The notes under the pieces: model-generated | Seen by the model: the letters and a program-made list of their open reading frames with translations, nothing else | The model's database searches: none | What the model was told of the DNA's origin: nothing | Source of the DNA: Pedobacter sp. L105 | Lineage (GTDB): Bacteria; Bacteroidota; Bacteroidia; Sphingobacteriales; Sphingobacteriaceae | Direction of reading: 5' to 3' | Assembly: GCF_009765875.1 (NCBI RefSeq) | Contig: NZ_LMUP01000009.1 | Coordinates: 511,700 to 575,699 of the forward strand | Length of the DNA stretch: 64,000 nt | Shown here: positions 1-64,000 of the stretch, in pieces | Layout: each line of letters opens with the position of its first letter | Position numbering within the stretch: the stretch's first letter is position 1 | Translations under genes and position numbers: made by a program

Positions 1-1442
1 CCTTCCGAAGATTGGGCAAGAAGATATTGGCTGTCCGGCGACCACTTAAAGTCGTAATCATGATCGGACGAGGCAAAATTCACTCCTTCAGGAATCAGTG
101 TACGGGTTGTTTTAGTTTTTAAATCATAACATTTCAGTATGTCGCGGTTTTCTATATAGGCGATCTTGCTGCCGTCAGGAGCATAGACCCCTCCAAATTC
201 ATCTTTATCGCTGGCTAAAATACTGGTTGTATTAATTTTTTCAGCGTTAAAAAAATATGAGGTGCTGATCTCAACCTGTTCTATGTCCCATGAATGAAGA
301 TGTTCAACCGCGTAAAGTAACTTTTTACCATCAGAACTAAACTTCGGATTCCGTTCCTGGTAGGGGGTACTGGTAATTTGTTTGGTCATGGTGCCATCTG
401 CAGAAGTCACAAACAGATCGCCGCGAAATATAAAGGCAACCTGTTTACCATCTTCAGCAACAGTCATCTCTGTGATATCGCCCTTTACAGGTAGCATGAT
501 CACCGAATTTGCAGGCTGTTTACTGTCTAAAGTAACACTGATCTTTTGAGGCTGCTTTCCTTCGGTCAGCGAATATAAATCGCCATTAAAGGTAAATACG
601 AAATGTCCGTTATCCGCTCTGGAAAGGTTACGTACCGGGTTATCTTTAAAATGTGTAAGCTGTTTAACTGTTGCTGTATCGCTGACAGATCCTTTGCACA
701 GGTTTAGCGTTCCGCTTCTCTCACTGAGATAATAAATGGTATTTCCATGTCCCCAAACCGGTTCCAGATCTTCACCATGGAAAGTGGAAACCTGATGGTA
801 AACTTTTGTGGTCAGGTTATAGGTCCAAATATCACGGGTAACAGACGAAGTATGGTGTTTACGGTAATTGTTTTCCTCTCCTTTTTTGTCCTGAAAAATC
901 AACTGGTCTCCCTTTTTATTCAAATGTGCATCATCCATTCCGGCACTGCTGACCATGATGCTGGTACCGCCTTTTACGGAGACCTGATATAACTTGTTAA
1001 AAAGGTCATCTTCCGGAAACCTCACTGAAGTATATACATCATGACGGTCTGTGCCAAAAATTACCTGGGCGTCGTTTGCAGAAAAAGATGAGGGTATATC
1101 GCGGCTCGAATTGCAGGTTAGCCTTTTTGCCGGCCCTCCTTCAGCTTTCATCAGGTAAACATCAAAATTGCCATTCTGTTGTGCTGCAAAAGCAATCATC
1201 TGGCTATTGTGGCTCCATACCGGATAGCCGGTGTAAAAACTATTGCTGCTTAACTGCATTGCACTGCCGCCCTGATAAGGTACTTTAAAAAGGTTACCCT
1301 GATATTCAAAAGCAATCCATTTGCCATCAGGCGATATTGCTGACTGCTGTATCCAGCGGGGATTTATTTGCGCGGTTGAAAGTATGGGGGTTAAGCTTAA
1401 AATGAATATCACTAAGCCTAAATAGGTGTTTCTAAATAACAT
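1..1442 (-). CDS. Tricorn-like PD40 beta-propeller protein, N-terminal part (cut by window edge)
   Basis: The minus-strand frame is open from an ATG at 1442 to the window edge (about 480 residues seen). It starts with a signal peptide (hydrophobic run ending near STAQ), so it is exported. Repeated propeller-blade motifs follow: SPDGKWIAFEY, SHNSQMIAF, SSDGKKLLYAV and APDGSKIAYIE. These fit PD40/TolB-like blades, and the FKDNPVRNLS segment resembles tricorn-type proteins, which carry PDZ and S41 protease domains further on. Those domains lie outside the window, so protease activity is inferred from family. The gene begins 34 bases after the stop of the LytTR regulator on the same strand and may be cotranscribed with it. 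Confidence 0.75.
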   Translation of the reverse strand, partial: MLFRNTYLGLVIFILSLTPILSTAQINPRWIQQSAISPDGKWIAFEYQGNLFKVPYQGGSAMQLSSNSFYTGYPVWSHNSQMIAFAAQQNGNFDVYLMKAEGGPAKRLTCNSSRDIPSSFSANDAQVIFGTDRHDVYTSVRFPEDDLFNKLYQVSVKGGTSIMVSSAGMDDAHLNKKGDQLIFQDKKGEENNYRKHHTSSVTRDIWTYNLTTKVYHQVSTFHGEDLEPVWGHGNTIYYLSERSGTLNLCKGSVSDTATVKQLTHFKDNPVRNLSRADNGHFVFTFNGDLYSLTEGKQPQKISVTLDSKQPANSVIMLPVKGDITEMTVAEDGKQVAFIFRGDLFVTSADGTMTKQITSTPYQERNPKFSSDGKKLLYAVEHLHSWDIEQVEISTSYFFNAEKINTTSILASDKDEFGGVYAPDGSKIAYIENRDILKCYDLKTKTTRTLIPEGVNFASSDHDYDFKWSPDSQYLLAQSSE

Positions 1443-1476
1443 ATGTGTATTTAATAATACTATATAATGACAGGTG

Positions 1477-2202
1477 TCAGGGCCTGGCTTCCAGTCTTTT
1501 AATCACCTCTTTGGCGTAAGTAATTCCAATAGGGATATGCTGCTGTCCAATCTCAATTTCGCTCATTGAATAGGAACTGATCTGGCCGAGGGCGATAATA
1601 AAAGAGCGGTGAATCCGCATAAACCGTTCAACAGATAGTTTTTCTTCAAAATAGGTCAAACTATGATAGGTAATTACCGAACGCTCTCTGGTATGTACTT
1701 TCACATACTCCTTTAGCCCTTCTATGTAAAGAATATCTTTTAGTAAAATCCTTACCATCTTATTCTCTGATCTTACATAAATAAAGGCATCGGGATCATT
1801 TTTTATGGCAAAAGGTGCTGCTGCCACGTTCTCTTTTCCACTATCCCGGATAGTAGTATATTTATCAATTGCCCTCAGGAATCTATCAAATGAAACCGGT
1901 TTAAGCAGGTAATCGATAACATTCAATTCATATCCTTCCAGTGCAAATTCCCGGTAGGCGGTGGTCATAATCACAGGCGGCGGATTTTTTAACGTTCTCA
2001 GCAATTCTATACCCGTTAGGTCGGGCATCTGGATATCCAGAAAGAGCAGGTCTACCGTATGGGTTTTAAGCAACTGATATACCTCGGTGCCTGTTGCACT
2101 GGAGGCCAGGAGATGCAATCCATCTATTTTGCCGATATGGTTTTCAATCACTTCTCTTGCCAATTCCTCATCATCTGCAACGATACAATTGATTTTCTTC
2201 AT
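1477..2202 (-). CDS. LytTR-family response regulator
   Basis: This 241-residue protein has a receiver domain (about residues 1-120) with the acidic pair near residues 10-12 and the phosphoacceptor Asp56 in FLDIQMP. A LytTR DNA-binding domain occupies about residues 140-237 (FIYVRSENKMVRI, YIEGLKEYVKVHT, FMRIHRSFII). It is the cytoplasmic partner of the sensor kinase encoded just upstream: its ATG overlaps the kinase stop by four bases, so the two are translationally coupled. LytTR regulators bind direct repeats upstream of targets; the target is unknown here, although the tricorn-like gene directly downstream is an obvious candidate. Confidence 0.93.
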   Translation of the reverse strand: MKKINCIVADDEELAREVIENHIGKIDGLHLLASSATGTEVYQLLKTHTVDLLFLDIQMPDLTGIELLRTLKNPPPVIMTTAYREFALEGYELNVIDYLLKPVSFDRFLRAIDKYTTIRDSGKENVAAAPFAIKNDPDAFIYVRSENKMVRILLKDILYIEGLKEYVKVHTRERSVITYHSLTYFEEKLSVERFMRIHRSFIIALGQISSYSMSEIEIGQQHIPIGITYAKEVIKRLEARP

Positions 2203-3248
2203 AAGTTTAATTTTAGATCGGCCTCAAAAACCCCGTCATACTGGTTCAGCTCCAATTCATAATCTCCTGCGTAAATCAGATCCAGCCTTCTTTTTACATT
2301 AATTAATCCTAAACCGCCCGGTTTTTCAAGGGTCGGGGTAACACAGCTGTTTTCTACCTTTAGAAATAACCTGTGGCCAATTACATTGATACTGATGGTT
2401 ATCCATCCCGATTGTTTGGTAATACCGTGTTTAAAAGCATTCTCTATGAAAGGTAGCAGGATCAACGGGGAAATCAATTTGTCGTCAATATCCCCTGAGT
2501 ATTGGAAAGAAAGTTCCATCCGGCCAGCAAACCTCATTTCTTCAATATGTATATAATTTGAAAGGTGCTCAATTTCATCCGTTAATAAAACCCTGCTGGC
2601 ACTAGCTTCGTACAACATATAATGCATCAAATCTGATAATCTCAGCACTACCTGTGATGCCTTTTCAGACCCTTTTAAAGTGAGTGCGTACAAACTGTTT
2701 AAAGTATTAAAAAAGAAATGCGGATTGATCTGAGCTTTTAGCAGGCTGATCTCTGCAGATAATTTTTCTATCTCCATTTTGCGAAGGCTCTTTTCCTGTT
2801 CCATAGCATTACGCATGATTTTAATCAGCATGGTTACGGCAATGATTGGAAAAAACAGAAAAGCATTTCTTAATATTCTAACGGTGTTCCAATAGGTTTC
2901 AATTTGTAAATAATAATTGCCCGGATCATTGACTTTGCCCCAGGGTATCCAAAAGGCATAACTGCAAAAGCGCTGCAAACAGCCGCCTATAATTAGTAAA
3001 ACTGCCAATGCCGCCAGATAACTTGCAAATTTCTTGTGGAAGTAAAACAGGGGCATCAGCCCATAAAAATTAAAATACGTAAGCAGCATGGCGATAGGGA
3101 TGATGCTGATAAATTCAGGCTGCAACTTAAAAGAAAAGATGTCTTTAGATTTCCATCCTTCATTCACCACTTCGTACAAGATGATGCCCATCCAGAACAG
3201 CAAATGCCGAAGAATTATACGATATGAAGGTTTACTTGCTTTCCTCAT
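2199..3248 (-). CDS. LytS-type sensor histidine kinase (His_kinase family)
   Basis: An inner-membrane sensor kinase of about 349 residues. The N-terminal half carries about four hydrophobic segments, followed by a short coiled coil (MEQEKSLRKMEIEKL) and the His_kinase domain with the phospho-acceptor His in QINPHFFFN. The ATP-binding N-box is PFIENAFKHG and the glycine-rich lid is GGLGLINVKRRL. I chose the ATG at 3248 (MRKASKPSY) because the 31 residues upstream, from an ATG at 3341, are polar and not typical of the family. It forms a two-component pair with the overlapping LytTR regulator. The signal sensed cannot be told from the sequence. Confidence 0.92.
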   Translation of the reverse strand: MRKASKPSYRIILRHLLFWMGIILYEVVNEGWKSKDIFSFKLQPEFISIIPIAMLLTYFNFYGLMPLFYFHKKFASYLAALAVLLIIGGCLQRFCSYAFWIPWGKVNDPGNYYLQIETYWNTVRILRNAFLFFPIIAVTMLIKIMRNAMEQEKSLRKMEIEKLSAEISLLKAQINPHFFFNTLNSLYALTLKGSEKASQVVLRLSDLMHYMLYEASASRVLLTDEIEHLSNYIHIEEMRFAGRMELSFQYSGDIDDKLISPLILLPFIENAFKHGITKQSGWITISINVIGHRLFLKVENSCVTPTLEKPGGLGLINVKRRLDLIYAGDYELELNQYDGVFEADLKLNL

Positions 3249-3465
3249 ATTGTAAAAATGGATATTATTTCCGGTTCCTGATGATTTAAAGCTCAATGCT
3301 GGTTTGATCACCCTGAATTGAGCTAATTCAACCGTTAGCATTCTTTAGCAAGATAAAATTCATGTTGCGGGCTTAGGCCCAGAAATTTGAGAGGGATATA
3401 AATTAGCAGGTGAACTTAAACTGTATTTTGAGAACATTCTTGTTATCTTGGACGAAAACATTCTT

Positions 3466-5559
3466 ATGCGAAATAATGCTCTCAAAGTTTCTGAAAATTT
3501 TAGAAAAAAGGCGATAAGATCTGTACTGTCTATAATTTTGTTCGTATTTACCTATCTCCTGCTGATTGTAATGGGTATAGGACTTATCCTTTTATGCGGA
3601 CTTATAGCCTATGGACTGATCGCTGTAAAATTCATGATTGTTACCCTGATGCTTGGAATTGGTTTTTTAGGAATGGGGTTTATGATTTTCTTCTTCTTAA
3701 TCAAGTTTGTATTTAGTAGCCCTAAGAAAATAGACAGGAGCCATCTCCAGAAAATTACTGAGAAACAGCAGCCAGAGTTGTTTAAGCTGATTCATGAAAT
3801 TGTTGATGAGGTGAAAACAAATTTCCCTAAACAGGTATATCTGAGTGCAGATGTTAATGCATCTGTTTTTTATGATTCTAATTTCTGGAGTATGTTTTTT
3901 CCGGTTAGGAAGAACCTGCAGATCGGTATAGGATTAATGAATGCAGTATCGGCCATAGAATTGAAAGCTGTCCTTGCGCACGAATTTGGGCACTTTTCTC
4001 AGCGAAGTATGAAAGTGGGAAGTTATGTATATAACATGAACAAGGTGATCTATAATATGTTATATGATAATGAAAATTACAATCTGGTCTTAAACCGCTG
4101 GTCGAATGTGAGTTCTTATTTTGTGTTGTTCTCCAGGGGCGCGATACTGATTATCCACGGTATTCAATATGTACTGATCAGCGTATACAAAATACTGAAC
4201 CTGAACTATATGGCTTTATCCCGTGAAATGGAATTTCATGCAGATGCGGTTGCCGCCAGTGTAACAGGCTCAGCACCTTTAGCCAGTTCATTATTAAGAC
4301 TGGGGCTTGCAGATCAATCTTTATCCATTGTTTTTAAATACTATAACGCTAAAATAGCAGCTTCACAAAAGACCCTGAATTTTTACCCACAGCAATATTT
4401 TGTGTTAAATCATATAGCCGCAACGGAGAATTTACCCATTGAAGATGGACTTCCCAAAGTTTCTATGGAGGTTTATAATAAGGTGAAAAAGACAAGACTG
4501 GTATTGGAGGATCAATGGTCGTCCCATCCAAGCATTGAAGAAAGAGTGGCGAAATTAATGAGTTTAAACCTACCCCTTCAGGGTGAATATGGGGGCATTG
4601 CAATAAATATGCTTGTTGATCAAACGCTGATCCAGGAAGCAATGACCGCCCGGCTTTTTGAAAAGGTTACTTATGAAACTAATCCTGAGATTACCGGATC
4701 AAAAGAATTTATAGATGAATATATAAAACTGGAGGAAGAAAGCTCTTATCCACCGGTCTACAAAGGCTATTTTGATTCGCGAAACCCCTATATCGGTTTT
4801 ACCGCAGATGATTTTGAGCAAGTCACGGTTTCCGGGGCACCGTCTATAGAGCAATTGTTTGACGATCATACTATGGGTGAATTGAGTAATCTCAATAATT
4901 CAATTTCAGATAAGGGAATCATGGAGCGAATTTCTAACGGCAGCCTGGAGATCAAAACTTTCGATTATAATGGCAAAAAATATAGTGCTGCCGATACTTA
5001 TAACCTGATCAGGTATGTAGAGGACGAAATCAGGAAATACGAAGAGTTGTTCAGGATTAAAGACATTAAAATATTTGAATGCTTTTTAGCTCATGCGTCA
5101 CAACAGAGAAGTATGGAAGGATTCAAGGAGAGGGCGATGGCTTATCAGGCAGTAGCTGCCCGCTTTGGGGCTCAGGAGGAAGCGTATATAAATCTTATCG
5201 GCAGTACATATTTCATGCACACCACAACCACTTTTGACGATATCAGAAATAACCTGTTCCTTGTCAAAAAATATGAGGTACCGTTTAAAAAACAAGTGAA
5301 ATTAATCCTGGAAAGTGATATTTATCAAGCGGATATGGACGTACAAATGAAGTTGCACTTTGAAGAATATATCAGTAATGACTGGAAATATTTTGCGGAT
5401 AAATTTTATTTTGATCAGGAAATAAGAGTCTTATTTAGTGTGATGGCCGGTTATTATACATTGGTATCCCAGGTGCATTTTAAATTAAAAAAAGCATTCC
5501 TGACTTTTATACTCCACCCAGTTCCTGAAATTGGAAGTGAACCGATGGATAGGGTGTGA
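3466..5559 (+). CDS. M48 family zinc metalloprotease, membrane-anchored
   Basis: Two long hydrophobic segments (about residues 20-80) precede an HtpX/Ste24-like peptidase domain. The zinc motif HEFGH is at about residues 172-176, and the third ligand is probably the Glu in EMEFHAD near residue 256. The remaining 400 residues are soluble and largely helical, much longer than HtpX (about 290 residues). An in-frame TTG at 3448 would add six residues; the ATG at 3466 is preferred. Family members degrade misfolded membrane proteins, but the large C-terminal extension means the substrate cannot be assigned. It stands alone, divergent from the kinase operon. Confidence 0.88.
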   Translation: MRNNALKVSENFRKKAIRSVLSIILFVFTYLLLIVMGIGLILLCGLIAYGLIAVKFMIVTLMLGIGFLGMGFMIFFFLIKFVFSSPKKIDRSHLQKITEKQQPELFKLIHEIVDEVKTNFPKQVYLSADVNASVFYDSNFWSMFFPVRKNLQIGIGLMNAVSAIELKAVLAHEFGHFSQRSMKVGSYVYNMNKVIYNMLYDNENYNLVLNRWSNVSSYFVLFSRGAILIIHGIQYVLISVYKILNLNYMALSREMEFHADAVAASVTGSAPLASSLLRLGLADQSLSIVFKYYNAKIAASQKTLNFYPQQYFVLNHIAATENLPIEDGLPKVSMEVYNKVKKTRLVLEDQWSSHPSIEERVAKLMSLNLPLQGEYGGIAINMLVDQTLIQEAMTARLFEKVTYETNPEITGSKEFIDEYIKLEEESSYPPVYKGYFDSRNPYIGFTADDFEQVTVSGAPSIEQLFDDHTMGELSNLNNSISDKGIMERISNGSLEIKTFDYNGKKYSAADTYNLIRYVEDEIRKYEELFRIKDIKIFECFLAHASQQRSMEGFKERAMAYQAVAARFGAQEEAYINLIGSTYFMHTTTTFDDIRNNLFLVKKYEVPFKKQVKLILESDIYQADMDVQMKLHFEEYISNDWKYFADKFYFDQEIRVLFSVMAGYYTLVSQVHFKLKKAFLTFILHPVPEIGSEPMDRV

Positions 5560-5585
5560 ATATCTAAGGTATTAGTATACAGTTT

Positions 5586-6503
5586 TTAATTAAAGGATTG
5601 CCGGAAAGCATTGGGAGAGAGGCTGGTGTTTTGTTTAAACAGCCTGTTGAATGATTGGGGATGTTCAAAACCCAGCTGATAGGCAATTTCCGCAATACTC
5701 AGATCACTGGTGCTCAGGATATTCTTTGCTTTTTCCATCAGCTGGTTATGGATACGTTGCTGTGTACTCAGGCCTGTTAATGATTTGAGCAGATCTGTTA
5801 AATACCTTGCTGAAACCTGCAGGTGGTCAGCTACCTCCTGTACAGTGGGCAGCCCGTTTATAGTAGATTCGCCGGACGCAAAGCGCTCGGCCAAATACAC
5901 GTCCATTTTTCCAATCAGGTCGTGATAAACTGCTTTGCGGGTAATAAACTGACGGTTATAAAAACGGTCGCTGTGATTGAGCAGCAGTTCGATCTGGGAA
6001 ACCAGAACATCCTGACTAAACGGATCGATGTTATTATTCAGCTCAAGGGCAATGTTTTCAAGCAATCCTGATATCACCTGCTTTTCCTTATCGGAAAGAA
6101 AAAGCGCTTCAGTTACCGCATAAGAAAAGAAACCATATAACTGAATGTTTTTACCCAGAGGATAATTCCTGATCAGGTCTGCATGAAAATAGAGGGCATA
6201 TCCTTCATTATTCGTTTCCTCGGCAGACATGGTAACGAGTTGATTAGGTGCCAGAAAGGCCAGTCCGCCTTCCTCAAAATCATAATAGCCCTGTCCATAT
6301 TTTACCTGCCCCTTAAAATTCTTTTTAAAGGAAATCTTATAAAAATCGATCAGGAAATTTCTACCCACGTACTCCCTGTTCATTGGGGTCTGGTTATAGT
6401 TCACCAGTGCTACCAAAGGATGCAGAGGTTTAGGTAGGCCGGAGCTCTGCATCAATTCAGAAATGCTTTTAAATACTAAGGTTTGTTGCGCGGGTGCTTT
6501 CAT
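5586..6503 (-). CDS. AraC-family transcriptional regulator (paralog of 39627-40535)
   Basis: A 305-residue protein with an N-terminal ligand-sensing half (about 1-190) and a C-terminal double helix-turn-helix (about 205-305; VQEVADHLQVSARYLTDLLK and IAEIAYQLGFEHPQSFNRLF). It lies 26 bases downstream of an SDR gene on the same strand, so the reductase probably leads a two-gene operon. Its sensing half is strikingly close to the regulator at 39627-40535, with shared runs YDFEEGGLAFLAPNQL and FSQDVLVSQIELLLN, so the two may answer related ligands. No autoregulatory site was recognised. Confidence 0.92.
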   Translation of the reverse strand: MKAPAQQTLVFKSISELMQSSGLPKPLHPLVALVNYNQTPMNREYVGRNFLIDFYKISFKKNFKGQVKYGQGYYDFEEGGLAFLAPNQLVTMSAEETNNEGYALYFHADLIRNYPLGKNIQLYGFFSYAVTEALFLSDKEKQVISGLLENIALELNNNIDPFSQDVLVSQIELLLNHSDRFYNRQFITRKAVYHDLIGKMDVYLAERFASGESTINGLPTVQEVADHLQVSARYLTDLLKSLTGLSTQQRIHNQLMEKAKNILSTSDLSIAEIAYQLGFEHPQSFNRLFKQNTSLSPNAFRQSFN

Positions 6504-6529
6504 GAATATTCTAAGGTAACAATAAAAGA

Positions 6530-7267
6530 TTAATCCTGTACAGTAGGGCGGATCACAATATCGCCTACATCTACATTGTCAGGCTGACTCATTGCATATA
6601 CTACGCCAGCAGCAATATCGTTTGCTGAGATGGCAATCTGATCGGCCCTTTCCTGATATGCAGCTCTGGTCACTGGGTCTTTAACTCCATCTATCAGTTC
6701 AGTTTTCACAAAACCAGGAGAAATGCCGGTTACCTTGTATTTACCCTCGGATTCCTGGCGTAATGCTTCAGCAAGGGTGCGCACGGCATTCTTTGTGCCT
6801 GCATAGACTCCCTGAAGCGGAACAATTTTAATGCCTGAAGTAGATATGATATTGATGATATGGCCCGAACCCTGTTTTTTGAAAACCTTTAAGGCTGCCG
6901 CAATGCCATATAAGGTTCCCTTTATGTTTACATCGATCATTTCTTCCCAGTCTTCAACCTGCAATTCATCTATACGGGAGAGGTGACTAATGCCCGCATT
7001 ATTTACAATCACATCTAATCGGCCATACTGATCTATAGCCAATTGAACGAACGCGGTCAGGTCTTCACGTTTTTTAATGTCTGTAGCCCTGTAAACTGCT
7101 TCGCCTCCGGCTTGCTCAATACGGCTTTTTATAACTTCCAAGCGGTCTGCGCGACGCGCGCCCAATACCACTTTTGCACCCTTACCGGCAAGCATAACCG
7201 CTATTGCTTCACCTATTCCGCTGCTGGCACCGGTAATGGCTACTACTTTTCCTTTGATATCGTTCAT
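6530..7267 (-). CDS. SDR-family NAD(P)-dependent oxidoreductase
   Basis: Classical short-chain dehydrogenase/reductase of 245 residues. The cofactor motif TGASSGIG is near the N-terminus, NNAG follows, and the catalytic Ser and Tyr-x-x-x-Lys (STSG; YAGTK) are intact. The family reduces carbonyl groups or oxidises alcohols with NAD(P)H; the C-terminus (VVYAMSQPDNVDVGDIVIRPT) is typical of the YdfG-like broad-specificity subgroup. It sits just upstream of, and co-directional with, an AraC regulator, which suggests regulator and enzyme are cotranscribed. The substrate is unknown. Confidence 0.93.
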   Translation of the reverse strand: MNDIKGKVVAITGASSGIGEAIAVMLAGKGAKVVLGARRADRLEVIKSRIEQAGGEAVYRATDIKKREDLTAFVQLAIDQYGRLDVIVNNAGISHLSRIDELQVEDWEEMIDVNIKGTLYGIAAALKVFKKQGSGHIINIISTSGIKIVPLQGVYAGTKNAVRTLAEALRQESEGKYKVTGISPGFVKTELIDGVKDPVTRAAYQERADQIAISANDIAAGVVYAMSQPDNVDVGDIVIRPTVQD

Positions 7268-7365
7268 ATTAGTGTTTTTTGATGAAACAAAATTCGCTAA
7301 TCCAACACCTCAAAAAGTAACCAAAACCGTCAGAGTTGTAACCATAAAACCCTGCTTATGGTGTT

Positions 7366-7719
7366 TTACTTTATCACGTAGATCAATTTCTCTAATTGTT
7401 CCCTGTGTTTCTCTCCCCATTGTGCAGTGAAGATAATTGCCGGAATCAATGTTTCGCCTAAAGGTGTTAAGGAATATTCCACTTTTAAAGGCAATCCTTC
7501 AAAGGTTGTTTTTAGAATGATACCATGATCGGTCAGTTGTTTCAATTGTGTATCCAATACCCTTCTGGAGGCCAGAGGTAGCTTTCGATGCAATTCACCT
7601 GGACGTTTAATGCCTGAATATATACTCCAGATCAGGTTAGCTTTCCATTTTCCGTTAATTACTTCTATAAACAGGTGTAACCCGCAATCTATGGAAACCG
7701 GTATCTTTTTTTTGTACAT
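7366..7719 (-). CDS. HxlR-family transcriptional regulator
   Basis: A winged-helix regulator of 117 residues from ATG 7719 (a TTG at 7725 is also in frame). Motifs typical of HxlR proteins are EVINGKWKANLIWSI, PGELHRKLPLASRRVLDTQL, YSLTPLGETLIP and the terminal dimerisation helix WGEKHREQLEKL. It is divergent from the aldo/keto reductase at 7840, and the 120-base space between them holds two short palindromes, so it probably controls that reductase and itself. HxlR proteins such as YodB and HypR sense electrophiles through cysteines; this one has a single Cys near residue 13 (SIDCGLHLF). Confidence 0.92.
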   Translation of the reverse strand: MYKKKIPVSIDCGLHLFIEVINGKWKANLIWSIYSGIKRPGELHRKLPLASRRVLDTQLKQLTDHGIILKTTFEGLPLKVEYSLTPLGETLIPAIIFTAQWGEKHREQLEKLIYVIK

Positions 7720-7728
7720 GACCAATTG

Positions 7729-7743
7729 ATTTGATCATCAAAT
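7729..7743. promoter_or_regulatory. Candidate HxlR operator 1 (perfect palindrome)
   Basis: ATTTGAT-C-ATCAAAT is a perfect 7-bp inverted repeat with a one-base centre, lying 9 bases upstream of the HxlR start codon on the minus strand. Its place in the regulator/reductase intergenic space suggests autoregulation. The function is inferred from position only. Confidence 0.45.
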
Positions 7744-7757
7744 ATAGGTCATACGAA

Positions 7758-7773
7758 TATACTATATGGTATA
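7758..7773. promoter_or_regulatory. Candidate operator 2 in the HxlR/aldo-keto reductase space
   Basis: TATAC-N6-GTATA is a short inverted repeat in the same intergenic space, 67 bases before the aldo/keto reductase start. It is AT-rich and could also be promoter DNA, so it is weaker evidence than the palindrome at 7729. Confidence 0.3.
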
Positions 7774-7839
7774 GATAAATTTAGCCGTACTTGTATGTAA
7801 TGGTCTGTATACTCAACTTTACAGCATAAAATCAATAGT

Positions 7840-8799
7840 ATGAAGTACAAATTATTCGGCACAAAAACTGGTTTATCTGCCAGTGAACTCATCATGGGGG
7901 CTGCCAATTTTGGAACAAAAGGTGGTTATGGGGCAAACCCCGAAGAGGCCAGGCAGATCTTAACAGCCTATGCCGATGCCGGAGGAAATTTTATAGATAC
8001 TTCCGATCGGTATCAGCTTGGTCAATCTGAAGAAATTATAGGTAATTTTATAGAACATCAGCGCAGTAATTTTATCATTTGTACAAAATATACCCGTAGT
8101 GATGAAGCCAACCCGGCAATCAGTAATTCCGGTAATCACCGCAAGGCGATGCGTCAGGCGGTAGAGTCCAGTCTGAAACGCTTAAAAACCGATTATATCG
8201 ATATCTACATGCCACATTATGACGATGGTGTAACTCCCTTGGATGAAATTGTAAGAGGGCTGGAGGATTTGGTCAATGCCGGAAAGGTGCTGTACACAGG
8301 TTTAGCAAACTTTCCTGCATGGAAGGTTTCATCGGTGGCCAGTTTAACCCGCTTAACAGCCAGTCAGATTGAATACAACCTGGTGCAGCGCACTTCCGAT
8401 CGTGAACTGATACCTATGGCTGCACAATTTGGGTTGGGAACAATGATGTATTCTCCCTTAGCTGGCGGTTTGCTGACAGGAAAATACCGCAAGGGCGAAA
8501 CCGGGCGTATTAACCTCACTTCAACTTCAGATTACCAGGAAAGTGAGGTCACTAAAGCTATTATCGATCAGCTTTTCGTCATTGCTGAAGAATTGGGTAC
8601 AACACCGGGGAAGGTAGCATTGGCCTGGGTTTTGGCAAAAGGTGCTTTCCCGATTATTGGTGCACGTACCATGCAACATCTCACTGAAGGTATAGCTGCT
8701 GCATCGATTGAATTAACAGCTGAACATATTGGTCAATTAGATCAGCTGAGTGCTGTCTCCTTAGGTTATCCGCATGATTTGCTGGCTACTGTTCAATAA
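7840..8799 (+). CDS. Aldo/keto reductase
   Basis: A 319-residue NADPH-dependent aldo/keto reductase. The catalytic tetrad of the family is visible: Asp and Tyr in FIDTSDRY, Lys in CTKYTR and His in MPHYDD. The C-terminal cofactor segment is IIGARTMQHLTEGIAA. It is a cytoplasmic TIM-barrel enzyme that reduces aldehydes and ketones. Transcribed divergently from an HxlR regulator, it is probably induced by reactive carbonyls or quinones through that regulator. It ends at a bidirectional terminator shared with the alcohol dehydrogenase. Confidence 0.94.
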   Translation: MKYKLFGTKTGLSASELIMGAANFGTKGGYGANPEEARQILTAYADAGGNFIDTSDRYQLGQSEEIIGNFIEHQRSNFIICTKYTRSDEANPAISNSGNHRKAMRQAVESSLKRLKTDYIDIYMPHYDDGVTPLDEIVRGLEDLVNAGKVLYTGLANFPAWKVSSVASLTRLTASQIEYNLVQRTSDRELIPMAAQFGLGTMMYSPLAGGLLTGKYRKGETGRINLTSTSDYQESEVTKAIIDQLFVIAEELGTTPGKVALAWVLAKGAFPIIGARTMQHLTEGIAAASIELTAEHIGQLDQLSAVSLGYPHDLLATVQ

Positions 8800-8844
8800 T
8801 ATTTTTTTAGATCTGCATTTGGCAGATGCCTTTTAGCAAAAAAA

Positions 8845-8873
8845 ATGAGGGTACCTTTTTGGGGCACCCTCAT
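8845..8873. terminator. Bidirectional terminator hairpin
   Basis: An inverted repeat (ATGAGGGT / ACCCTCAT arms with one mismatch inside, loop around TTTTTGG) lies between convergent genes ending at 8799 and 8893. An A-run just before it supplies a U-tract for the minus-strand gene. Confidence 0.65.
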
Positions 8874-8892
8874 CCAATAAATTGTAATCAGC

Positions 8893-9936
8893 TTATAAAG
8901 TTGCCATGTCAATTACAAACCTGTAGCGTACATCACCTTTTACCATACGTTCGTAAGAAGGTTGAATGTTTTTGATGTCAATTATTTCTATTTCAGAAAC
9001 AATGTTATTTTCTGCACAGAAATCAAGCATTTCCTGAGTTTCGGCAATACCGCCAATACCAGAACCACCAATACTTTTTCTGCCGCCTAATAAACTGAAA
9101 GCAGCAATTTCTGCTGGTTCGGGCGGAACGCCTACGCAGATCAGGGTACCATCTGTAGCCAGTAAAGACAGGTACATGTTAAAATCATGAGGGGCTGAAA
9201 CTGTATCCAGTATAAAGTCGAAAGTACCCATAGCAGCTTTGACCTGCGCTTCATCTGTAGTCACTACAAAATGATGTGCACCCAGTTTTTTGGCATCTTC
9301 TTCTTTCTTTGGAGAAGTACTCAGTACAGTTACTTCTGCACCAAAGGCTACACCGAACTTAACGCCCATGTGGCCTAAACCACCAAGACCTAATACAGCC
9401 AGTTTATGGCCTTTGCCAACTTTCCAGTGTCTTAAAGGAGAATAGGTAGTGATACCTGCGCATAATAGCGGTGCTACAGCAGCAAGATCTAATTTATCCG
9501 ACACGTGTAATACAAACTCTTCCCTTACTACAATAGTGTTGGAATAACCACCATAAGTTGGTGACGAGCCATCACGCTCCATACCATTATAGGTTGCGGT
9601 ATTTCCCTCTAAACAATATTGTTCAAGGTCTTTTTTACAGTTTACGCAAACCTGGCAGGAATCAACCATACAGCCGGTACCGGCAAGGTCGCCAACTTTG
9701 AATTTTGTTACATGGTCGCCAACTTTAACTACACGGCCAACAATTTCATGTCCCGGAACCATTGGGAAAATACCCGGAAACCAGTCGTTTTTTATCTGGT
9801 GCAGGTCTGAATGGCAAACACCGCAAAATAAAATATCGAACTGTACATCATGCGGGCCAACTTCGCGGCGCTCAAAAGTCCACGGAGCTAAATCTGTTTC
9901 AGCGCTTTGCGCTGCATATCCTTTTGTTTCTATCAT
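8893..9936 (-). CDS. Zinc-dependent NAD(P) alcohol dehydrogenase (YahK/cinnamyl-alcohol-dehydrogenase-like)
   Basis: Medium-chain dehydrogenase of 347 residues. Catalytic-zinc residues are in CGVCHSD and GHEIVG. The structural-zinc cluster is the four-Cys segment SCQVCVNCKKDLEQYC, and the Rossmann motif is LGLGGLGHMGVKF. These fit the YahK-like aldehyde reductase group, which reduces aldehydes to alcohols with NADPH. It is a single gene on the minus strand, convergent with the aldo/keto reductase. Start is the ATG at 9936. No regulator is directly attached. Confidence 0.94.
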   Translation of the reverse strand: MIETKGYAAQSAETDLAPWTFERREVGPHDVQFDILFCGVCHSDLHQIKNDWFPGIFPMVPGHEIVGRVVKVGDHVTKFKVGDLAGTGCMVDSCQVCVNCKKDLEQYCLEGNTATYNGMERDGSSPTYGGYSNTIVVREEFVLHVSDKLDLAAVAPLLCAGITTYSPLRHWKVGKGHKLAVLGLGGLGHMGVKFGVAFGAEVTVLSTSPKKEEDAKKLGAHHFVVTTDEAQVKAAMGTFDFILDTVSAPHDFNMYLSLLATDGTLICVGVPPEPAEIAAFSLLGGRKSIGGSGIGGIAETQEMLDFCAENNIVSEIEIIDIKNIQPSYERMVKGDVRYRFVIDMATL

Positions 9937-10155
9937 TTTTACTTGAATTAGGTAAGGTTAAAGGTAGTGTTTGTTCCAACACCGAGATAGCAAATATCAA
10001 ATATATGGTTGCAAAATTCAAACATGCCAAATTGAAGCGAAATGTCGCCTTAGTGAACAATATGATATGATCCTGTTATGCCGTCTCATTAAATTTATAA
10101 AACAGACGCATCTATACAGGGGGCTATTTAAGGATCGGCTATTGACAATTTTACT

Positions 10156-10893
10156 TTATAACTGTGAAAAAGAAGTCGGAACCAACACAGTGGAGGTGAT
10201 CAGGTTAATCAGCAGGTCATTAGCGTATTCTGGTTTACTGCTCAACTCTTTCCACTGTGTATCATCAATAAACCGTTTCCATTTTGCTTCTTTGTCGGCC
10301 AGGTTATCAAAGGTTACCATATACGTTAGGTTAGGCCTTTCTGGCCCGATAATCGTTTCACCCCAAAATACCGGATTAAACTGGAGGCGTTTGAAAATCT
10401 CAATTTCTCCCTGGTCATTAAACATCTCAATCTTCTTTTTCCCGGCTGCTTCAGTGGCACTCTGATACTGGCGGAGCTCAAAAATCTGCCCTTTATTTTC
10501 AGGGGCAATTAGCTGTGGGAAATTTTTGAAAGCTTTCATCAGGGAACTTTCTATCCTTTCATACGCAGGCTCGTTGGCAGGTGCATCCAGGTAAGCCGCT
10601 GCTGCTTTTTGAAAAGCCTGATCCTGATCCAGGGCAGTATTGACTACCGAAAAATGTTCCAGGTTCTGATAGGGAAGCAGGACATACAATTTTCCCGGCG
10701 ATGAAGGTTCGGCTTCGTTAAATATCCCAACTTTTTCAACCTGCAGCCGATTCAGTACCGGGATGGCCAGGCTGTAAAAGTCTTCAATCAATTTTTTCTG
10801 TTTTTCGTTGCCGAACGTATAAATTCTTAATTCATAATAGGCTAAAGCCAATGGTTCTTTTTCCATGTGTAATCGGTGTAATATATTTTCCAT
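10156..10893 (-). CDS. NIPSNAP-family protein
   Basis: A 245-residue protein with two repeats of the NIPSNAP/dimeric alpha-beta barrel fold. The first starts at YELRIYTFGNEKQKKLIEDFY and the second at FELRQYQSATEAAGKKKIEMF. The family's molecular role in bacteria is poorly defined, and no catalytic residues can be named. There is no signal peptide, so it is probably cytoplasmic. The start is uncertain: ATG at 10893 or the internal ATG at 10866 (MEKEP). It is divergent from a quinone-reductase-like gene at 11029. Confidence 0.85.
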   Translation of the reverse strand: MENILHRLHMEKEPLALAYYELRIYTFGNEKQKKLIEDFYSLAIPVLNRLQVEKVGIFNEAEPSSPGKLYVLLPYQNLEHFSVVNTALDQDQAFQKAAAAYLDAPANEPAYERIESSLMKAFKNFPQLIAPENKGQIFELRQYQSATEAAGKKKIEMFNDQGEIEIFKRLQFNPVFWGETIIGPERPNLTYMVTFDNLADKEAKWKRFIDDTQWKELSSKPEYANDLLINLITSTVLVPTSFSQL

Positions 10894-11002
10894 GCAGGTG
10901 TGTTACCTGTTCCGGATTGACGTTGAAAGTAGGTCTATCGAATTTAATTTGGGTAATCGGTATCTCCTTTTTTTAAAGTGTAAAAACAATGATGGATATC
11001 TT

Positions 11003-11010
11003 TAGTTTTG
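11003..11010 (+). promoter_or_regulatory. -7 element upstream of the MDR gene at 11029
   Basis: TAGTTTTG is an exact match to the Bacteroidota -7 consensus TAnnTTTG, 18 bases before the ATG at 11029. No convincing -33 TTTG was seen at the expected spacing. Confidence 0.5.
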
Positions 11011-11028
11011 TGTAGATAGAAAGTGCGT

Positions 11029-11964
11029 ATGAAAGCAATTGTTTTAAAAGATTTTGGAGGTGTAGAGAATCTTCAATTAGCAGATATTCCTATTCCGGCC
11101 ATCAGTGAGGGGGAAGTATTGGTAAAGGTTGTTACTATCAGTATTAATCCTGTGGATGTGAAAACACGCGTTGGCAAGGGCGCTGCAGGAAAGCTTAAAG
11201 ATGAAGACCCAATCATTATCGGGTGGGATATCAGCGGTGTTATTACTGCTTCAAAATCAGTTGATTTCAAAGAGGGTGATGAAGTATTTGGTATGGTGAA
11301 TTTTCCGGGGCATGGCAGGGCTTATGCCGAATATGTAGCTGCTCCGGCAGACCAGCTAGCCTTCAAACCGGCAAATATTTCTCATGAAGAAGCCGCTGCG
11401 GCTACCTTAGCGGCACTTACTGCCTGGCAAAACCTAACCGGCTTTACTCAAATAAAACCAGGCGACAGGGTTTTGGTTCATGCCGCATCAGGCGGAGTGG
11501 GGCACTATGCAGTGCAAATGGCTAAATATTTGGGTGCTTACGTCATAGGAACTTCTTCGGCTTATAATAAAGATTTTGCAATGAGCCTGGGACTGGATGA
11601 ATTTATAGACTACAAAAGCCAGAAATTTGAAGAAGTGGTCGGCAATATCGATATGGTACTTGATACCATTGGCGGGGAAAATATCGACCGCTCACTGGAG
11701 ATCATTAAAAGGGGAGGAACACTGGTCAGCATCCCTTCAGGCAGCAATGATGACGTGAAAGAAAAAGCTGCTGCAAAAGGAATAAATGGTTTAAAAACAA
11801 TGGTAGTATCCAGCGGTACTGATATGAAGGCAATTGCAGCTCTTCTGTCAAGCTGTGCCGTAAAATCACATGTCTCGCAAACTTTTTCTTTTGATGAAAT
11901 GGACAAAGCCCACCTGCAGGTAGAAAGCGGTAAGACCAGGGGTAAAGTTATTGTGAAGGTATAA
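11029..11964 (+). CDS. NADP-dependent quinone oxidoreductase-like MDR protein (zinc-free)
   Basis: A 311-residue medium-chain dehydrogenase/reductase. It has the GroES-like N-terminal domain (MKAIVLKDFGG; VDVKTRVGKG) and the Rossmann motif HAASGGVGHYAVQMAK with the strand DMVLDTIGG. Zinc-binding cysteines are absent, as in the QOR subfamily, which reduces quinones or enones with NADPH. An in-frame GTG lies at 11023; the ATG at 11029 matches the usual MKAI start. It is monocistronic: an exact TAnnTTTG element lies before it and a strong terminator after it. Confidence 0.93.
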   Translation: MKAIVLKDFGGVENLQLADIPIPAISEGEVLVKVVTISINPVDVKTRVGKGAAGKLKDEDPIIIGWDISGVITASKSVDFKEGDEVFGMVNFPGHGRAYAEYVAAPADQLAFKPANISHEEAAAATLAALTAWQNLTGFTQIKPGDRVLVHAASGGVGHYAVQMAKYLGAYVIGTSSAYNKDFAMSLGLDEFIDYKSQKFEEVVGNIDMVLDTIGGENIDRSLEIIKRGGTLVSIPSGSNDDVKEKAAAKGINGLKTMVVSSGTDMKAIAALLSSCAVKSHVSQTFSFDEMDKAHLQVESGKTRGKVIVKV

Positions 11965-12004
11965 CCTGAAATCAAGTATAAAATAACCGAAAATATTCCC
12001 GGTC

Positions 12005-12043
12005 ATAAGGCCGCTTCTTTAAAAGGAAGCGGCCTTATTTTTT
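12005..12043 (+). terminator. Rho-independent terminator
   Basis: A perfect 13-bp stem (ATAAGGCCGCTTC / GAAGCGGCCTTAT) with an 8-base loop is followed by a T-run. It lies 40 bases after the MDR gene stop. Confidence 0.9.
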
Positions 12044-12171
12044 AGCTTTTTTCATCGCCGGCCTACCTTTAAATCTAAAAATTACCGCAATTAATTATTT
12101 ATTTTAGCTCTTTTGTTTTGCTGATCATGTTTTATGGGTAATCGTTAATTCTGTATTAATAGTGTTATTAG

Positions 12172-12203
12172 TTTGGATTTATTCTAAATAACACATTACT
12201 TTG
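12172..12203 (+). promoter_or_regulatory. Probable promoter of the siderophore-receptor locus
   Basis: TTTG at 12172-12175 and TTACTTTG at 12196-12203 are spaced 20 bases apart. This fits the Bacteroidota -33 / -7 arrangement with one mismatch to TAnnTTTG. It would give a leader of about 410 bases before the receptor start, containing both copies of the duplicated hairpin element. Confidence 0.5.
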
Positions 12204-12274
12204 CGCAAATCAATTCACACTATATGACATCTTCTGCAGTAAATCATCCTCCATAAAGATAATACCTATACAGA

Positions 12275-12340
12275 AAACGGTACCTGGTCGCCAAACTTAC
12301 ACCGTATTTAACCGATCCTTAATCAATAATTTATTTCAAA
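12275..12340 (+). repeat. Duplicated leader element, copy 1
   Basis: This segment repeats imperfectly at 12541-12619: GGTCGCCAAACTT-ACACCG followed by AACCGATCC and TAATCAAT. Around the shared core it can fold as an outer stem ACGGT/ACCGT enclosing an inner TGG-TCG-CCA hairpin. It ends just before the ATG of a short open frame. No known riboswitch family was recognised. Confidence 0.6.
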
Positions 12341-12484
12341 ATGTATCCTATACGATTTATTTTTACAAGTTCCCTGTTTCTTTTTCCGTTTTCAAACTCC
12401 TGTTTGGAAATAATTCAGTGTATATACAGCCTGATTTCAAAAAACTCTTTGTTTTTGTTTGATTCCCGATTGGGAACTCCATAG
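12341..12484 (+). CDS. Possible 47-residue leader peptide
   Basis: A short frame starts directly after leader copy 1, at the position that the receptor ATG holds relative to copy 2. The product is hydrophobic and aromatic (MYPIRFIFTSSLFLFPF...) with several Cys and Ser residues, and is not similar to the receptor N-terminus. It could be a regulatory leader peptide, the remnant of a lost gene start, or chance. There is no independent evidence that it is translated. Confidence 0.25.
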   Translation: MYPIRFIFTSSLFLFPFSNSCLEIIQCIYSLISKNSLFLFDSRLGTP

Positions 12485-12540
12485 GCAGATGAGGCAGTTG
12501 CTTCACTGAAAGGGATAATTACCTGTAAATTTTAAAAGCA

Positions 12541-12619
12541 GCCCGGTGCTTGGTCGCCAAACTTTACACCGGGCCAATGTTAACCGATCCTTTAATCAAT
12601 TAATCATTTTAACAAAATT
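12541..12619 (+). repeat. Duplicated leader element, copy 2, with strong hairpin
   Basis: GCCCGGTG (12541-12548) pairs perfectly with CACCGGGC (12567-12574), and a nested hairpin TTGG-TCG-CCAA lies in the loop. The shared tail AACCGATCC-TTTAATCAAT follows, and the receptor ATG is at 12620. Compared with copy 1, one stem pair changes from C-G to A-T on both sides, which suggests selection for the fold. The likely role is mRNA-level control of the receptor, or a binding site within DNA. Confidence 0.6.
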
Positions 12620-15049
12620 ATGAATTCTTTCTTACTATTCGTCAGTTTGATCACGTCCTTAAGGAATATGGTTCAAGCTTTAAGTACAAGGGTAAATATT
12701 TGCCTGTTTGTCCTTACATTTTCTTTCTTTATAGCTGGGGCACCAGCTTTTTCCCAGCAGCAAACAGGAGGCATTCGTGGAACGGTAAAAACTACTGAAA
12801 ATAGCCCGGCCCAAAACGTAAGCATTATCTTAAAAAACACCACTAAAGGTACTGTAACTGATGCAAATGGCAATTTTTACCTTTCTGGAATTATGTCTGG
12901 CAGTTATATTCTGCTGGTAAAACATACTGGTATGATTACGCAGGGTAAAGCCATCATTGTAAAGGCAGGTGAAACCAGCCATGTAGATTTTATTCTGGTA
13001 ATTGATAACCAGGCATTACAGGAAGTGACCATCAATTCAGGTTATAACAAGTTTGCACAAAAGGAAACAGAAGGAGTGGCTAAAATGCCCCTGCAAAATC
13101 TGGAAAATCCTCAGGTATATAATGTTGTGCCTAAAGAGCTCTTACAGGACCAGGTGATTGTAAGTTATAATGATGTGCTTAAAAACGTAACCGGTGTAAG
13201 TCAGTCCTTGGTCAATGGCTCCAATTCCTTTAACCTGCGAGGATTTGCAACCAGCAGTTATCTGCGTAACGGATTGCAGGATGTAAAAGAAAATAGTATC
13301 GAGGTAGCTAACATTGAGCGTATTGAAATACTTAAAGGCCCGTCTGCAACCTTATTTGGCAGCAGCTTAACCTCGTTTGGCGGTTTACTTAACAGGATCA
13401 CTAAACAGCCATTTGAAACGTTCCAGGGGGATATAGGTTATACTGCCGGTGGATTTGGATTAAGTCGCCTCACGGCAGATTTTAATACGCCTTTAAATAA
13501 AGAAAAAGGACTTTACCTGCGCACTAATATAGCCTACGATGATGAAGGGAGTTTCCAGGACGCCGGTTTTACCAAGAGGTTATTTGTTGCGCCATCCCTG
13601 TTATACAAGGTAAACGACCGTCTTTCAATTTCATTGGATGCGGAGATCTACAACCAAAAAGCAAATGATTTTAACCGTCTGTTTCCAGAGGCATCCTTTA
13701 CTAAAACTAATCCCGCCGACCTGGGTATAAACTGGAAAAAATCATACAGCAATAACGATCTGTATGAAACTGATCCTTCTGTTAGTGTTTATGGAAAGGT
13801 CAACTATAAAATATCCGATCACTGGACTTCTCAAACTGCTTTTTCCCATACCAATTCAACCGTTGAAGGTTACTGGAGTTACAATCGCATTGTTGGTGAC
13901 AGTGTTGTTTCCCGCAATCCAGGATATGAGCACACAGATTATAACTATCTGGAAGTGCAGCAAAATTTTAATGGCGATTTTAAACTAGGCAATCTTCGCA
14001 ACAGGGTAGTGATCGGGCTTGACTATTTTACCAATACCACAAAAAGTTCTTCTGCAATGATCTATGGATACGATCAGGTAAGTATCAAGGGGAACGATCC
14101 AAGGTACAATGAACTGACAAGAGCTTCCCTTGAACAGGCTTTGGCTACAGTTCCTTACAGTAAAAGCCAGACACAGCAAAGTATCTACAGTGCTTACGTC
14201 TCAGACGTGCTGAACCTTACCGATAACCTTTTGGCAATGCTAAGCTTACGTGCCGATCATTTTGTAAGCGGGGGAAACCAGGATTTCAATGATGGTACAA
14301 CTACAGGAAAATACAATCAAACGGCCTTTTCTCCAAAATTCGGACTGGTGTACCAGCTGGTTCCGAAACAACTTTCCCTGTTTGGCAACTACATGAACGG
14401 CTTTAGTAATAATGCTCCAACGCAGCAGCCGGATGGTACCTTTTCGTCATTCAAACCGAGCCAGGCCAATCAATGGGAGAGTGGAGTGAAAATAGACCTG
14501 TTCGATGGTAAACTAAGCAGTACGCTGAGTTATTACCATATCAAAGTGAGTGATGTGATCCATAATAGCTTTGTGCCGGGACAAACACAGTTCCAGGTAC
14601 AGGATGGCGGACAGCTTAGCAAAGGATTTGAAAGCGAAGTGATCGCCAACCCATTCAGAGGTTTTAACGTGATTGCCGGATATGCTTATAATAATATTTA
14701 TACTATTAATACGAGTGCCGATGCGGATGGCCTGCACCAATGGACCGGACCTGCCCAAACCGCTAACCTGTGGTTCAGTTATCATTTCCTGGATGCTACT
14801 TTGAAAGGCTTCGGGTTGGGTTTTGGCGGAAATTACAACGGAAAAGCTTATATCCAGCAGTCGCGCTCATTAGGTGAATTTTATTTGCCATCCTATACCG
14901 TATTAAATGCCGTACTAAGTTACGATCAGCCGGTTTACCGCATCAGTTTAAAAATGGACAACCTTACCAATAAGTTGTATTGGGGCAGTTATGTAAGCCA
15001 GATGATGCCAAGAAGATTTAGTGTAAGTGTGAACTTTAAATTTAAATAG
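12620..15049 (+). CDS. TonB-dependent siderophore receptor
   Basis: An 809-residue outer-membrane receptor. After the signal peptide (cleavage near APAFSQQ) comes a carboxypeptidase-regulatory-like domain at about 50-125 (GTVKTTENSPAQNVSIILKN). A plug domain (about 150-265; NLRGFATSSYLRNGLQD, ERIEILKGPSATLFG) and a 22-strand type barrel ending in FSVSVNFKFK follow. The plug and the neighbouring siderophore-interacting protein point to ferric-siderophore uptake. A second possible start is the ATG at 12668 (MVQAL), nearer the signal peptide. Expression probably depends on the duplicated leader upstream; iron control is inferred. Confidence 0.93.
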   Translation: MNSFLLFVSLITSLRNMVQALSTRVNICLFVLTFSFFIAGAPAFSQQQTGGIRGTVKTTENSPAQNVSIILKNTTKGTVTDANGNFYLSGIMSGSYILLVKHTGMITQGKAIIVKAGETSHVDFILVIDNQALQEVTINSGYNKFAQKETEGVAKMPLQNLENPQVYNVVPKELLQDQVIVSYNDVLKNVTGVSQSLVNGSNSFNLRGFATSSYLRNGLQDVKENSIEVANIERIEILKGPSATLFGSSLTSFGGLLNRITKQPFETFQGDIGYTAGGFGLSRLTADFNTPLNKEKGLYLRTNIAYDDEGSFQDAGFTKRLFVAPSLLYKVNDRLSISLDAEIYNQKANDFNRLFPEASFTKTNPADLGINWKKSYSNNDLYETDPSVSVYGKVNYKISDHWTSQTAFSHTNSTVEGYWSYNRIVGDSVVSRNPGYEHTDYNYLEVQQNFNGDFKLGNLRNRVVIGLDYFTNTTKSSSAMIYGYDQVSIKGNDPRYNELTRASLEQALATVPYSKSQTQQSIYSAYVSDVLNLTDNLLAMLSLRADHFVSGGNQDFNDGTTTGKYNQTAFSPKFGLVYQLVPKQLSLFGNYMNGFSNNAPTQQPDGTFSSFKPSQANQWESGVKIDLFDGKLSSTLSYYHIKVSDVIHNSFVPGQTQFQVQDGGQLSKGFESEVIANPFRGFNVIAGYAYNNIYTINTSADADGLHQWTGPAQTANLWFSYHFLDATLKGFGLGFGGNYNGKAYIQQSRSLGEFYLPSYTVLNAVLSYDQPVYRISLKMDNLTNKLYWGSYVSQMMPRRFSVSVNFKFK

Positions 15050-15106
15050 AGAAAGGTTAACAGAATTGTAAAGGGCAGTAACCATGGTTCCTTTGGAAGT
15101 AATGAT

Positions 15107-15241
15107 ATGGAAGGTTTGCACATTACCGTGATTAGTCCATTCATTACTTTCATTCTGTCATTGTTTGCCAGCTTTTGCTGCGCTTACTTTGTGCTGTCGG
15201 CAAATAGAGTTTTAACCTTCCCTGCCCTGAATATTAATTAG
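15107..15241 (+). CDS. Possible 44-residue membrane protein between receptor and siderophore-interacting gene
   Basis: This short frame ends 8 bases before the next gene and is co-directional with the receptor locus. It encodes one clear hydrophobic segment (about residues 9-31, ISPFITFILSLFASFCCAYF) with flanking polar residues. The family is not recognised. Its position inside an iron-uptake unit would suit a small TonB- or reductase-associated membrane subunit, but no homology supports this. It could be chance. Confidence 0.35.
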   Translation: MEGLHITVISPFITFILSLFASFCCAYFVLSANRVLTFPALNIN

Positions 15242-15249
15242 CATAAAAA

Positions 15250-15948
15250 ATGGCAAATAGTTTAAAAAAAGCAGTTTTTAATTTAATGGAAAAGGCCTTT
15301 ACGCACAAGGGTTTCGTATTGGCGGTGAGAAAATGGCAGCCGGAATCAATGTATGAAATTGACCTTCATCTACCCGATATCGACATGGAAAAGTGGACTA
15401 CCATACCCCGTTTAAAGTGCAAAGTGAGCGAATTTGAATACAGGGATTATACGCCGGCAACCTGGGATGTCCAAAAACGAATATGTACGCTGTACATTGA
15501 AACAGAACATCAGGGAGATGGAAGTTCATGGACCAAAAATCTCAGTGCAGGAGATACGATGCTGTGTTCGGCTGCACATGCGGCACCATTGCCCGCAAGA
15601 ACAGGAAAAATACTCTGTTTGGGCGATGGTAGTGCAATGGGCCATTTTCTTGCTTTAAAACAGCTCACAAACAGTATAAATTATCCCTTTGAAGCAGCTG
15701 TATTTTTAAATGAACTATATACGCCGCCGGCTTCTTTCACTGCTGTTAATCCTGAATTTAAATTGATGATGCAGCCTCAGGCTAAAAGCCTTGAGATTTT
15801 ACATCAGTTCGTTGAAAATAAAATGTTGTCAGACTACTCCTCTATTTACGTTACAGGCTATATTCCCATGGTACAGGGATTGAGGAAAATCTTAAGAAAT
15901 GCTCCAGGGCTGGAAGCTAAAGTATTTGCACAGGGATTTTGGTCTTGA
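15250..15948 (+). CDS. Siderophore-interacting protein (FAD-dependent ferric-siderophore reductase)
   Basis: A 232-residue member of the SIP/ViuB family, which reduces the iron in imported ferric siderophores in the cytoplasm so it is released. The FAD-binding motif R-x-Y-T-P is seen in FEYRDYTPATWD. The NAD(P)H-binding half starts near LCLGDGSAMGHFLALKQL, and the C-terminus ends in AKVFAQGFWS. It follows the TonB-dependent receptor by 200 bases on the same strand, so the two probably act in one uptake pathway. It is slightly short for the family (usually 240-280). Confidence 0.9.
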   Translation: MANSLKKAVFNLMEKAFTHKGFVLAVRKWQPESMYEIDLHLPDIDMEKWTTIPRLKCKVSEFEYRDYTPATWDVQKRICTLYIETEHQGDGSSWTKNLSAGDTMLCSAAHAAPLPARTGKILCLGDGSAMGHFLALKQLTNSINYPFEAAVFLNELYTPPASFTAVNPEFKLMMQPQAKSLEILHQFVENKMLSDYSSIYVTGYIPMVQGLRKILRNAPGLEAKVFAQGFWS

Positions 15949-15984
15949 TAAAGCTTCTAATAAAAGACTAATCAATTAATATCT

Positions 15985-16161
15985 TTAATTTATATAGTTT
16001 TCCATTATTCTGGGTAACACAACATTCCGGTATTGAAGCAAAATATCACAAATTTCATATTCTTCTTTTTCTTCGTAGATATCAATAAGCGTATCCACCT
16101 GATTTTTTATTTTATCTATTGCTGCTGTTATCTGCCTTTTTTCTTCAATTTCATAGTTCAT
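15985..16161 (-). CDS. Small hypothetical protein (58 residues, helical, charged)
   Basis: An open frame from ATG 16161 encodes a charged, probably helical or coiled-coil peptide (MNYEIEEKRQITAAIDKIKN..., ending PRIMENYIN). It fills the gap between the siderophore-interacting gene and the DUF1003 gene on the opposite strand. No family was recognised and no promoter is clear. Its codon pattern looks like real coding, but the length makes this uncertain. Confidence 0.4.
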   Translation of the reverse strand: MNYEIEEKRQITAAIDKIKNQVDTLIDIYEEKEEYEICDILLQYRNVVLPRIMENYIN

Positions 16162-16308
16162 AAATCCTATAAAGAGCTGGAACCTGATAAAGTTTAAATT
16201 TTTACACTCCTCATGGGAATGTCCGTCCTGTATACCCTATAGTGATTGGCATGGTTTTTCGTTGCTGTGTTTAATTTTTATATATTTAAAATTCAATCAG
16301 CCCCATTT

Positions 16309-16746
16309 ATGGAACAAAAGAAAACATGGCATGACGACCATGAGGAAGCCTCTACGTTTGGACAGAAACTTGCAGATTCGGTGGCCAATGGGATGGGATC
16401 CTGGCGTTTTATCATTATACAAACTATCATCGTTTGCCTGTGGATGGGCCTTAATGTTGTTGCATTTGTTCATCACTGGGATGTTTATCCCTTTATTCTA
16501 TTGAACCTTCTTTTTTCTACACAGGCAGCCTATGCGGCTCCCATTATTATGATGGCGCAAAACCGGCAGAGCCAGCGCGATCGTATTCAGGCCGATAACG
16601 ATTATAAAACCAATATTGCCGCAAAACAAGAAATTGAAGAGCTGATGACAAGACTTGATAATATTGAATTGGATAAATTGGATAAGATCATCAGTATGCT
16701 GGAAAAAATGGAGAAAGCTGAAGTTAATCCCTCTCCGGCAGAATAA
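16309..16746 (+). CDS. DUF1003 family membrane protein
   Basis: A 145-residue protein with two transmembrane segments (about residues 30-50, IIQTIIVCLWMGLNVVAF, and 60-80, FILLNLLFSTQAAYAAPIIMMA), followed by the DUF1003 signature NRQSQRDRIQADNDY. A charged helical tail ends it (EIEELMTRLDNIELDKLDKII). It is a cytoplasmic-membrane protein of unknown function. The ATG at 16309 (MEQKKTWHDDHE) is preferred over a TTG at 16246, whose extra 21 residues are atypical. Confidence 0.92.
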   Translation: MEQKKTWHDDHEEASTFGQKLADSVANGMGSWRFIIIQTIIVCLWMGLNVVAFVHHWDVYPFILLNLLFSTQAAYAAPIIMMAQNRQSQRDRIQADNDYKTNIAAKQEIEELMTRLDNIELDKLDKIISMLEKMEKAEVNPSPAE

Positions 16747-16937
16747 TATTTATGAACAGCTTTTTCGGATTTTTCCTATTTTACTTTTAGATGACAGGTA
16801 AACCATTTGAGCTTTTATAGCCAAATAGAATTTATTTGATTTCGGTTATAACATCATTTTTTTTGATGATGGACGTCATTATTAGATACAAGGTAATTGG
16901 AGAGATTTACGGTGTAAACCAAAAATCACCAGGTATC

Positions 16938-17795
16938 ATGAAAAATATATTGCTCGCTACAGACTTCTCTGTTAATTCAACTTATGCCGCTGATTTTGGC
17001 TATCACCTGGCAAAGCAACTGGATGCCAATATTGTACTATGTAATGCAATCATTGTTCCCGCTGAAGTACCACAGTCAGACTTGGTGGCATGGTCAGCTG
17101 AAGGAGAAGATATCTTACAAAACTATAGCGATATGGAATTGACGAACTTACAAACCAAATTGCAGCAGATAGGTCAGGCCGAAGGCTTTAATCCTGTGAT
17201 CAAAAGTGTATGTTGTTCCGGGACAGTAGAAAGTGTGTTAGAAAATACAGTTGAAAGTCATCAGATTGATTTAATTGTAATGGGTACACACCAAAGTGGC
17301 AGCCTAAGGGATTTTTTATTAAACAACCATAGTCAACAACTCATTACAAAAACAAAGGTGCCTTTGTTACTGGTTCCGCCTGCAACGCCCAAATCCAGTA
17401 TTCATAGAATTGCATTCGCGACCGATTTACAGCAGATCAATATCGATCTCGATCATATCTATGCCCTCATTGCAATTGCAAAACCTATCAATGCCGATAT
17501 TGTAATTACCTATGTGGGAGAACATAAAGACTTGTCGCCGTTAGCTGTGCAACGCAATGAAGAGCTGTTAACGCAGATTTCCAACAAAGCAGATTATGCT
17601 CATATTTTCTACAAATATTTAAACAACAGTAGTGTGGAAGCTGGCTTGGAATGGGTATGTGTACATGATCATATTGATGTACTGGCTATGGTTCCAAGGA
17701 GGCATAATTTGATAGAAAGTTTGATGAATGGCAGTCATACACAGAAAATGGCCAAACGTTTAGCTATTCCCTTATTGGTTTTTCCACCAAAATAG
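16938..17795 (+). CDS. Universal stress protein with two Usp domains
   Basis: A 285-residue tandem UspA protein. Domain 1 spans about residues 1-145 (start KNILLATDFSVNS; nucleotide-loop region VMGTHQSGSLRDFLL, then KVPLLLVPP). Domain 2 spans about 150-285 (RIAFATDLQQINIDLDH ... LAIPLLVFPPK) and has a less conserved loop (MVPRRHNLIESLMNGSHTQK), so only the first domain is likely to bind nucleotide in the usual way. Start is ATG 16938, since the upstream frame is not Usp-like. These are cytoplasmic proteins induced by starvation or stress. Confidence 0.93.
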   Translation: MKNILLATDFSVNSTYAADFGYHLAKQLDANIVLCNAIIVPAEVPQSDLVAWSAEGEDILQNYSDMELTNLQTKLQQIGQAEGFNPVIKSVCCSGTVESVLENTVESHQIDLIVMGTHQSGSLRDFLLNNHSQQLITKTKVPLLLVPPATPKSSIHRIAFATDLQQINIDLDHIYALIAIAKPINADIVITYVGEHKDLSPLAVQRNEELLTQISNKADYAHIFYKYLNNSSVEAGLEWVCVHDHIDVLAMVPRRHNLIESLMNGSHTQKMAKRLAIPLLVFPPK

Positions 17796-17805
17796 CTGAT
17801 AAAAA

Positions 17806-17856
17806 ACTCCTTTCCTTCTCCATTATTATACACGCGCAAATGGAAAAGGAAGGAGT
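17806..17856 (+). terminator. Terminator-like imperfect hairpin
   Basis: Complementary arms ACTCCTTTCCTTCTCCATT and AATGGAAAAGGAAGGAGT, with one bulge, enclose a 14-base loop 11 bases after the universal stress gene. There is no strong T-run, so termination is plausible but not certain. Confidence 0.5.
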
Positions 17857-17865
17857 ATAAATTAA

Positions 17866-18158
17866 TTAGCGAACAAGAGCAGGCGCCTCAATATTTTTCT
17901 TGATGTTATTTTTATCTTCAGCTGAAAGGGTAAGCAGGCTCAATAGAATTGTTTTATAGATCTGCTGATATTGGTTCATGCAGAAATTTCTATCAGGGCA
18001 TCGATGGCAAATTCCAAATAAACATCGGCAAAATCGCAGTTGATAAACCAGACGATGATCATTTCATGAAATTCTACTCCTTCCAAAAGGTTAAGCAAAA
18101 ACGAATTGTACTGAGATCTATACAGTATTTCCTCTGCAATAAATAAGATGAACCATAC
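17866..18158 (-). pseudogene. Two overlapping short coding fragments, family not recognised
   Basis: On the minus strand a coding-like stretch without a good start reads AEEILYRSQYNSFLLNLLEG, then MIIVWFINCDFADVYLEFAI, and stops at 17976. The TGA overlaps the ATG (17979) of a second frame of 37 residues (MNQYQQIYKTILLSLLTLS... to 17866). The overlap is of the kind seen in operons, but the first frame has no ATG except an internal one at 18062, so it may be the tail of a truncated gene. No function can be offered. Confidence 0.3.
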
Positions 18159-18263
18159 AACTTAATATTACCACAATGGTTGATACCTATAGGTAAGGTC
18201 ATCAAAAAGAACTGTGTTTTTTCTGCTTGCGTATATATACTCATTCGATAATTCTTGGAAAAA

Positions 18264-18298
18264 TTTGTTTTTCAGTTCCAAATATTTGTGTAACTTTG
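18264..18298 (+). promoter_or_regulatory. Promoter of the gene at 18425
   Basis: TAACTTTG (18291-18298) matches TAnnTTTG exactly, with TTTG at 18264-18267 as a -33 candidate at a slightly long 23-base spacing. It predicts a leader of about 120 bases before the ATG at 18425. Confidence 0.45.
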
Positions 18299-18424
18299 AC
18301 GTTACTTAAGAAAAGGGAAACGTTTATTTCATTGCTTTGAAGAAGCATTCAGAACAGTCTCGTTTTCGTTCGCAGTAGATAAAAAAAAGACCAAATATTG
18401 CCTCTTATTTAAAAAAAAATATAA

Positions 18425-18775
18425 ATGAACACTTTAGAGATTGAAGTAATGACCCTTAATTATATGGGTAAATTAACTGTGGAGCCATTAAACAATGAGT
18501 TTTCCATATTTGCAGTTTATTTGGATCGTCAATTACTTGGATTAGTTCATCCCGCGAAAAAACAACATCAAACTGCGTGGTACTCTCAACAAATCACAGA
18601 CAAAGAACTATTGGAGCAAATAGGTAACTGGTTGGAGTTCCATTTTGTTCTCGGTCCTGAAAGCTTCAAAACAATTTATAGTTTCAGCTTCATTGGTAGG
18701 GTAGCAAGGCTTTATAGAATGATTGGCAGATGGAACAGTCCAGTGCCCACCCATCCTTTATGCAGGCTTGACTAA
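18425..18775 (+). CDS. Hypothetical protein (116 residues)
   Basis: A soluble protein with no recognised domain. The first 78 residues (MNTLEIEVMTLNYMGKLTVEP... to WLEFHFVL) look like a compact conserved domain. The last 35 or so are basic and aromatic with a different composition (FIGRVARLYRMIGRWNSP), as though the reading frame runs past an original end. A good TAnnTTTG promoter lies upstream and the leader is long. Function unknown. Confidence 0.6.
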   Translation: MNTLEIEVMTLNYMGKLTVEPLNNEFSIFAVYLDRQLLGLVHPAKKQHQTAWYSQQITDKELLEQIGNWLEFHFVLGPESFKTIYSFSFIGRVARLYRMIGRWNSPVPTHPLCRLD

Positions 18776-18810
18776 AGCATTCAACATTCCCTGGTAGAAT
18801 TAATTTCAAT

Positions 18811-18963
18811 TTAAACCAGTACAGCTGTTATGTTTTTCTTTTTGTTGATCAGTCGGTCCAGTTCCATATGCGTCTGGTAAAGCTTCACTAAAATAATTAT
18901 CATACATAAAAGCAGAAGTATAACAGCTAAAATGTTTTTTGTAAAGTTTGAGGTGCGCATCAT
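18811..18963 (-). CDS. Possible small membrane protein (50 residues)
   Basis: A frame from the double ATG at 18963 encodes one strong transmembrane helix (about residues 9-27, ILAVILLLLCMIIILV), followed by a polar, basic tail (MELDRLINKKKNITAVLV). The layout suits a single-pass membrane peptide. It abuts a PAS-kinase remnant on the other strand, so it could be an old neighbour of that kinase. No family was recognised. Confidence 0.42.
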   Translation of the reverse strand: MMRTSNFTKNILAVILLLLCMIIILVKLYQTHMELDRLINKKKNITAVLV

Positions 18964-18969
18964 GGACCC

Positions 18970-19203
18970 TCAATAGTATGTTATCAATTGACTGCCCAAA
19001 AGGATATCATAGGTAAAACCTTTAAAAAAGTCTCGCCCGAAATGGGAGATCAGGGATTTTTGAAATTATTGGATGAAGTATATTTAACAGCCACTCTTTA
19101 ACCACCAGCGCCAGGTTACAGGCATATTTGTAGAGGGTTATGATGTGACTGGGCAAGTTTCACCGGAAGGAAAGAGTATATCGTTAGCGGCCATCATTGA
19201 GTG
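18970..19203 (+). pseudogene. Remnant of a PAS-domain sensor kinase
   Basis: One frame reads YQLTAQKDIIGKTFKKVSPE and MGDQGFLKLLDEVYLTATL, then stops. After a shift, another frame reads VTGIFVEGYDVTGQVSPEGK. These match consecutive parts of the PAS domains common in Bacteroidota multi-PAS histidine kinases (the IGKTF...PE segment and the closing GIFVEGxDVT strand). Some 20-30 residues between them and all other domains are missing. There is no start codon or kinase core, so this is a decayed fragment. Confidence 0.65.
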
Positions 19204-19297
19204 CTAACAGTACCGTACACCGCCATTTATCATATGATACCTCAGTTGACTTATATTTGCAACCTTTAAATACGAGATCTGATATTACTGGATTAAA

Positions 19298-19681
19298 TTA
19301 TCTGTTTTCTAGTATAGACAGCATATTGCCGGCAGGATCCGTAAACCACGCGATATTCGGTCCGCCATTGCCTCTTGATATTCCATTCTCATCTGTTTTT
19401 AGATTTTCTTTGTCGTAAATCTGGAAATGGACACCTTTTTCAGTCAGTTCTTTAGCAGCTGCATCTATGTCATCTACAGGGAAATTCAATACAGTGAAAG
19501 TGGCAGGAACGTGATTTGGCTTTGGATAAATCATCACCGGAGTGGAGCCTGAGATGTGTAGTTCTATAAGGCCCATTGGGTTATCGGTTACCTTAAGACC
19601 AAGAATATTTTGATAAAAATCTTTTGCTTTTTGAAGATCGTCTACAGAAAAGCTGCTAAATGCGGATGAATTTTGTAACAT
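19298..19681 (-). CDS. VOC-family (glyoxalase/bleomycin-resistance-like) protein
   Basis: A 127-residue single-domain VOC protein: SVDDLQKAKDFYQNILGL opens it and AWFTDPAGNMLSILEN closes it with the usual metal-site Glu/Asp region. Such proteins either isomerise or open substrates at a metal centre or sequester compounds; the exact role cannot be told. It is divergent from a second VOC-like gene at 19814. Confidence 0.9.
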   Translation of the reverse strand: MLQNSSAFSSFSVDDLQKAKDFYQNILGLKVTDNPMGLIELHISGSTPVMIYPKPNHVPATFTVLNFPVDDIDAAAKELTEKGVHFQIYDKENLKTDENGISRGNGGPNIAWFTDPAGNMLSILENR

Positions 19682-19813
19682 ATTATCGGGTTATTTACTA
19701 TTCTTTTTCATTGCATGACCGTTTTATTCTTATTGATTTGGTAATACCTAAAACAGATTTATCCGGTATATGTTTTTAAACAAAAAATACTAATCTTGAA
19801 ATAATATATTGAG

Positions 19814-20242
19814 ATGAAAACAATAAAGACCTTGCATCGGATATACCTCAACCCTGACATGTTAACATCAGTGGTTGAATTTTATGAAGATCTCTTTCAC
19901 AAAGATTACTTTATCAGGTTTGATTACACAGAACTAAACTTAACTTTAGTACAATTGGAGGGTATATTGTTGTTAGCTGGAACTAACAAAACTTGGGAAG
20001 TCCTCCCTGATATAAAAAAGACAAGAATTACAATGATTGTAGATGATATTGTGGAGGTCCAGGCTTATTTATCAGCACAGAAAAATGTAATGATCTTAAG
20101 AAAACCAAAAGAAGTACCAACAGGATGGAATATGACAGTGGAACACCAGGATGGAACGATTACTGAATATGTTCAGCATGATGAAGATAAGGTGAACCTT
20201 TTTAAAAAGGAGGCTGAAAAATTGCGCTTTATAAATAACTAA
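19814..20242 (+). CDS. VOC-like protein
   Basis: A 142-residue protein resembling the VOC fold (MLTSVVEFYEDLFHKDYFIRF; ITMIVDDIVEVQAYLSAQ; NMTVEHQDGTITEYVQHDE) with a charged C-terminal extension. Similarity is to fold-level features, and metal-ligand positions are not all evident, so function is unassigned. It is divergent from another VOC gene 130 bases away and convergent with an AraC regulator, its stop lying 40 bases from the regulator's. Confidence 0.75.
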   Translation: MKTIKTLHRIYLNPDMLTSVVEFYEDLFHKDYFIRFDYTELNLTLVQLEGILLLAGTNKTWEVLPDIKKTRITMIVDDIVEVQAYLSAQKNVMILRKPKEVPTGWNMTVEHQDGTITEYVQHDEDKVNLFKKEAEKLRFINN

Positions 20243-20281
20243 TTCGATCAAAATTTAAGTGAGATCGGTCAGACCACATAT

Positions 20282-21205
20282 TTAATTAAATGATTTACGA
20301 AATTCCAAAGGTGTCAGCTTAGTTTTGTTTTTAAATAATTTGCTAAAAGATTGGGGAGTTTTGAAGCCGATTTCGTAGGCTATCTCTGATACTGATAATT
20401 CAGTCGTAGACAGTTTTTCCTTCGCGAGTTCAATTAACTTGTCGTGTAAATAATTTTTAGTGCTCTGTCCGGTGATGGATTGAAGCAGGCGGCTTAAATA
20501 ATTTGGAGAGATATGTAATTGGTCGGCGATATATTGTATCGTAGGAATTCCATTTTTTATCAGATCGTTACTTTTAAAATATTTAACTATCAAAATCTCC
20601 AGCTGGTCCAATATCCTATGTTCATTCTTTTTTTCGGAAGTGAATAGTCTTTTATAAATCCGCTCTGAATAAGCTAGCAATAGTTCAATCTGCGCTATAA
20701 TTACATCTTTGCTGTGTAGGTCAATACCATCTGCCACTTCCTGGTTTATATTTTTGATCATGTTCACCACAGTTGTTTCTTCATCTACAGAAAGTGCCAG
20801 GCTCTCATTAACTTCATAGCTGAAGAATTCGTATTGTTTAATTTTTTTCGCAATTGCAGTATTCCAAAGAAAATCTGGGTGGATGAGCAATAACCATCCG
20901 ATAGGAGTATATTCCTGACTATGTACTACCATGGTTAACACTTGTTTCGGTGACATAAAGTGCAAACCTCCCTGATGAAGTGTTATTTCCTGCTTTTGTC
21001 CATACCTGCATGTGTTGTTATTATCTCTTTTTAACACAATACTATAAAAATTGTGGATCATACTAATGATCTGATTATCAGGCTTTAATTTTAAATCCTC
21101 GAATTTTATAACGCTTAATAAGGGATGACCTGGTGTAGGAAGCCCGGCTAGTTTGTGATAATCCGTAATGGTATTGATATGAATTTTTTTCGGCGTAGCT
21201 ATCAT
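20282..21205 (-). CDS. AraC-family transcriptional regulator
   Basis: About 307 residues from ATG 21205 (a TTG six codons upstream is also in frame). It has an N-terminal sensing half (GLPTPGHPLLSVIKFEDL; LHQGGLHFMSPKQVLTM) and a C-terminal AraC DNA-binding domain (IQYIADQLHISPNYLSRLLQ; VSEIAYEIGFKTPQSFSKLF). It belongs to the same subgroup as the regulators at 5586 and 39627 but is more distant. It is divergent from an SDR gene at 21410, and the 200-base space between holds an inverted repeat, so it probably controls that SDR. Confidence 0.92.
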   Translation of the reverse strand: MIATPKKIHINTITDYHKLAGLPTPGHPLLSVIKFEDLKLKPDNQIISMIHNFYSIVLKRDNNNTCRYGQKQEITLHQGGLHFMSPKQVLTMVVHSQEYTPIGWLLLIHPDFLWNTAIAKKIKQYEFFSYEVNESLALSVDEETTVVNMIKNINQEVADGIDLHSKDVIIAQIELLLAYSERIYKRLFTSEKKNEHRILDQLEILIVKYFKSNDLIKNGIPTIQYIADQLHISPNYLSRLLQSITGQSTKNYLHDKLIELAKEKLSTTELSVSEIAYEIGFKTPQSFSKLFKNKTKLTPLEFRKSFN

Positions 21206-21357
21206 GGCAAATATTTGTTGCAATCTAAATATAATTTTAAACCTCGATAAGTTACGCCATATCCAGGTCAGATTTTACCACAGCAAAGTGAGATTTGGCC
21301 ACGTGGATTTATCAACCAATCCCGAACATTGCTTTAGTAAAAATAAGCATAGATAGG

Positions 21358-21371
21358 TACCCGAAGGGGTA
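21358..21371. promoter_or_regulatory. Inverted repeat in the AraC/SDR intergenic space
   Basis: TACCC-GAAG-GGGTA lies 38 bases before the SDR start. A direct repeat of AAATATTCA follows at about 21378-21398. Both could be regulator sites or promoter DNA; the assignment rests on position only. Confidence 0.3.
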
Positions 21372-21409
21372 TTTATTAAATATTCATAGAAATATTCAAA
21401 TTAAATAAA

Positions 21410-22162
21410 ATGGATTTAAAATTAAAGGGAAAAGTAGCCATTGTTACAGGTGCATCTAAAGGAATAGGCGCGGGTATAGCTAAGGGGCTTGCAGCGGAAG
21501 GGGTAAAAGTGGTGGTAAACTACGCCAGCAGCCAGGCTGGTGCAGATCGTGTTGTTTCGGAAATTATCGCTGATGGCGGTGAGGCCATCGCTGTTCAGGG
21601 GAGTGTGGCTCATTTGGAAGACGTAAAAAGACTTTTTGAATTAGCGAAAAACACTTATGGCTTCATTGACATTGTAGTGAACAATGCAGGGGTTTTCACA
21701 TTTGCTCCAATCGAGGGGATCTCTGAGGAAGATTTTCACAATCAGTTTAATACCAACGTACTTGGACCTATCCTCACCACACAGCAGGCCTTAAATTACT
21801 TTCCGGAAACAGGCGGCAGTATCATCAATATCAGTTCTGGTGCAAGTTTAAATCCCGGACCCAATAGCAGTCTCTATAGTGCAACTAAGTCTGCATTGGA
21901 TGCGTTAACTAAAGGATTGGCTAAAGAACTAGGTGCCCGTAAAATACGCGTAAACACTGTTGCTCCCGGTGCTACCGAAACAGAAGGTGCTCATAGTGCA
22001 GGTTTTTTTGGAGGCGAGATGGAAAAACATGTTGTTTCAATCACACCATTGGGCCGTATAGGGCAACCTGACGATGTAGCTAAAGTTGTTGTATTCCTTG
22101 CTTCTGATGCGGCAGGATGGGTAACAGGAGACCGCATTAACGCGTCAGGCGGTTGGATATAA
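21410..22162 (+). CDS. SDR-family oxidoreductase (FabG-like)
   Basis: A 250-residue classical SDR. It has TGASKGIG at the cofactor site, NNAG, the catalytic Ser in NISSGAS and Tyr-x-x-x-Lys in YSATKSAL, and the C-terminal FLASDAAGWVTGDRINASGG typical of 3-oxoacyl-ACP-reductase-like enzymes. It is probably a stand-alone broad-specificity reductase controlled by the divergent AraC gene, not the fatty-acid-synthesis FabG, since no fab genes surround it. Confidence 0.93.
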   Translation: MDLKLKGKVAIVTGASKGIGAGIAKGLAAEGVKVVVNYASSQAGADRVVSEIIADGGEAIAVQGSVAHLEDVKRLFELAKNTYGFIDIVVNNAGVFTFAPIEGISEEDFHNQFNTNVLGPILTTQQALNYFPETGGSIINISSGASLNPGPNSSLYSATKSALDALTKGLAKELGARKIRVNTVAPGATETEGAHSAGFFGGEMEKHVVSITPLGRIGQPDDVAKVVVFLASDAAGWVTGDRINASGGWI

Positions 22163-22268
22163 GTTATTGGTAGACATCTTATTTGAAAGTGTAAGCGATC
22201 TGAATCCATCAACATGACTGAAATGTTGATGGATTTAGCTATTGAGCCAAATGCATGTCATGATTTGC

Positions 22269-22446
22269 TTAAACTTTAAAAAAAGGAATTAACACATGTA
22301 AAAGCAATTTTGACTGGTCTTCTGCAATATAATGCCCCGAATTTTGAATGATTTCTCCCTTTATGTTCTTGGCAGCTTGTTTCCATGACTCAAAAGGTTT
22401 TAACCCAAAACTATATACCTTTAATAGACGCCATGCGTAAATGGGG
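22269..22446 (-). pseudogene. C-terminal remnant of an alpha/beta hydrolase
   Basis: The minus strand encodes LLKVYSFGLKPFESWKQAAK and IQNSGHYIAEDQSKLLLHVL, ending PFFKV-stop at 22269. The GHYIAEDQ segment, with the catalytic His, and the run to the C-terminus match epoxide-hydrolase/haloalkane-dehalogenase-like hydrolases. The N-terminal 200 or more residues, including the nucleophile, are absent; upstream lies a run of C residues and no start. Confidence 0.65.
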
Positions 22447-22482
22447 GGGCATATTTCTTGTACCCGCTCAAACTCTCATGGC

Positions 22483-23832
22483 TTAGTTTTTTTCCTGAAG
22501 TTTAAACCCCTTTTCAGCCTTATCTTTAAAGATCAGTATCATTAAAAAGAGCATGTAAAATGGTGTACAAGGTATTTTGTAGCGGGAAAGCGTACCGAAA
22601 TTATAACTGGATATGCCTACAAAAAAAGCAAATACCAATGTGAAAAAAAAACAGAGTATAAGGTTTGGATCCTGGTAAATGTTTTTAAGGGTTTTAAAGA
22701 TGTTCCTTTTGAATAACAGATAAAAGGTTAACAATAATACACCCAATGATTCCATTGCGTTAAACAACTGGATAATGCTCCTGGATTCCCATAAATAAGG
22801 ACGGAACAGGGCTACGTTCACTGCTGGCACAATCATTCTTGACATTCCGCCTATGGATGGTTCAAAATCTCCCAGATCATAGGCAGAGCCATCCTGGTCC
22901 AGTGAAACCTGCAACAGATAATCTTTTTGCCGTACCACTGTTTCCATCACATTATCTGCACTAAAAGCCGTTAGGTACACTACTGACTTTTTAAGTACAA
23001 ATATCCCCACTAATAAAAAGAGGCTAAAGCCTATATAAAAGGCCACTCTTTTTCTGGGGTTTAAAGCAGCTCTCTTTTTATAGACCAATATGATCTTAAA
23101 CAATAAAAATGGGAACAAGGCAACCAATATATAAGCTTTAATTAATGCCAATAGAGCAATGGATACCAGGGACAACAATATCAGCCATATTTTAAACTTT
23201 CTGATTTCAAAAAGAATGTAAAAGGAATAAATCAAGCAGCCAATGGAAAACATGCAAAAGCTGTCTTTAAATAAGCCGGATCCCCAAACTACAGGACCTG
23301 GCATAAATAAAACAGCTATGGCAATGTATTTAATGAGCTTTTGGTACTGCCCCACAAAGGTGATGAACATCAGCCACATGCCTGTAAAAGAAATGACGGC
23401 AATAAAAATATTAATGACCAGGTATTTGGTAAAGCAGAAAATTCCAATCATCGCCCCCAGGCAAGAGGTGGTGTAGGTAGCCGGATCGTCATACCAGTAC
23501 ATGGCTGATAAGGCCTTCGCATCAATGCCATTGCTTTCGTCTGCCTGATGGGTGATCAGCCTTAGCCAGGCAGCAGGAGACTCCAAAAAGGTAGAGTTAA
23601 TGAGCTGTGAATGAAAAAGATAATTGAAGGTGTCGCCTCCGCCATAGTAGTAATTGTAAAACATGCCAATAAATACGGCACCAGCAATTTTTACGGTAAG
23701 TCCGGGTATAAAATAGGGTCTGCAGGCATGACCCTGAGGATAGTATCGATCACGGTAATAATAGGCCATCTTATAAATCATCCATAAATAAAATGGCAAT
23801 AACAAGTAATCCAAAAGTGTAATTTCAGGCAT
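22483..23832 (-). CDS. Multi-pass membrane protein of unknown function
   Basis: A 449-residue polytopic inner-membrane protein with about ten hydrophobic segments (for example TVKIAGAVFIGMFYNYYYG, LWLILLSLVSIALLALI-type runs, FFFTLVFAFFVGISSY). The mix of GGGDTFNY and SYNFGTLSRYKIP resembles membrane proteins encoded in polysaccharide or glycosyltransferase contexts, but no glycan genes are adjacent and no catalytic motif was identified. Probably monocistronic; start ATG 23832. Confidence 0.8.
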   Translation of the reverse strand: MPEITLLDYLLLPFYLWMIYKMAYYYRDRYYPQGHACRPYFIPGLTVKIAGAVFIGMFYNYYYGGGDTFNYLFHSQLINSTFLESPAAWLRLITHQADESNGIDAKALSAMYWYDDPATYTTSCLGAMIGIFCFTKYLVINIFIAVISFTGMWLMFITFVGQYQKLIKYIAIAVLFMPGPVVWGSGLFKDSFCMFSIGCLIYSFYILFEIRKFKIWLILLSLVSIALLALIKAYILVALFPFLLFKIILVYKKRAALNPRKRVAFYIGFSLFLLVGIFVLKKSVVYLTAFSADNVMETVVRQKDYLLQVSLDQDGSAYDLGDFEPSIGGMSRMIVPAVNVALFRPYLWESRSIIQLFNAMESLGVLLLTFYLLFKRNIFKTLKNIYQDPNLILCFFFTLVFAFFVGISSYNFGTLSRYKIPCTPFYMLFLMILIFKDKAEKGFKLQEKN

Positions 23833-24068
23833 AAATTATATTTGGTGAAAGATCAATTAGATGTTGATCAGCAGGGGAAAAGTAGCAAAAGATGTTTTAA
23901 TCTATTCATCGTTCATAAAATTCTCCTCGCAGTTATTTGTACTAAAGCGACTTTTAATAACTGCTGTCAATTTAGGTTTGAACGATCTTCTTTATGATTG
24001 CTATTTAACTGCTTAAAGTAGTGATTCATTACCAAATTCTTTTTTAGCGGTTTTTCTAAAAACACTAT

Positions 24069-24854
24069 TTAGAAAAAGACCGAAATTTTTGCTTGTAATT
24101 GATGTGCCGGTATCTTTATCTTTCCATTTGTAGTTACATTGTTATCCCGGGCTTCATAATTGGCTTTCACTTTTCCAGTTATATAATCCAAAGAAAGGCC
24201 AATGATGTTTCGGCGAATGGTGACCCCGAAATTTTCCTGAAGTCCAAATCCAACCCTGTTTTTAAGAGATTCAGGATTAGCGTCATTATTTGCCTGCTTC
24301 GAATTTTTAAAAGAAAAGTAATCTGAGCCAGGTGTGTCCGTGTTCGCATAATAGCTGAAGTCAAAAAGCCTGAAGGTAGGGGCAAGCTGTGCACGCACAT
24401 CAACAACTACTTTTTCAATCGGATTAAAAGATATCACCGGGCCAACTTTAGAAGAAATTGCGGCAGTGATCCTCGAACCTCTGATCGCATAATCCTGTGA
24501 AACAGCTAATTTCCCGTATTTGTTCCATTGGTTCATCTCATTGTAATTCAGGGAAACAAAGGTCCAGTCGAGACCATAGTTCATTTCTGTTCCCCGGTAG
24601 CTTTCCTGGAAATAAAAGATCTTGCCGGATTCAAATACAAAACCAGTGGATGCGCCGTAATTCCCTTTCAAAATATTTTGTTTGGGGGATAGGTTATTAT
24701 CTGGGGAACTCCCCAGTGTATTAATTCCAACTCTTGTGTGTACTGATCTGAATACCGACAATTCTTGTGCCTGCGAATAGACGCTAAGGGTGATCAGGGA
24801 AATAAAAAAGCTGGTATTTATAAAGAGGCGGTCAAAAGAGTTTTTAAAAGACAT
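24069..24854 (-). CDS. Outer-membrane beta-barrel-like exported protein
   Basis: A 261-residue protein with a signal peptide ending near YSQAQ. Alternating amphipathic strands follow (GASTGFVFESGKIFYF, NNVTTNGKIKIPAHQLQAKISVFF), and the C-terminus is aromatic (Phe-Phe), typical of an outer-membrane barrel. The family is not recognised by name. It is divergent from the LuxR-type regulator at 25098, which could control it. No ligand or enzyme motif is visible. Confidence 0.75.
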   Translation of the reverse strand: MSFKNSFDRLFINTSFFISLITLSVYSQAQELSVFRSVHTRVGINTLGSSPDNNLSPKQNILKGNYGASTGFVFESGKIFYFQESYRGTEMNYGLDWTFVSLNYNEMNQWNKYGKLAVSQDYAIRGSRITAAISSKVGPVISFNPIEKVVVDVRAQLAPTFRLFDFSYYANTDTPGSDYFSFKNSKQANNDANPESLKNRVGFGLQENFGVTIRRNIIGLSLDYITGKVKANYEARDNNVTTNGKIKIPAHQLQAKISVFF

Positions 24855-25097
24855 ATCTGGTTTAATTTTAAGGTGAATACTTAAGGCGGTCTGTTGTGCT
24901 TTATAGTAGAAGAGAATAGCTAAATCGATATAAAATGCTTTTTATAGACTATTTCTTCAGGTGTTATTTTTATTTGAAATAATTTGTTAAATATTTCTGT
25001 TTAAAAATGTTAATTATCGAAACTATTTTATAAATTTATATCATGCAATGGGGCTTTATGCCCATTTTTGAATAGGGTCAGAAAACAATTAATTTTG

Positions 25098-25889
25098 ATG
25101 CGCTCAAACAAAATAAAAACCTGGTTAAATTATTTGGATTCATTACTGCATGAAACCGGAGAAATGGAGCACAAGGAAGTTTCAGCGCTTGTCAGCTTAT
25201 ATAATTCAGCATTTGTTAACTATCCATTCTTTAGGAACAATATGCCTTACACGTATATTCTGGATTATACGAAAAGGTGTTACTTAAGCATGACCGATAA
25301 TTTTGCCGGTTATTCTTCGGAGTGTTTTACCAGAAATGGATTAGCACAAACCTTGGAAATTATCCATCCTCGGCATCTGGATCTGTTCAATTGTAAAATT
25401 TTTCCCGCCAGGTTGGCTATTCTTGATCATATTCCATCAGAAGAGCATAGAGAATATGTGTTTTCCTATACCTATTTAGTGCGCGGTAAAAAAGGAGGAT
25501 TTGTTGAGTTTCTCCAGAAAAACTTTTTCATTTCAGATGATCATGGCCACCCATTGTTCAGTGTAGGGATATTGGTTGATATCACAGATATTCACACAGA
25601 CAAACGGATCATTCAAACAGTGCATAAGCTGGAAAAAAGCGGAGAGCAGGAAGAACAACTGAGGTTCAGAAAAGTGTTTTATATCAATGAAGAGGATACA
25701 CTTATCTCTAAAAGAGAGCGGGAGATTCTCTGCTTGATGAGTGATGGATTTAGCAACAAGATGATTGCTGAAAAGTTAAATATTTCCGAGAAAACAGTAA
25801 AAAGACACCGGGAAAATATGCAGGATAAAACAGGCGCTTCAAACGGGGTTGCGCTGGTAGGCTTTGCGCATAGGGCAGGGTTGATTTGA
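25098..25889 (+). CDS. LuxR-type regulator with PAS-like sensor domain
   Basis: A 263-residue protein from ATG 25098 (a TTG at 25068 is in frame). The N-terminal 190 residues resemble a PAS fold (YILDYTKRCYLSMTDNFAGY; FLQKNFFISDDHGHPLFSVG, then VDITDIH). The C-terminal LuxR helix-turn-helix reads LISKREREILCLMSDGFSNK followed by KLNISEKTVKRHRENMQDK. Bacteroidota proteins of this layout act as single-component cytoplasmic regulators; the signal is unknown. The sequence CATTTTTG at 25063 may be its -7 element. Confidence 0.9.
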   Translation: MRSNKIKTWLNYLDSLLHETGEMEHKEVSALVSLYNSAFVNYPFFRNNMPYTYILDYTKRCYLSMTDNFAGYSSECFTRNGLAQTLEIIHPRHLDLFNCKIFPARLAILDHIPSEEHREYVFSYTYLVRGKKGGFVEFLQKNFFISDDHGHPLFSVGILVDITDIHTDKRIIQTVHKLEKSGEQEEQLRFRKVFYINEEDTLISKREREILCLMSDGFSNKMIAEKLNISEKTVKRHRENMQDKTGASNGVALVGFAHRAGLI

Positions 25890-25928
25890 TAGGCTGCACT
25901 ATGCTAATGCTCAGTATTTGTGAAAATT

Positions 25929-26282
25929 CTACTGCTGTACGAAATGCCAGCAAACTCCTGCAATATCAATTACATTGACTTCCATGCCATAAGGTTGCTG
26001 AATAATCTGCCCAATGCGGATGCCGTATTTCTCTGGTAATTTGCTGTCCAGTATGCTATTCCTGAATTCTTCAACATTCTCAACTTTCACGCTTAACATA
26101 AAATTCTGGGCAAATTCTACATTGTCAAATTGTTGTAGTATAAAACGGCATTCGTCACGTTGAAAACCAACATAACCGGCTACTTCCCAATTGATATGAA
26201 AACCCAATTCCTGGAAAAATTCTTTTGAACCTTCAAAATTGCTCCCCGATGGAATAAACGGCTCAAGTGACAAAAATTTCAT
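25929..26282 (-). CDS. VOC/bleomycin-resistance-like protein
   Basis: A 117-residue VOC-fold protein from ATG 26282 (an ATG at 26294 is four codons upstream). Motifs: SNFEGSKEFFQELGFHINWE at the N-terminus and GMEVNVIDIAGVCWHFVQQ at the C-terminus. The LSVKVENVEEFRNSI segment is typical of glyoxalase-superfamily proteins. It is convergent with the LuxR-type gene. Its role is probably binding or transformation of a small molecule, not resolved. Confidence 0.82.
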   Translation of the reverse strand: MKFLSLEPFIPSGSNFEGSKEFFQELGFHINWEVAGYVGFQRDECRFILQQFDNVEFAQNFMLSVKVENVEEFRNSILDSKLPEKYGIRIGQIIQQPYGMEVNVIDIAGVCWHFVQQ

Positions 26283-26443
26283 ATTTACTTTCAATTATAA
26301 ATGTAAAACCAATAAATTTTAAATAAATATATGAATTTTTGGTTTATAACCTGAGCAACTCATTTCGCTTCTGCTCCGAATAGCTTTTGAAAAAAAACCA
26401 ATTTTGTTTGAACCAATAATTTAGATAGCTTGCGGCAACAGCT

Positions 26444-27559
26444 ATGATGGATACAAACAAAACTACCGCGACGATTCTTCCGCCAAAACAGCATTTCGAA
26501 ATTCTCGATGGATTAAGGGGCATTGCTGCCCTGACTGTTGTAACGTTTCATTTTATGGAATGGGCATATGGCGATGATGGCAGGAACTTTATAGGACATG
26601 GTTTTTTGGCTGTCGATTTTTTCTTCTGCCTTTCGGGATTTGTAATCGGATATGCCTATGATAATCGTATGGCAAAAATGGGCACTTTCCAGTTTTTTAT
26701 AGCAAGGATCATCAGACTGCAGCCGCTGGTTATAGCAGGATCGGTATTAGGCCTGCTGGCATTTTTGTTCGACCCATTTGGTGGTCATCCCGAATTGTAT
26801 AGCACCGGTAAAATCATTTTGACTTTCTTTTGTTCCATACTGCTTATTCCCTTACCTGCGATGGAAGATCGTGGTTTTAACCTGTTCAGCTTCAATGCAC
26901 CGGCGTGGTCGTTATTTTGGGAATATATTGCCAATATCGTTTACGGATTTGTTCTTTATCGGGTTAACCGCGTTTTTTTGCTGTTGCTCACTATCATTGC
27001 AGCGGTGGCCATTTCCTTTGTAGCTTACCGCGCAGGAAATTTACTGGGCGGCTGGAGCGGTCCAACCTTTTGGGAGGGATGCGCCAGGATATCCTATTCA
27101 TTTTTAGCAGGATTGCTCATTTATCGTTACAACTGGATCATCAAAAACAAGCTGGGGTTTTTTAGCCTGGCTGTGTTATTGTTCCTGACCTTCATTATGC
27201 CATTCCCAAAATGGAGTTGGTTCTCAGAACTTTTAGTAGTCCTATTTTATTTTCCATTACTGGTAGCTTTGGGTGCAGGGGCTACGTTAACACCTGCTTT
27301 AAAAAAGCTTTGTGTATTTTCCGGGAATATCTCTTATCCATTGTACATGACACATTATGCTGTATTATGGATGTTCGGTAACTATTATACCAGTCATAAG
27401 CCAGGCGCTATGCAGTTAGCCCTTATTATTATACCCAGTCTAATCCTATTAGTTGGATTTGCGTACCTGGTCATGGTAATTTACGATATCCCAGTAAGGA
27501 AATATCTAAGCGGTAAAAATAAAGAAAGGCTTGCCAGACAACAAGCCGGTGGTATCTAA
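26444..27559 (+). CDS. Acyltransferase 3 family membrane protein (OafA/YrhL-like)
   Basis: A 371-residue inner-membrane acyltransferase with about ten transmembrane segments. The catalytic His is in LDGLRGIAALTVVTFHFMEW, followed by the family's GFVIGYAYDNR loop and the late YPLYMTHYAVLW motif. These enzymes move acyl groups onto extracytoplasmic carbohydrates. No glycan operon is adjacent, so the acceptor is unknown. The start is the ATG at 26444 or the next codon (MMDTN). Confidence 0.93.
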   Translation: MMDTNKTTATILPPKQHFEILDGLRGIAALTVVTFHFMEWAYGDDGRNFIGHGFLAVDFFFCLSGFVIGYAYDNRMAKMGTFQFFIARIIRLQPLVIAGSVLGLLAFLFDPFGGHPELYSTGKIILTFFCSILLIPLPAMEDRGFNLFSFNAPAWSLFWEYIANIVYGFVLYRVNRVFLLLLTIIAAVAISFVAYRAGNLLGGWSGPTFWEGCARISYSFLAGLLIYRYNWIIKNKLGFFSLAVLLFLTFIMPFPKWSWFSELLVVLFYFPLLVALGAGATLTPALKKLCVFSGNISYPLYMTHYAVLWMFGNYYTSHKPGAMQLALIIIPSLILLVGFAYLVMVIYDIPVRKYLSGKNKERLARQQAGGI

Positions 27560-27914
27560 AATATTTGCTGAAACTTTCGCATAATCCACATCCTGTTGTG
27601 GAATAAGAGCATTAATTCTATCCCTCAAAAGATGTAGATATTAAGTATGATGATGCAATGGCAAAATTGGCTGCTTCGCTTTAAATAGTAATTCAATACA
27701 TTACGCTCTTCATCATTAATAGTGTTTACGCTAATCTATTTTTTCAGCTTGAAGCGAAATACAAATTATTCTTGATCTGCAGCCTTCCCTAAAATACATC
27801 TCAGTATTTAATTGATAATAAATTATTTATGATTCAATTACCTTAGTCAATGCTGTGCATTTAATCAAGCCCTGCTAAGATTTAACGACTCCAAATATTT
27901 AAATGACCTAAAAT
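27560..27914. other. Intergenic region before the imu cassette
   Basis: 355 bases without a convincing gene. A short coding-like tail on the plus strand (FYPSKDVDIKYDDAMAKLAA, stop near 27685) could be the end of a lost gene, but it has no start. A weak hairpin (ATCCACA-N5-TTGTGGA) lies near 27586. The rest is AT-rich. Confidence 0.4.
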
Positions 27915-27929
27915 ACTAACAAAATTAGT
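27915..27929. promoter_or_regulatory. Candidate imu operator site 1
   Basis: ACTAACAAAATTAGT is a 15-bp inverted repeat (ACTAA-N5-TTAGT) ending one base before the -7 element TATATTTG. It recurs almost exactly 40 bases downstream (27955-27969). The position over the promoter suggests repression. The binding protein is unknown. Confidence 0.6.
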
Positions 27930-27930
27930 T

Positions 27931-27938
27931 TATATTTG
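27931..27938 (+). promoter_or_regulatory. -7 element of the imuA-imuB-dnaE2 operon
   Basis: TATATTTG matches TAnnTTTG exactly, 53 bases before the imuA ATG. It lies between the two 15-bp palindromes. No clear -33 TTTG is present at the usual distance, which suits a regulated promoter. Confidence 0.6.
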
Positions 27939-27952
27939 TTGTATAAAAAGAT

Positions 27953-27971
27953 TTACTAAAAAAAATAGTAA
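27953..27971. promoter_or_regulatory. Candidate imu operator site 2
   Basis: ACTAAAAAAAATAGT (27955-27969) matches site 1 at 13 of 15 positions, and the symmetry extends to TTACTA-N7-TAGTAA. The start-to-start distance to site 1 is 40 bases, close to four helical turns, so both sites face the same side of the DNA. It lies in the probable untranslated leader. Confidence 0.55.
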
Positions 27972-27990
27972 TTATTTTTAGCTTTAACTT

Positions 27991-28728
27991 ATGGAAACGA
28001 AAAGTGAATTGGTGTATAAGCTAAAGCAGGATATTCTGCTATGGCAGGGTTATAAGCCTGTTTCGGTAGCTACTACCGGGCAGATAGGGCTTGGAGTAAT
28101 AGAAAATGCTTTTCCTGGTGGGGTTTTTCCCAAACGGGCGATTCATGAATTCATTACTGTATATTCTGAGCATGCGGCGGCCAGTGATGGTTTCATTGCT
28201 GGATTGCTTGCCGTGCTGATGGAGGGCGGTGCTGCATGTATATGGATCAGCACGTCAAGGCGTTTGTTTCCAGCTTCTTTACGAACATTCAATGTAGCAC
28301 CTGAACGTGTCATTTTTATAGATGTGAAAACAGAAAAAGAGGTGCTATGGATCATGGAAGAGGCGCTTAAATGTGAAGGGCTTGCCGCTGTAGTGGCTGA
28401 GTGCAACCAGTTGAGCCTGATTGAATCGCGGAGATTACAATTGGCCATAGAAGAAAGCGGAGTGACGGGTTTTATCCTGCGTAAGGATGCCCGTAAAATG
28501 ACCAGTACCGTTGCTGCTGCACGATGGCAGATTAGTCCATTGCCCAGTAATGCTGAGGAAGGTATGCCTGGTCTGGGTTTCCCTCGCTGGCAGGTTGATT
28601 TACTAAAAGTCCGTAATGGGAATCCCGGCAGCTGGGTGTTGGAATGGGCTGGAGAGGCTTTTGTGGATGTGGCCCCGTTGAAAAAAGAAAGCATATGGTC
28701 TGAGCGGCAGGATCGTAAAATTGGATAA
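27991..28728 (+). CDS. imuA: ImuA-like mutasome accessory protein (RecA/SulA-like)
   Basis: A 245-residue RecA-fold protein and the first gene of a three-gene damage-mutagenesis operon. Typical features are the opening KQDILLWQGYK, the segment ENAFPGGVFPKRAIHEF and a central region with EALKCEGLAAVVAECNQLSL. In studied systems ImuA supports the inactive Y-family protein ImuB and the polymerase DnaE2 during translesion synthesis. No complete Walker A motif (GxxxxGKT) is visible. It is followed by imuB after four bases. Identification rests on both sequence and the conserved gene order. Confidence 0.88.
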   Translation: METKSELVYKLKQDILLWQGYKPVSVATTGQIGLGVIENAFPGGVFPKRAIHEFITVYSEHAAASDGFIAGLLAVLMEGGAACIWISTSRRLFPASLRTFNVAPERVIFIDVKTEKEVLWIMEEALKCEGLAAVVAECNQLSLIESRRLQLAIEESGVTGFILRKDARKMTSTVAAARWQISPLPSNAEEGMPGLGFPRWQVDLLKVRNGNPGSWVLEWAGEAFVDVAPLKKESIWSERQDRKIG

Positions 28729-28732
28729 CTTT

Positions 28733-30241
28733 ATGCAAAAACGTTTTGTTTCCATATGGTTTGGCCATCTTCTGGCAGACTGGCAGCTTATACGCCGCCC
28801 GGAACTTGCGGAGGTGCCTTTTGTTTTTGCAGCGCCTGACCATGGGCGAATGCTGATTACCGCTATCAGTTCAGTAGCACAGCGTTTTGGTGTTGAGGTA
28901 GGAATGCGGGCAGCAGATGCCAAAGCGATCTGTCCGGGATTGGAGGTGCTTGATGACAAGCCTGGGCGTTCTTTAAAACTGCTCCGCGGTCTTGGGGAGT
29001 GGTGTGTACGGTATTCACCTATCGTAGCCATTGATGAATACGCAAAGGATGGATTGTTGATGGACGTAAGCGGCTGCGCACACCTTTGGGGCGGCGAAAA
29101 GAAATACCTTAAAGAAATTATTTCCAGGCTAAAAAGTAAAGGTTACTCTGTTAGACTGGCTATTGCCGATACGCCGGGTGCTGCCTGGGCAGTGTCCCGG
29201 TTTGGTAAAATTACGCCATTGATTCCTGAAGGCGGTCATACAGAAGCTTTACTTTCTCTTATTCCCGAAGCGCTTCGGCTGGAAGAGCCTGTACTGATAA
29301 AACTGCAGAAGCTCGGTTTTTACCAGATTAAAAGTTTTATTGGCATGCCACGTTCAGTACTCCGCAGGCGTTTTGGTGAAGATTTTTTATTACGACTGGC
29401 CCAGGCGTTAGGTACTGAAGAGGAAGTACTTCAGCCTTTACAGGTTCCTGTGCCATTCCAGGAGAGGTTACCCTGTTTAGAGCCGATCAAAACGCGGACA
29501 GGAATTGAGATTGCTATCACCAGGTTACTGGAAAATCTATGTAAGCGCTTACAGGCTGAAGGTAAGGGATTACGTACGGGGATACTGACCGGATATCGTA
29601 TTGATGGTCATGTAGTGCAGGTAGCTATCGGCACCAGCGGGGCTACGCATAGCGTAAGCCATTTGTTTAAACTTTTCCAATTAAAAATTGACCAGATCAA
29701 GCCTGCGCTGGGGATTGAGCTTTTTGTGCTGGATGCCCCCAGGGTAGATGACGCGGAAGTGCCGCAGGAAGCCATGTGGACGGCAAAACCGGGTTTGGAT
29801 GATCAAAGTGTAATCCGCTTACTGGATAGGGTGGCGGGCAAGGTAGGACTGGATGTTATTCACCGTTATTTACCAGCTGCACATCACTGGCCGGAGCGTT
29901 CATTGCAGGTGGCGGTTTCCGTTACAGAAAAACCGGCCAGGTCATGGCAAACGGAAAAGCCCCGCCCAACAGAATTGCTTGGGCGGCCAGATCCGATAGA
30001 AGTGATGGCCCTGATCCCGGATCATCCGCCCAAATTTTTTATTTATAAAGGGGTACAGCATTTTGTAGTTAAGGCCGACGGACCCGAACGTATAGAGCGG
30101 GAATGGTGGCTGGATAAAGGAGAACATAGGGATTATTACCAGGTGGAAGATGATAAAGGCCAACGATACTGGTTATTTCGTTCGGGGCACTATGGCGAAA
30201 ATCAGAAATATAAGTGGTTCATTCATGGTTTTTTTGCTTAA
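28733..30241 (+). CDS. imuB: ImuB: Y-family polymerase-like protein, probably catalytically inactive
   Basis: A 502-residue DinB/ImuB-like protein. The acidic residues needed for polymerase chemistry appear lost: the N-terminal D-x-D motif is replaced by SIWFGHL, and the usual SIDE position reads KDGLLMDVSG, as in other ImuB proteins. ImuB is known as a hub that joins DnaE2, ImuA and the beta clamp. I see no clear canonical clamp motif, although the QLKIDQIK region could serve. The start ATG 28733 follows the imuA stop by four bases (a TTG at 28721 is also in frame), and the gene precedes dnaE2 by 11 bases. Confidence 0.92.
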   Translation: MQKRFVSIWFGHLLADWQLIRRPELAEVPFVFAAPDHGRMLITAISSVAQRFGVEVGMRAADAKAICPGLEVLDDKPGRSLKLLRGLGEWCVRYSPIVAIDEYAKDGLLMDVSGCAHLWGGEKKYLKEIISRLKSKGYSVRLAIADTPGAAWAVSRFGKITPLIPEGGHTEALLSLIPEALRLEEPVLIKLQKLGFYQIKSFIGMPRSVLRRRFGEDFLLRLAQALGTEEEVLQPLQVPVPFQERLPCLEPIKTRTGIEIAITRLLENLCKRLQAEGKGLRTGILTGYRIDGHVVQVAIGTSGATHSVSHLFKLFQLKIDQIKPALGIELFVLDAPRVDDAEVPQEAMWTAKPGLDDQSVIRLLDRVAGKVGLDVIHRYLPAAHHWPERSLQVAVSVTEKPARSWQTEKPRPTELLGRPDPIEVMALIPDHPPKFFIYKGVQHFVVKADGPERIEREWWLDKGEHRDYYQVEDDKGQRYWLFRSGHYGENQKYKWFIHGFFA

Positions 30242-30252
30242 GAAATAGAAAA

Positions 30253-33200
30253 ATGGAATACAGCGAATTGCAGGTAACCTCTAATTTTAGTTTTCTGCGC
30301 GGGGCTTCCCATGCAAATGAACTGGTAGATCAGGCGGCTGCTTTAGGATATAAAAAAATAGCGATCACAGACCGCAATACGCTGGCTGGCATAGTAAGGG
30401 CGCATGTGGCCTGCCGTGAAAAACAAATCAATTTGATTCCAGGTTGCAGGCTGGATTTGCTGGATGGCCCGAGCCTGCTGGCTTACCCTACAAATATTGA
30501 GGCTTATGGCAGATTGTCGGCATTGCTTACCAAAGGTAATCTGCGTGCGGAAAAAGGATCCTGTCACATTTCCCGTTCAGATGTGTATGAACATGCAAAG
30601 GGTATTTTGTTTACTGCAGTAATGCCCGGCGCACTAAACCGGCGTTTTGAGTTTGAAGATTCTTTTATTGACTCCATTGCCCAATATCGGGAGGCCCTGG
30701 GCAATCAGCTTTCCCTGGCCGCAACCCGTACCTATCTGGGGAACGACGATAAGCTTATCTTTCGGGTTTCCCAGCTTGCTGATCGTTTTACTATTCCTGT
30801 TGTAGCCACAGGTGATGTGCATTATCATGAACCTTCGCGAAGGGAGTTGCAGGATGTCCTAACCTGTGTCCGTGAGAAATGTACGGTTCAGGAGGCCGGT
30901 TTTCGCTTACACCAAAATGCTGAACGTTATTTAAAGCCGGTAGCGGAGATATATCGCTTGTTCCGCAATCATCCCGAAGCAATTAAAAACGCCCTGCGGA
31001 TTGCTGAGGCCTGTACTTTTTCGCTGGATGAACTGAAATATGTTTATCCGGAGGAAATTAACAAAAGCGGGCGAAGCCCATTGGAAGAATTGGAGTACTT
31101 AACCTGGAAGGGCGGCCATGAGTTTTATGGTGAAGTCATCCCGGAGAAAGTAATCAATATGGTTAACCATGAAATGGCCTTTGTAAAAGAGATGGATTAT
31201 GCGAACTACTTCCTTTTTGTGGAGGATATTGTCCGTGAGGCGCGCAGCCGGGGGATTTTATGCCAGGGGCGGGGATCTGCTGCTAATTCAGCGATCTGCT
31301 TTTGTCTGGGAATTACCTCTGTTAACCCCATGAAGTTTGATTTACTTTTTGAACGTTTCATCTCCTCTGTTAGAAATGAACCTCCTGATATTGATGTAGA
31401 CTTTGAACATGAACGGCGTGAAGAAATCATGCAGTACGTTTATAACAAGTATGGAAGAGACCGGGCAGCAATCGTTGCAACAGTTACGCAGCAACACCAA
31501 AAAGGGGCTTTCCGGGATGTGGGTAAAGCAATGGGACTTTCTGCAGATACGATCGACAGGCTTTCGGGTTCACTCTGGGAGTATACCGATGAATGGTTTG
31601 ATGCTAAGCGGTTAACGGAACAGGGATTAAATCCTGATGATCCGCATTTGAAAAAGACATTGAATTTGACTGCTCAAATGATGGGGTTTCCCAGACAGTT
31701 GGGGCAGCATACCGGGGGATTTGTAGTGACCAATGGCAAGCTGAGTGATTTGTGTCCGATCCTGAATGCACGAATGGCAGACCGGACAAATATTGAATGG
31801 AACAAGGATGATATTGATGCCCTGGGATTTTTAAAGGTAGATGTTCTGGCCCTGGGCATGCTGACCTGCATCCGTAAGGCTTTTGATTTGTGCCGCGACC
31901 ATTATGGATTGAACTTTACTTTAGCCAATATCCCGGAGGACGATAAGGAAGTTTATCAAATGATCAGTGCAGCAGATACCTTAGGTGTATTTCAGATTGA
32001 AAGCCGGGCGCAAATGGCCATGTTGCCCAGGCTGCGGCCCGAGTGTTTTTACGACCTGGTTATTGAAGTGGCCATTGTACGTCCGGGACCTATACAGGGT
32101 GATATGGTGCACCCTTATCTAAGACGGCGCAATAAAGAAGAGCCGACTGAGTATCCGTCGAAGGAGCTATATGAAATTTTGCACAGGACATGTGGTGTGC
32201 CCCTTTTCCAGGAGCAGGCCATGAAAATTGCAATTGTCGCAGCTGGCTTTACGCCAGCTGAAGCAGATGGTTTACGGCGCAGTATGGCTACCTTCAAGTT
32301 TAAGGGACTGGTGAACCAGTATGAAAAAAAATTGGTCGATGGTATGGTAAGTAAAGGTTATACTCCTGAATTTGCAAAACGAATTTTTAAACAACTGGAA
32401 GGGTTTGGGAGTTATGGATTTCCGGAAAGCCATGCGGCAAGTTTTGCCTTACTGGTTTATGTGTCCTGCTGGTTAAAGCACTATTATCCTGATGTATTTT
32501 CTACCGCCTTGTTAAACAGTATGCCAATGGGTTTTTATCAGCCTGCGCAGATTGTCATAGATGCACAAAAGCATAACGTTGAAGTAAGGGAGGTGGATGT
32601 AAATTATTCAAAATGGGACAATTCACTGGAAGAGAAATCCGGAAAGTATTTTGCGGTCCGTTTAGGTTTCAGACAGGTTAATGGAATGAGGGAGGGAGAG
32701 ATAGAGAGTTTGGTAGCTGGCCGTGGAGAAGGTTACCAGAGTATTACTGCCTTGCGTGATGCGGGTATATCATTGGTTGTATTGGAACGTTTGGCCGATG
32801 CGGATGCTTTTCGCTCGATGGGTTTTGACCGGAGGAAGGCGCTTTGGGAAGTGTCTGCCTTACAGGATATGCCAGAAAAATTGTTCAAGGGACAGCCTTC
32901 GGAAAGTGTGTTGGAAACACAGGTGGAATTACCGCTAATGAGTAAAGGAGAACATGTGGTACAGGACTATGCTGCTATAGGACTTTCACTCAAAGCGCAC
33001 CCGGTAAGTTTTATCCGGGGCCAGCTGGAAATGCTTCGTGCGCTATCCTGTCATGGAATCAACCAGGATGTAACTGCCGGACAACTGGTGAAAGTTGCCG
33101 GATTGGTCTTGGTGCGTCAGCGACCCGGAACTGCTGGCGGGGTTTGTTTTATCACCATTGAAGATGAAACAGGCTTTGTTAATTTAGTAGTTTTTGAAAA

Positions 33201-33492
33201 GCTGTTCGAAAAGTATAGAAAAGAAATTTTGCATGCTAAATTATTGATGGTTGAAGGTCGTTTGCAGCGTGAAAAAGAGGTGGTACATGTTATTGTAAGT
33301 AAGTGTGTGGATTTAACTAAGATGCTTGGCAAACTGATACAGCGGGAAGCAGATGATTTACCCGTACTTACTTCATCGCAGTCAGTTATAATATCCTCGC
33401 CTTATCCAGTGGAGAATAAACGTTCGCAAGTGCGGGAAGATGGGATGAAAACGGCTAAAGATGCTTTCTATGGGGGCAGGAATTTTAAGTGA
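30253..33492 (+). CDS. dnaE2: Error-prone DNA polymerase III alpha subunit DnaE2 (ImuC)
   Basis: A 1079-residue C-family polymerase. An N-terminal PHP domain (YSELQVTSNFSFLRGASH; ITDRNTLAG) is followed by the polymerase core with the catalytic aspartates in PPDIDVDFEHERR, the palm segment GRGSAANSAICFCLG, and the fingers/clamp-binding region. The C-terminus has an OB fold (GQLVKVAGLVLVRQRPGTAG, ITIEDETGFVNLVVF). It performs translesion synthesis as part of the ImuA-ImuB-DnaE2 mutasome. The start is ATG 30253; earlier in-frame codons overlap imuB. It is last in the operon. Confidence 0.96.
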   Translation: MEYSELQVTSNFSFLRGASHANELVDQAAALGYKKIAITDRNTLAGIVRAHVACREKQINLIPGCRLDLLDGPSLLAYPTNIEAYGRLSALLTKGNLRAEKGSCHISRSDVYEHAKGILFTAVMPGALNRRFEFEDSFIDSIAQYREALGNQLSLAATRTYLGNDDKLIFRVSQLADRFTIPVVATGDVHYHEPSRRELQDVLTCVREKCTVQEAGFRLHQNAERYLKPVAEIYRLFRNHPEAIKNALRIAEACTFSLDELKYVYPEEINKSGRSPLEELEYLTWKGGHEFYGEVIPEKVINMVNHEMAFVKEMDYANYFLFVEDIVREARSRGILCQGRGSAANSAICFCLGITSVNPMKFDLLFERFISSVRNEPPDIDVDFEHERREEIMQYVYNKYGRDRAAIVATVTQQHQKGAFRDVGKAMGLSADTIDRLSGSLWEYTDEWFDAKRLTEQGLNPDDPHLKKTLNLTAQMMGFPRQLGQHTGGFVVTNGKLSDLCPILNARMADRTNIEWNKDDIDALGFLKVDVLALGMLTCIRKAFDLCRDHYGLNFTLANIPEDDKEVYQMISAADTLGVFQIESRAQMAMLPRLRPECFYDLVIEVAIVRPGPIQGDMVHPYLRRRNKEEPTEYPSKELYEILHRTCGVPLFQEQAMKIAIVAAGFTPAEADGLRRSMATFKFKGLVNQYEKKLVDGMVSKGYTPEFAKRIFKQLEGFGSYGFPESHAASFALLVYVSCWLKHYYPDVFSTALLNSMPMGFYQPAQIVIDAQKHNVEVREVDVNYSKWDNSLEEKSGKYFAVRLGFRQVNGMREGEIESLVAGRGEGYQSITALRDAGISLVVLERLADADAFRSMGFDRRKALWEVSALQDMPEKLFKGQPSESVLETQVELPLMSKGEHVVQDYAAIGLSLKAHPVSFIRGQLEMLRALSCHGINQDVTAGQLVKVAGLVLVRQRPGTAGGVCFITIEDETGFVNLVVFEKLFEKYRKEILHAKLLMVEGRLQREKEVVHVIVSKCVDLTKMLGKLIQREADDLPVLTSSQSVIISSPYPVENKRSQVREDGMKTAKDAFYGGRNFK

Positions 33493-33735
33493 TCTTTAGA
33501 TCTTTCGAAATGTTGTACAAGCTAATATTTAAACAAAGTGTTTATTCTGGTTGATCCTTTTTGATAAGGATCTAAGGATAGGGGTGTTATTGCATACGGG
33601 GAGCGCCCATTTTTCATTATGCTTCCCCTTAAAGTTTTTCATGATGAATTATTAAGTTTTACATATTGTTTGGTTATAGTTTAAGTTAATATTAAATCTT
33701 AGTGAATCCAAATTTATTTGATCATCTTACCAACC
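33493..33735. other. Intergenic region after dnaE2
   Basis: No gene seen. AT-rich sequence with no strong terminator hairpin recognised directly after dnaE2. The phased repeat cluster begins at 33736. Confidence 0.5.
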
Positions 33736-33803
33736 CTAGTCCATGTTTATTAAAAAAAAACATGCAGTAAACTTGGACTAGAGTTGGACTAGACTTGGAT
33801 TAG
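33736..33803. repeat. Phased 11-bp repeat cluster with an inverted copy
   Basis: Three direct repeats with an exact 11-base period carry the core TTGGACTAG, TTGGACTAG and TTGGATTAG (starting 33773, 33784 and 33795). An inverted partial copy CTAGTCCA lies at 33736-33743. A smaller CATGTTT / AAACATG hairpin lies between the inverted and direct copies. The cluster ends 28 bases before the ATG of a small gene, so it looks like an array of protein-binding sites. Confidence 0.7.
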
Positions 33804-33831
33804 CTAACATGGAAAGCAGGGTTAACCTTTA

Positions 33832-34023
33832 ATGAAAATATGGCAACAAGCACGTTTTAATCGCCAAGGTATAAAAAGTGGTAAATTGGTACAGACCGGA
33901 ACATTTACACTTCAGCCAGAAAAGACAACAGTGAATAAAATTGCGGTTAATTACAGTATCGTGTTTGCCAATGACGAGAAGGAGTATTTGTATTTATCAG
34001 GGGAAAAGGTAACTCATTTGTAA
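33832..34023 (+). CDS. Small hypothetical protein (63 residues)
   Basis: A soluble basic peptide (MKIWQQARFNRQGIKSGKLV ... EYLYLSGEKVTHL) with no recognised domain, predicted mostly beta. It starts 28 bases after a phased 11-bp repeat cluster, which may control it, and is followed by a long perfect hairpin at 34103. Genuine coding is supported by context more than by homology. Confidence 0.5.
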   Translation: MKIWQQARFNRQGIKSGKLVQTGTFTLQPEKTTVNKIAVNYSIVFANDEKEYLYLSGEKVTHL

Positions 34024-34102
34024 TTCCCCTTACTGGTATAAAACGGCGAGACTTTGGATAACTTGTAAATTCTGGTCCTACGAACTTTCGGTTCAGGTTA
34101 AT

Positions 34103-34149
34103 ATTCAAAACCAATAATTCGACCCACGGTCGAATTATTGGTTTTGAAT
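34103..34149. repeat. Perfect 22-bp inverted repeat, 3-base loop
   Basis: The arms 34103-34124 and 34128-34149 are exactly complementary (left arm starts ATTCAAAACCAATAATTCG) with loop CAC. It lies between convergent genes ending at 34023 and 34217, so it may terminate both. However, it is longer than normal terminators, AT-rich and lacks a long T-run. Confidence 0.85.
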
Positions 34150-34216
34150 GATTACTCCGCTACAAAGTAGGAAGCGGTCCAATTATGAATAGCGGAAGTA
34201 CAATTTCAGTGGCAAT

Positions 34217-34597
34217 TTACGCATGTAAAACTTGTCCACCAGTATAGTCCCAGGTTACCCAGGCATTCTCTTGAAAAATCACCAAAACGTCTTTTTGTGC
34301 AATTGATAGCGCTTCAAGTTCTGAATTCAGTGTCGTAAGGATCTTTCTTTTAATTTTTTCGCTTTTTCCTATGGTGAATATTATTTCAATGATGATGAAT
34401 TTATCGGATCGTTCTTCAACCATATCCGGGTAAGATTTGTCATAAATCAGATCTTCTTTGTTCATGTCAAAAAAACGTTGAAAACGATCTGCCTCCGGAG
34501 TGCCGGCTTCAGCCAAAGCCTTTTGAATTGCATCTCCGATTTTTTGTTTTTCTTCTTTTGTCCTACCCTTTAAAGAGGTTACAGTAATTAACGGCAT
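34217..34597 (-). CDS. Tautomerase-family protein
   Basis: A 126-residue protein of the 4-oxalocrotonate tautomerase/MSAD superfamily. Pro2 (after the initiator Met), the catalytic base of the family, is present in MPLITVTSLKGRT. The segment EADRFQRFFDMNKEDLIYD and the repeated fold half (FIIIEIIFTIGKSEKIKRKI) give the length of fused-domain tautomerases. It lies 52 bases downstream of a TetR gene on the same strand, probably in one operon. The substrate is unknown. Confidence 0.9.
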   Translation of the reverse strand: MPLITVTSLKGRTKEEKQKIGDAIQKALAEAGTPEADRFQRFFDMNKEDLIYDKSYPDMVEERSDKFIIIEIIFTIGKSEKIKRKILTTLNSELEALSIAQKDVLVIFQENAWVTWDYTGGQVLHA

Positions 34598-34649
34598 ATT
34601 TTTAAAATTTAAAGATTAATAAATTATTCCACTATAAGTATCTATCTGT

Positions 34650-35213
34650 TTAAACCAGTTTACGAACTATATTTTTAGCGTTTTCCAGTGAATCATTCGA
34701 TTTTGTAATATGAGACATCAAGACCCCTGACTCCAGTTCCGAGAAAATCACCTCGACCAACTCTTCATCATTTAAGAGTTTATCGATAGGACGATTTAAT
34801 TGACCAACAAGATTTACAATTCGAATTCTTAAGTCATTCTTAAATTTTGACGCACGTTCAAACACTCCTAACTCGGATGTTGCAACTTCATTCACAATTT
34901 TATTCCAGGCGCAGCCTTTATATCCTGATGTAATTTGTCTGTTGATCCGGTAATCGAATAAAGCTATAACTTTCTCTAAAGGAGATTCAAAATTGGCACT
35001 ATAGGTATCTAAATCAGCAAACCATTTGGCATAAAGCTGATCCATATAGGCAAGAAGCAAGTCATTTTTCGATTTGAAGTGATTGTATAGTGATGGCTTA
35101 GAAATGCCGGCTTCCTCAATAATTTGATTGATGCCTGTTAGATTAAAGCCCTGTCCATAGAACAGCCTGTCGGCCGTATCCATAATTTTGTCTAATACTA
35201 CTACTGGTCTCAT
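34650..35213 (-). CDS. TetR/AcrR-family transcriptional regulator
   Basis: A 187-residue regulator: N-terminal helix-turn-helix (VLDKIMDTADRLFYGQGFNL, INQIIEEAGISKPSLYNHFK) and a helical ligand domain with a Cys in YKGCAWNKIVNEV. It leads a two-gene unit with a tautomerase. A palindrome 20 bases upstream of its start is a likely autoregulatory operator. TetR proteins normally repress until a ligand binds; the ligand is unknown. Confidence 0.93.
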   Translation of the reverse strand: MRPVVVLDKIMDTADRLFYGQGFNLTGINQIIEEAGISKPSLYNHFKSKNDLLLAYMDQLYAKWFADLDTYSANFESPLEKVIALFDYRINRQITSGYKGCAWNKIVNEVATSELGVFERASKFKNDLRIRIVNLVGQLNRPIDKLLNDEELVEVIFSELESGVLMSHITKSNDSLENAKNIVRKLV

Positions 35214-35227
35214 AATTCAAAGATAGG

Positions 35228-35248
35228 CTTGATAAGTTAACTTACAAG
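35228..35248. promoter_or_regulatory. Candidate TetR operator
   Basis: TAAGTTAACTTA (35233-35244) is a perfect 12-bp palindrome flanked by CTTG and CAAG, giving near-symmetry over 21 bases. It lies 15-35 bases upstream of the TetR start, the usual place for an autoregulatory site. Confidence 0.55.
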
Positions 35249-35287
35249 TCTGTTAAATTATAACGTAATTTTATAACAATTCGCTGA

Positions 35288-35404
35288 CTATCTAAGTGAA
35301 TGTGCTTTCGGCAACCAGTGCAAAACAGCGAATGAATAGTCAGGAAATAAAGTAGTAGCAAAGATACCCGTTACCAATAAAGGCAATAGGTTTAAAAACT
35401 TCAT
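35288..35404 (-). CDS. Possible 38-residue peptide or truncated gene start
   Basis: A short frame from ATG 35404 with a signal-peptide-like hydrophobic core (MKFLNLLPLLVTGIFATTLF) and a short basic tail. It is too short for a known exported protein and may be the truncated start of a lost gene. It lies in the 330-base space between the TetR gene and the glycosidase-like gene, which otherwise shows nothing clear besides the TetR operator. Confidence 0.25.
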   Translation of the reverse strand: MKFLNLLPLLVTGIFATTLFPDYSFAVLHWLPKAHSLR

Positions 35405-35544
35405 TATTCTCTTAAAGTTAATGATATTTGAATGGCATGAGAATAAGTGATAAGGAAACTGGAATTGACCGGCTTAACGTTTGTTAAAACCAAAATGGCA
35501 GTTTTACTTAGGTATTTAACCAATCCGTTTTTACAACTATTAAT

Positions 35545-37689
35545 ATGATCAAGAGATTTATGCTAAGGACCGGAAAAACAAAACCATTAATGGTAAAGCT
35601 ACTGCCATTTGCGATGATAGCAATCCTAATTGGGGCATCATTACCGGCATTATGCCAAAAAATAGACCGGAAGGCTTTAGTGAGCCGTCATAACCTGCAT
35701 ATTACTGATAAAGAGTCTAAAGGGCCAACGCAGGTTGGAAACGGGCAATTTGCGTTTGGCTTTGATTTTACGGGGCTTCAAACTTTTAACGATGATGCCA
35801 ATACAATGTCTAACTGGGGCTGGCATAAATTTAAACTGCCCGCAGGTACAGATCCTTACCAATATAAAGGACGTGAATGGGATACACAAGGGCGCCAGGT
35901 ACGTTATGACATTCAAAATGAAAAAGAGCAGGATTTATATCAATGGATGCGGGCAAACCCTCAAAGGTTAAACCTTGGCAGGCTTGGGTTTGTATTCAAA
36001 AGAAAAGATGGATCGGTGGTCACCTTAAAAGAAATACAAGATCCTGTTCAGAACCTGGATTTATGGACTGGTATTGCGGTGAGTAATTTTACGGTAGATG
36101 GCAAAAAAATAAAAGTTACTACCATAGGATATCCTTCCAGAGATGCTATAGCAGTGAAAATTGAGGCGTCAGATCTGAACGATGGCCAGGTGATGCTGGA
36201 GCTCAGATTTCCTTATGCTGCAAACGTAGAGTTTAGTAACGGGGCCGACTTTAATAGTCCGGACAAACATACAACAACGGCGCAGATCTCGTCTTCGCAG
36301 GCATCGTTTCACCGGCAATTGGACAGCACGCAGTTTAATGTGCGCTTGAATTGGCAGGGCGGCGGAAAACTCGTTAATAGCAAACCGCATGACTTTCTGC
36401 TTGCGCCAACGGGCAGAAAATCATTGGAAGTAGTTTTAGAATTTGACAACGATAAAACCGCTAATCCGCCGGTAACCTTTGAAAGTACAAAAGCAGCCAG
36501 TATAAAAAAATGGCAGGACTTCTGGCAATCGGGTGGGGCAATTGACTTATCGCAAAGTAAAGATACGAGATGGAAAGAGCTGGAGCGCCGGATAGTGCTT
36601 TCAGAATATTTAATGGAGGTCAATGAAGCTGGTCAGCTACCTCCACAGGAAAGCGGCCTGGTTAACAATGGCTGGTATGGTAAATACCACTTTGAGATGA
36701 TCTGGTGGCATGCAGCCCATTATGCACTTTGGGGCAGACTGCCTCAAATGGATAAATTAACCCACATCTACCGTAGCGATGTGAATTTTTATGCACCTAA
36801 AGCAAAGGAACAAGGTTATGCAGGTGTGCGCTGGCCAAAAACACTTGGCGATCATGAGCGATGGGAGTGGCCCAATGAAATCAATCCTTTGCTGATCTGG
36901 CAGCAGCCTCATCCCATCTTTTTTGCGGAGCTGGAATACAGGAGTAAACCAACAAAACAAACGCTGGATAAATGGAAGGACGTAGTTCTTCGAACCGCTG
37001 ATTTCATGGCTTCCTATCCTGTATATAACAAGCGTGAAAAACGTTATATTTTAGGTTATCCGCTACAGGTGGTGTCTGAAAATGCCAACCCGCGAACCAC
37101 AATCAATCCAACGTTTGAGTTGAGTTATTGGCGTACGGGTTTACGTTTGGCCCTGGAGTGGGATAAGCGGTTGGGCTTACCTCCAAATAAAAAGTATGAA
37201 GAAGTGCTGGCGGGCTTATCTGCGCTTCCGCAAGAGGAAGGCAAGTATGTTTCCTGGGAAAATATTTATCATATGTGGTCTGTCTACAATTTTGAACATC
37301 CTGCTTTAATCGGTGCCTATGGTATGCTTCCTGGCGATGGAGTGGATGTGAAAACAATGGACAGTACGCTGACTGCGGTAGAAAATAAATGGAAATTTGA
37401 CTATACCTGGGGTTGGGATTTTCCTATGCTGGCTATGTCTGCAGCGCGCCTGGGCCACCCCGATAAGGCAGTAGACTTCTTATTAAACTATCCAGGCTTT
37501 ACCTGGGATGAGCACGGACTTTCTGGTGGGGGAGTTTCTCCTTTTCCGTATTTTCCAAGTAATGGCGGACTACTGTATGCTGTGGCTATGATGGCCGCCG
37601 GCTGGGATGGCTCGACAGGCGCAGCACCGGGTTTTCCTAAAGATGGCAGCTGGACAGTTAAATATGAAGGACTGAAGCCGGCCTTATAG
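35545..37689 (+). CDS. Secreted glycoside-hydrolase-like protein ((alpha/alpha)6 type)
   Basis: A 714-residue exported protein with a signal segment (LLPFAMIAILIGASLPALCQ). The N-terminal half is beta-rich, and the C-terminal half has the tryptophan- and His-rich repeats of six-hairpin glycosidases (YHFEMIWWHAAHYALWGRL; WPKTLGDHERWEWPNEINPL; WDFPMLAMSAARLGHPDKAV). The arrangement resembles families GH65/GH95, but I cannot fix the family or substrate. It is monocistronic with a strong terminator. Exact catalytic acid/base residues were not assigned. Confidence 0.75.
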   Translation: MIKRFMLRTGKTKPLMVKLLPFAMIAILIGASLPALCQKIDRKALVSRHNLHITDKESKGPTQVGNGQFAFGFDFTGLQTFNDDANTMSNWGWHKFKLPAGTDPYQYKGREWDTQGRQVRYDIQNEKEQDLYQWMRANPQRLNLGRLGFVFKRKDGSVVTLKEIQDPVQNLDLWTGIAVSNFTVDGKKIKVTTIGYPSRDAIAVKIEASDLNDGQVMLELRFPYAANVEFSNGADFNSPDKHTTTAQISSSQASFHRQLDSTQFNVRLNWQGGGKLVNSKPHDFLLAPTGRKSLEVVLEFDNDKTANPPVTFESTKAASIKKWQDFWQSGGAIDLSQSKDTRWKELERRIVLSEYLMEVNEAGQLPPQESGLVNNGWYGKYHFEMIWWHAAHYALWGRLPQMDKLTHIYRSDVNFYAPKAKEQGYAGVRWPKTLGDHERWEWPNEINPLLIWQQPHPIFFAELEYRSKPTKQTLDKWKDVVLRTADFMASYPVYNKREKRYILGYPLQVVSENANPRTTINPTFELSYWRTGLRLALEWDKRLGLPPNKKYEEVLAGLSALPQEEGKYVSWENIYHMWSVYNFEHPALIGAYGMLPGDGVDVKTMDSTLTAVENKWKFDYTWGWDFPMLAMSAARLGHPDKAVDFLLNYPGFTWDEHGLSGGGVSPFPYFPSNGGLLYAVAMMAAGWDGSTGAAPGFPKDGSWTVKYEGLKPAL

Positions 37690-37747
37690 TCGTCATTATT
37701 CTGGAAAAACTAAGCTTGAAATAAATTCTATCTGTTAATCTCCAGCT

Positions 37748-37787
37748 ACAAACGCTTTAGCATCTTTAATGCAGCTAAAGCGTTTGT
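37748..37787 (+). terminator. Terminator after the glycosidase-like gene
   Basis: A perfect 14-bp stem (ACAAACGCTTTAGC / GCTAAAGCGTTTGT) with a 12-base loop, 58 bases after the stop. There is no strong T-run. Confidence 0.7.
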
Positions 37788-37810
37788 ATAATAGAAAAAC
37801 TGAGACACAG

Positions 37811-38147
37811 TTATGAATACTTTATCTGTTCGAGGTCCTCAATCAGTCCCGGGCCAGTTGTATGCCAATCTAAACGTTGCCTTGTCAACTGACTTGAGGT
37901 AGAAATATCTACGCCTGCAAAAATGCCAGGGGGCCGAAATGAGCCTGAGCATCTGCTGGCGATAGGCTGACAACGGTATGCACAATAAAGACCTTATGCT
38001 GCATACTTCCCCTTCGTGTAATAAAAATTCATGACGACTAAGCGTTCGGGAAATGACCAGTGAAGCCATGATGGAAATTTCGCTTTCGCTGAGCCTGCCT
38101 TGTGACCGCAGGTAATTTTCGAAGTCATTAATCATTGCCATAATCAA
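37811..38147 (-). pseudogene. Chimeric remnant: Crp/Fnr N-terminus joined to an SDR C-terminus
   Basis: Reading in from 38147, the first 50 or so residues (MINDFENYLRSQGRLSESEI ... HEFLLHEGEVC) are the start of a Crp/Fnr-type regulator. The sequence then changes to the tail of an atypical SDR/epimerase: SPADAQAHFGPLAF in one frame and, after a shift, VDISTSSQLTRQRLDW and TGPGLIEDLEQIKYS ending at 37811. The middle of both genes is missing. This is best explained by a deletion joining two decayed genes followed by a frameshift. Confidence 0.65.
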
Positions 38148-38364
38148 AGTTAAATGAATTTATTCGTTTAATGATTGACAACTCATCGTAATCTGTTGTG
38201 ATTCTGGCTACATCTTTTACAGCATAGGCTAACTTTTGGTTTAGCTGTTTACTGACCTTTGGGCTACAAGAAGAGAGTGATTTGATAAAAAAGAGGGCTA
38301 TTTAATTTTTAGCTATCCATCAAATTGATCCCTGAATATCATTGGCTAATTAAAATACAAAAAG

Positions 38365-39414
38365 ATGAAACAATTTGAAGACAGAGTTGAAAATATTAAA
38401 AGTGCGAAGGTAATGAATGCGATCAGGCTGCACGAATTTGGAGGCCCTGAAACACTACGTTACGAGAAAGCCCCGGTTCCCGAACTGAAAGCGGGAGAGG
38501 TACTTATTCGCGTTCACGCAGTTGGCATTAATCCTCCTGACTGGTATTTACGGGAAGGTTACAAGATGCTTCCCCCAGATTGGAGGCCAGAGATACCCCT
38601 GCCAGCCATTCCGGGAACAGATGTATCAGGCGTAGTAGCGGCAATAGCTGCGGATGTTAAATCCTTTTCCGTTGGCGACGAAGTTTTTGGCATGATCCGC
38701 TTTCCCAGTTATGGGGAGAGCGCTGCTTATGCCGAGTATGTAGCCGCGCCGGCGTCAGACCTGGCGCAAAAACCTAATGGCATCGATCACATCCATGCCG
38801 CTGCCGTACCAATGGCTATCCTTACCGCATGGCAGTTCCTGGTTGAGCTTGGTCACAATCACCCAAACCCGCTTCAACCCGAAATGCATCATCCGGTACC
38901 GCTGGACGGTAGGAAGGTAATGATTAACGGTGCCGCAGGGGGAGTAGGGCACTTTGCTGTTCAACTGGCAAAATTGAAAGGTGCGCATGTCATCGCGGTG
39001 GCATCCGGCGGCCATGAGTCCTTTCTGCGGGATCTTGGCGCCGATGAATTTATCGATTATACCAAAAACCGTCCTGAGGATATGATCAACGATGCTGATC
39101 TGGTACTCGATACGCTTGGGGGGGCCGAGACTAGTCGTTTCTTACGCTCGTTAAAATCAGGAGGAGCTTTATTTCCGGTGTTTTTTGGTTTTTCCGACGC
39201 TGAGGAGGCCAAAAAGCTGGATATCACGGTGTCGATGACACAAGTGCGCTCAGATGGTGCGCAGCTTGAGGAACTGGCAAAACTGCTCGATAATGGAACA
39301 GTGCGTGTGGCTATCGACAGTACCTTTCCGCTTGCCGATGCTCAAAAAGCTCATGAGCGGGCTGCCCATGGGCACATTCGGGGTAAGATTGTTCTTACAG
39401 TAGCCAAAGAATAA
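38365..39414 (+). CDS. NADP-dependent oxidoreductase, zinc-free MDR
   Basis: A 349-residue quinone-oxidoreductase-like protein: GroES-like domain (MNAIRLHEFGGPETLRYEKA), then NGAAGGVGHFAVQLAKLKGA and DLVLDTLGGAE for NADPH binding. Zinc ligands are lacking. The first 16 residues are extra compared with relatives, which usually begin at MNAIRLHEFGG (ATG 38413), so the true start may be there. Just after it lies a SnoaL-like fragment and then an AraC regulator on the same strand, probably once one module. Confidence 0.92.
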   Translation: MKQFEDRVENIKSAKVMNAIRLHEFGGPETLRYEKAPVPELKAGEVLIRVHAVGINPPDWYLREGYKMLPPDWRPEIPLPAIPGTDVSGVVAAIAADVKSFSVGDEVFGMIRFPSYGESAAYAEYVAAPASDLAQKPNGIDHIHAAAVPMAILTAWQFLVELGHNHPNPLQPEMHHPVPLDGRKVMINGAAGGVGHFAVQLAKLKGAHVIAVASGGHESFLRDLGADEFIDYTKNRPEDMINDADLVLDTLGGAETSRFLRSLKSGGALFPVFFGFSDAEEAKKLDITVSMTQVRSDGAQLEELAKLLDNGTVRVAIDSTFPLADAQKAHERAAHGHIRGKIVLTVAKE

Positions 39415-39425
39415 CGTGCTACTGT

Positions 39426-39584
39426 ATGGTCACCCTGATCGGTATAGAAAATGGCGAAAAAATGAAGACCTGCATAGGTGCTGTTTATCAGGATGAATAT
39501 GTTAGGGAGAATAACCAGTGGCTGATAGCGAAGAGAGTAGGGAATTTCGAATGGCAGGATAAAGTTGAAGTCACTCTGTGGTAA
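39426..39584 (+). pseudogene. C-terminal fragment of a SnoaL/NTF2-like protein
   Basis: A 52-residue frame encodes YQDEYVRENNQWLIAKRVGN then FEWQDKVEVTLW. This matches the closing strands of SnoaL-like proteins, which are normally about 130-150 residues. The N-terminal two thirds are missing, although an ATG happens to start the frame. Lying 12 bases after an MDR gene, it looks like a deletion product. Confidence 0.6.
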
Positions 39585-39626
39585 TTCAAATAATCTCACG
39601 AAATAAACATTAAATTAGCCTAAATC

Positions 39627-40535
39627 ATGAAAGATAAATCACAACCTGCTATCTTCAAAAGCATTTCCGCATTTATGCGGGAACTGGGTATGCCTAAACC
39701 GCTGCATCCATTAGTGGCGCTGGTGAAATACGATGACGACAGGGTAAGCCGTGCAAACGCCGGACGAAGTTTTTTGCTGGATTTCTATAAAGTTTCTTTT
39801 AAAGAGGATTTTGGCGGACAGATAAAATATGGCCAAGGGCATTATGATTTTGAGGAAGGGGGACTCGCATTTTTGGCGCCTAATCAATTGATAACCATGT
39901 CCTCCGAAGAAAGCTGTTATGAGGACGGTTACACTTTATGTTTTCATGCCGACCTGATCAGGAATTACCAGTTGGGGAAGAATATCCATCAGTATGGTTT
40001 TTTCTCTTATGCCGTAAACGAAGCATTGTTCCTTTCAGAAAAAGAGAAAAAAGTACTCACCGGCCTCTTTGAAAATATCGCTGCCGAATTGGAGAACAAT
40101 ATGGATACGTTTAGCCAGGATGTGCTGGTTTCCCAGATCGAATTGTTACTCAATTATAGTAATCGTTTTTACAACAGGCAATTTCTTACCCGCAAAGCGC
40201 TCCATCATGACCTGATCAGCCAGATGGATAGCTATCTTGAAGCCCGTTTCACGCAGCAGCTTGGTGGTATACCAACAGTTCATGAGGTAGCTGAACATCT
40301 TCATGTCTCACCAAGATATCTGACAGATATGCTGAAGTCTTTAACCGGGCAAAGTGCGCAGCAGTTAATCCATGACCGCTTAGTTGAAAAGGCCAAAATG
40401 ATTTTAAGTACCACCCGGCTAACTATTGCGGAGATAGCTTATCAATTAGGGTTCGAGCACCCCCAGTCTTTTAACAAGTTGTTTAAACGCTATGCGAATA
40501 TATCACCAAACATTTTCAGGAAGTCTTTTAACTAA
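39627..40535 (+). CDS. AraC-family transcriptional regulator (paralog of 5586-6503)
   Basis: A 302-residue protein with a cupin-like sensing half (residues about 1-190) and a C-terminal AraC double helix-turn-helix (VHEVAEHLHVSPRYLTDMLK; IAEIAYQLGFEHPQSFNKLF). The sensing half is very close to that of 5586-6503, including YDFEEGGLAFLAPNQL, while the neighbours differ (MDR here, SDR there). It probably regulates the upstream MDR gene. Start ATG 39627. Confidence 0.93.
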   Translation: MKDKSQPAIFKSISAFMRELGMPKPLHPLVALVKYDDDRVSRANAGRSFLLDFYKVSFKEDFGGQIKYGQGHYDFEEGGLAFLAPNQLITMSSEESCYEDGYTLCFHADLIRNYQLGKNIHQYGFFSYAVNEALFLSEKEKKVLTGLFENIAAELENNMDTFSQDVLVSQIELLLNYSNRFYNRQFLTRKALHHDLISQMDSYLEARFTQQLGGIPTVHEVAEHLHVSPRYLTDMLKSLTGQSAQQLIHDRLVEKAKMILSTTRLTIAEIAYQLGFEHPQSFNKLFKRYANISPNIFRKSFN

Positions 40536-40642
40536 ATATTATTCTATTCCAAAAAAAAAGAGTGGAAGTTTATCTCTGACAACCTTTATTGTTGAAATTG
40601 TCAATTTTTAAGCTGAATTTTTATGAATTATCAGGATGTTTT

Positions 40643-40650
40643 TATATTTG
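40643..40650 (+). promoter_or_regulatory. -7 element before the small membrane gene at 40667
   Basis: TATATTTG is an exact TAnnTTTG match 16 bases before the ATG, giving a very short leader. The -33 element is not clear. Confidence 0.5.
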
Positions 40651-40666
40651 TAAAAATTAAACGCCT

Positions 40667-40981
40667 ATGTTCTACATTTTGATATTAGCCAGTATTATCT
40701 TTTTTATTGCTCATGTAGCCTTATTATTTACTGCTTTTCCTCAATCCAAACTTGCCCGTAAACGTTATTTTTATTCTCACTTAACGTTATGGATAACGGG
40801 TTTATTTGTTTTTGCACTCGCCCTACTTTACAGCGGTTCCGGCCGTTCTGCTTTTCTTGACTATTTTGACAGTACAACGAAAAAAGTGATGATACTGGTG
40901 TTTACGGCAGCACTTTCATTAGTTGCGCATAGCATCGTTATATGGGTGGTAGTGCCCATGTTGCGCAACAACCAGGCCTAG
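40667..40981 (+). CDS. Small membrane protein (104 residues)
   Basis: Three or four predicted transmembrane segments: about 1-22 (MFYILILASIIFFIAHVALL), 38-58 (LTLWITGLFVFALALLYS) and 72-98 (VMILVFTAALSLVAHSIVIW). There is no recognised family or catalytic motif. Its own exact -7 element lies just upstream. It sits between an AraC gene and a truncated phenolic acid decarboxylase on the opposite strand. Confidence 0.7.
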   Translation: MFYILILASIIFFIAHVALLFTAFPQSKLARKRYFYSHLTLWITGLFVFALALLYSGSGRSAFLDYFDSTTKKVMILVFTAALSLVAHSIVIWVVVPMLRNNQA

Positions 40982-41062
40982 GATAAGGACTTTAAATTTA
41001 TAATTTGTCCCCATTATATATACCCTGGTTATTGCGGGTCGGGCTTAAAAATGTTCTTTATT

Positions 41063-41368
41063 TTAGCTTCGCAGTGGTAGCATTTGATGTTCATGAACCC
41101 ATTTTGGAAAGAAAATTATACCATGCATTTTTTTCTCTTCTGGCATCCAGTTTAAACTTACAGCGGTACCAGTTGGTTCTGTCCATGAAATTTTAAAAAC
41201 ACCTTTAGTCAATTTAACCAAATCAACTTTCTGGTCTTTGACCCACCGTCCGGCAACCATTCCACTCTGTATAAGATAGTCAATCGTATCTTCATTTTTA
41301 ACGTACAATTCATATTCCCATCCATTTGCGTAAGTGTAAATAAAGTGGGAACCTAAGAAATCTTCCAT
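41063..41368 (-). pseudogene. Truncated phenolic acid decarboxylase
   Basis: From ATG 41368 the frame matches the phenolic acid decarboxylase (PadC) family closely: [67 protein letters not shown]. Active-site residues known from the family (two Tyr in IYTY, Arg in GRW, Glu in WTEPTG) are all present. The frame ends after 101 residues instead of about 160, because sequence after WVHEH is replaced by a short unrelated tail. The enzyme normally decarboxylates ferulic and coumaric acids; the truncated form is probably inactive. Confidence 0.78.
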
Positions 41369-41582
41369 AACAGTAATTTTTAATTTTAAAATAGGGGAAT
41401 GAAAAGCTTTATCTACATAAATGTTCCTGCTTTTCAATAAGCAAATTTACCAGCTAATACCAATGACGTTTTGATAGCTTTGGTCAAATATCTGTTCATT
41501 CGTGCCAATCCTAAATTTAGTACCTTTACTATGTTTTAAGACCGTATTATCGTCAATATTTTTCGATTTTAACCGGTTATCT

Positions 41583-42021
41583 ATGTATTCAAAATTTGAA
41601 GATGTCAATACGTTTAAGTTTGGTGCCTATTGTTCTGCTTCAGAAAGAAGTGAGATTGATACCCCTTTTCATGCTCATCATAAAGGACAATTTATTTATG
41701 CTCAAAAAGGCACCCAAAACATTTATACCGATGATAACCATTATTTTCTTCCGGTAGAGCATTTCATCTGGATAACAAAGCATACTACGCATAGAATATG
41801 GACAAATAATTCTCAGATTGTGATGTTTACAATCTATTTTGATCAGACCGATGAGCAGGAAAAGTTTTTTGAGGAAGCCGGGGTATATACAGTAAATAAT
41901 CTTTTACATGAATGTCAACATTGTTGCTGCTAAAGTCGGTTATGAAAGTCCCAGTACGTTTAGTAATGTTTTCATGAGTTTCACCGGTATCAGGCCAACA
42001 GAATATGTTAAAATATCTTAG
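41583..42021 (+). pseudogene. AraC-family regulator broken by deletion and frameshift
   Basis: The N-terminal cupin (MYSKFEDVNTFKFGAYC; FHAHHKGQFIYAQKGTQNIY) is open to about 41933. The last AraC helix (VNIVAAKVGYESPSTFSNVF then GIRPTEYVKIS, stop at 42021) is in another frame. About 100 residues that should lie between, including the first DNA-binding helix-turn-helix, are absent. The gene directly downstream is another, intact AraC regulator. Confidence 0.75.
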
Positions 42022-42076
42022 TTTAAGTGAGTGGGATGTCATGGAGTTAAAATAGCCACCCAATTAGTAACATCAT

Positions 42077-42952
42077 ATGAAAAGTTCCTCTATAATTAAT
42101 TTTAAACTTGGGCAAAGGCTGGTAAGCGGGCTGGAGGTACATCAATTAAGTGATTTATATGCTACTGTTGGGGAGGTTATCACCTCTTTTCATCGCACAG
42201 ATTTCTATACCATTATTTGGTTTCAAAAGGGAAATACTAAACATATTGTTGATTTCATTGAGGTAGAAACGCCTGCAAATACTGTTCTGTTTCTTAATGA
42301 GGATACCATACAACGATTTGATACAAGGAAAGACCAGGAGGGAAAGGTGATTGTTTTTCACAAAAGCTTCTTTGACAGAACTGAAAAGGATGCGGCTTAT
42401 CTGGAAAATAACGTATTGTTTCATAATCTGTTTCCCTATTCCATTATTCAGCTTGGTGATCAGGAAAAAGCATTTTCTTCTTTTGTGGCTATGATGGATC
42501 AAGAGCTTGGTGGAGAAAGCCACGTGCTGCGGGCTGATATCCTGCGTCATCTTCTTTATGGGTTGCTGTTGGTTTCGGAAAGGAACAAAATAACCACGGA
42601 CGGGTTTGAACCGGTGCTAAACAGTAGTCTGGTTTATGTAAAAACTTTTCGTAGTTTATTGGAGAAGGGATTTAGGGTGCAGAAGAATGTCGTATTTTAT
42701 GCGGGGCAAATGCTGCTTACAGAAAAAAGACTAGGCCTGGCGACGATAGAGATACTTGGGATAACTCCAAAACAGTTCATTTTGGAAAGGATCTTGCTGG
42801 AAGCTAAAAGACAATTGTTATATTCTAACTTAAGTATCAAAGAAATTGCTTCCGATTTGGGCTATGATGAAGCCACTAACTTTGTTAAATTTTTCAAAAA
42901 TCATAGTCAGCTGACCCCAAAAGAGTTCAGAATGCTTCATATTCGATCTTAA
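42077..42952 (+). CDS. AraC-family transcriptional regulator
   Basis: A 291-residue regulator: sensing half 1-185 (FYTIIWFQKGNTKHIVDF) and a C-terminal helix-turn-helix region whose second half is clear (LSIKEIASDLGYDEATNFVK; LTPKEFRMLH). The first helix-turn-helix (AGQMLLTEKRLGLATIEILG) is less typical. It lies 120 bases upstream of an SDR on the same strand, so it probably activates or is cotranscribed with it. Confidence 0.9.
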   Translation: MKSSSIINFKLGQRLVSGLEVHQLSDLYATVGEVITSFHRTDFYTIIWFQKGNTKHIVDFIEVETPANTVLFLNEDTIQRFDTRKDQEGKVIVFHKSFFDRTEKDAAYLENNVLFHNLFPYSIIQLGDQEKAFSSFVAMMDQELGGESHVLRADILRHLLYGLLLVSERNKITTDGFEPVLNSSLVYVKTFRSLLEKGFRVQKNVVFYAGQMLLTEKRLGLATIEILGITPKQFILERILLEAKRQLLYSNLSIKEIASDLGYDEATNFVKFFKNHSQLTPKEFRMLHIRS

Positions 42953-43075
42953 AAGTATCACGAAAAGGCTGGATATGACCATTTTTGCGACTGTCAAACT
43001 CCTAATTTTGCTGTGTTAGTTTCGGTTGGAAACAACTGATGCACAGCATTACCTGTGTTAAATTCAGATTTATAT

Positions 43076-43840
43076 ATGGAAACAATAAAATTTAGTTACG
43101 AAGGGAAGATAGTCGTAATTACAGGAGCGGCTACAGGAATTGGTAGGGCTACTGCAATTGCCTTTGCCAGGAATGGGGCACAGGTGGTAATTGGGGATGT
43201 GAGTCCTGCAGCAGAAGAAACAGTTGGCTTGATAGAAAAAGCTGGTGGCAAAGCCATTTTTATAAAAACAGATGTTACAAACTCCGAATCTGTCCAGAAC
43301 TTTATCAGCATAGCCGTAAAAAACTTCGGCAGGATAGATATGGCATTCAATAATGCGGGTATCCTTCCGCCTACGGCTAAATTTGCCGAAATGGAAGAAG
43401 CTGATTTTGATAAAACCATTGCCGTTGATTTGAAAGGTGTATTCTTGTGTATGAAATATGAAATTGCTGCTATGCTGGCTTCGGGCGGCGGTGCGATAGT
43501 TAATACTGCCTCTGTGGCAGGAGTAGTAGCTGATCCTGGTATGGCACCCTATGCAGCAGCAAAACACGGTGTAGTTGGGTTGACAAAATCTGCAGCACTT
43601 GATTATGCAAGCCAAAATATCAGGATCAATGCAATTGCTCCCGGTTTAATCAGAACTCCGATGACAGAGCGCTGGCTGGCAGATCCGGCAATAAAGAGTG
43701 CGCTGATGGCCAATAGTCCAATGGCTCGTCCGGCAGAACCTGAAGAGATTGCCTATCCGGTATTGTTCCTTTGCTCACCACAGGCATCCTTTATGAACGG
43801 TTCCGTAACTATTATTGATGGTGGGCAGACTGCTCACTAG
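43076..43840 (+). CDS. SDR-family oxidoreductase
   Basis: A 254-residue classical SDR from ATG 43076 (a GTG at 43055 is in frame). Motifs: TGAATGIG, NNAG, the Ser in NTASVAG, YAAAKHG (Tyr-x-x-x-Lys), and the C-terminal FLCSPQASFMNGSVTIIDGG. The sequence resembles glucose-1-dehydrogenase/FabG-like enzymes, but the substrate is unknown. A strong terminator follows. The AraC gene just upstream is the probable regulator. Confidence 0.93.
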   Translation: METIKFSYEGKIVVITGAATGIGRATAIAFARNGAQVVIGDVSPAAEETVGLIEKAGGKAIFIKTDVTNSESVQNFISIAVKNFGRIDMAFNNAGILPPTAKFAEMEEADFDKTIAVDLKGVFLCMKYEIAAMLASGGGAIVNTASVAGVVADPGMAPYAAAKHGVVGLTKSAALDYASQNIRINAIAPGLIRTPMTERWLADPAIKSALMANSPMARPAEPEEIAYPVLFLCSPQASFMNGSVTIIDGGQTAH

Positions 43841-43870
43841 TCCCGTTAATTACGGTCTTATGAATTTAAG

Positions 43871-43903
43871 AAACGGACAGCCTCTTGAGCTGTCCGTTTT
43901 TTT
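43871..43903 (+). terminator. Rho-independent terminator after the SDR
   Basis: A perfect 11-bp stem AAACGGACAGC / GCTGTCCGTTT with a 7-base loop and T-run, 30 bases after the stop at 43840. Confidence 0.9.
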
Positions 43904-43961
43904 GAAGTGACTATGGGAAATTATCTGTTTGCAAAATAGGGTGAAACGATCTATAAAGATT

Positions 43962-44564
43962 TTATTCAATCTTTATGCTGTTAATTGCTTTCTGCATAGC
44001 CTGTTCCTGTACACCGGGCACTTTTAATCCTTCAGCACGGAATACTGTCAGATCCGTCATACCTAAAAACCCAAGGAAAGCCTTTAAATAAGGTGCAACA
44101 AAGTCGTTGGCTTTACCCGGGCCCTCTGAATAAACACCGCCAGAAGACATGGCAACATAAACTTTTTTTCCTGTTACCTTTCCAACAGGGCCATTTTCGC
44201 CGTAACCAAAAGTTATTCCAGCCCTTGTAATATGATCAATCCAGGCCTTTAACGCTGTATGAATGGTAAAGTTATAAAGTGGCGCACCAATGACGATGAT
44301 GTCTGCTGCCAATAGCTGTTTAACTACTTCATCTGAAAAGCGAATAGACTCTTTTTCTTCTTCAGTCAGCTGATCTCCGGGAATAAAAAATGTACGGAGA
44401 ACAGCAGGGTTAAGGTGCGGAATTTCAATATCAACAAGGTTTAATTCTTCTATTGTACTGCCCGGATATTTGTCCTGAATTTTTTCGACTATAGCCTGAC
44501 CCAGCTTGATGCTGTACGATGTTGCACCTTGTATGCTTGATTTTAAATGAAGGATGTGTTTCAT
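43962..44564 (-). CDS. azoR: FMN-dependent NADH-azoreductase
   Basis: A 200-residue flavodoxin-fold quinone/azo reductase. Motifs: ILHLKSSIQGATSYSIKLGQ (FMN phosphate loop region), ADIIVIGAPLYNFTIHTALK and KVYVAMSSGGVYSEGPG. The family performs two-electron reduction of quinones and azo compounds. It is divergent from an HxlR regulator, and the 180-base space contains a 32-bp palindromic operator. This gene pair matches the known theme of HxlR-family quinone sensors controlling azoreductases. Confidence 0.93.
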   Translation of the reverse strand: MKHILHLKSSIQGATSYSIKLGQAIVEKIQDKYPGSTIEELNLVDIEIPHLNPAVLRTFFIPGDQLTEEEKESIRFSDEVVKQLLAADIIVIGAPLYNFTIHTALKAWIDHITRAGITFGYGENGPVGKVTGKKVYVAMSSGGVYSEGPGKANDFVAPYLKAFLGFLGMTDLTVFRAEGLKVPGVQEQAMQKAINSIKIE

Positions 44565-44693
44565 AATTAAGTTATAATGTTATCTATGTTAAATTCCGGG
44601 GTCGTCTGATTCTTCTGTGAGGATAGAAAACGTTCCTTTCGCCCGAATGACCTGAGGCAAAAGTATGGTTAGCAGCTGGTAAAAAGTTACTGC

Positions 44694-44725
44694 TTTCCCA
44701 AAGGTAAGCGCTTACGTTTGGGAAA
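44694..44725. promoter_or_regulatory. HxlR operator, four half-sites (azoR/hxlR space)
   Basis: Outer arms TTTCCCA (44694-44700) and TGGGAAA (44719-44725) frame a central perfect 12-bp palindrome GTAAGCGCTTAC. The whole 32 bp is symmetric except at one pair. It lies 19 bases before the HxlR ATG. The same geometry is repeated at 48925-48956 upstream of a paralogous HxlR gene. Confidence 0.75.
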
Positions 44726-44743
44726 GTGTGTACCTTTATAACT

Positions 44744-45127
44744 ATGGAAATGATAACGAATGACGTTCTTCCAAATGTTGAAGAATGTGCGGACTCGCTC
44801 AAAAACGTTCTTGATGCGCTGTATGTTCTCAACGGAAAATGGAAACTGCCTTTGATCCTTAGCCTGGTGCAGTCTTCCAAACGTTTTAATGAAATTCAGC
44901 ATGAGATTGCCGGTATATCTTCCAAGATACTAGCCAAGGAGTTGAAGGATTTAGAATTGAATGACTTCATTACACGCAACGTATATCCGACAACGCCAGT
45001 AACCATCATTTATAAAGCAACGGATTATAGCCGCACCTTAAAAAATGTATTAGGGGAACTTAGTGCCTGGGGCGGCCAGCACCGGGAAAAAGTGAAGCAA
45101 AGCATGAGACGGCAACCGGGAGTGTAG
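44744..45127 (+). CDS. HxlR-family regulator (paralog of 48514-48906)
   Basis: A 127-residue winged-helix protein from ATG 44744. Motifs are ALYVLNGKWKLPLILSL, FNEIQHEIAGISSKILAKEL, VYPTTPVTIIYKATDYS and the terminal WGGQHREKVKQSM. One Cys near residue 14 (VEECADSL), shared with the paralog, is a candidate redox or quinone sensor as in YodB-like proteins (family knowledge, not proven here). It probably represses azoR and itself through the palindrome between them. Confidence 0.93.
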   Translation: MEMITNDVLPNVEECADSLKNVLDALYVLNGKWKLPLILSLVQSSKRFNEIQHEIAGISSKILAKELKDLELNDFITRNVYPTTPVTIIYKATDYSRTLKNVLGELSAWGGQHREKVKQSMRRQPGV

Positions 45128-45313
45128 CATTTTAGGTGATAATGTCAAAGGCGTAAAGAGCAATTTTTGACGGTATCTTTAACAAAGTCAAAAGGTTATA
45201 GGGTTTTAGTAATGGTTTATTGAGATGGTACTATGGATTCATTTAAAAGCTTAAAATCTGAAAGATAAATAATAAAGCTTGACTCTTCACCATTTTGTGT
45301 GAACTCTCTTATA

Positions 45314-45321
45314 TACTTTTG
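45314..45321 (+). promoter_or_regulatory. -7 element for the HTH gene at 45342
   Basis: TACTTTTG matches TAnnTTTG exactly, 20 bases before the ATG. A TTTG at 45294 is too near (16-base gap) to be a confident -33 element. Confidence 0.5.
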
Positions 45322-45341
45322 TAATAGTAATCCAAAACGAA

Positions 45342-45716
45342 ATGATAGCTAAGATACCTGATGTTTATGTTTCCCGCAAAGCTGAAATCCTGGCTCAGTT
45401 TAAGCAGATTTTAGAGAGCCATCTTGACGACTTCATGGCGGGGCGGGTAGAGAAAATGCTTGAACTTAAGGAGATCGCCGGTATCATGGACCTGCATCCC
45501 GTTCACCTGAGTAAAATGATCAAACTCGAAACGGGGCATCATGCCTGTTACTTTTATGAGCAAAGGATTTTAGTGGAAGCTAAAAAGCTATTGGCTGATA
45601 CAGCTTTGCCCATCGGCATGATTGCTCACAGGCTGGATTATGACGTTTCAAATTTCACCAAGTTTTTTAAAAGGTTCATGGGAATAACCCCATCATCATA
45701 CAGGAAATCTATTTAG
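45342..45716 (+). CDS. Stand-alone AraC DNA-binding domain protein
   Basis: A 124-residue protein consisting mainly of an AraC-type double helix-turn-helix (LKEIAGIMDLHPVHLSKMIK; IGMIAHRLDYDVSNFTKFFK; GITPSSYRKS). It lacks a sensing domain. Whether this is a truncation or a natural minimal regulator is uncertain: a good -7 element and an intact start argue for a real gene. It is 58 bases upstream of an aldo/keto reductase and probably in one operon with it. Confidence 0.85.
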   Translation: MIAKIPDVYVSRKAEILAQFKQILESHLDDFMAGRVEKMLELKEIAGIMDLHPVHLSKMIKLETGHHACYFYEQRILVEAKKLLADTALPIGMIAHRLDYDVSNFTKFFKRFMGITPSSYRKSI

Positions 45717-45765
45717 ATAAATAGGTTTGAATACTTCAGCTAAAGAGCAATTTAAGACAATTTAA

Positions 45766-46650
<885 letters not shown>

Positions 46651-46701
46651 GGAATTAAAGACAATCCCGCTGATTATGAGCAGATAATTGATTTCATGAA
46701 A

Positions 46702-47076
46702 TTATAGCTGTTTTTTTAAGATCGCTTTGTGATAAGTGATGTATGATATTATCAAGATGACAAGTATAATTAATGGTCTTATCTGCCATAAAGCGGGATC
46801 GCCTGTTTCATAATGCGCAAGGAACGCTGAAAAGAAATCAATAAAAAATCCAACATATGCCCATTCTTTAATGCGCGCTGGAATGACAGGAATACCTAAG
46901 GCCAGTACACCGAGTATTTTTGCGGTGCCAAGCTCTACACGGAACCAATCGGGAAATCCGGTATGACCAAAAGCTGCCTTAACCGAAGGAACAAAAAAAT
47001 AGCTGGCTGCAGAAGCTGCCATGCCCAGCACAACAAGGGCAGTACTGATGTAATAGGTGATTTTTAACGTTTTCAT
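46702..47076 (-). CDS. DoxX-like membrane protein (paralog of 48110-48463)
   Basis: A 124-residue inner-membrane protein with four hydrophobic segments: YYISTALVVLGMAASAASYF, AKILGVLALGIPVIP, WAYVGFFIDFFSAFLAHY and LIILVILIISYITYH. GFPDWFRVELG and IKEWAYVGF are typical of the DoxX-like family (DUF4345/DoxX_2 type). Function is unknown, sometimes linked to redox stress. It follows an alpha/beta hydrolase on the same strand by 17 bases. Confidence 0.9.
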   Translation of the reverse strand: MKTLKITYYISTALVVLGMAASAASYFFVPSVKAAFGHTGFPDWFRVELGTAKILGVLALGIPVIPARIKEWAYVGFFIDFFSAFLAHYETGDPALWQIRPLIILVILIISYITYHKAILKKQL

Positions 47077-47093
47077 TGTTGATATATTTTGAT

Positions 47094-47978
47094 TTAGAAT
47101 TTTTTGTAATAGTTCAGCAGATCATTTATTAATTCTTTATTGCCGGCACCTACACTAAAAAAACCGTGTTTGCCACCTTCATAAATTTTAAATTCAATCG
47201 TATTAAATTGCTTGCGCAGATGTTCAGCGTAGATCCTGGAGACCCGCTGCAGGTTATCTTCTGAGCCAACTACTATAAATACCGGGGGCAGATTCTCAAA
47301 GGATTGCAGGTCCATAGGGGCTATGGGTATTGGTGGAACATATTCTTTGATCAAAGCTTTTTCTCCTGCATAAAATGAAAAGAATAACCGGGAGAGGGGG
47401 AAACCGTCTTTTATCCATTCAACCCTATCAAACACACCATAAAGAGGCACAATGCTTTTTATTTCGGGCAATAAAGCAGCATCTATTGAATCGAAAACCG
47501 GCAACAATTTTGGGTTCGATAAAATTATACCCAGCATCATGGCTAATAAGCCACCGGCAGAATCGCCGGTTAGGTGGATAACGCTGTAATCGGGAAATTC
47601 CTTTTTTATAAATGCCAGCGCTTTTAATAATGAGCGTAACGGTTGGGGATGCGGATATTCGGGTGCCAGCGGGTAATTGAGGCTGAATACAGGGTATCCT
47701 GCATCAGAAAATGCCAGCAATGGCCTGGCAAAAAGCCTGCCTTTGCTTCCTCCAATAAAGGCACCGCCATGGATATGAACAATGGCAATACGTGATGACG
47801 GAAGTTTATTGGGTTTGATATAATCCAGTTTTTCATCAGGCAGGTTGCCATAGCTCAATTCGGTTATGGTGTCTTTAGGATAATTGCTACGACCGATCAC
47901 TTCTACCAACGGCATAACTATTTTGCGGAAAAGAAAAAGTTTAAAATGATCTCCTGTTGTTAATCGGGTGCTTGTCAT
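47094..47978 (-). CDS. Alpha/beta hydrolase fold-3 esterase
   Basis: About 294 residues from ATG 47978; the upstream in-frame extension to 48101 overlaps the divergent promoter and is not family-like. The oxyanion motif HIHGGAF, nucleophile elbow GDSAGG, and a late Asp and His (VVGSEDNL; GGKHGFF) identify a hormone-sensitive-lipase-type esterase. It probably hydrolyses small esters or lactones. It forms an operon with the downstream DoxX-like gene and is divergent from a second DoxX-like gene. Confidence 0.92.
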   Translation of the reverse strand: MTSTRLTTGDHFKLFLFRKIVMPLVEVIGRSNYPKDTITELSYGNLPDEKLDYIKPNKLPSSRIAIVHIHGGAFIGGSKGRLFARPLLAFSDAGYPVFSLNYPLAPEYPHPQPLRSLLKALAFIKKEFPDYSVIHLTGDSAGGLLAMMLGIILSNPKLLPVFDSIDAALLPEIKSIVPLYGVFDRVEWIKDGFPLSRLFFSFYAGEKALIKEYVPPIPIAPMDLQSFENLPPVFIVVGSEDNLQRVSRIYAEHLRKQFNTIEFKIYEGGKHGFFSVGAGNKELINDLLNYYKKF

Positions 47979-48089
47979 GAGTTTTTGTTTACACAAAGTT
48001 ATGGCACACGAAGTCGACTTTTGTCTGGGTTTCCCGGAGGAAAGCAGTATCCTTGAAGTAACTCCCACCTTTTTTATCATTCCATCACC

Positions 48090-48097
48090 TAGTTTTG
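48090..48097 (+). promoter_or_regulatory. -7 element for the DoxX-like gene at 48110
   Basis: TAGTTTTG matches TAnnTTTG exactly, 12 bases before the ATG. About 50 bases upstream (48030-48043) the inverted motif TTTCCCGGAGGAAA resembles the outer half-sites of the nearby HxlR operators. Confidence 0.45.
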
Positions 48098-48109
48098 CCA
48101 ATAAAAAAT

Positions 48110-48463
48110 ATGGAAACTATAAAAATAATTTATTGGGTATCAACAGTGCTGGTTTGCCTGGCAATGGTCTTTTCTTCTTATTCTGATCTGCGCAGTGCAG
48201 CAGTTAAAGAGGCGTTTGTTCATCTGGGTTTTCCCGGTTATTTCAGGGTTGAACTGGGGATAATGAAAATTATCGGTATTATTTTATTGCTGGCGCCGTT
48301 TCCGGGTTTTTGTAAAGAGTGGGCCTATGCCGGCTTTGCCATTACTTTTGTTTCTGCGTTTATCGCGCATAGCGCTTCCGGCGATCCTGTAAGCAACCGT
48401 ATGGCGCCTTTAATCGTTTTAATTATTTTGCTGGTATCCTTTTTCACTTTTCACCAGCTGTAA
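48110..48463 (+). CDS. DoxX-like membrane protein (paralog of 46702-47076)
   Basis: A 117-residue four-helix membrane protein: YWVSTVLVCLAMVFSSYSDL, IMKIIGIILLLAPFPG, KEWAYAGFAITFVSAFIAHS and LIVLIILLVSFFTF. It shares GFPxxFRVELG and KEWAYxGF with the DoxX-like gene 1.4 kb upstream, so the two are paralogs flanking the esterase. ATG 48110 is used (a TTG at 48095 is in frame). It is convergent with an HxlR gene that may control the group. Confidence 0.9.
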   Translation: METIKIIYWVSTVLVCLAMVFSSYSDLRSAAVKEAFVHLGFPGYFRVELGIMKIIGIILLLAPFPGFCKEWAYAGFAITFVSAFIAHSASGDPVSNRMAPLIVLIILLVSFFTFHQL

Positions 48464-48513
48464 GTTTTACTCTTTTTGAGGTTTTTGCAGAGGAGAGTTT
48501 TGTAATATGATGT

Positions 48514-48906
48514 TTACTGCTTAATTTTTCTATCGGCTTCCCGCATACCTTGCCTGATCTTTTCTCGGTGCTGTTCACCCCAGTCGCCCAACTCAGTCAA
48601 AACGTTTTGCAGGGTATTGCTATAGGTGGTAGCTTCATAAATTATAGTAACCGGCGTTGTGGGAAATACTTTCCTCGCTATAAATCCATTGTTTTCCAGA
48701 TCGCGGAGTTCTTTAGCCAGTACTTTAGGGGTTATACCTTCAATTAATTTCAATATTTCATTAAAACGTAAAGGGCTCACTCTGAGTGTAAAAATCAGCG
48801 GGAGCTTCCATTTGCCATTTAGAACATATAATGCGTCGCTGATATGTCTGACCCTTAAAATACATTCCTGCTTGGCAGGAACTTCCTCATTTACAATTGA
48901 ATTCAT
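48514..48906 (-). CDS. HxlR-family regulator (paralog of 44744-45127)
   Basis: A 130-residue winged-helix regulator: SDALYVLNGKWKLPLIFTLR, FNEILKLIEGITPKVLAKEL, VFPTTPVTIIYEATTYS, WGEQHREKIRQGM. It shares the ALYVLNGKWKLPLI and PTTPVTIIY runs with 44744-45127, and a Cys near residue 12 (KQECILRV). Its own upstream DNA carries an operator of the same geometry. It probably regulates itself and perhaps the neighbouring DoxX/esterase genes. Confidence 0.93.
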   Translation of the reverse strand: MNSIVNEEVPAKQECILRVRHISDALYVLNGKWKLPLIFTLRVSPLRFNEILKLIEGITPKVLAKELRDLENNGFIARKVFPTTPVTIIYEATTYSNTLQNVLTELGDWGEQHREKIRQGMREADRKIKQ

Positions 48907-48924
48907 ATAGGTAAAACTACTAAC

Positions 48925-48956
48925 TTTCCTGTAAGAAACCGCTTTCCTTCAGGAAA
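48925..48956. promoter_or_regulatory. HxlR operator, four half-sites (upstream of 48906)
   Basis: Outer arms TTTCCTG (48925-48931) and CAGGAAA (48950-48956) frame the central near-palindrome GAAACCGCTTTC. The layout 10+12+10 bases is identical to the site at 44694-44725 although the sequences differ. It lies 18 bases upstream of the regulator start. Confidence 0.7.
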
Positions 48957-49078
48957 CTAATATCTTTTCTATATCTTGAAATCAAGATAGCAGGTGATAG
49001 GGTAACAGGTTTTCTGGAAGCCCGGAGTTAATGAACAGGTAATATATCCAATGTAATCCAAATGTGTTATCTTTAAAC

Positions 49079-49897
49079 ATGCAGCATCAAGAATTTGAAC
49101 CTCCTGAGGAGCTACAGGATACCATAAATTGCTTTTGGTACAATAAGAGAGACTTTGGAGAAGTGCAATCGGGTTTTGAAGTACAGCCTGATGGTTACGC
49201 TGAAATTATCTTTCATTTTGGAAGCGGCTGTTACATTTCTCAACATGGAGGTCTGCAACCATTGCCATCGCCGTTTATGATGGGGCTGCTCAACCAGCCT
49301 GTTCTTTTTTACACGAAAGACTGTTTAGAGATTATCGGTATCAGGTGTTTTCCCTGGACAGTGTTCGATTTGCTTGGAATACCCTCCGGCAAAGATGGTG
49401 TTCGCGTGTTCGAACATCCGATAGCACGGCTTCAACCTGTTTTGGATCGGTTGATAGCTGATGGTAAGATAGATGACGCGCTGGCTCAGGTAAAGCAATA
49501 TTTCCTGAATGCACAGTCTGGAAATATTACCAGCGATATGTTATTCAAGGCAGGAGATGCGATGCGGGAAGCAAACGGCACCCTGCCGGTAAGCCAGGTG
49601 GCGGCGGCGGCTCATACAACGGTCCGTACACTGGAAAGGAACTTTAAGTTATCTTCTGGATATTCTGTTAAAGATGTGTCTGGATTGATACGTTTTGAGC
49701 AGGTACGGAATAATTTAATGCTCAATCCCGATGTCAGTATTGCCGGCCTGGCCCATGAGCTGGGATATACTGATCAATCCCACCTCAGCAGGGAATTTAA
49801 GCGCTACAGTGGTACCACGCCCGCGGCATTCGCACGGAAAGCAAAAAAAGGAACACGGATTGTGAGCAACAATTTTGTCGTGTTTATACAAGCCTAA
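49079..49897 (+). CDS. AraC-family regulator with DUF6597-type N-terminal domain
   Basis: A 272-residue protein from ATG 49079. The N-terminal domain (LQDTINCFWYNKRDF; VQPDGYAEIIFHFGS; IIGIRCFPWTVFDLLG) is of the DUF6597 kind found with AraC helix-turn-helix domains. The C-terminal HTH reads VSQVAAAAHTTVRTLERNFK and IAGLAHELGYTDQSHLSREF. It lies 41 bases upstream of an FAD monooxygenase on the same strand and is probably its regulator. Confidence 0.92.
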   Translation: MQHQEFEPPEELQDTINCFWYNKRDFGEVQSGFEVQPDGYAEIIFHFGSGCYISQHGGLQPLPSPFMMGLLNQPVLFYTKDCLEIIGIRCFPWTVFDLLGIPSGKDGVRVFEHPIARLQPVLDRLIADGKIDDALAQVKQYFLNAQSGNITSDMLFKAGDAMREANGTLPVSQVAAAAHTTVRTLERNFKLSSGYSVKDVSGLIRFEQVRNNLMLNPDVSIAGLAHELGYTDQSHLSREFKRYSGTTPAAFARKAKKGTRIVSNNFVVFIQA

Positions 49898-49938
49898 AGC
49901 CCGGGTATTCCAGAATTTTGTGTTTTAATCATATTATT

Positions 49939-51495
49939 ATGAAAACAACACTTGAAAATAAGATATCCGAACAAAATCATTCTTATCATGTAATTATTTC
50001 CGGTGCAGGGCCTGTAGGTTTATTCCTCGCCTGTGAACTGGCCTTGGCCAAATGTTCAGTCCTGATACTGGAAAAAGCAGGAAATCCGCACTCGCTTTTA
50101 AAACAACTTCCTTTTGGGATAAGGGGGCTTTCAGCACTTACTATTGAAGCATTTTACCGCCGTGGGTTGTTTGATGAATTGGAGATACACAAACGCATTA
50201 AAAATCCACATGCTACTCCAGAGGCGGGGCAGGAACAACCAGGCCGGCGTCAGATAGGGCACTTTGCCGGTATTCCATTTTATGAAGGCAATATTGATAC
50301 TTCACAATGGAAATATCGTTTGTCAAACTCCACCCCCAACAGTATCTTATCTGAAATGGAAGAAGTTGAAACCGTGCTGACCCGCCGCGCAATATCTTTG
50401 GGCGTAGAAATCAGGCGCGGGCTAACCATTACGGGTTTTCAGCAAAACAATGAGGGGGTGACTGTTCAGTCTGGCGACCAATCTTTTGCAGGCAAATGGC
50501 TGGTAGGTTGCGATGGAAGCCGTAGTGTTGTTCGCAAGGAAGGCGGTTTTGTATTCGCCGGTACGGAACCAGAATTTACCGGTTATTCTACCCGGGTTGA
50601 TATTGCTGACCCGGAGAAACTCAGCCCGGGGAGAAACGTAACATCAACGGGTATGTATTTACAATCACAGCCTGGCTTTGTCATCATACAAGATTTTGAT
50701 GCGGGCGCATTTCACCATTCAGAAAAGCCAATTACGCGTGAACATGTGCAGGAAGTTTTACGCCGTGTTTCCAATACTGATGTTACGATCACTGCCCTGC
50801 ATGTCGCAACAACCTGGACTGACCGTGCGCGGCAGGCCACAACCTACCGGAACGGAAGGGTATTTTTAGCCGGCGACGCCGCACACATTCATGCGCCGCT
50901 GGGCGGTCAGGGGCTTAATCTTGGACTGGGTGACGCCATGAACCTGGGCTGGAAGCTGGCGGCAACTATTCAGGAGAAAGCTCCGGAAGGCTTGCTGGAC
51001 AGCTATTTTACTGAACGCTATCCTATTGGGGCGGAGGTTCTGGATTGGTCGCGCGCCCAGGTTGCCATCATGGGATCTGCGCCACATGCCCGTTCACTGA
51101 ACGCAATTATGCGCGATCTTATAAATACTCGAGATGGTGCCACTTATATTGCAGGGAGGGTATGGGGCATTTTCACACATTATGATCTGGGTGGAAACCA
51201 CCCTCTGGTAGGTTACAGCGTTCCCAATTTTGAGATGGAAGACGGTACGGCAATAGGCGAATTGATGCATGGGGGACAAGGAATACTGCTTGATTTTGAT
51301 GGAAACGATTCACTTAATACTCTGGCAGGTGAATATGGTGAACAAATGAAGTATATCTCAGGCAGCGCCAAAGACCAATTGGGTGTAAGCGCTGCACTGA
51401 TACGCCCCGATGGGATTATCGCCTGGGCTGCTGACAAAGATCCGGATTTTAGTGAACTCCAAAAAGCTGCAGATCGCTGGTTTGTCAGTAATTGA
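49939..51495 (+). CDS. FAD-dependent aromatic hydroxylase (PHBH family monooxygenase)
   Basis: A 518-residue class A flavoprotein monooxygenase. The FAD-binding GxGxxG is in ISGAGPVGLFLACELA, the DG motif in GCDGSRSVVRK, and the GD motif in VFLAGDAAHIHAPLGGQG. A thioredoxin-like C-terminal domain follows. Enzymes of this type hydroxylate phenols, rifamycin or tetracycline-like polyketides using NAD(P)H and oxygen; the substrate cannot be chosen here. ATG 49939 is used rather than an earlier non-ATG codon. It is probably cotranscribed with the AraC gene upstream. Confidence 0.92.
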   Translation: MKTTLENKISEQNHSYHVIISGAGPVGLFLACELALAKCSVLILEKAGNPHSLLKQLPFGIRGLSALTIEAFYRRGLFDELEIHKRIKNPHATPEAGQEQPGRRQIGHFAGIPFYEGNIDTSQWKYRLSNSTPNSILSEMEEVETVLTRRAISLGVEIRRGLTITGFQQNNEGVTVQSGDQSFAGKWLVGCDGSRSVVRKEGGFVFAGTEPEFTGYSTRVDIADPEKLSPGRNVTSTGMYLQSQPGFVIIQDFDAGAFHHSEKPITREHVQEVLRRVSNTDVTITALHVATTWTDRARQATTYRNGRVFLAGDAAHIHAPLGGQGLNLGLGDAMNLGWKLAATIQEKAPEGLLDSYFTERYPIGAEVLDWSRAQVAIMGSAPHARSLNAIMRDLINTRDGATYIAGRVWGIFTHYDLGGNHPLVGYSVPNFEMEDGTAIGELMHGGQGILLDFDGNDSLNTLAGEYGEQMKYISGSAKDQLGVSAALIRPDGIIAWAADKDPDFSELQKAADRWFVSN

Positions 51496-51757
51496 GGCAG
51501 CTATCATAAAACAGTATAAATACCAGCTTAAAGGTTTTCATTGTTTTTCTAATTTATTCCCAATTGCGGTAAAGATTAACCCCCGGCTAAATCTTATCAA
51601 AATGAAATATATCCTGTCATTTTGATATGGTTCTGATGATCAGTAAAAATAAATAGAATTTATTTTTATTCGATTCCACTGCATAGAAGTGCTTTTATTG
51701 GATATTATCCACTGGGGCACTTCTTTTGACTTTGATGATTCAATCAAGACCAATAAA

Positions 51758-52363
51758 ATGAATACTCAAATGATATTTGTCCGTATTGCTACCATTAATG
51801 ATGGCCGGTATATTGACGAAATAATAAAAGAAACAGAAGCCTCTGCCATAGCACGCGGTACAGGGATTTCAAAAAGAACGTATGAATCTATATTTCAGAA
51901 AATGCGTGATGGAAAAGCTGTTATTGCAGTTACAAGCGCTGGTGATTGGGTAGGTTTCGCCTACTTTGAAGTTTGGGAAGAGGGCAAGTTTGTATCTAAC
52001 TCCGGCCTGATCGTTTCCCCGGAATATAGAAAATCGGGAGTAGCCAGATCTATCAAAGACAGACTTTTCAAACTATCGCGCCGTCTGTATCCTATGGCCA
52101 AAATATTCAGTATCACTTCAGGGGCAGCGGTAATGAAAATGAATTCACTGATAGGTTTCCAGCCGGTAACGTTCGGGGAGATTACGCATGATATAAAGTT
52201 TTGGGAGGGCTGTAAAAGCTGTCCGAATTTTAATATCCTTCAACAGAAAAAACAAGTTAACTGCTTATGTACCGCTATGTTATTTGATCCTGAAGCTTGT
52301 GTAAACCATAGTATTTTGCCAACCCAGGATTTAATTCAGAGATATGCAACAAGAACACATTAA
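51758..52363 (+). CDS. GNAT N-acetyltransferase of the arginine-pathway type
   Basis: A 201-residue acetyltransferase: GNAT core (VRIATINDGRYIDEIIKETE; GLIVSPEYRKSGVARSIKDR with the acetyl-CoA pyrophosphate loop), then a Cys-rich tail (CKSCPNF and NCLCTAMLFDP). That tail is characteristic of the GNAT protein encoded at the head of arginine clusters in many Bacteroidota. It overlaps the next gene's alternative start. No argG, argC or argB is nearby, so this pair is detached from a normal arg operon. Confidence 0.85.
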   Translation: MNTQMIFVRIATINDGRYIDEIIKETEASAIARGTGISKRTYESIFQKMRDGKAVIAVTSAGDWVGFAYFEVWEEGKFVSNSGLIVSPEYRKSGVARSIKDRLFKLSRRLYPMAKIFSITSGAAVMKMNSLIGFQPVTFGEITHDIKFWEGCKSCPNFNILQQKKQVNCLCTAMLFDPEACVNHSILPTQDLIQRYATRTH

Positions 52364-52385
52364 TCCGGTCAGAAAATTCTATCAA

Positions 52386-53507
52386 ATGAATCATTACAAC
52401 GATAATTTATCTTTAGAAAATATAGGTGAGCAAGCTATCGGCTTACTTAAAGAGCTCATTAAAATACCTTCCTTTAATTGTCGGGAAAAAAATGTTGCTG
52501 ATTATATCGAATCCTTTTTAAGTGAACACTCGTTATCAGTATCAAGGAAATATAATAATATATGGTGTTATAATCAATTTTATGATGGTAGCAAACCTAC
52601 CATTTTGCTGGATTCACATCAGAATACTGTGAAGCCGAACCAGCAATATATCAATCATCCTCTTGATGCTTTTATCAAGGAAGGCAAACTATTCGGACTA
52701 GGAAGCAACGATGCAGGTGGTGCTCTGGTTTCTTTGATTTTTACTTTTTTATATTTTAATCAACAAAGTGATTTACCTTTTAATTTATGCCTTGCAATTA
52801 CCGGCGAAGAAGAAAATTCAGGTGAACGGGGGATCAGGTGTATAGTAAAAGAATTGCGGTCAATAACGTTCGCCATCGTTGGAGAACCTACCCATATGGA
52901 AATGGCCATTGAAGAAAAGGGGTTAATGGTATTAAATTGTATAGCAACGGGTATTGCGGGGCATGCTGCCAGAGAAGAGGGAATCAATGCTATTTATAAA
53001 GCTATCAGAGATATCAATTGGTTTTCTACGTATCATTTTCCGATTGAAGAGGGGCAACCTGATCCCGTAAAAATGACAGTAACCCAAATCAACGCAGGCC
53101 TTCAGCATAATATTATCCCCGCAGAATGCAGATTTACTGTAGACATCAGATTTGACCACAGCTATACACAGAAAGAAATTTTGAATACCATTAGTAACCA
53201 TACTTTTTGTGAAATTGCTGTCAGGCCAAATGTTTTAATACCTTCATCTATTGATCTTTTGCATCCTGTTGTTCAGGCCGGACTTAAAATTGGAAGAAAA
53301 ATTTATAGTTCGTCCACCAGTTCTGATCAGGCGTGGCTGGAAATACCCTCTATCAAGATGGGGCCCGGAGATTCTTTACGTTCTCATTTGGCTGATGAAT
53401 TCATCTATGTAAGTGAGGTTACTGATGGAATTCAAATTTATATCGATTTATTAACGTCAATCTTTCCTTGTTATGAAGCCACCCAACCCATTAGGGCTGG
53501 CGGATAG
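52386..53507 (+). CDS. M20-family ArgE-like deacylase, with altered metal-site motif
   Basis: A 373-residue metallohydrolase resembling the Bacteroidota acetylornithine/succinylornithine deacylase. Visible are GLGSNDAGGALVS, the catalytic acidic pair in TGEEENSGERG, GEPTHMEMAIEEKGLM, the SGHAARE-like GIAGHAAREEG and the late His in DSLRSHLADEF. The first metal motif, usually H-x-D, reads SHQNTV, so the conserved Asp is Asn. It may start at ATG 52386 or at ATG 52344, which overlaps the GNAT gene by 20 bases. It follows the GNAT gene, a pathway-like acylase/deacylase pair. Confidence 0.88.
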   Translation: MNHYNDNLSLENIGEQAIGLLKELIKIPSFNCREKNVADYIESFLSEHSLSVSRKYNNIWCYNQFYDGSKPTILLDSHQNTVKPNQQYINHPLDAFIKEGKLFGLGSNDAGGALVSLIFTFLYFNQQSDLPFNLCLAITGEEENSGERGIRCIVKELRSITFAIVGEPTHMEMAIEEKGLMVLNCIATGIAGHAAREEGINAIYKAIRDINWFSTYHFPIEEGQPDPVKMTVTQINAGLQHNIIPAECRFTVDIRFDHSYTQKEILNTISNHTFCEIAVRPNVLIPSSIDLLHPVVQAGLKIGRKIYSSSTSSDQAWLEIPSIKMGPGDSLRSHLADEFIYVSEVTDGIQIYIDLLTSIFPCYEATQPIRAGG

Positions 53508-53652
53508 CGGTTACCTTTAATGGCTCCAAAAGCAAAGACTTCATTAAGGGGAATCATTTCTGTGGCCCTGGTGTTGTCTGTAGGTTCAAGGCCTAATTTC
53601 CCTGAAAAGACAAATCCCCTGCTAACATGATGTTTGCAGGGGATAAACCGAT
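53471..53652 (-). other. Coding-like fragment, family not recognised
   Basis: On the minus strand a frame with coding-like codon use reads SRGFVFSGKLGLEPTDNTRA, TEMIPLNEVFAFGAIKGNRY and ends MGWVAS at 53471. It has no start codon and overlaps the end of the ArgE-like gene and the terminator hairpin. It may be the tail of a lost gene. I do not recognise it. Confidence 0.25.
53614..53644 (+). terminator. Terminator-like hairpin after the ArgE-like gene
   Basis: A perfect 9-bp stem ATCCCCTGC / GCAGGGGAT with a 13-base loop, about 105 bases after the stop, between convergent genes. It lacks a T-run. Confidence 0.55.
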
Positions 53653-53681
53653 TGATGCTGAATCTTATGAACCTTTGGTAA

Positions 53682-54010
53682 TTAATGAATTACAGTGGCA
53701 AAGTCATTTCTGTGAAGCCTTACTTTTTTGAAATTGGCAAAAATATCATCTTCATGGCGATAACCTTTTCAAAGGCGGCAAATACCAATAGATGAGAGGA
53801 TTCCAGTATTTGTGCATTAAATGAACCTTCTGCCAATTTTTTTCTGAGTTCGTGATTTTCAACCAGGAAAAGCCGGTAGGGCTGCAGGCCAGCAGAAGAA
53901 GCGGAAAGGTTTGTTGCCTCAATTATTTTATCAATTGCATCTGCTGATACTTTACGGTCACTGAATTTTTTGGTGGCATAACGCCAGTTAAGACTTTCTA
54001 ATAAATTCAT
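53682..54010 (-). pseudogene. Nitroreductase (NfsB-like) with large internal deletion
   Basis: From ATG 54010 the frame matches an NAD(P)H nitroreductase N-terminus (LESLNWRYATKKFSDRKV; LSASSAGLQPYRLFLVENHE; HLLVFAAFE). It then shifts into the last residues of the same family (RHEDDIFANFKKVRL, then HRNDFATVIH to 53682) in another frame. Roughly 80-90 residues of a normal length near 210 are missing. The divergent neighbour is an HxlR gene that is also internally deleted. Confidence 0.75.
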
Positions 54011-54054
54011 TTTTCTATTCTTTTGATTCGTTGTCAAAGTTCTGAATATTAATT

Positions 54055-54062
54055 TAGTTTTG
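54055..54062 (+). promoter_or_regulatory. -7 element before the deleted HxlR gene
   Basis: TAGTTTTG matches TAnnTTTG exactly, 50 bases before the ATG at 54112, so the promoter of the damaged gene looks intact. Three GTAAC repeats follow at about 54080-54103. Confidence 0.45.
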
Positions 54063-54111
54063 TCACTAAGAAGCATAAAGTAACAGTAACATACAGGTAA
54101 CCAGATCAACT

Positions 54112-54288
54112 ATGACAGAAATAACAGCAAATCCTATTAACGAATGCAAAAGATCAATTATGGCTGTAAATGACGCTATGACAGTAACCTATGAGCTAAG
54201 TAAATATGGTGAATCAATAGGACCCATGGTTACGATTTTGGCAGAATGGGGAGAAGAACATAGGAAGACTATCAGCTATAAAGCATAA
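54112..54288 (+). pseudogene. HxlR regulator lacking its DNA-binding domain (in-frame deletion)
   Basis: A 58-residue frame keeps the N-terminus (MTEITANPINECKRSIMAVN) including the conserved sensing Cys position. It then jumps to the family C-terminus (TVTYELSKYGESIGPMVTIL, then AEWGEEHRKTIS). About 60 residues carrying the winged helix are absent. It may still be translated as a dimerisation-only peptide, but decay is the simpler reading. Confidence 0.7.
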
Positions 54289-54329
54289 ATTAATCCCTGA
54301 ATAGTGCTTTAATTGCCACTGATAGTGCC

Positions 54330-54360
54330 TTGTGGTTTAATTATTTAGCCTGTTACTTTG
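54330..54360 (+). promoter_or_regulatory. Promoter for the amidohydrolase operon
   Basis: TTG (54330-54332) and TTACTTTG (54353-54360) are 20 bases apart, matching -33 / -7 spacing with one mismatch in the -7 element. It lies 58 bases before the ATG at 54419. Confidence 0.4.
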
Positions 54361-54418
54361 TGTATCGGATAATCCCAATCCGGTTATAGATAGACAGACA
54401 TTTATTGATCAATTTAAC

Positions 54419-55405
54419 ATGAGAATAGTAACCCTTGAAGAACATATTTCCTTCCCGGAAATGACAGACAAAATACCCAAAGACGCATTGGGCGGTTTCG
54501 GCCAATCTGAAGCTATGCAGCGGATTATCCCAAAACTCGCCGATATTACCGGAGACCGTTTAAAATCGATGGATGATAATGGGATAACGATGCAGGTACT
54601 TTCAGTAGATAGTTCGGGCGCCAATCTGTTAAGCCCGGAGGAAGGGCCTGCTTTCGCCACGCGTTACAACGATATGATTGCAGAAAAAATTAATGGTTTT
54701 GAAAAACGGTTTACTGCTTTCGCCCATTTACCAATGACAGCACCCATTGCAGCGGCCGATGAATTAGAACGGGCAGTAAACGCGTATGGTTTTCGCGGGG
54801 CAATGATTAGGGGGTTAACACAAGACCAATTTTTAGATCATCCTCAATTTGCGCCAATACTTGAACGTGCCGAAAGGCTGGGGGTGCCCATTTATCTTCA
54901 TCCCGGTCTGCCACCCAAAGGAATAGCCGACATTTATTATAGCGGACTGCCTAACTATTCCGGCATGGCCGAAGCTTTAGCCTGTTACGGCTGGGGCTGG
55001 CACTCAGAAACTGCCCTGCATGTTTTACGCCTGCTCTTTTCCGGGATTTTTGATCAATATCCTAAGCTGAAGCTCATCATTGGCCATATGGGAGAAATGC
55101 TGCCAATGATGATGGCAAGATCAGAAAAAGCATTTAAACCTGGAAATGGTGGTGCAAACCAGCGTACACTTACTGAGACCTTTCACCAGCAGGTGCATAT
55201 TACCACCAGTGGTTTTTTTACACATCCGCCATTAAAAATTGCTTTAGATACTTTTGGTATCGATAATATCATGTTCTCCATTGATTATCCTTTTAGTACA
55301 AATGAGATGGGTATCGATTTTTTAAATGCTATCAACCTTCCGGAAGAGCAAATTGAAAAGATTGCCCATGGCAATGCCGACAAACTGCTGAATTTAGCAG
55401 GATAA
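54419..55405 (+). CDS. Amidohydrolase-2 family metalloenzyme (decarboxylase-like)
   Basis: A 328-residue TIM-barrel protein related to gamma-resorcylate and aminocarboxymuconate-semialdehyde decarboxylases. Probable metal ligands are Glu and His in TLEEHIS, His in YLHPGLP, His in IIGHMGE and Asp in SIDYPFS. Such enzymes decarboxylate or hydrolyse aromatic acids in the cytoplasm. It lies 16 bases upstream of an AraC gene on the same strand, which probably regulates it. Confidence 0.9.
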   Translation: MRIVTLEEHISFPEMTDKIPKDALGGFGQSEAMQRIIPKLADITGDRLKSMDDNGITMQVLSVDSSGANLLSPEEGPAFATRYNDMIAEKINGFEKRFTAFAHLPMTAPIAAADELERAVNAYGFRGAMIRGLTQDQFLDHPQFAPILERAERLGVPIYLHPGLPPKGIADIYYSGLPNYSGMAEALACYGWGWHSETALHVLRLLFSGIFDQYPKLKLIIGHMGEMLPMMMARSEKAFKPGNGGANQRTLTETFHQQVHITTSGFFTHPPLKIALDTFGIDNIMFSIDYPFSTNEMGIDFLNAINLPEEQIEKIAHGNADKLLNLAG

Positions 55406-55421
55406 TGGTATTTTTATCAGC

Positions 55422-56273
55422 ATGAAAAACATCCCGTTAGATCTATTACAGGAAAAGACAAGCATTGGGCTGGAAATAAAAGTTTTTAAATCCGACGGTC
55501 AGCAGCGTAAACCAGATAGGGATGTTGCCCATCGTGATGACCATTATATTTTTTTCCTGCTTACAAAAGGTATGGGATCATTGGTAGCCGATTTGCAGGA
55601 TATCGTTCTCAGTGAAGGCCAGCTGTATTATATTACACCTTCACAGGTTCATCACCTGATAAAAACTAACGGGGCAGAAGGGTGGTTCCTGGCGGTAGAC
55701 GTTGCTTTAATTCCAATGGAATTTCGGAATGTTTTTGAGCACCGGCAATCCTCACAAGTTCCTTGTACGCTTACAGATTATGAGTTAAAACAATATTCAG
55801 CATTGCTTAATTTGTTACATGAAGAATTTTTAGCACGACAAGGCGATAATTTTTATTTACACATTATTCATACGCTTTTGCAAACATTTTTGGCGATGGC
55901 GGCCAGTAGTTATAATGTCTTACAAACTTCTGAAAACAAGCATACACGATCTGCAGAATTGACCAGTCAGTTTAAAAAATTGCTTGCAGCGGATAATCAT
56001 TCCAACAGTACTCCATCGGCATATGCCTCAAAGCTTAATGTTTCATTAGGTCATTTAAATGAGTCTATAAAAAAGGTTACGGGATCTACTGTAAGCTATT
56101 GGATCCAGCAAGAGATATTCAGTGAAGCCAAACGTTTACTCTACCATAGTGATGTGGATGTAAAACAGATTGCTTATGGATTGGGATATAAGGATTATTC
56201 TTATTTCAGCCGCTCTTTTCGTAAGGCATCTGGAATGTCTCCCTCGGCCTTTAGAAAGTTAAACCGTAAATAA
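55422..56273 (+). CDS. AraC-family transcriptional regulator with cupin sensor
   Basis: A 283-residue regulator: N-terminal cupin (YIFFLLTKGMGSLVADLQDI; LYYITPSQVHHLIKTNGAEG) and C-terminal AraC HTH (PSAYASKLNVSLGHLNESIK; VKQIAYGLGYKDYSYFSRSF; SPSAFRKLNRK). It begins 16 bases after the amidohydrolase stop, so the two are probably cotranscribed. The ligand is likely an aromatic compound related to the enzyme, an inference from context. Confidence 0.92.
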   Translation: MKNIPLDLLQEKTSIGLEIKVFKSDGQQRKPDRDVAHRDDHYIFFLLTKGMGSLVADLQDIVLSEGQLYYITPSQVHHLIKTNGAEGWFLAVDVALIPMEFRNVFEHRQSSQVPCTLTDYELKQYSALLNLLHEEFLARQGDNFYLHIIHTLLQTFLAMAASSYNVLQTSENKHTRSAELTSQFKKLLAADNHSNSTPSAYASKLNVSLGHLNESIKKVTGSTVSYWIQQEIFSEAKRLLYHSDVDVKQIAYGLGYKDYSYFSRSFRKASGMSPSAFRKLNRK

Positions 56274-56478
56274 TAGAAGAGATGATTTAATGCAGATTTC
56301 AAAAAAAAATATCAATGGTATTGGTCGCAAAACCAGATAAATTAGTGTAACATATTTATACACAGTATATCATATCGTTACATAAAATAAGTATTATCGC
56401 TGATCAAATCTGTAATGATGACTGTTTTGATATTATTTTTAGTTAAAATTGCAATCCTAATAAAAACGACCAGATCAT

Positions 56479-57831
56479 ATGAAATTCAAATCAGCATTAT
56501 TCTTTTTCGGTTTTCTTTTGATAACTTTTTCAAGTTTACAGGCACAGCAAGCAAAATCAAAAAGCGGATTAACCCTGATGGGAAACCGTTTTTTGACATT
56601 TAATACGGTCATCAGGGTTAATCAGATTGAAGTTTCAAGAGATCGTAATGTAGGAGAAGATGAGCGGGCGCTACATACTCCTGCAAAGGTTGTTGCCTTC
56701 AGAAATGCAGTAGCTGAGGGTTTTCCGGGTGGAAAAATGACCTGGGCTTTCAGCTGGCTCGCATTGCAGGACACCAGTGCTAATTATAGGGAAATAAGAA
56801 AGTTAATTATCGGTTATCATTTCCAATATGGTGATGAGATTACATTTATACCAGGTGCTTACTTTGCCAACGCGTATAATACCACAGAGCAGGTAAATAA
56901 GGACTTGCATGATGCACTGAAACTCATAGAAAATATGGTGGGCGGTGGTTACCGGCCGCTAAGTATAGTTGCAGGATTTATGTCTGCGAAAAACCAGGAA
57001 TATCTGGCAGACAAAGAAGGTATACATGTATGTCAGGGAAATATCTGGAGCCAGTTCAGTATTGATAATCAGGATGGCGATGGTGCAGTTTCTTATCCAT
57101 TTTACACTTCGAAAGAACATTTTTGTAAACCAGCTCAAAATAAAAATGATTTTATTGATTGTGTTAACCTTGATGGCTGGACAGTTGATTTCCTTGCGGG
57201 CAGAAGGAAAGGTTTTGAAGGCGGATTTAATAGCCGAATGGGTGTTGGCCCAATAGAAACCCTCGACCGCTATGGAAGTGAGACAGGTTTAAAAGAAATG
57301 ATGCATAGCACTGCCATTCATTTTGATAAAGGGTATGAGCTAAACGGTTTTGGCTGGGTAACCAATTGCTGGGAGCTTTCACTTCCTACGGATGTGAGTT
57401 CTTTAAAAAACTGGTTAACTGCTATCAGGAAGCGCTGGCCAAGTGTTAAGCTGATCACTCAGGGAGAATTTGGCTTGCTTTGGCGGTCGCATTATAAAAG
57501 CAACAGTTTCAATTACCGTTTTGTAGAACGCGGATCTGGTATTGGCGGCTCGGATGCGGATAAGGAAATCAGCTGGTTTATGAATAAAGATTTCCGCCTG
57601 GCCTTACTGAAAGACTTGAAAACGAACAGTCCTGAAAAGGTAATTGATTTTACAAGGTATGATATTCGCGCTGCCGAGCCTGCGGAAATGACGCGTAAAT
57701 GGAGCCTGCTGGGCGAAATCAATCAGAAACAATCACGCCCGCAGGATAAGCCGGTTCCGCTTGATTCACTTTCGGCGAAATCGCGCGCGATCATCGCCAT
57801 CCGGTATCAATATTTATTTAAAAATGATTAA
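56479..57831 (+). CDS. DUF3863-family secreted protein (glycosidase-like)
   Basis: A 450-residue exported protein with a signal peptide (FFFGFLLITFSSLQAQQ). Sequence features match the DUF3863/DUF3864 group of Bacteroidota: GNRFLTFNTVIRVNQIEVSR, FRNAVAEGFPGGKMTWAFSW, HVCQGNIWSQFSIDNQDGDG, GWVTNCWELSLPTD. The group is thought to be carbohydrate-active but is biochemically undefined. It has no co-directional partner within 100 bases other than PhzF downstream. Confidence 0.82.
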   Translation: MKFKSALFFFGFLLITFSSLQAQQAKSKSGLTLMGNRFLTFNTVIRVNQIEVSRDRNVGEDERALHTPAKVVAFRNAVAEGFPGGKMTWAFSWLALQDTSANYREIRKLIIGYHFQYGDEITFIPGAYFANAYNTTEQVNKDLHDALKLIENMVGGGYRPLSIVAGFMSAKNQEYLADKEGIHVCQGNIWSQFSIDNQDGDGAVSYPFYTSKEHFCKPAQNKNDFIDCVNLDGWTVDFLAGRRKGFEGGFNSRMGVGPIETLDRYGSETGLKEMMHSTAIHFDKGYELNGFGWVTNCWELSLPTDVSSLKNWLTAIRKRWPSVKLITQGEFGLLWRSHYKSNSFNYRFVERGSGIGGSDADKEISWFMNKDFRLALLKDLKTNSPEKVIDFTRYDIRAAEPAEMTRKWSLLGEINQKQSRPQDKPVPLDSLSAKSRAIIAIRYQYLFKND

Positions 57832-57938
57832 TGACGATATAAAAGATTTTACTTTTGTCTTTTTTTTATGCTGGTTGCTAAAAATAATCTGTTAGGTAGG
57901 ATGTGCAGATCAGTTTTAACATTAGTTGTAATCATTTT

Positions 57939-58727
57939 ATGAAATTAGACCTTTACCAAATTGACGCATTTACCGACGAAATATTTCGGGGAAATCCTGC
58001 ATGTGTTGTTCCGCTAAAGGAATGGCCTGATGATGAAATTCTTTTTAACATAACAAGAGAAAATGCAGTTGCGGAAACAGCTTTTTTTATAGATAATGGC
58101 AGCAGCATTCATCTGAGATGGTTTACGCCAGAAATAGAAATGGATTTATGCGGACACGCAACTTTAGCTGCAGCCCATGTTCTGCATACCATTATGAATT
58201 ACGGCCGACAGGAAATTGTATTTACAACCGCAAGCGGGGAACTGATCGTAATGGTTAATAAAGATAGATACAACATGAACTTTCCATCAAGAAAGCCTGT
58301 ACCGGCCGAACTTCCTGAAATTATTTACAGAGCTTTGAACATAAAGCCTAAGGCTGTACTTAAATCCCGTGATTATATACTGATTTACGAAAGTGAACAG
58401 GAAATTTTGGATATCGAGATTGACAGACAAGTTTTTGATCAGATCAACCTGGATCCCGGTGGTTTGGTAGTTACGGCCAGGGGAGCAGACCTGGATTTCG
58501 TCTCCAGGTACTTTACACCTCAATCAACTATCCTGGAAGATCCGGTTACAGGTTCAGCCCATTGTTCACTCATACCTTACTGGAGCGGGCAGCTCCATAA
58601 AACTCACATGGTTGCCATGCAGGTATCTGAGCGGAGGGGCACATTATATTGTTCTGATCAGGGTGAAAGGGTATTAATCGGTGGAAAAGCGCGAACATAT
58701 TCAGTTGGGACATGTTGGGTTGTATAA
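57939..58727 (+). CDS. PhzF-family isomerase/epimerase-like protein
   Basis: A 262-residue protein of the PhzF/DapF fold from ATG 57939. Signatures: YQIDAFTDEIFRGNPACVV, the catalytic Glu region ENAVAETAFF, MDLCGHATLAAAHVL and the late EDPVTGSAHCSLIPYW. Apart from true PhzF, most members have unknown substrates, and there is no phenazine cluster here. It is followed by a terminator hairpin. Confidence 0.93.
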   Translation: MKLDLYQIDAFTDEIFRGNPACVVPLKEWPDDEILFNITRENAVAETAFFIDNGSSIHLRWFTPEIEMDLCGHATLAAAHVLHTIMNYGRQEIVFTTASGELIVMVNKDRYNMNFPSRKPVPAELPEIIYRALNIKPKAVLKSRDYILIYESEQEILDIEIDRQVFDQINLDPGGLVVTARGADLDFVSRYFTPQSTILEDPVTGSAHCSLIPYWSGQLHKTHMVAMQVSERRGTLYCSDQGERVLIGGKARTYSVGTCWVV

Positions 58728-58746
58728 CAATGTGACTGGAGTGATA

Positions 58747-58779
58747 AAACCTCTTTACCGTATATCGTAAAGAGGGTTT
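58747..58779 (+). terminator. Terminator after the PhzF-like gene
   Basis: Arms AAACCTCTTTAC and GTAAAGAGGGTTT pair over about 12 bases with one bulged G and a short loop, 20 bases after the stop. Confidence 0.65.
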
Positions 58780-58788
58780 ATATAGAAT

Positions 58789-59045
58789 TTAGCGTTTCAA
58801 ACTGCCTGTTACAGCAGCCAGCAAATCAATTTCTACACGTGTATTATAGAAAGCCAGAGAAGGACGTACTGTTGCTTCCAAACCAAATCTTTTAAAATAG
58901 GTTGTGCACAATGATGTCCCGATCTAACGGCAATGCCTTCTTTACTTAAGGCTTCACACACTTCTACAGTAGTCAAACCATCAGGCACAAAAGACAATTG
59001 GGATTAATCTCTTTTAGTTTATTCGATAGGTATTCTATCTGTGTT
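58789..59045 (-). pseudogene. C-terminal remnant of a SufS-type cysteine desulfurase
   Basis: The minus strand reads EYLSNKLKEIN, then in another frame [40 protein letters not shown] and TVRPSLAFYNTRVEIDLLAA, ending at 58789. This is the C-terminal quarter of family-II cysteine desulfurases; RSGHHCAQP contains the active-site Cys. About 300 N-terminal residues, with the PLP lysine, are missing and a frameshift is present. Confidence 0.75.
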
Positions 59046-59210
59046 CTTTATTTTTTTACTCCCCTTTGTCGAATAAATGCAGGAGTTGGTCGGGTATTAC
59101 AGTACTATGGTATAATACCAATAAAGTGGCTGAAACGTTTGACCGATGCTGACGTCTTATATACAAACAACTAGGAAATAGTTAATTATAAACGTACAAA
59201 ATCAAAAGAT

Positions 59211-59825
59211 ATGAAAACTCTAATCAACTCTGTAAAATCAAATGTAATCGCTATCATTTTATTAGCTTCATTGTTCAGTATTAACGCTTCGGCAGCTACA
59301 GTTACCCTGGAAAAGGGAGCTTTGACTACAGACATTAAAAAAGTGGTAGTAACCGGCAATACCAAAGTTATACTAATCCAGGCTGCTGCCGAATCTGTAA
59401 ATGTAGATGAAGCCGATCTCAACAAAGTATCCGTTAAACAACTGGGCAATACCTTAACGATCAGTTCTGCCGAAAAAAATCCTGTAACCGTAGTCGTTTA
59501 TGTAAAAGACATCTACCGTATTGATGCTTCAGGTAAATCAAGTGTGAACACAGCAGGAAAATTCGCTGTTAAAGCACTTCAGGTAATGTTAAAAGGTGAT
59601 GCCAGCGCACGTGTTAAAGTAAAAACAGAAAGTTTATATACAGTAATCAATGACCATGCAAACCTGCAATTGATTGGTACTTCAGATAATCATATCTCTA
59701 AAATCAGTGGTTTAGCAAAGATGGACACTAATAAATTTGCAGCTTTAAAAACTGAAGACGTAAATACATTAGCAGGAGTTACTGCATCTGCTTCTGATAG
59801 TCAAAATGATAATTTAAGTAAATAA
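59211..59825 (+). CDS. GIN/DUF2807-domain exported protein
   Basis: A 204-residue exported protein: signal peptide to about residue 28 (AIILLASLFSINASA), then a right-handed beta-helix-like GIN domain (VVVTGNTKVILIQAAAESVN; RIDASGKSSVNTAGKFAVKA). A polar tail rich in Ser, Asp and Asn follows. Proteins of this family are periplasmic or cell-surface and of unknown function. It stands alone, followed by a complex inverted repeat. Confidence 0.88.
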   Translation: MKTLINSVKSNVIAIILLASLFSINASAATVTLEKGALTTDIKKVVVTGNTKVILIQAAAESVNVDEADLNKVSVKQLGNTLTISSAEKNPVTVVVYVKDIYRIDASGKSSVNTAGKFAVKALQVMLKGDASARVKVKTESLYTVINDHANLQLIGTSDNHISKISGLAKMDTNKFAALKTEDVNTLAGVTASASDSQNDNLSK

Positions 59826-59868
59826 TATCCATCGTTTAAAAGTAAAGAAAACATCGAGGATCTTTACC

Positions 59869-59948
59869 AACAGAAATGCCGGTTAATTGAAGTGCCCCCA
59901 AAAAGTTAGACGCTTATTGGGGGCACTTCAAATACCGGCATTTCTGTT
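59869..59948. repeat. Nested perfect inverted repeats, IS-end-like
   Basis: Outer arms of 15 bp (AACAGAAATGCCGGT / ACCGGCATTTCTGTT) and inner arms of 15 bp (TTGAAGTGCCCCCAA / TTGGGGGCACTTCAA) are perfect, separated by 3- and 2-base gaps, with a 15-base loop starting AAAGTTAGAC. The inner left arm plus loop resembles the terminal repeat of IS3-family elements (TGAAGTGCCCCCAAAAAGTT). It may be a scar of such an element or an exceptional terminator for the DUF2807 gene. Confidence 0.8.
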
Positions 59949-60019
59949 TATATTTTTTAACAAAGCTATTGGCTAATTACTCTACATTTGCTATTGATTA
60001 CCTTTAAGAATTGACTGTT

Positions 60020-60373
60020 ATGGAAATCCAGCAATGTGAACCAGAACTCCACACTGAAAAAACATTAGCGCTGAAAGACGCTATTGAGTTACTGAGCGGC
60101 AAGTGGAAATTTTGTATCCTGCTAAATTTATACAATTACGGAACAATGCGGTTTAAAGACCTGCTGGAAACAGCGTCGGGCATAACGCCAAAAGTTTTGT
60201 CAAAAGAATTGCAGGATTTAGAGGAAAATCTGTTGATCACCAGAACCGTGAACAATACAAAACCTGTTACGGTTTCTTATGACCTTACCGAACACGCGAT
60301 TGAAACTCAGCCTGTCATTAATGCTTTGGTAGAATTTGGCTTAAAGCATAGAACAAAGATCAAAAGCAAGTAA
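60020..60373 (+). CDS. HxlR-family transcriptional regulator
   Basis: A 117-residue winged-helix protein from ATG 60020 (TTG at 60011 in frame): AIELLSGKWKFCILLNLYNY, LLETASGITPKVLSKELQDL, VSYDLTEHAIETQPVINALV. Two Cys residues (near 6 and 34) could sense electrophiles. It precedes an SDR at 60576 in the same direction with a 200-base gap, so it may regulate that enzyme. The four-half-site operator of the other HxlR genes was not found here. Confidence 0.92.
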   Translation: MEIQQCEPELHTEKTLALKDAIELLSGKWKFCILLNLYNYGTMRFKDLLETASGITPKVLSKELQDLEENLLITRTVNNTKPVTVSYDLTEHAIETQPVINALVEFGLKHRTKIKSK

Positions 60374-60575
60374 TTCATTTCTCCTATCCTTGAACAACAA
60401 GATTATTTAATGGCTGTAATTCATAAACCTTTGATAAAAATCCGTGGTTTTTTGTTATGGTATACCTGAGATTATTTGAAATTCTCAAACATCCGATTGA
60501 TTTTAACAAACTGCCAGCCTGATAAACAGCCTACTTTTGTGTTATCAAAAATTATTAATAATTTAAAAAAATAAG

Positions 60576-61340
60576 ATGGCAACAACAGAAAGTAAAATCG
60601 CCCTGATCACAGGTGGTAGCCGTGGACTCGGCCGTAATACAGTGCTAAGCCTTGCTAAAAGAGGTGTTCATTCTATCTTTACCTATAACTCTGCTAAAGA
60701 TGAGGCCGATCAGGTTGAAACACTTGCACAACAGGAAGGCGTTAAAGCCATTGCGCTGAAACTTGATACTGGTAATACCGGGTCGTTTGATAACTTCGTT
60801 GAACAAGTACAAGCTGCATTAAAAGAAATGGGGGCAGAACATCTGGATTATCTGGTCAACAATGCAGGAATATCCCACCATAATTCTATTGTTAAAACTA
60901 CTGAAGAGGAGCTTGACCTGCTTTATAATGTTAACTTTAAGGGTGTGTTCTTTTTAACCCAAAAACTTTTGCCAATCATCAATGATGGTGGTGGTATAGT
61001 TAATATATCTTCCGGTCTTACCCGTTTCTGTGTTCCCGAAAGTGGTCCCTATGCTGCACTTAAAGGTGCTATCGAGGTTCATACCCGTTATCTTGCCAAA
61101 GAATTAGGCCCACGAGGAATCAAGGTTAATACAGTGGCGCCGGGCGCAATTCAAACAGATTTTAGCGGAGGTGCTGTAAGGGATAATCCGGACGTCAATA
61201 AATTTGTTTCAAGCGTGACCGCACTCGGCCGTCCGGGCTTGCCAGATGATATTGGGCCTATGATTGCTTCTCTATTATCTGACGACAACCGGTGGGTAAA
61301 TGCACAGCGCATTGAAGTTTCTGGCGGTATGTTCTTATAG
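60576..61340 (+). CDS. SDR-family oxidoreductase
   Basis: A 254-residue classical SDR: TGGSRGLG cofactor motif, NNAGISHHN, catalytic Ser in VNISSGLT and Tyr-x-x-x-Lys in YAALKGA, and the C-terminus MIASLLSDDNRWVNAQRIEV. It resembles FabG-like reductases of unknown substrate. An HxlR regulator lies upstream and a strong terminator downstream. Directly after the terminator lies a truncated copy of another SDR start. Confidence 0.93.
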   Translation: MATTESKIALITGGSRGLGRNTVLSLAKRGVHSIFTYNSAKDEADQVETLAQQEGVKAIALKLDTGNTGSFDNFVEQVQAALKEMGAEHLDYLVNNAGISHHNSIVKTTEEELDLLYNVNFKGVFFLTQKLLPIINDGGGIVNISSGLTRFCVPESGPYAALKGAIEVHTRYLAKELGPRGIKVNTVAPGAIQTDFSGGAVRDNPDVNKFVSSVTALGRPGLPDDIGPMIASLLSDDNRWVNAQRIEVSGGMFL

Positions 61341-61358
61341 GATAAGACAATGGTATTC

Positions 61359-61390
61359 AAATCCTCTCTCCGTTATGGAGAGGATTTTTT
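61359..61390 (+). terminator. Rho-independent terminator after the SDR
   Basis: A 10-bp stem AAATCCTCTC / GAGAGGATTT with a 9-base loop is followed by a T-run, 18 bases after the stop at 61340. Confidence 0.85.
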
Positions 61391-61422
61391 AGACACTCAT
61401 TTATATAAACCGAACAATAATA

Positions 61423-61560
61423 ATGATCGATTTAGAAGGTAAAGTAGCACTGATTACCGGATCAGCAAGGGGAAAAGGAAAAGCTATTGCTCAACGTTAT
61501 GGCAGCCTGGGAGCCGACATTGTAATTTATTATAAGGCATTAAGTATTTACTATATTTGA
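61423..61560 (+). pseudogene. N-terminal fragment of an SDR gene
   Basis: A 45-residue frame starts MIDLEGKVALITGSARGKGK and continues AIAQRYGSLGADIVIYYK, which is the cofactor-binding start of a classical SDR (TGSARGKG). It is then cut off by KALSIYYI and a stop. The final bases are the -7 element of the AraC gene downstream, so the fragment ends exactly where the next gene's promoter begins. Confidence 0.75.
61552..61559 (+). promoter_or_regulatory. -7 element of the AraC gene at 61581
   Basis: TATATTTG, an exact TAnnTTTG match, lies 15-21 bases before the candidate ATGs (61575 and 61581). The preceding SDR fragment overlaps it. Confidence 0.5.
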
Positions 61561-61580
61561 ATTTCACAAAAGGGATGATC

Positions 61581-62492
61581 ATGGATACCTCACTGGATGA
61601 TTTTTATAAAAGAAACGGCGCGCCGCTTCCCGAACGTATTGCACGTGAAATTGGGCATTTTAATGTTTTTGAAAGTGAAAAACTTTTTAACAAAAAGGAC
61701 GGTACCCGCATCATGCCTTATAGCCGCAGGGCTTATTACAAAATAAGCTGGTTGCGGGGTAAGAGCAAAGCTGAATATGCAGATAAAGTAATCGATATCC
61801 AGGATAATGCCCTGCTGTTTGCTACGCCAAAAATACCCTATAACTGGGTACCTGAAAACAGCAATCAAACTGGTATGTTCTGCATTTTTACGCCTGATTT
61901 CTTTTGGCCTGCTAAAAGTGGGGTGATACTTGATGAACTGCCTATCTTCCAGCCTGGAAATACGCCCATCTTTCAGCTCTCTGAAGCAGAAGCTGGGGAG
62001 ATCGAATATATTTTTCGAAAGGCTTACAAAGAAATGGAGGCAGACTATAAATACAAATATGACCTGTTGCGAAACCTGGTACTGGAACTGATCCATTATG
62101 GTCAGAAATTACAGCCTATGTCGGCAATAAGCCATGCCCAAAATGCCTCTGAACGTATATCTTCTCTGTTCATCGAACTGCTGGAAAGACAATTTCCATT
62201 TGAATCCGTACACCAGAGGTTAAACCTCCGTACGGCAAAGGATTATGCAGATCGTTTAGCTGTGCATGTGAATCATCTTAACAAGGTATTAAAGGATATT
62301 ACGGGAAATACCACTACTCATTTGATCAGTAAAAGGGTAACACAGGAGGCAAAGACGTTACTTAAACAAACGGATTGGAATATTGCGGAGATTTCCTATA
62401 CCCTTGGATTTGACGACCTTTCGCAGTTCTCTACTTTTTTTAAAAAGCAGACCTCTTTTACACCTACTTCCTTTAGGCTTGAACAGCTATGA
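61581..62492 (+). CDS. AraC-family transcriptional regulator
   Basis: A 303-residue regulator with an N-terminal sensing half (GHFNVFESEKLF; YYKISWLRGKSKAEYADKVI) and C-terminal AraC HTH (AKDYADRLAVHVNHLNKVLK; IAEISYTLGFDDLSQFSTFF; SFTPTSFRLEQL). Start at 61581 or at the ATG two codons earlier. Its 3' end overlaps the stop of a convergent Crp/Fnr gene by six bases. Its target is unclear: the SDR it might have regulated exists only as a fragment upstream. Confidence 0.92.
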   Translation: MDTSLDDFYKRNGAPLPERIAREIGHFNVFESEKLFNKKDGTRIMPYSRRAYYKISWLRGKSKAEYADKVIDIQDNALLFATPKIPYNWVPENSNQTGMFCIFTPDFFWPAKSGVILDELPIFQPGNTPIFQLSEAEAGEIEYIFRKAYKEMEADYKYKYDLLRNLVLELIHYGQKLQPMSAISHAQNASERISSLFIELLERQFPFESVHQRLNLRTAKDYADRLAVHVNHLNKVLKDITGNTTTHLISKRVTQEAKTLLKQTDWNIAEISYTLGFDDLSQFSTFFKKQTSFTPTSFRLEQL

Positions 62493-63062
62493 TGAATGCT
62501 GTGACCTGACCCTGCTCAGCGTTTTTTTGGAGACCCCAAGATAAGAAGCAATCATATGCAGGGGAACCCTGTTAAATATATTAGGATATTTTTTTATAAA
62601 ATTATTGTACCTGATTTCCGCACTCAAACTTATTTGTTCATATATCCTTTCTGTCATTGCAATTTGACTTCTGGTAATCTGGTCTTCGCTAAGTTTCTTC
62701 AAAGAAGGGGCTGAAGACAGCAGGCTCGAAAATTTAGATTCATCAAAAGCAATCAGATCGCTATCTTCAAGTGCCTCGATATAACTTTTTGAAGGTTGCT
62801 GGTTACTATAGCTTTCACCATCATTTATCCACCAGTTTTCAATTCCGAACTTGAGAACATGTTCATCCCCGTTATTATCAATCCTGTATACTCTTAAGCA
62901 TCCTTTTACGATGTAATAAGTTTGGGTGCATACCTGTCCTTCAAACAACAAAATTTGACCTTTCTTAACTTTTTTTATCTGATGAATGGCTTTTAACCGG
63001 TCCATATCCTCCTCAGATACAGGCATGATCTTTTCAATCTGGTTCCTTAAGATCTCAAACAT
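62487..63062 (-). CDS. Crp/Fnr-family transcriptional regulator
   Basis: A 191-residue regulator: N-terminal cyclic-nucleotide-binding-like domain (KKGQILLFEGQVCTQTYYIV; HVLKFGIENWWINDGESY) and a short C-terminal winged helix (VPLHMIASYLGVSKKTLSRV). This short form without typical cAMP-contact residues is common in Bacteroidota. It is divergent from an enoyl-CoA-hydratase-like gene, and the gap contains three CAAATG-type half-sites. ATG 63062 is used; a GTG at 63068 is in frame. Confidence 0.92.
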   Translation of the reverse strand: MFEILRNQIEKIMPVSEEDMDRLKAIHQIKKVKKGQILLFEGQVCTQTYYIVKGCLRVYRIDNNGDEHVLKFGIENWWINDGESYSNQQPSKSYIEALEDSDLIAFDESKFSSLLSSAPSLKKLSEDQITRSQIAMTERIYEQISLSAEIRYNNFIKKYPNIFNRVPLHMIASYLGVSKKTLSRVRSQHSS

Positions 63063-63128
63063 ATCCACTGCTTTTAAGCAAAAGTAATCATTTACCTATT
63101 ATCGGGCTTTCTAAAGACTAACAGAAGT

Positions 63129-63186
63129 GACATTTGTCTCCCGAATTTAGCCGCAAATGTCTTCTTTCTACATTCTGCAGCAAATG
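63129..63186. promoter_or_regulatory. Three CAAATG half-sites between the Crp/Fnr and enoyl-CoA hydratase genes
   Basis: GACATTTG (63129-63136) and CAAATGTC (63154-63161) form an inverted pair with a 17-base gap. A third CAAATG is at 63181-63186. CACTTTTG (63187-63194) is a near-match to a -7 element for the rightward gene. The sites could bind the divergent regulator, an inference from position. Confidence 0.4.
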
Positions 63187-63223
63187 CACTTTTGTATCAG
63201 AGTTTTAGATAAATTTTAAGAAC

Positions 63224-64000
63224 ATGAATACAAAAACAGAGAATAACACTGGCAACTACCAGAATTATCATTCGATGAAAGTTGAACTTCGTCATGGTGT
63301 TGCCTATCTTACATTTGATAATCCGCCCATCAATGTTCTTGATGGAAACCTGATATCGGACCTTAAAGAGTTTGCGGGCGCTGTAGCTTCGGACGAATCA
63401 GTAAAAGTAATTGTATTTCAAAGCAGTAACCCCGCGTTCTTTCTTGCCCATGGGGATATAAATTTTGTAACCAATCCGGAGTCGATTATGAAACTTGCCG
63501 ATCCGGAAGGTGATCCGGCGCTTAACCCTATGCAGCAGCTTCATGAACGTCTTCGAAATCTGCCTCAGGTAACCATTGCCAGGCTATCAGGATTTGCCAG
63601 AGGGGGCGGTAACGAACTGGCGATGGCTCTGGATATGAGATTTGCCGTAGCTGGAAAAACCTGGTTAAGTCAGCCAGAGGTATTGATGGGTATTATGCCT
63701 GGCGGTGGCGGTACACAATATTTAAGTAAATTGGCCGGAAGGGCAAGGGCATTGGAAGTGATTTTGGGTGCAGAACTGCTCGATTCGGTAATGGCCGAAA
63801 AGTATGGTATCATCAACAGGGCGATCCCTGAAGAAGAAATTGATCCTTATATTGAAACGCTCGCTACGCGCATAGCTTCATTATTACCCGGTGTAATCGA
63901 TGCTGCAAAAAATGCAGTTGATGCAGCTTTCCAAAATACCAATGGAATTACCACTGAAAGTTTGATGCTCGGCAAGCTTTTTAGTGAACCGGCAGCAGCC
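63224..64000 (+). CDS. Enoyl-CoA hydratase/isomerase-like protein (cut by window edge)
   Basis: The frame is open from ATG 63224 to the window end (259 residues seen). It has the crotonase-fold features LTFDNPPINVLDGNLISDLK, oxyanion-hole region AHGDINFVTN and LSGFARGGGNELAMALDMRF with the conserved Gly-rich turn, then QPEVLMGIMPGGGGTQYLSK. The C-terminus is missing. It acts on acyl-CoA or similar thioesters in the cytoplasm; the exact reaction is not determined. It is divergent from a Crp/Fnr regulator. Confidence 0.9.
   Translation, partial: MNTKTENNTGNYQNYHSMKVELRHGVAYLTFDNPPINVLDGNLISDLKEFAGAVASDESVKVIVFQSSNPAFFLAHGDINFVTNPESIMKLADPEGDPALNPMQQLHERLRNLPQVTIARLSGFARGGGNELAMALDMRFAVAGKTWLSQPEVLMGIMPGGGGTQYLSKLAGRARALEVILGAELLDSVMAEKYGIINRAIPEEEIDPYIETLATRIASLLPGVIDAAKNAVDAAFQNTNGITTESLMLGKLFSEPAAA

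Follow-up and report, generated by a model that had tools for sequence, protein, structure and literature searches.

Candidate operators of a non-canonical LexA-type repressor upstream of the imuA-imuB-dnaE2 cassette of Pedobacter sp. L105

The mutagenesis cassette and its promoter

The window analysed here, a stretch of 64,000 nucleotides from Pedobacter sp. L105, carries an imuA-imuB-dnaE2 cassette preceded by two 15-bp palindromic elements, designated O1 and O2 (Table 1). The cassette, recognized from the letters alone in a first-pass annotation, is genuine: DnaE2 is matched by NF004225, ImuB by PF00817 and ImuA, below the curated cut-off, by NF033429. By its ImuA, the nearest named locus is that of Pedobacter sp. 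MR2016-24 (78% identity). Two gene starts probably lie inside the tabulated reading frames. Since the ImuB proteins of two relatives (L082 and L085) begin with MPKRF, the ATG at 28733 is the more likely start of imuB, and for dnaE2 we infer that the ATG at 30250 is the more likely one.

The same annotation placed the two elements, differing at two positions, at 27915 and 27955, with an exact TAnnTTTG between them. The coordinates and the differences are correct, and the intervening element is TATATTTG, which we take, in name and in role, to be a -7 promoter box. The description of both elements as inverted repeats holds in full for O1, whose arms ACTAA and TTAGT form a perfect palindrome, and in part for O2, an imperfect palindrome with one mismatch in an arm. 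Their start-to-start distance of 40 bp had been read as placing them on the same face of the DNA; as this corresponds to 3.8 turns at 10.5 bp, not a whole number, 'same face' is only approximate. O2 lies downstream of the -7 box, followed by the imuA ATG. A sigma-70 promoter scan of the plus strand at the imuA start gave no match.

Table 1. Coordinates of the cassette, its candidate operators and further exact sites elsewhere in the genome. Plain numbers are positions in the window.
Feature	Position	Strand	Remarks
O1, candidate primary operator, ACTAACAAAATTAGT	27915..27929	.	Exact RCTAAN5TTAGY, immediately 5' of the -7 box
Presumed Bacteroidota-type -7 promoter box, TATATTTG	27931..27938	+	Sequence; TTTG after the site in relatives
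O2, candidate secondary operator, ACTAAAAAAAATAGT	27955..27969	.	Single mismatch in an arm; starts 40 bp after O1
imuA	27991..28728	+	NF033429, E 4.8e-18, 65.7 bits (curated cut-off 150, hence below it); gene order
imuB	28721..30241	+	IMS domain PF00817, E 5.5e-15
dnaE2, error-prone polymerase	30214..33492	+	NF004225, 1367 bits (cut-off 939)
Repressor, contig C3, 258 aa	L005:916-1692		HTH_3 (PF01381) 56.1 bits, cut-off 23; Peptidase_S24 28.0 bits, cut-off 23.3
recA	L155:1981 and 2064 (sites)		Site with a 68-bp gap; second exact site 83 bp further, within the 3' end of a neighbouring ORF
DEDD/GIY-YIG exonuclease			Exact site, 27 bp
TIGR03916 radical SAM protein			Exact site, 35 bp
PA0069 radical SAM protein			Exact site, 11 bp
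Dcm/Vsr intergenic region	L006:2012-2095; G000 C10:108757		Exact site between divergent cytosine methyltransferase and Vsr endonuclease genes

Conservation of O1 and the spacing of second sites

A search of 121 genomes of the family yielded 73 ImuA matches in 63 of them, and an exact RCTAAN5TTAGY stands within 300 bp upstream of 62 of these. Among the best 30 imuA loci the figure is 28, against 0.28% in shuffled sequence. (Promoter controls throughout are single-base shuffles, except those for the motif count in the window and for the structure and promoter scans at the imuA start, in which dinucleotides were kept.) A further collection of 78 named loci, drawn from Pedobacter, Mucilaginibacter, Sphingobacterium, Olivibacter, Chitinophaga, Segetibacter, Ferruginibacter and others, has the exact site within the same distance in 74. 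The exceptions are L171 and L174, with sites at -444 and -423, L172, with one only at -864, and L226, where a contig end cuts the locus. At the level of the class, 8 of 295 genomes were matched by ImuA; the single one outside the family (L160) bears an exact site at -51. The first-pass annotation had proposed such an alignment of relatives, and lack of conservation, which would have spoken against an operator, was not found, since most relatives keep the site before imuA.

The 11 family matches without a site in this interval fall into a few kinds. Five (L082, L085, L095, L097 and L108) have an exact site ahead of a small leader ORF, five (L127 and L130-L133) lie next to a divergently oriented paralog of the repressor and have a different operator-like element, which in L133 is an imperfect palindrome, and the last (L137) is itself only a partial ImuA match. 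The leader ORFs encode 95-125 aa and separate the operator from imuA; a Pfam scan of four of the five gave no match.

The family and named sets overlap, and their 136 loci with an exact site reduce to 129 distinct promoters. In 93 of these a TTTG follows the site within 12 nt, compared with 6.5% in shuffles, and the commonest offset is 6 when either TTTG or TTTA is counted. With TTTG so close behind the site in most imuA promoters, a repressor bound there would cover the core promoter.

Whether O2 belongs to the same arrangement is a separate matter. It is rather unlikely, though by no means negligible, that O1 is the sole operator and O2 a near-match without a role, arisen by chance or in decay, so that no cooperative pair exists. 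Such a reading draws on the 86 of the 129 promoters that have no second site (up to one mismatch) at a distance of up to 110 bp from the gene-proximal exact site, on the arm mismatch of O2 and on L068, a locus of another genus lying outside the close set described below, whose ImuA is 68% identical and which has a single site and none at 40-43 bp. Against it, the remaining 43 promoters do carry a second site, at a frequency far from the 2.9% of shuffles, and the window together with all ten close Pedobacter loci (L066, L067 and L162-L169; ImuA identity at least 68%) has a site with up to two mismatches at 40-43 bp, where shuffles give 1.2% per locus; in L162 this partner is perfect. Site 1 is the conserved one, its partner at 40-43 bp being seen in the window and the ten close Pedobacter loci. 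O2 itself may be weak or dead, given its broken arm position and a gel-shift study in which substitutions in either arm of the motif abolished binding (Sanchez-Osuna et al. 2021; PMC8565304, consulted in part).

The spacings of the second sites are 19, 21-23, 29-30, 33, 40-43, 52, 54, 83 and 100 bp, and none of 24-28, 34-39 or 44-51 bp occurs among the 43 second sites in the 129 promoters. For the 15 distinct spacings, R is 0.56 at 10.5 bp, on a broad peak (0.51-0.59 from 10 to 11.5). Collapsed into clades, 18 spacings give R = 0.52 with a permutation p of 0.008, which is indicative only as the clades were drawn by eye; the best period is 10.0-10.25 and another peak, of 0.50, stands at 7.75. 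Cooperative binding is a plausible fit to spacings phased in this manner.

The repressor, its predicted regulon and its imuA-linked paralogs

Two proteins of the genome contain the S24 domain (PF00717), one of 258 aa on contig C3 and one of 228 aa on contig C25. The LexA DNA-binding domain (LexA_DNA_bind, PF01726) has no match in this genome; the control search recovered it from 10 of 14 known genomes. The C3 protein combines a helix-turn-helix domain with the peptidase domain (Table 1). Matches to it occur in 116 of the 121 genomes of the family, with E-values of 2.1e-68 or lower in 114. The segments KASAGYLNG, GDSMLP and VYKR are invariant in all 30 aligned orthologs; presumably they represent the Ala-Gly cleavage segment and the segments of the catalytic Ser and Lys. 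A search of solved structures with the repressor returned seven matches, all at its HTH end.

In the promoter of the C3 gene an imperfect site is flanked by two exact ACTAAN5TTAGT sites, the first of which is followed by TATATTTG, as at imuA. Every one of the 30 repressor loci fetched has an exact RCTAAN5TTAGY within 300 bp upstream (0.18% in shuffles), and in 29 the sites form a 23-bp pair whose upstream member has one mismatch; L060 has a single site. Divergent from the repressor is a minus-strand gene (L005:431-781) whose product has no match in Pfam or NCBIfam; as its start is 23 bp from the first operator, it is possibly co-regulated with the repressor.

That the palindromes instead serve the C25 protein, or some other HTH repressor, is very improbable. 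A second S24 protein is indeed present; however, the exact sites lie in the promoters of C3-type genes at all the loci fetched, and the three exact sites on contig C25 are none of them near C25:321474. The C25 protein moreover pairs S24 with a sub-threshold HTH_19, whereas the published regulator of this motif has PF01381, like C3 (PMC8565304, in the portion consulted).

Exact sites in the genome number 23, among them those at imuA, the C3 repressor (two), recA and the other genes in Table 1. Ten fall within ORFs, and five more (L007, L009, L147, L148 and L151) adjoin genes without an evident repair role. The site ahead of the TIGR03916 gene recurs in 28 of the 30 loci fetched. Two other candidates were set aside: the Vsr endonuclease as a conserved target, with an exact site at just 3 of 30 loci, and, as a new target, the hypothetical gene at L151 (site about 17 bp upstream), which has no match elsewhere among 121 family genomes. 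The search for the motif near SOS genes that the first-pass annotation had suggested thus finds it at recA, at the repressor's own promoter and at repair-type genes. The accompanying notion of a repressor dedicated to the cassette did not survive, for the repressor, with further sites at recA and at repair genes, looks global here.

The bare motif is not over-represented. The window contains 32 matches with up to two mismatches, against a shuffle mean of 40.8; genome-wide, exact ACTAAN5TTAGT occurs 10 times and its reversed control 30 times, exact RCTAAN5TTAGY 23 times and its control 55 times, and a longer pattern including ATATTTG (up to three mismatches) likewise has fewer matches than its control. 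As the motif is no commoner than the controls, its significance must rest on position and conservation. These counts are what could be said for the palindromes as AT-rich chance matches or hairpin or terminator features, an idea hardly credible in view of the fixed promoter position kept in Sphingobacteriaceae and Chitinophaga-group loci and of the finding of no terminator-like structure at 27560-28000.

A paralog of the repressor was detected (E <= 1e-60) in 52 of 399 family genomes and is absent from the window's own genome in the same search. Paralogs were noted at L127, L130-L133 and L240-L269. At the 30 paralog loci fetched, the gene is divergent from imuA in 20 and from another Y-family gene in six; four are without such a neighbour, of which L252 has a DinB-type neighbour and L241 starts near a contig end. 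Between -160 and +40 of these paralogs RCTAAN5TTAGY was found at none of the 30 loci, with one mismatch allowed. An exact TTGNYA-N7-TRNCAA stands at -42 in 23 of the 30, against 2 of 3000 shuffles, a control that flatters the pattern, as it was written after five such loci had been inspected. Within those 23, a second copy at -19, 23 bp on, has no mismatch in eight and one mismatch in 12.

Proposed mechanism and relation to known systems

The central proposal of the first-pass annotation, an operator of a non-canonical SOS-like repressor, is well supported: such a repressor is encoded in the genome, its own promoter carries matching palindromes and the site is kept before imuA. We regard it as highly probable that the palindromes are operators of the C3 repressor, as a non-canonical LexA of the CTAA-N5-TTAG group, with O1 providing the block, O2 reinforcing it and damage-triggered cleavage turning imuA-imuB-dnaE2 on. 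In the undamaged cell, a repressor dimer on O1, directly 5' of the -7 box, would block RNA polymerase, and repression would be tightened by another dimer bound to the weaker O2, which lies 40 bp away on the downstream side of the box. Upon damage, RecA filaments would induce the repressor to cleave itself at the Ala-Gly bond, after which the cassette would be transcribed. What the sequence shows is the repressor and its residues, the conservation of the operator, the layout of the promoter and the operators common to recA, repair genes and the repressor; that the repressor binds and is cleaved and the cassette induced in Pedobacter sp. L105, and that O2 has any role, is what we infer.

More tentatively, and with somewhat less than an even chance of being right, the imu promoter could be a switch resembling that of phage CI, in which cooperative pairs of dimers occupy operators near whole turns of the helix (19-23, 29-33, 40-43 and 52-54 bp). 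Some lineages would have exchanged the whole repressor/operator pair, the global one with CTAA-N5-TTAG giving way to a cassette-linked paralog and its TTGNYA-N7-TRNCAA, and yet have retained the 23-bp tandem geometry of the repressor promoter.

These results assign the error-prone polymerase cassette, here and in most of the examined relatives that possess it, to the non-canonical LexA regulon, and they supply exact operator positions for mutation. The phased second sites and the operator-switched linked paralogs are testable additions. They raise the questions of whether a CI-like SOS repressor has retained cooperativity in the style of CI, and of how repressor and operator change in step with each other. 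A literature search combining Pedobacter, LexA and imuA found no paper.

In proteobacteria, imuA-imuB-dnaE2 is controlled by LexA, which is cleaved upon damage. The two situations are alike in that the same cassette lies under a damage-cleaved repressor. LexA, however, has a winged helix and a different operator, and no LexA_DNA_bind domain was found in this genome.

The closer relative is the non-canonical LexA family of Bacteroidetes, with the motif CTAA-N5-TTAG, described by Sanchez-Osuna et al. (2021; PMC8565304), for which we draw on part of the text. In Pontibacter actiniarum, binding to this motif at recA was demonstrated by EMSA and mitomycin C induced predicted targets; imuA-imuB-dnaE2 was a predicted target in several species, and the Sphingobacteriaceae were among the families with large regulons. 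That work also reports, in Elizabethkingia anophelis, a repressor paralog that recognizes TTAC-N5-GTAA and lies beside a divergent error-prone polymerase gene (PMC8565304). The linked paralogs found here are similar in the divergent pairing of repressor and polymerase genes and in the shifted operator and, in our reading, many of the TTGNYA-N7-TRNCAA elements contain a TTAY-N5-RTAA core comparable with that of E. anophelis. They differ in belonging to Sphingobacteriaceae relatives (the window's genome has none), in lying mostly beside imuA and in the usual 23-bp tandem.

The regulon itself agrees with the published one in its operator with a 5-bp spacer, in the pairing of an HTH domain (PF01381) with S24, in autoregulation and in the predicted targets recA, imuA-imuB-dnaE2, COG4277, SplB-type radical SAM proteins and a GIY-YIG exonuclease. 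Promoters with two or more sites were noted there as well; the main text makes no mention of cooperativity (PMC8565304). There is no difference in kind from what the portion consulted describes, and the additions made here are the spacing of paired sites, their position relative to the -7 box and the imuA-linked paralogs with another operator. As the motif, the regulator and the predicted control of the cassette are already contained in that report, the locus is a clear new example of the system published in 2021, not a system of a new kind.
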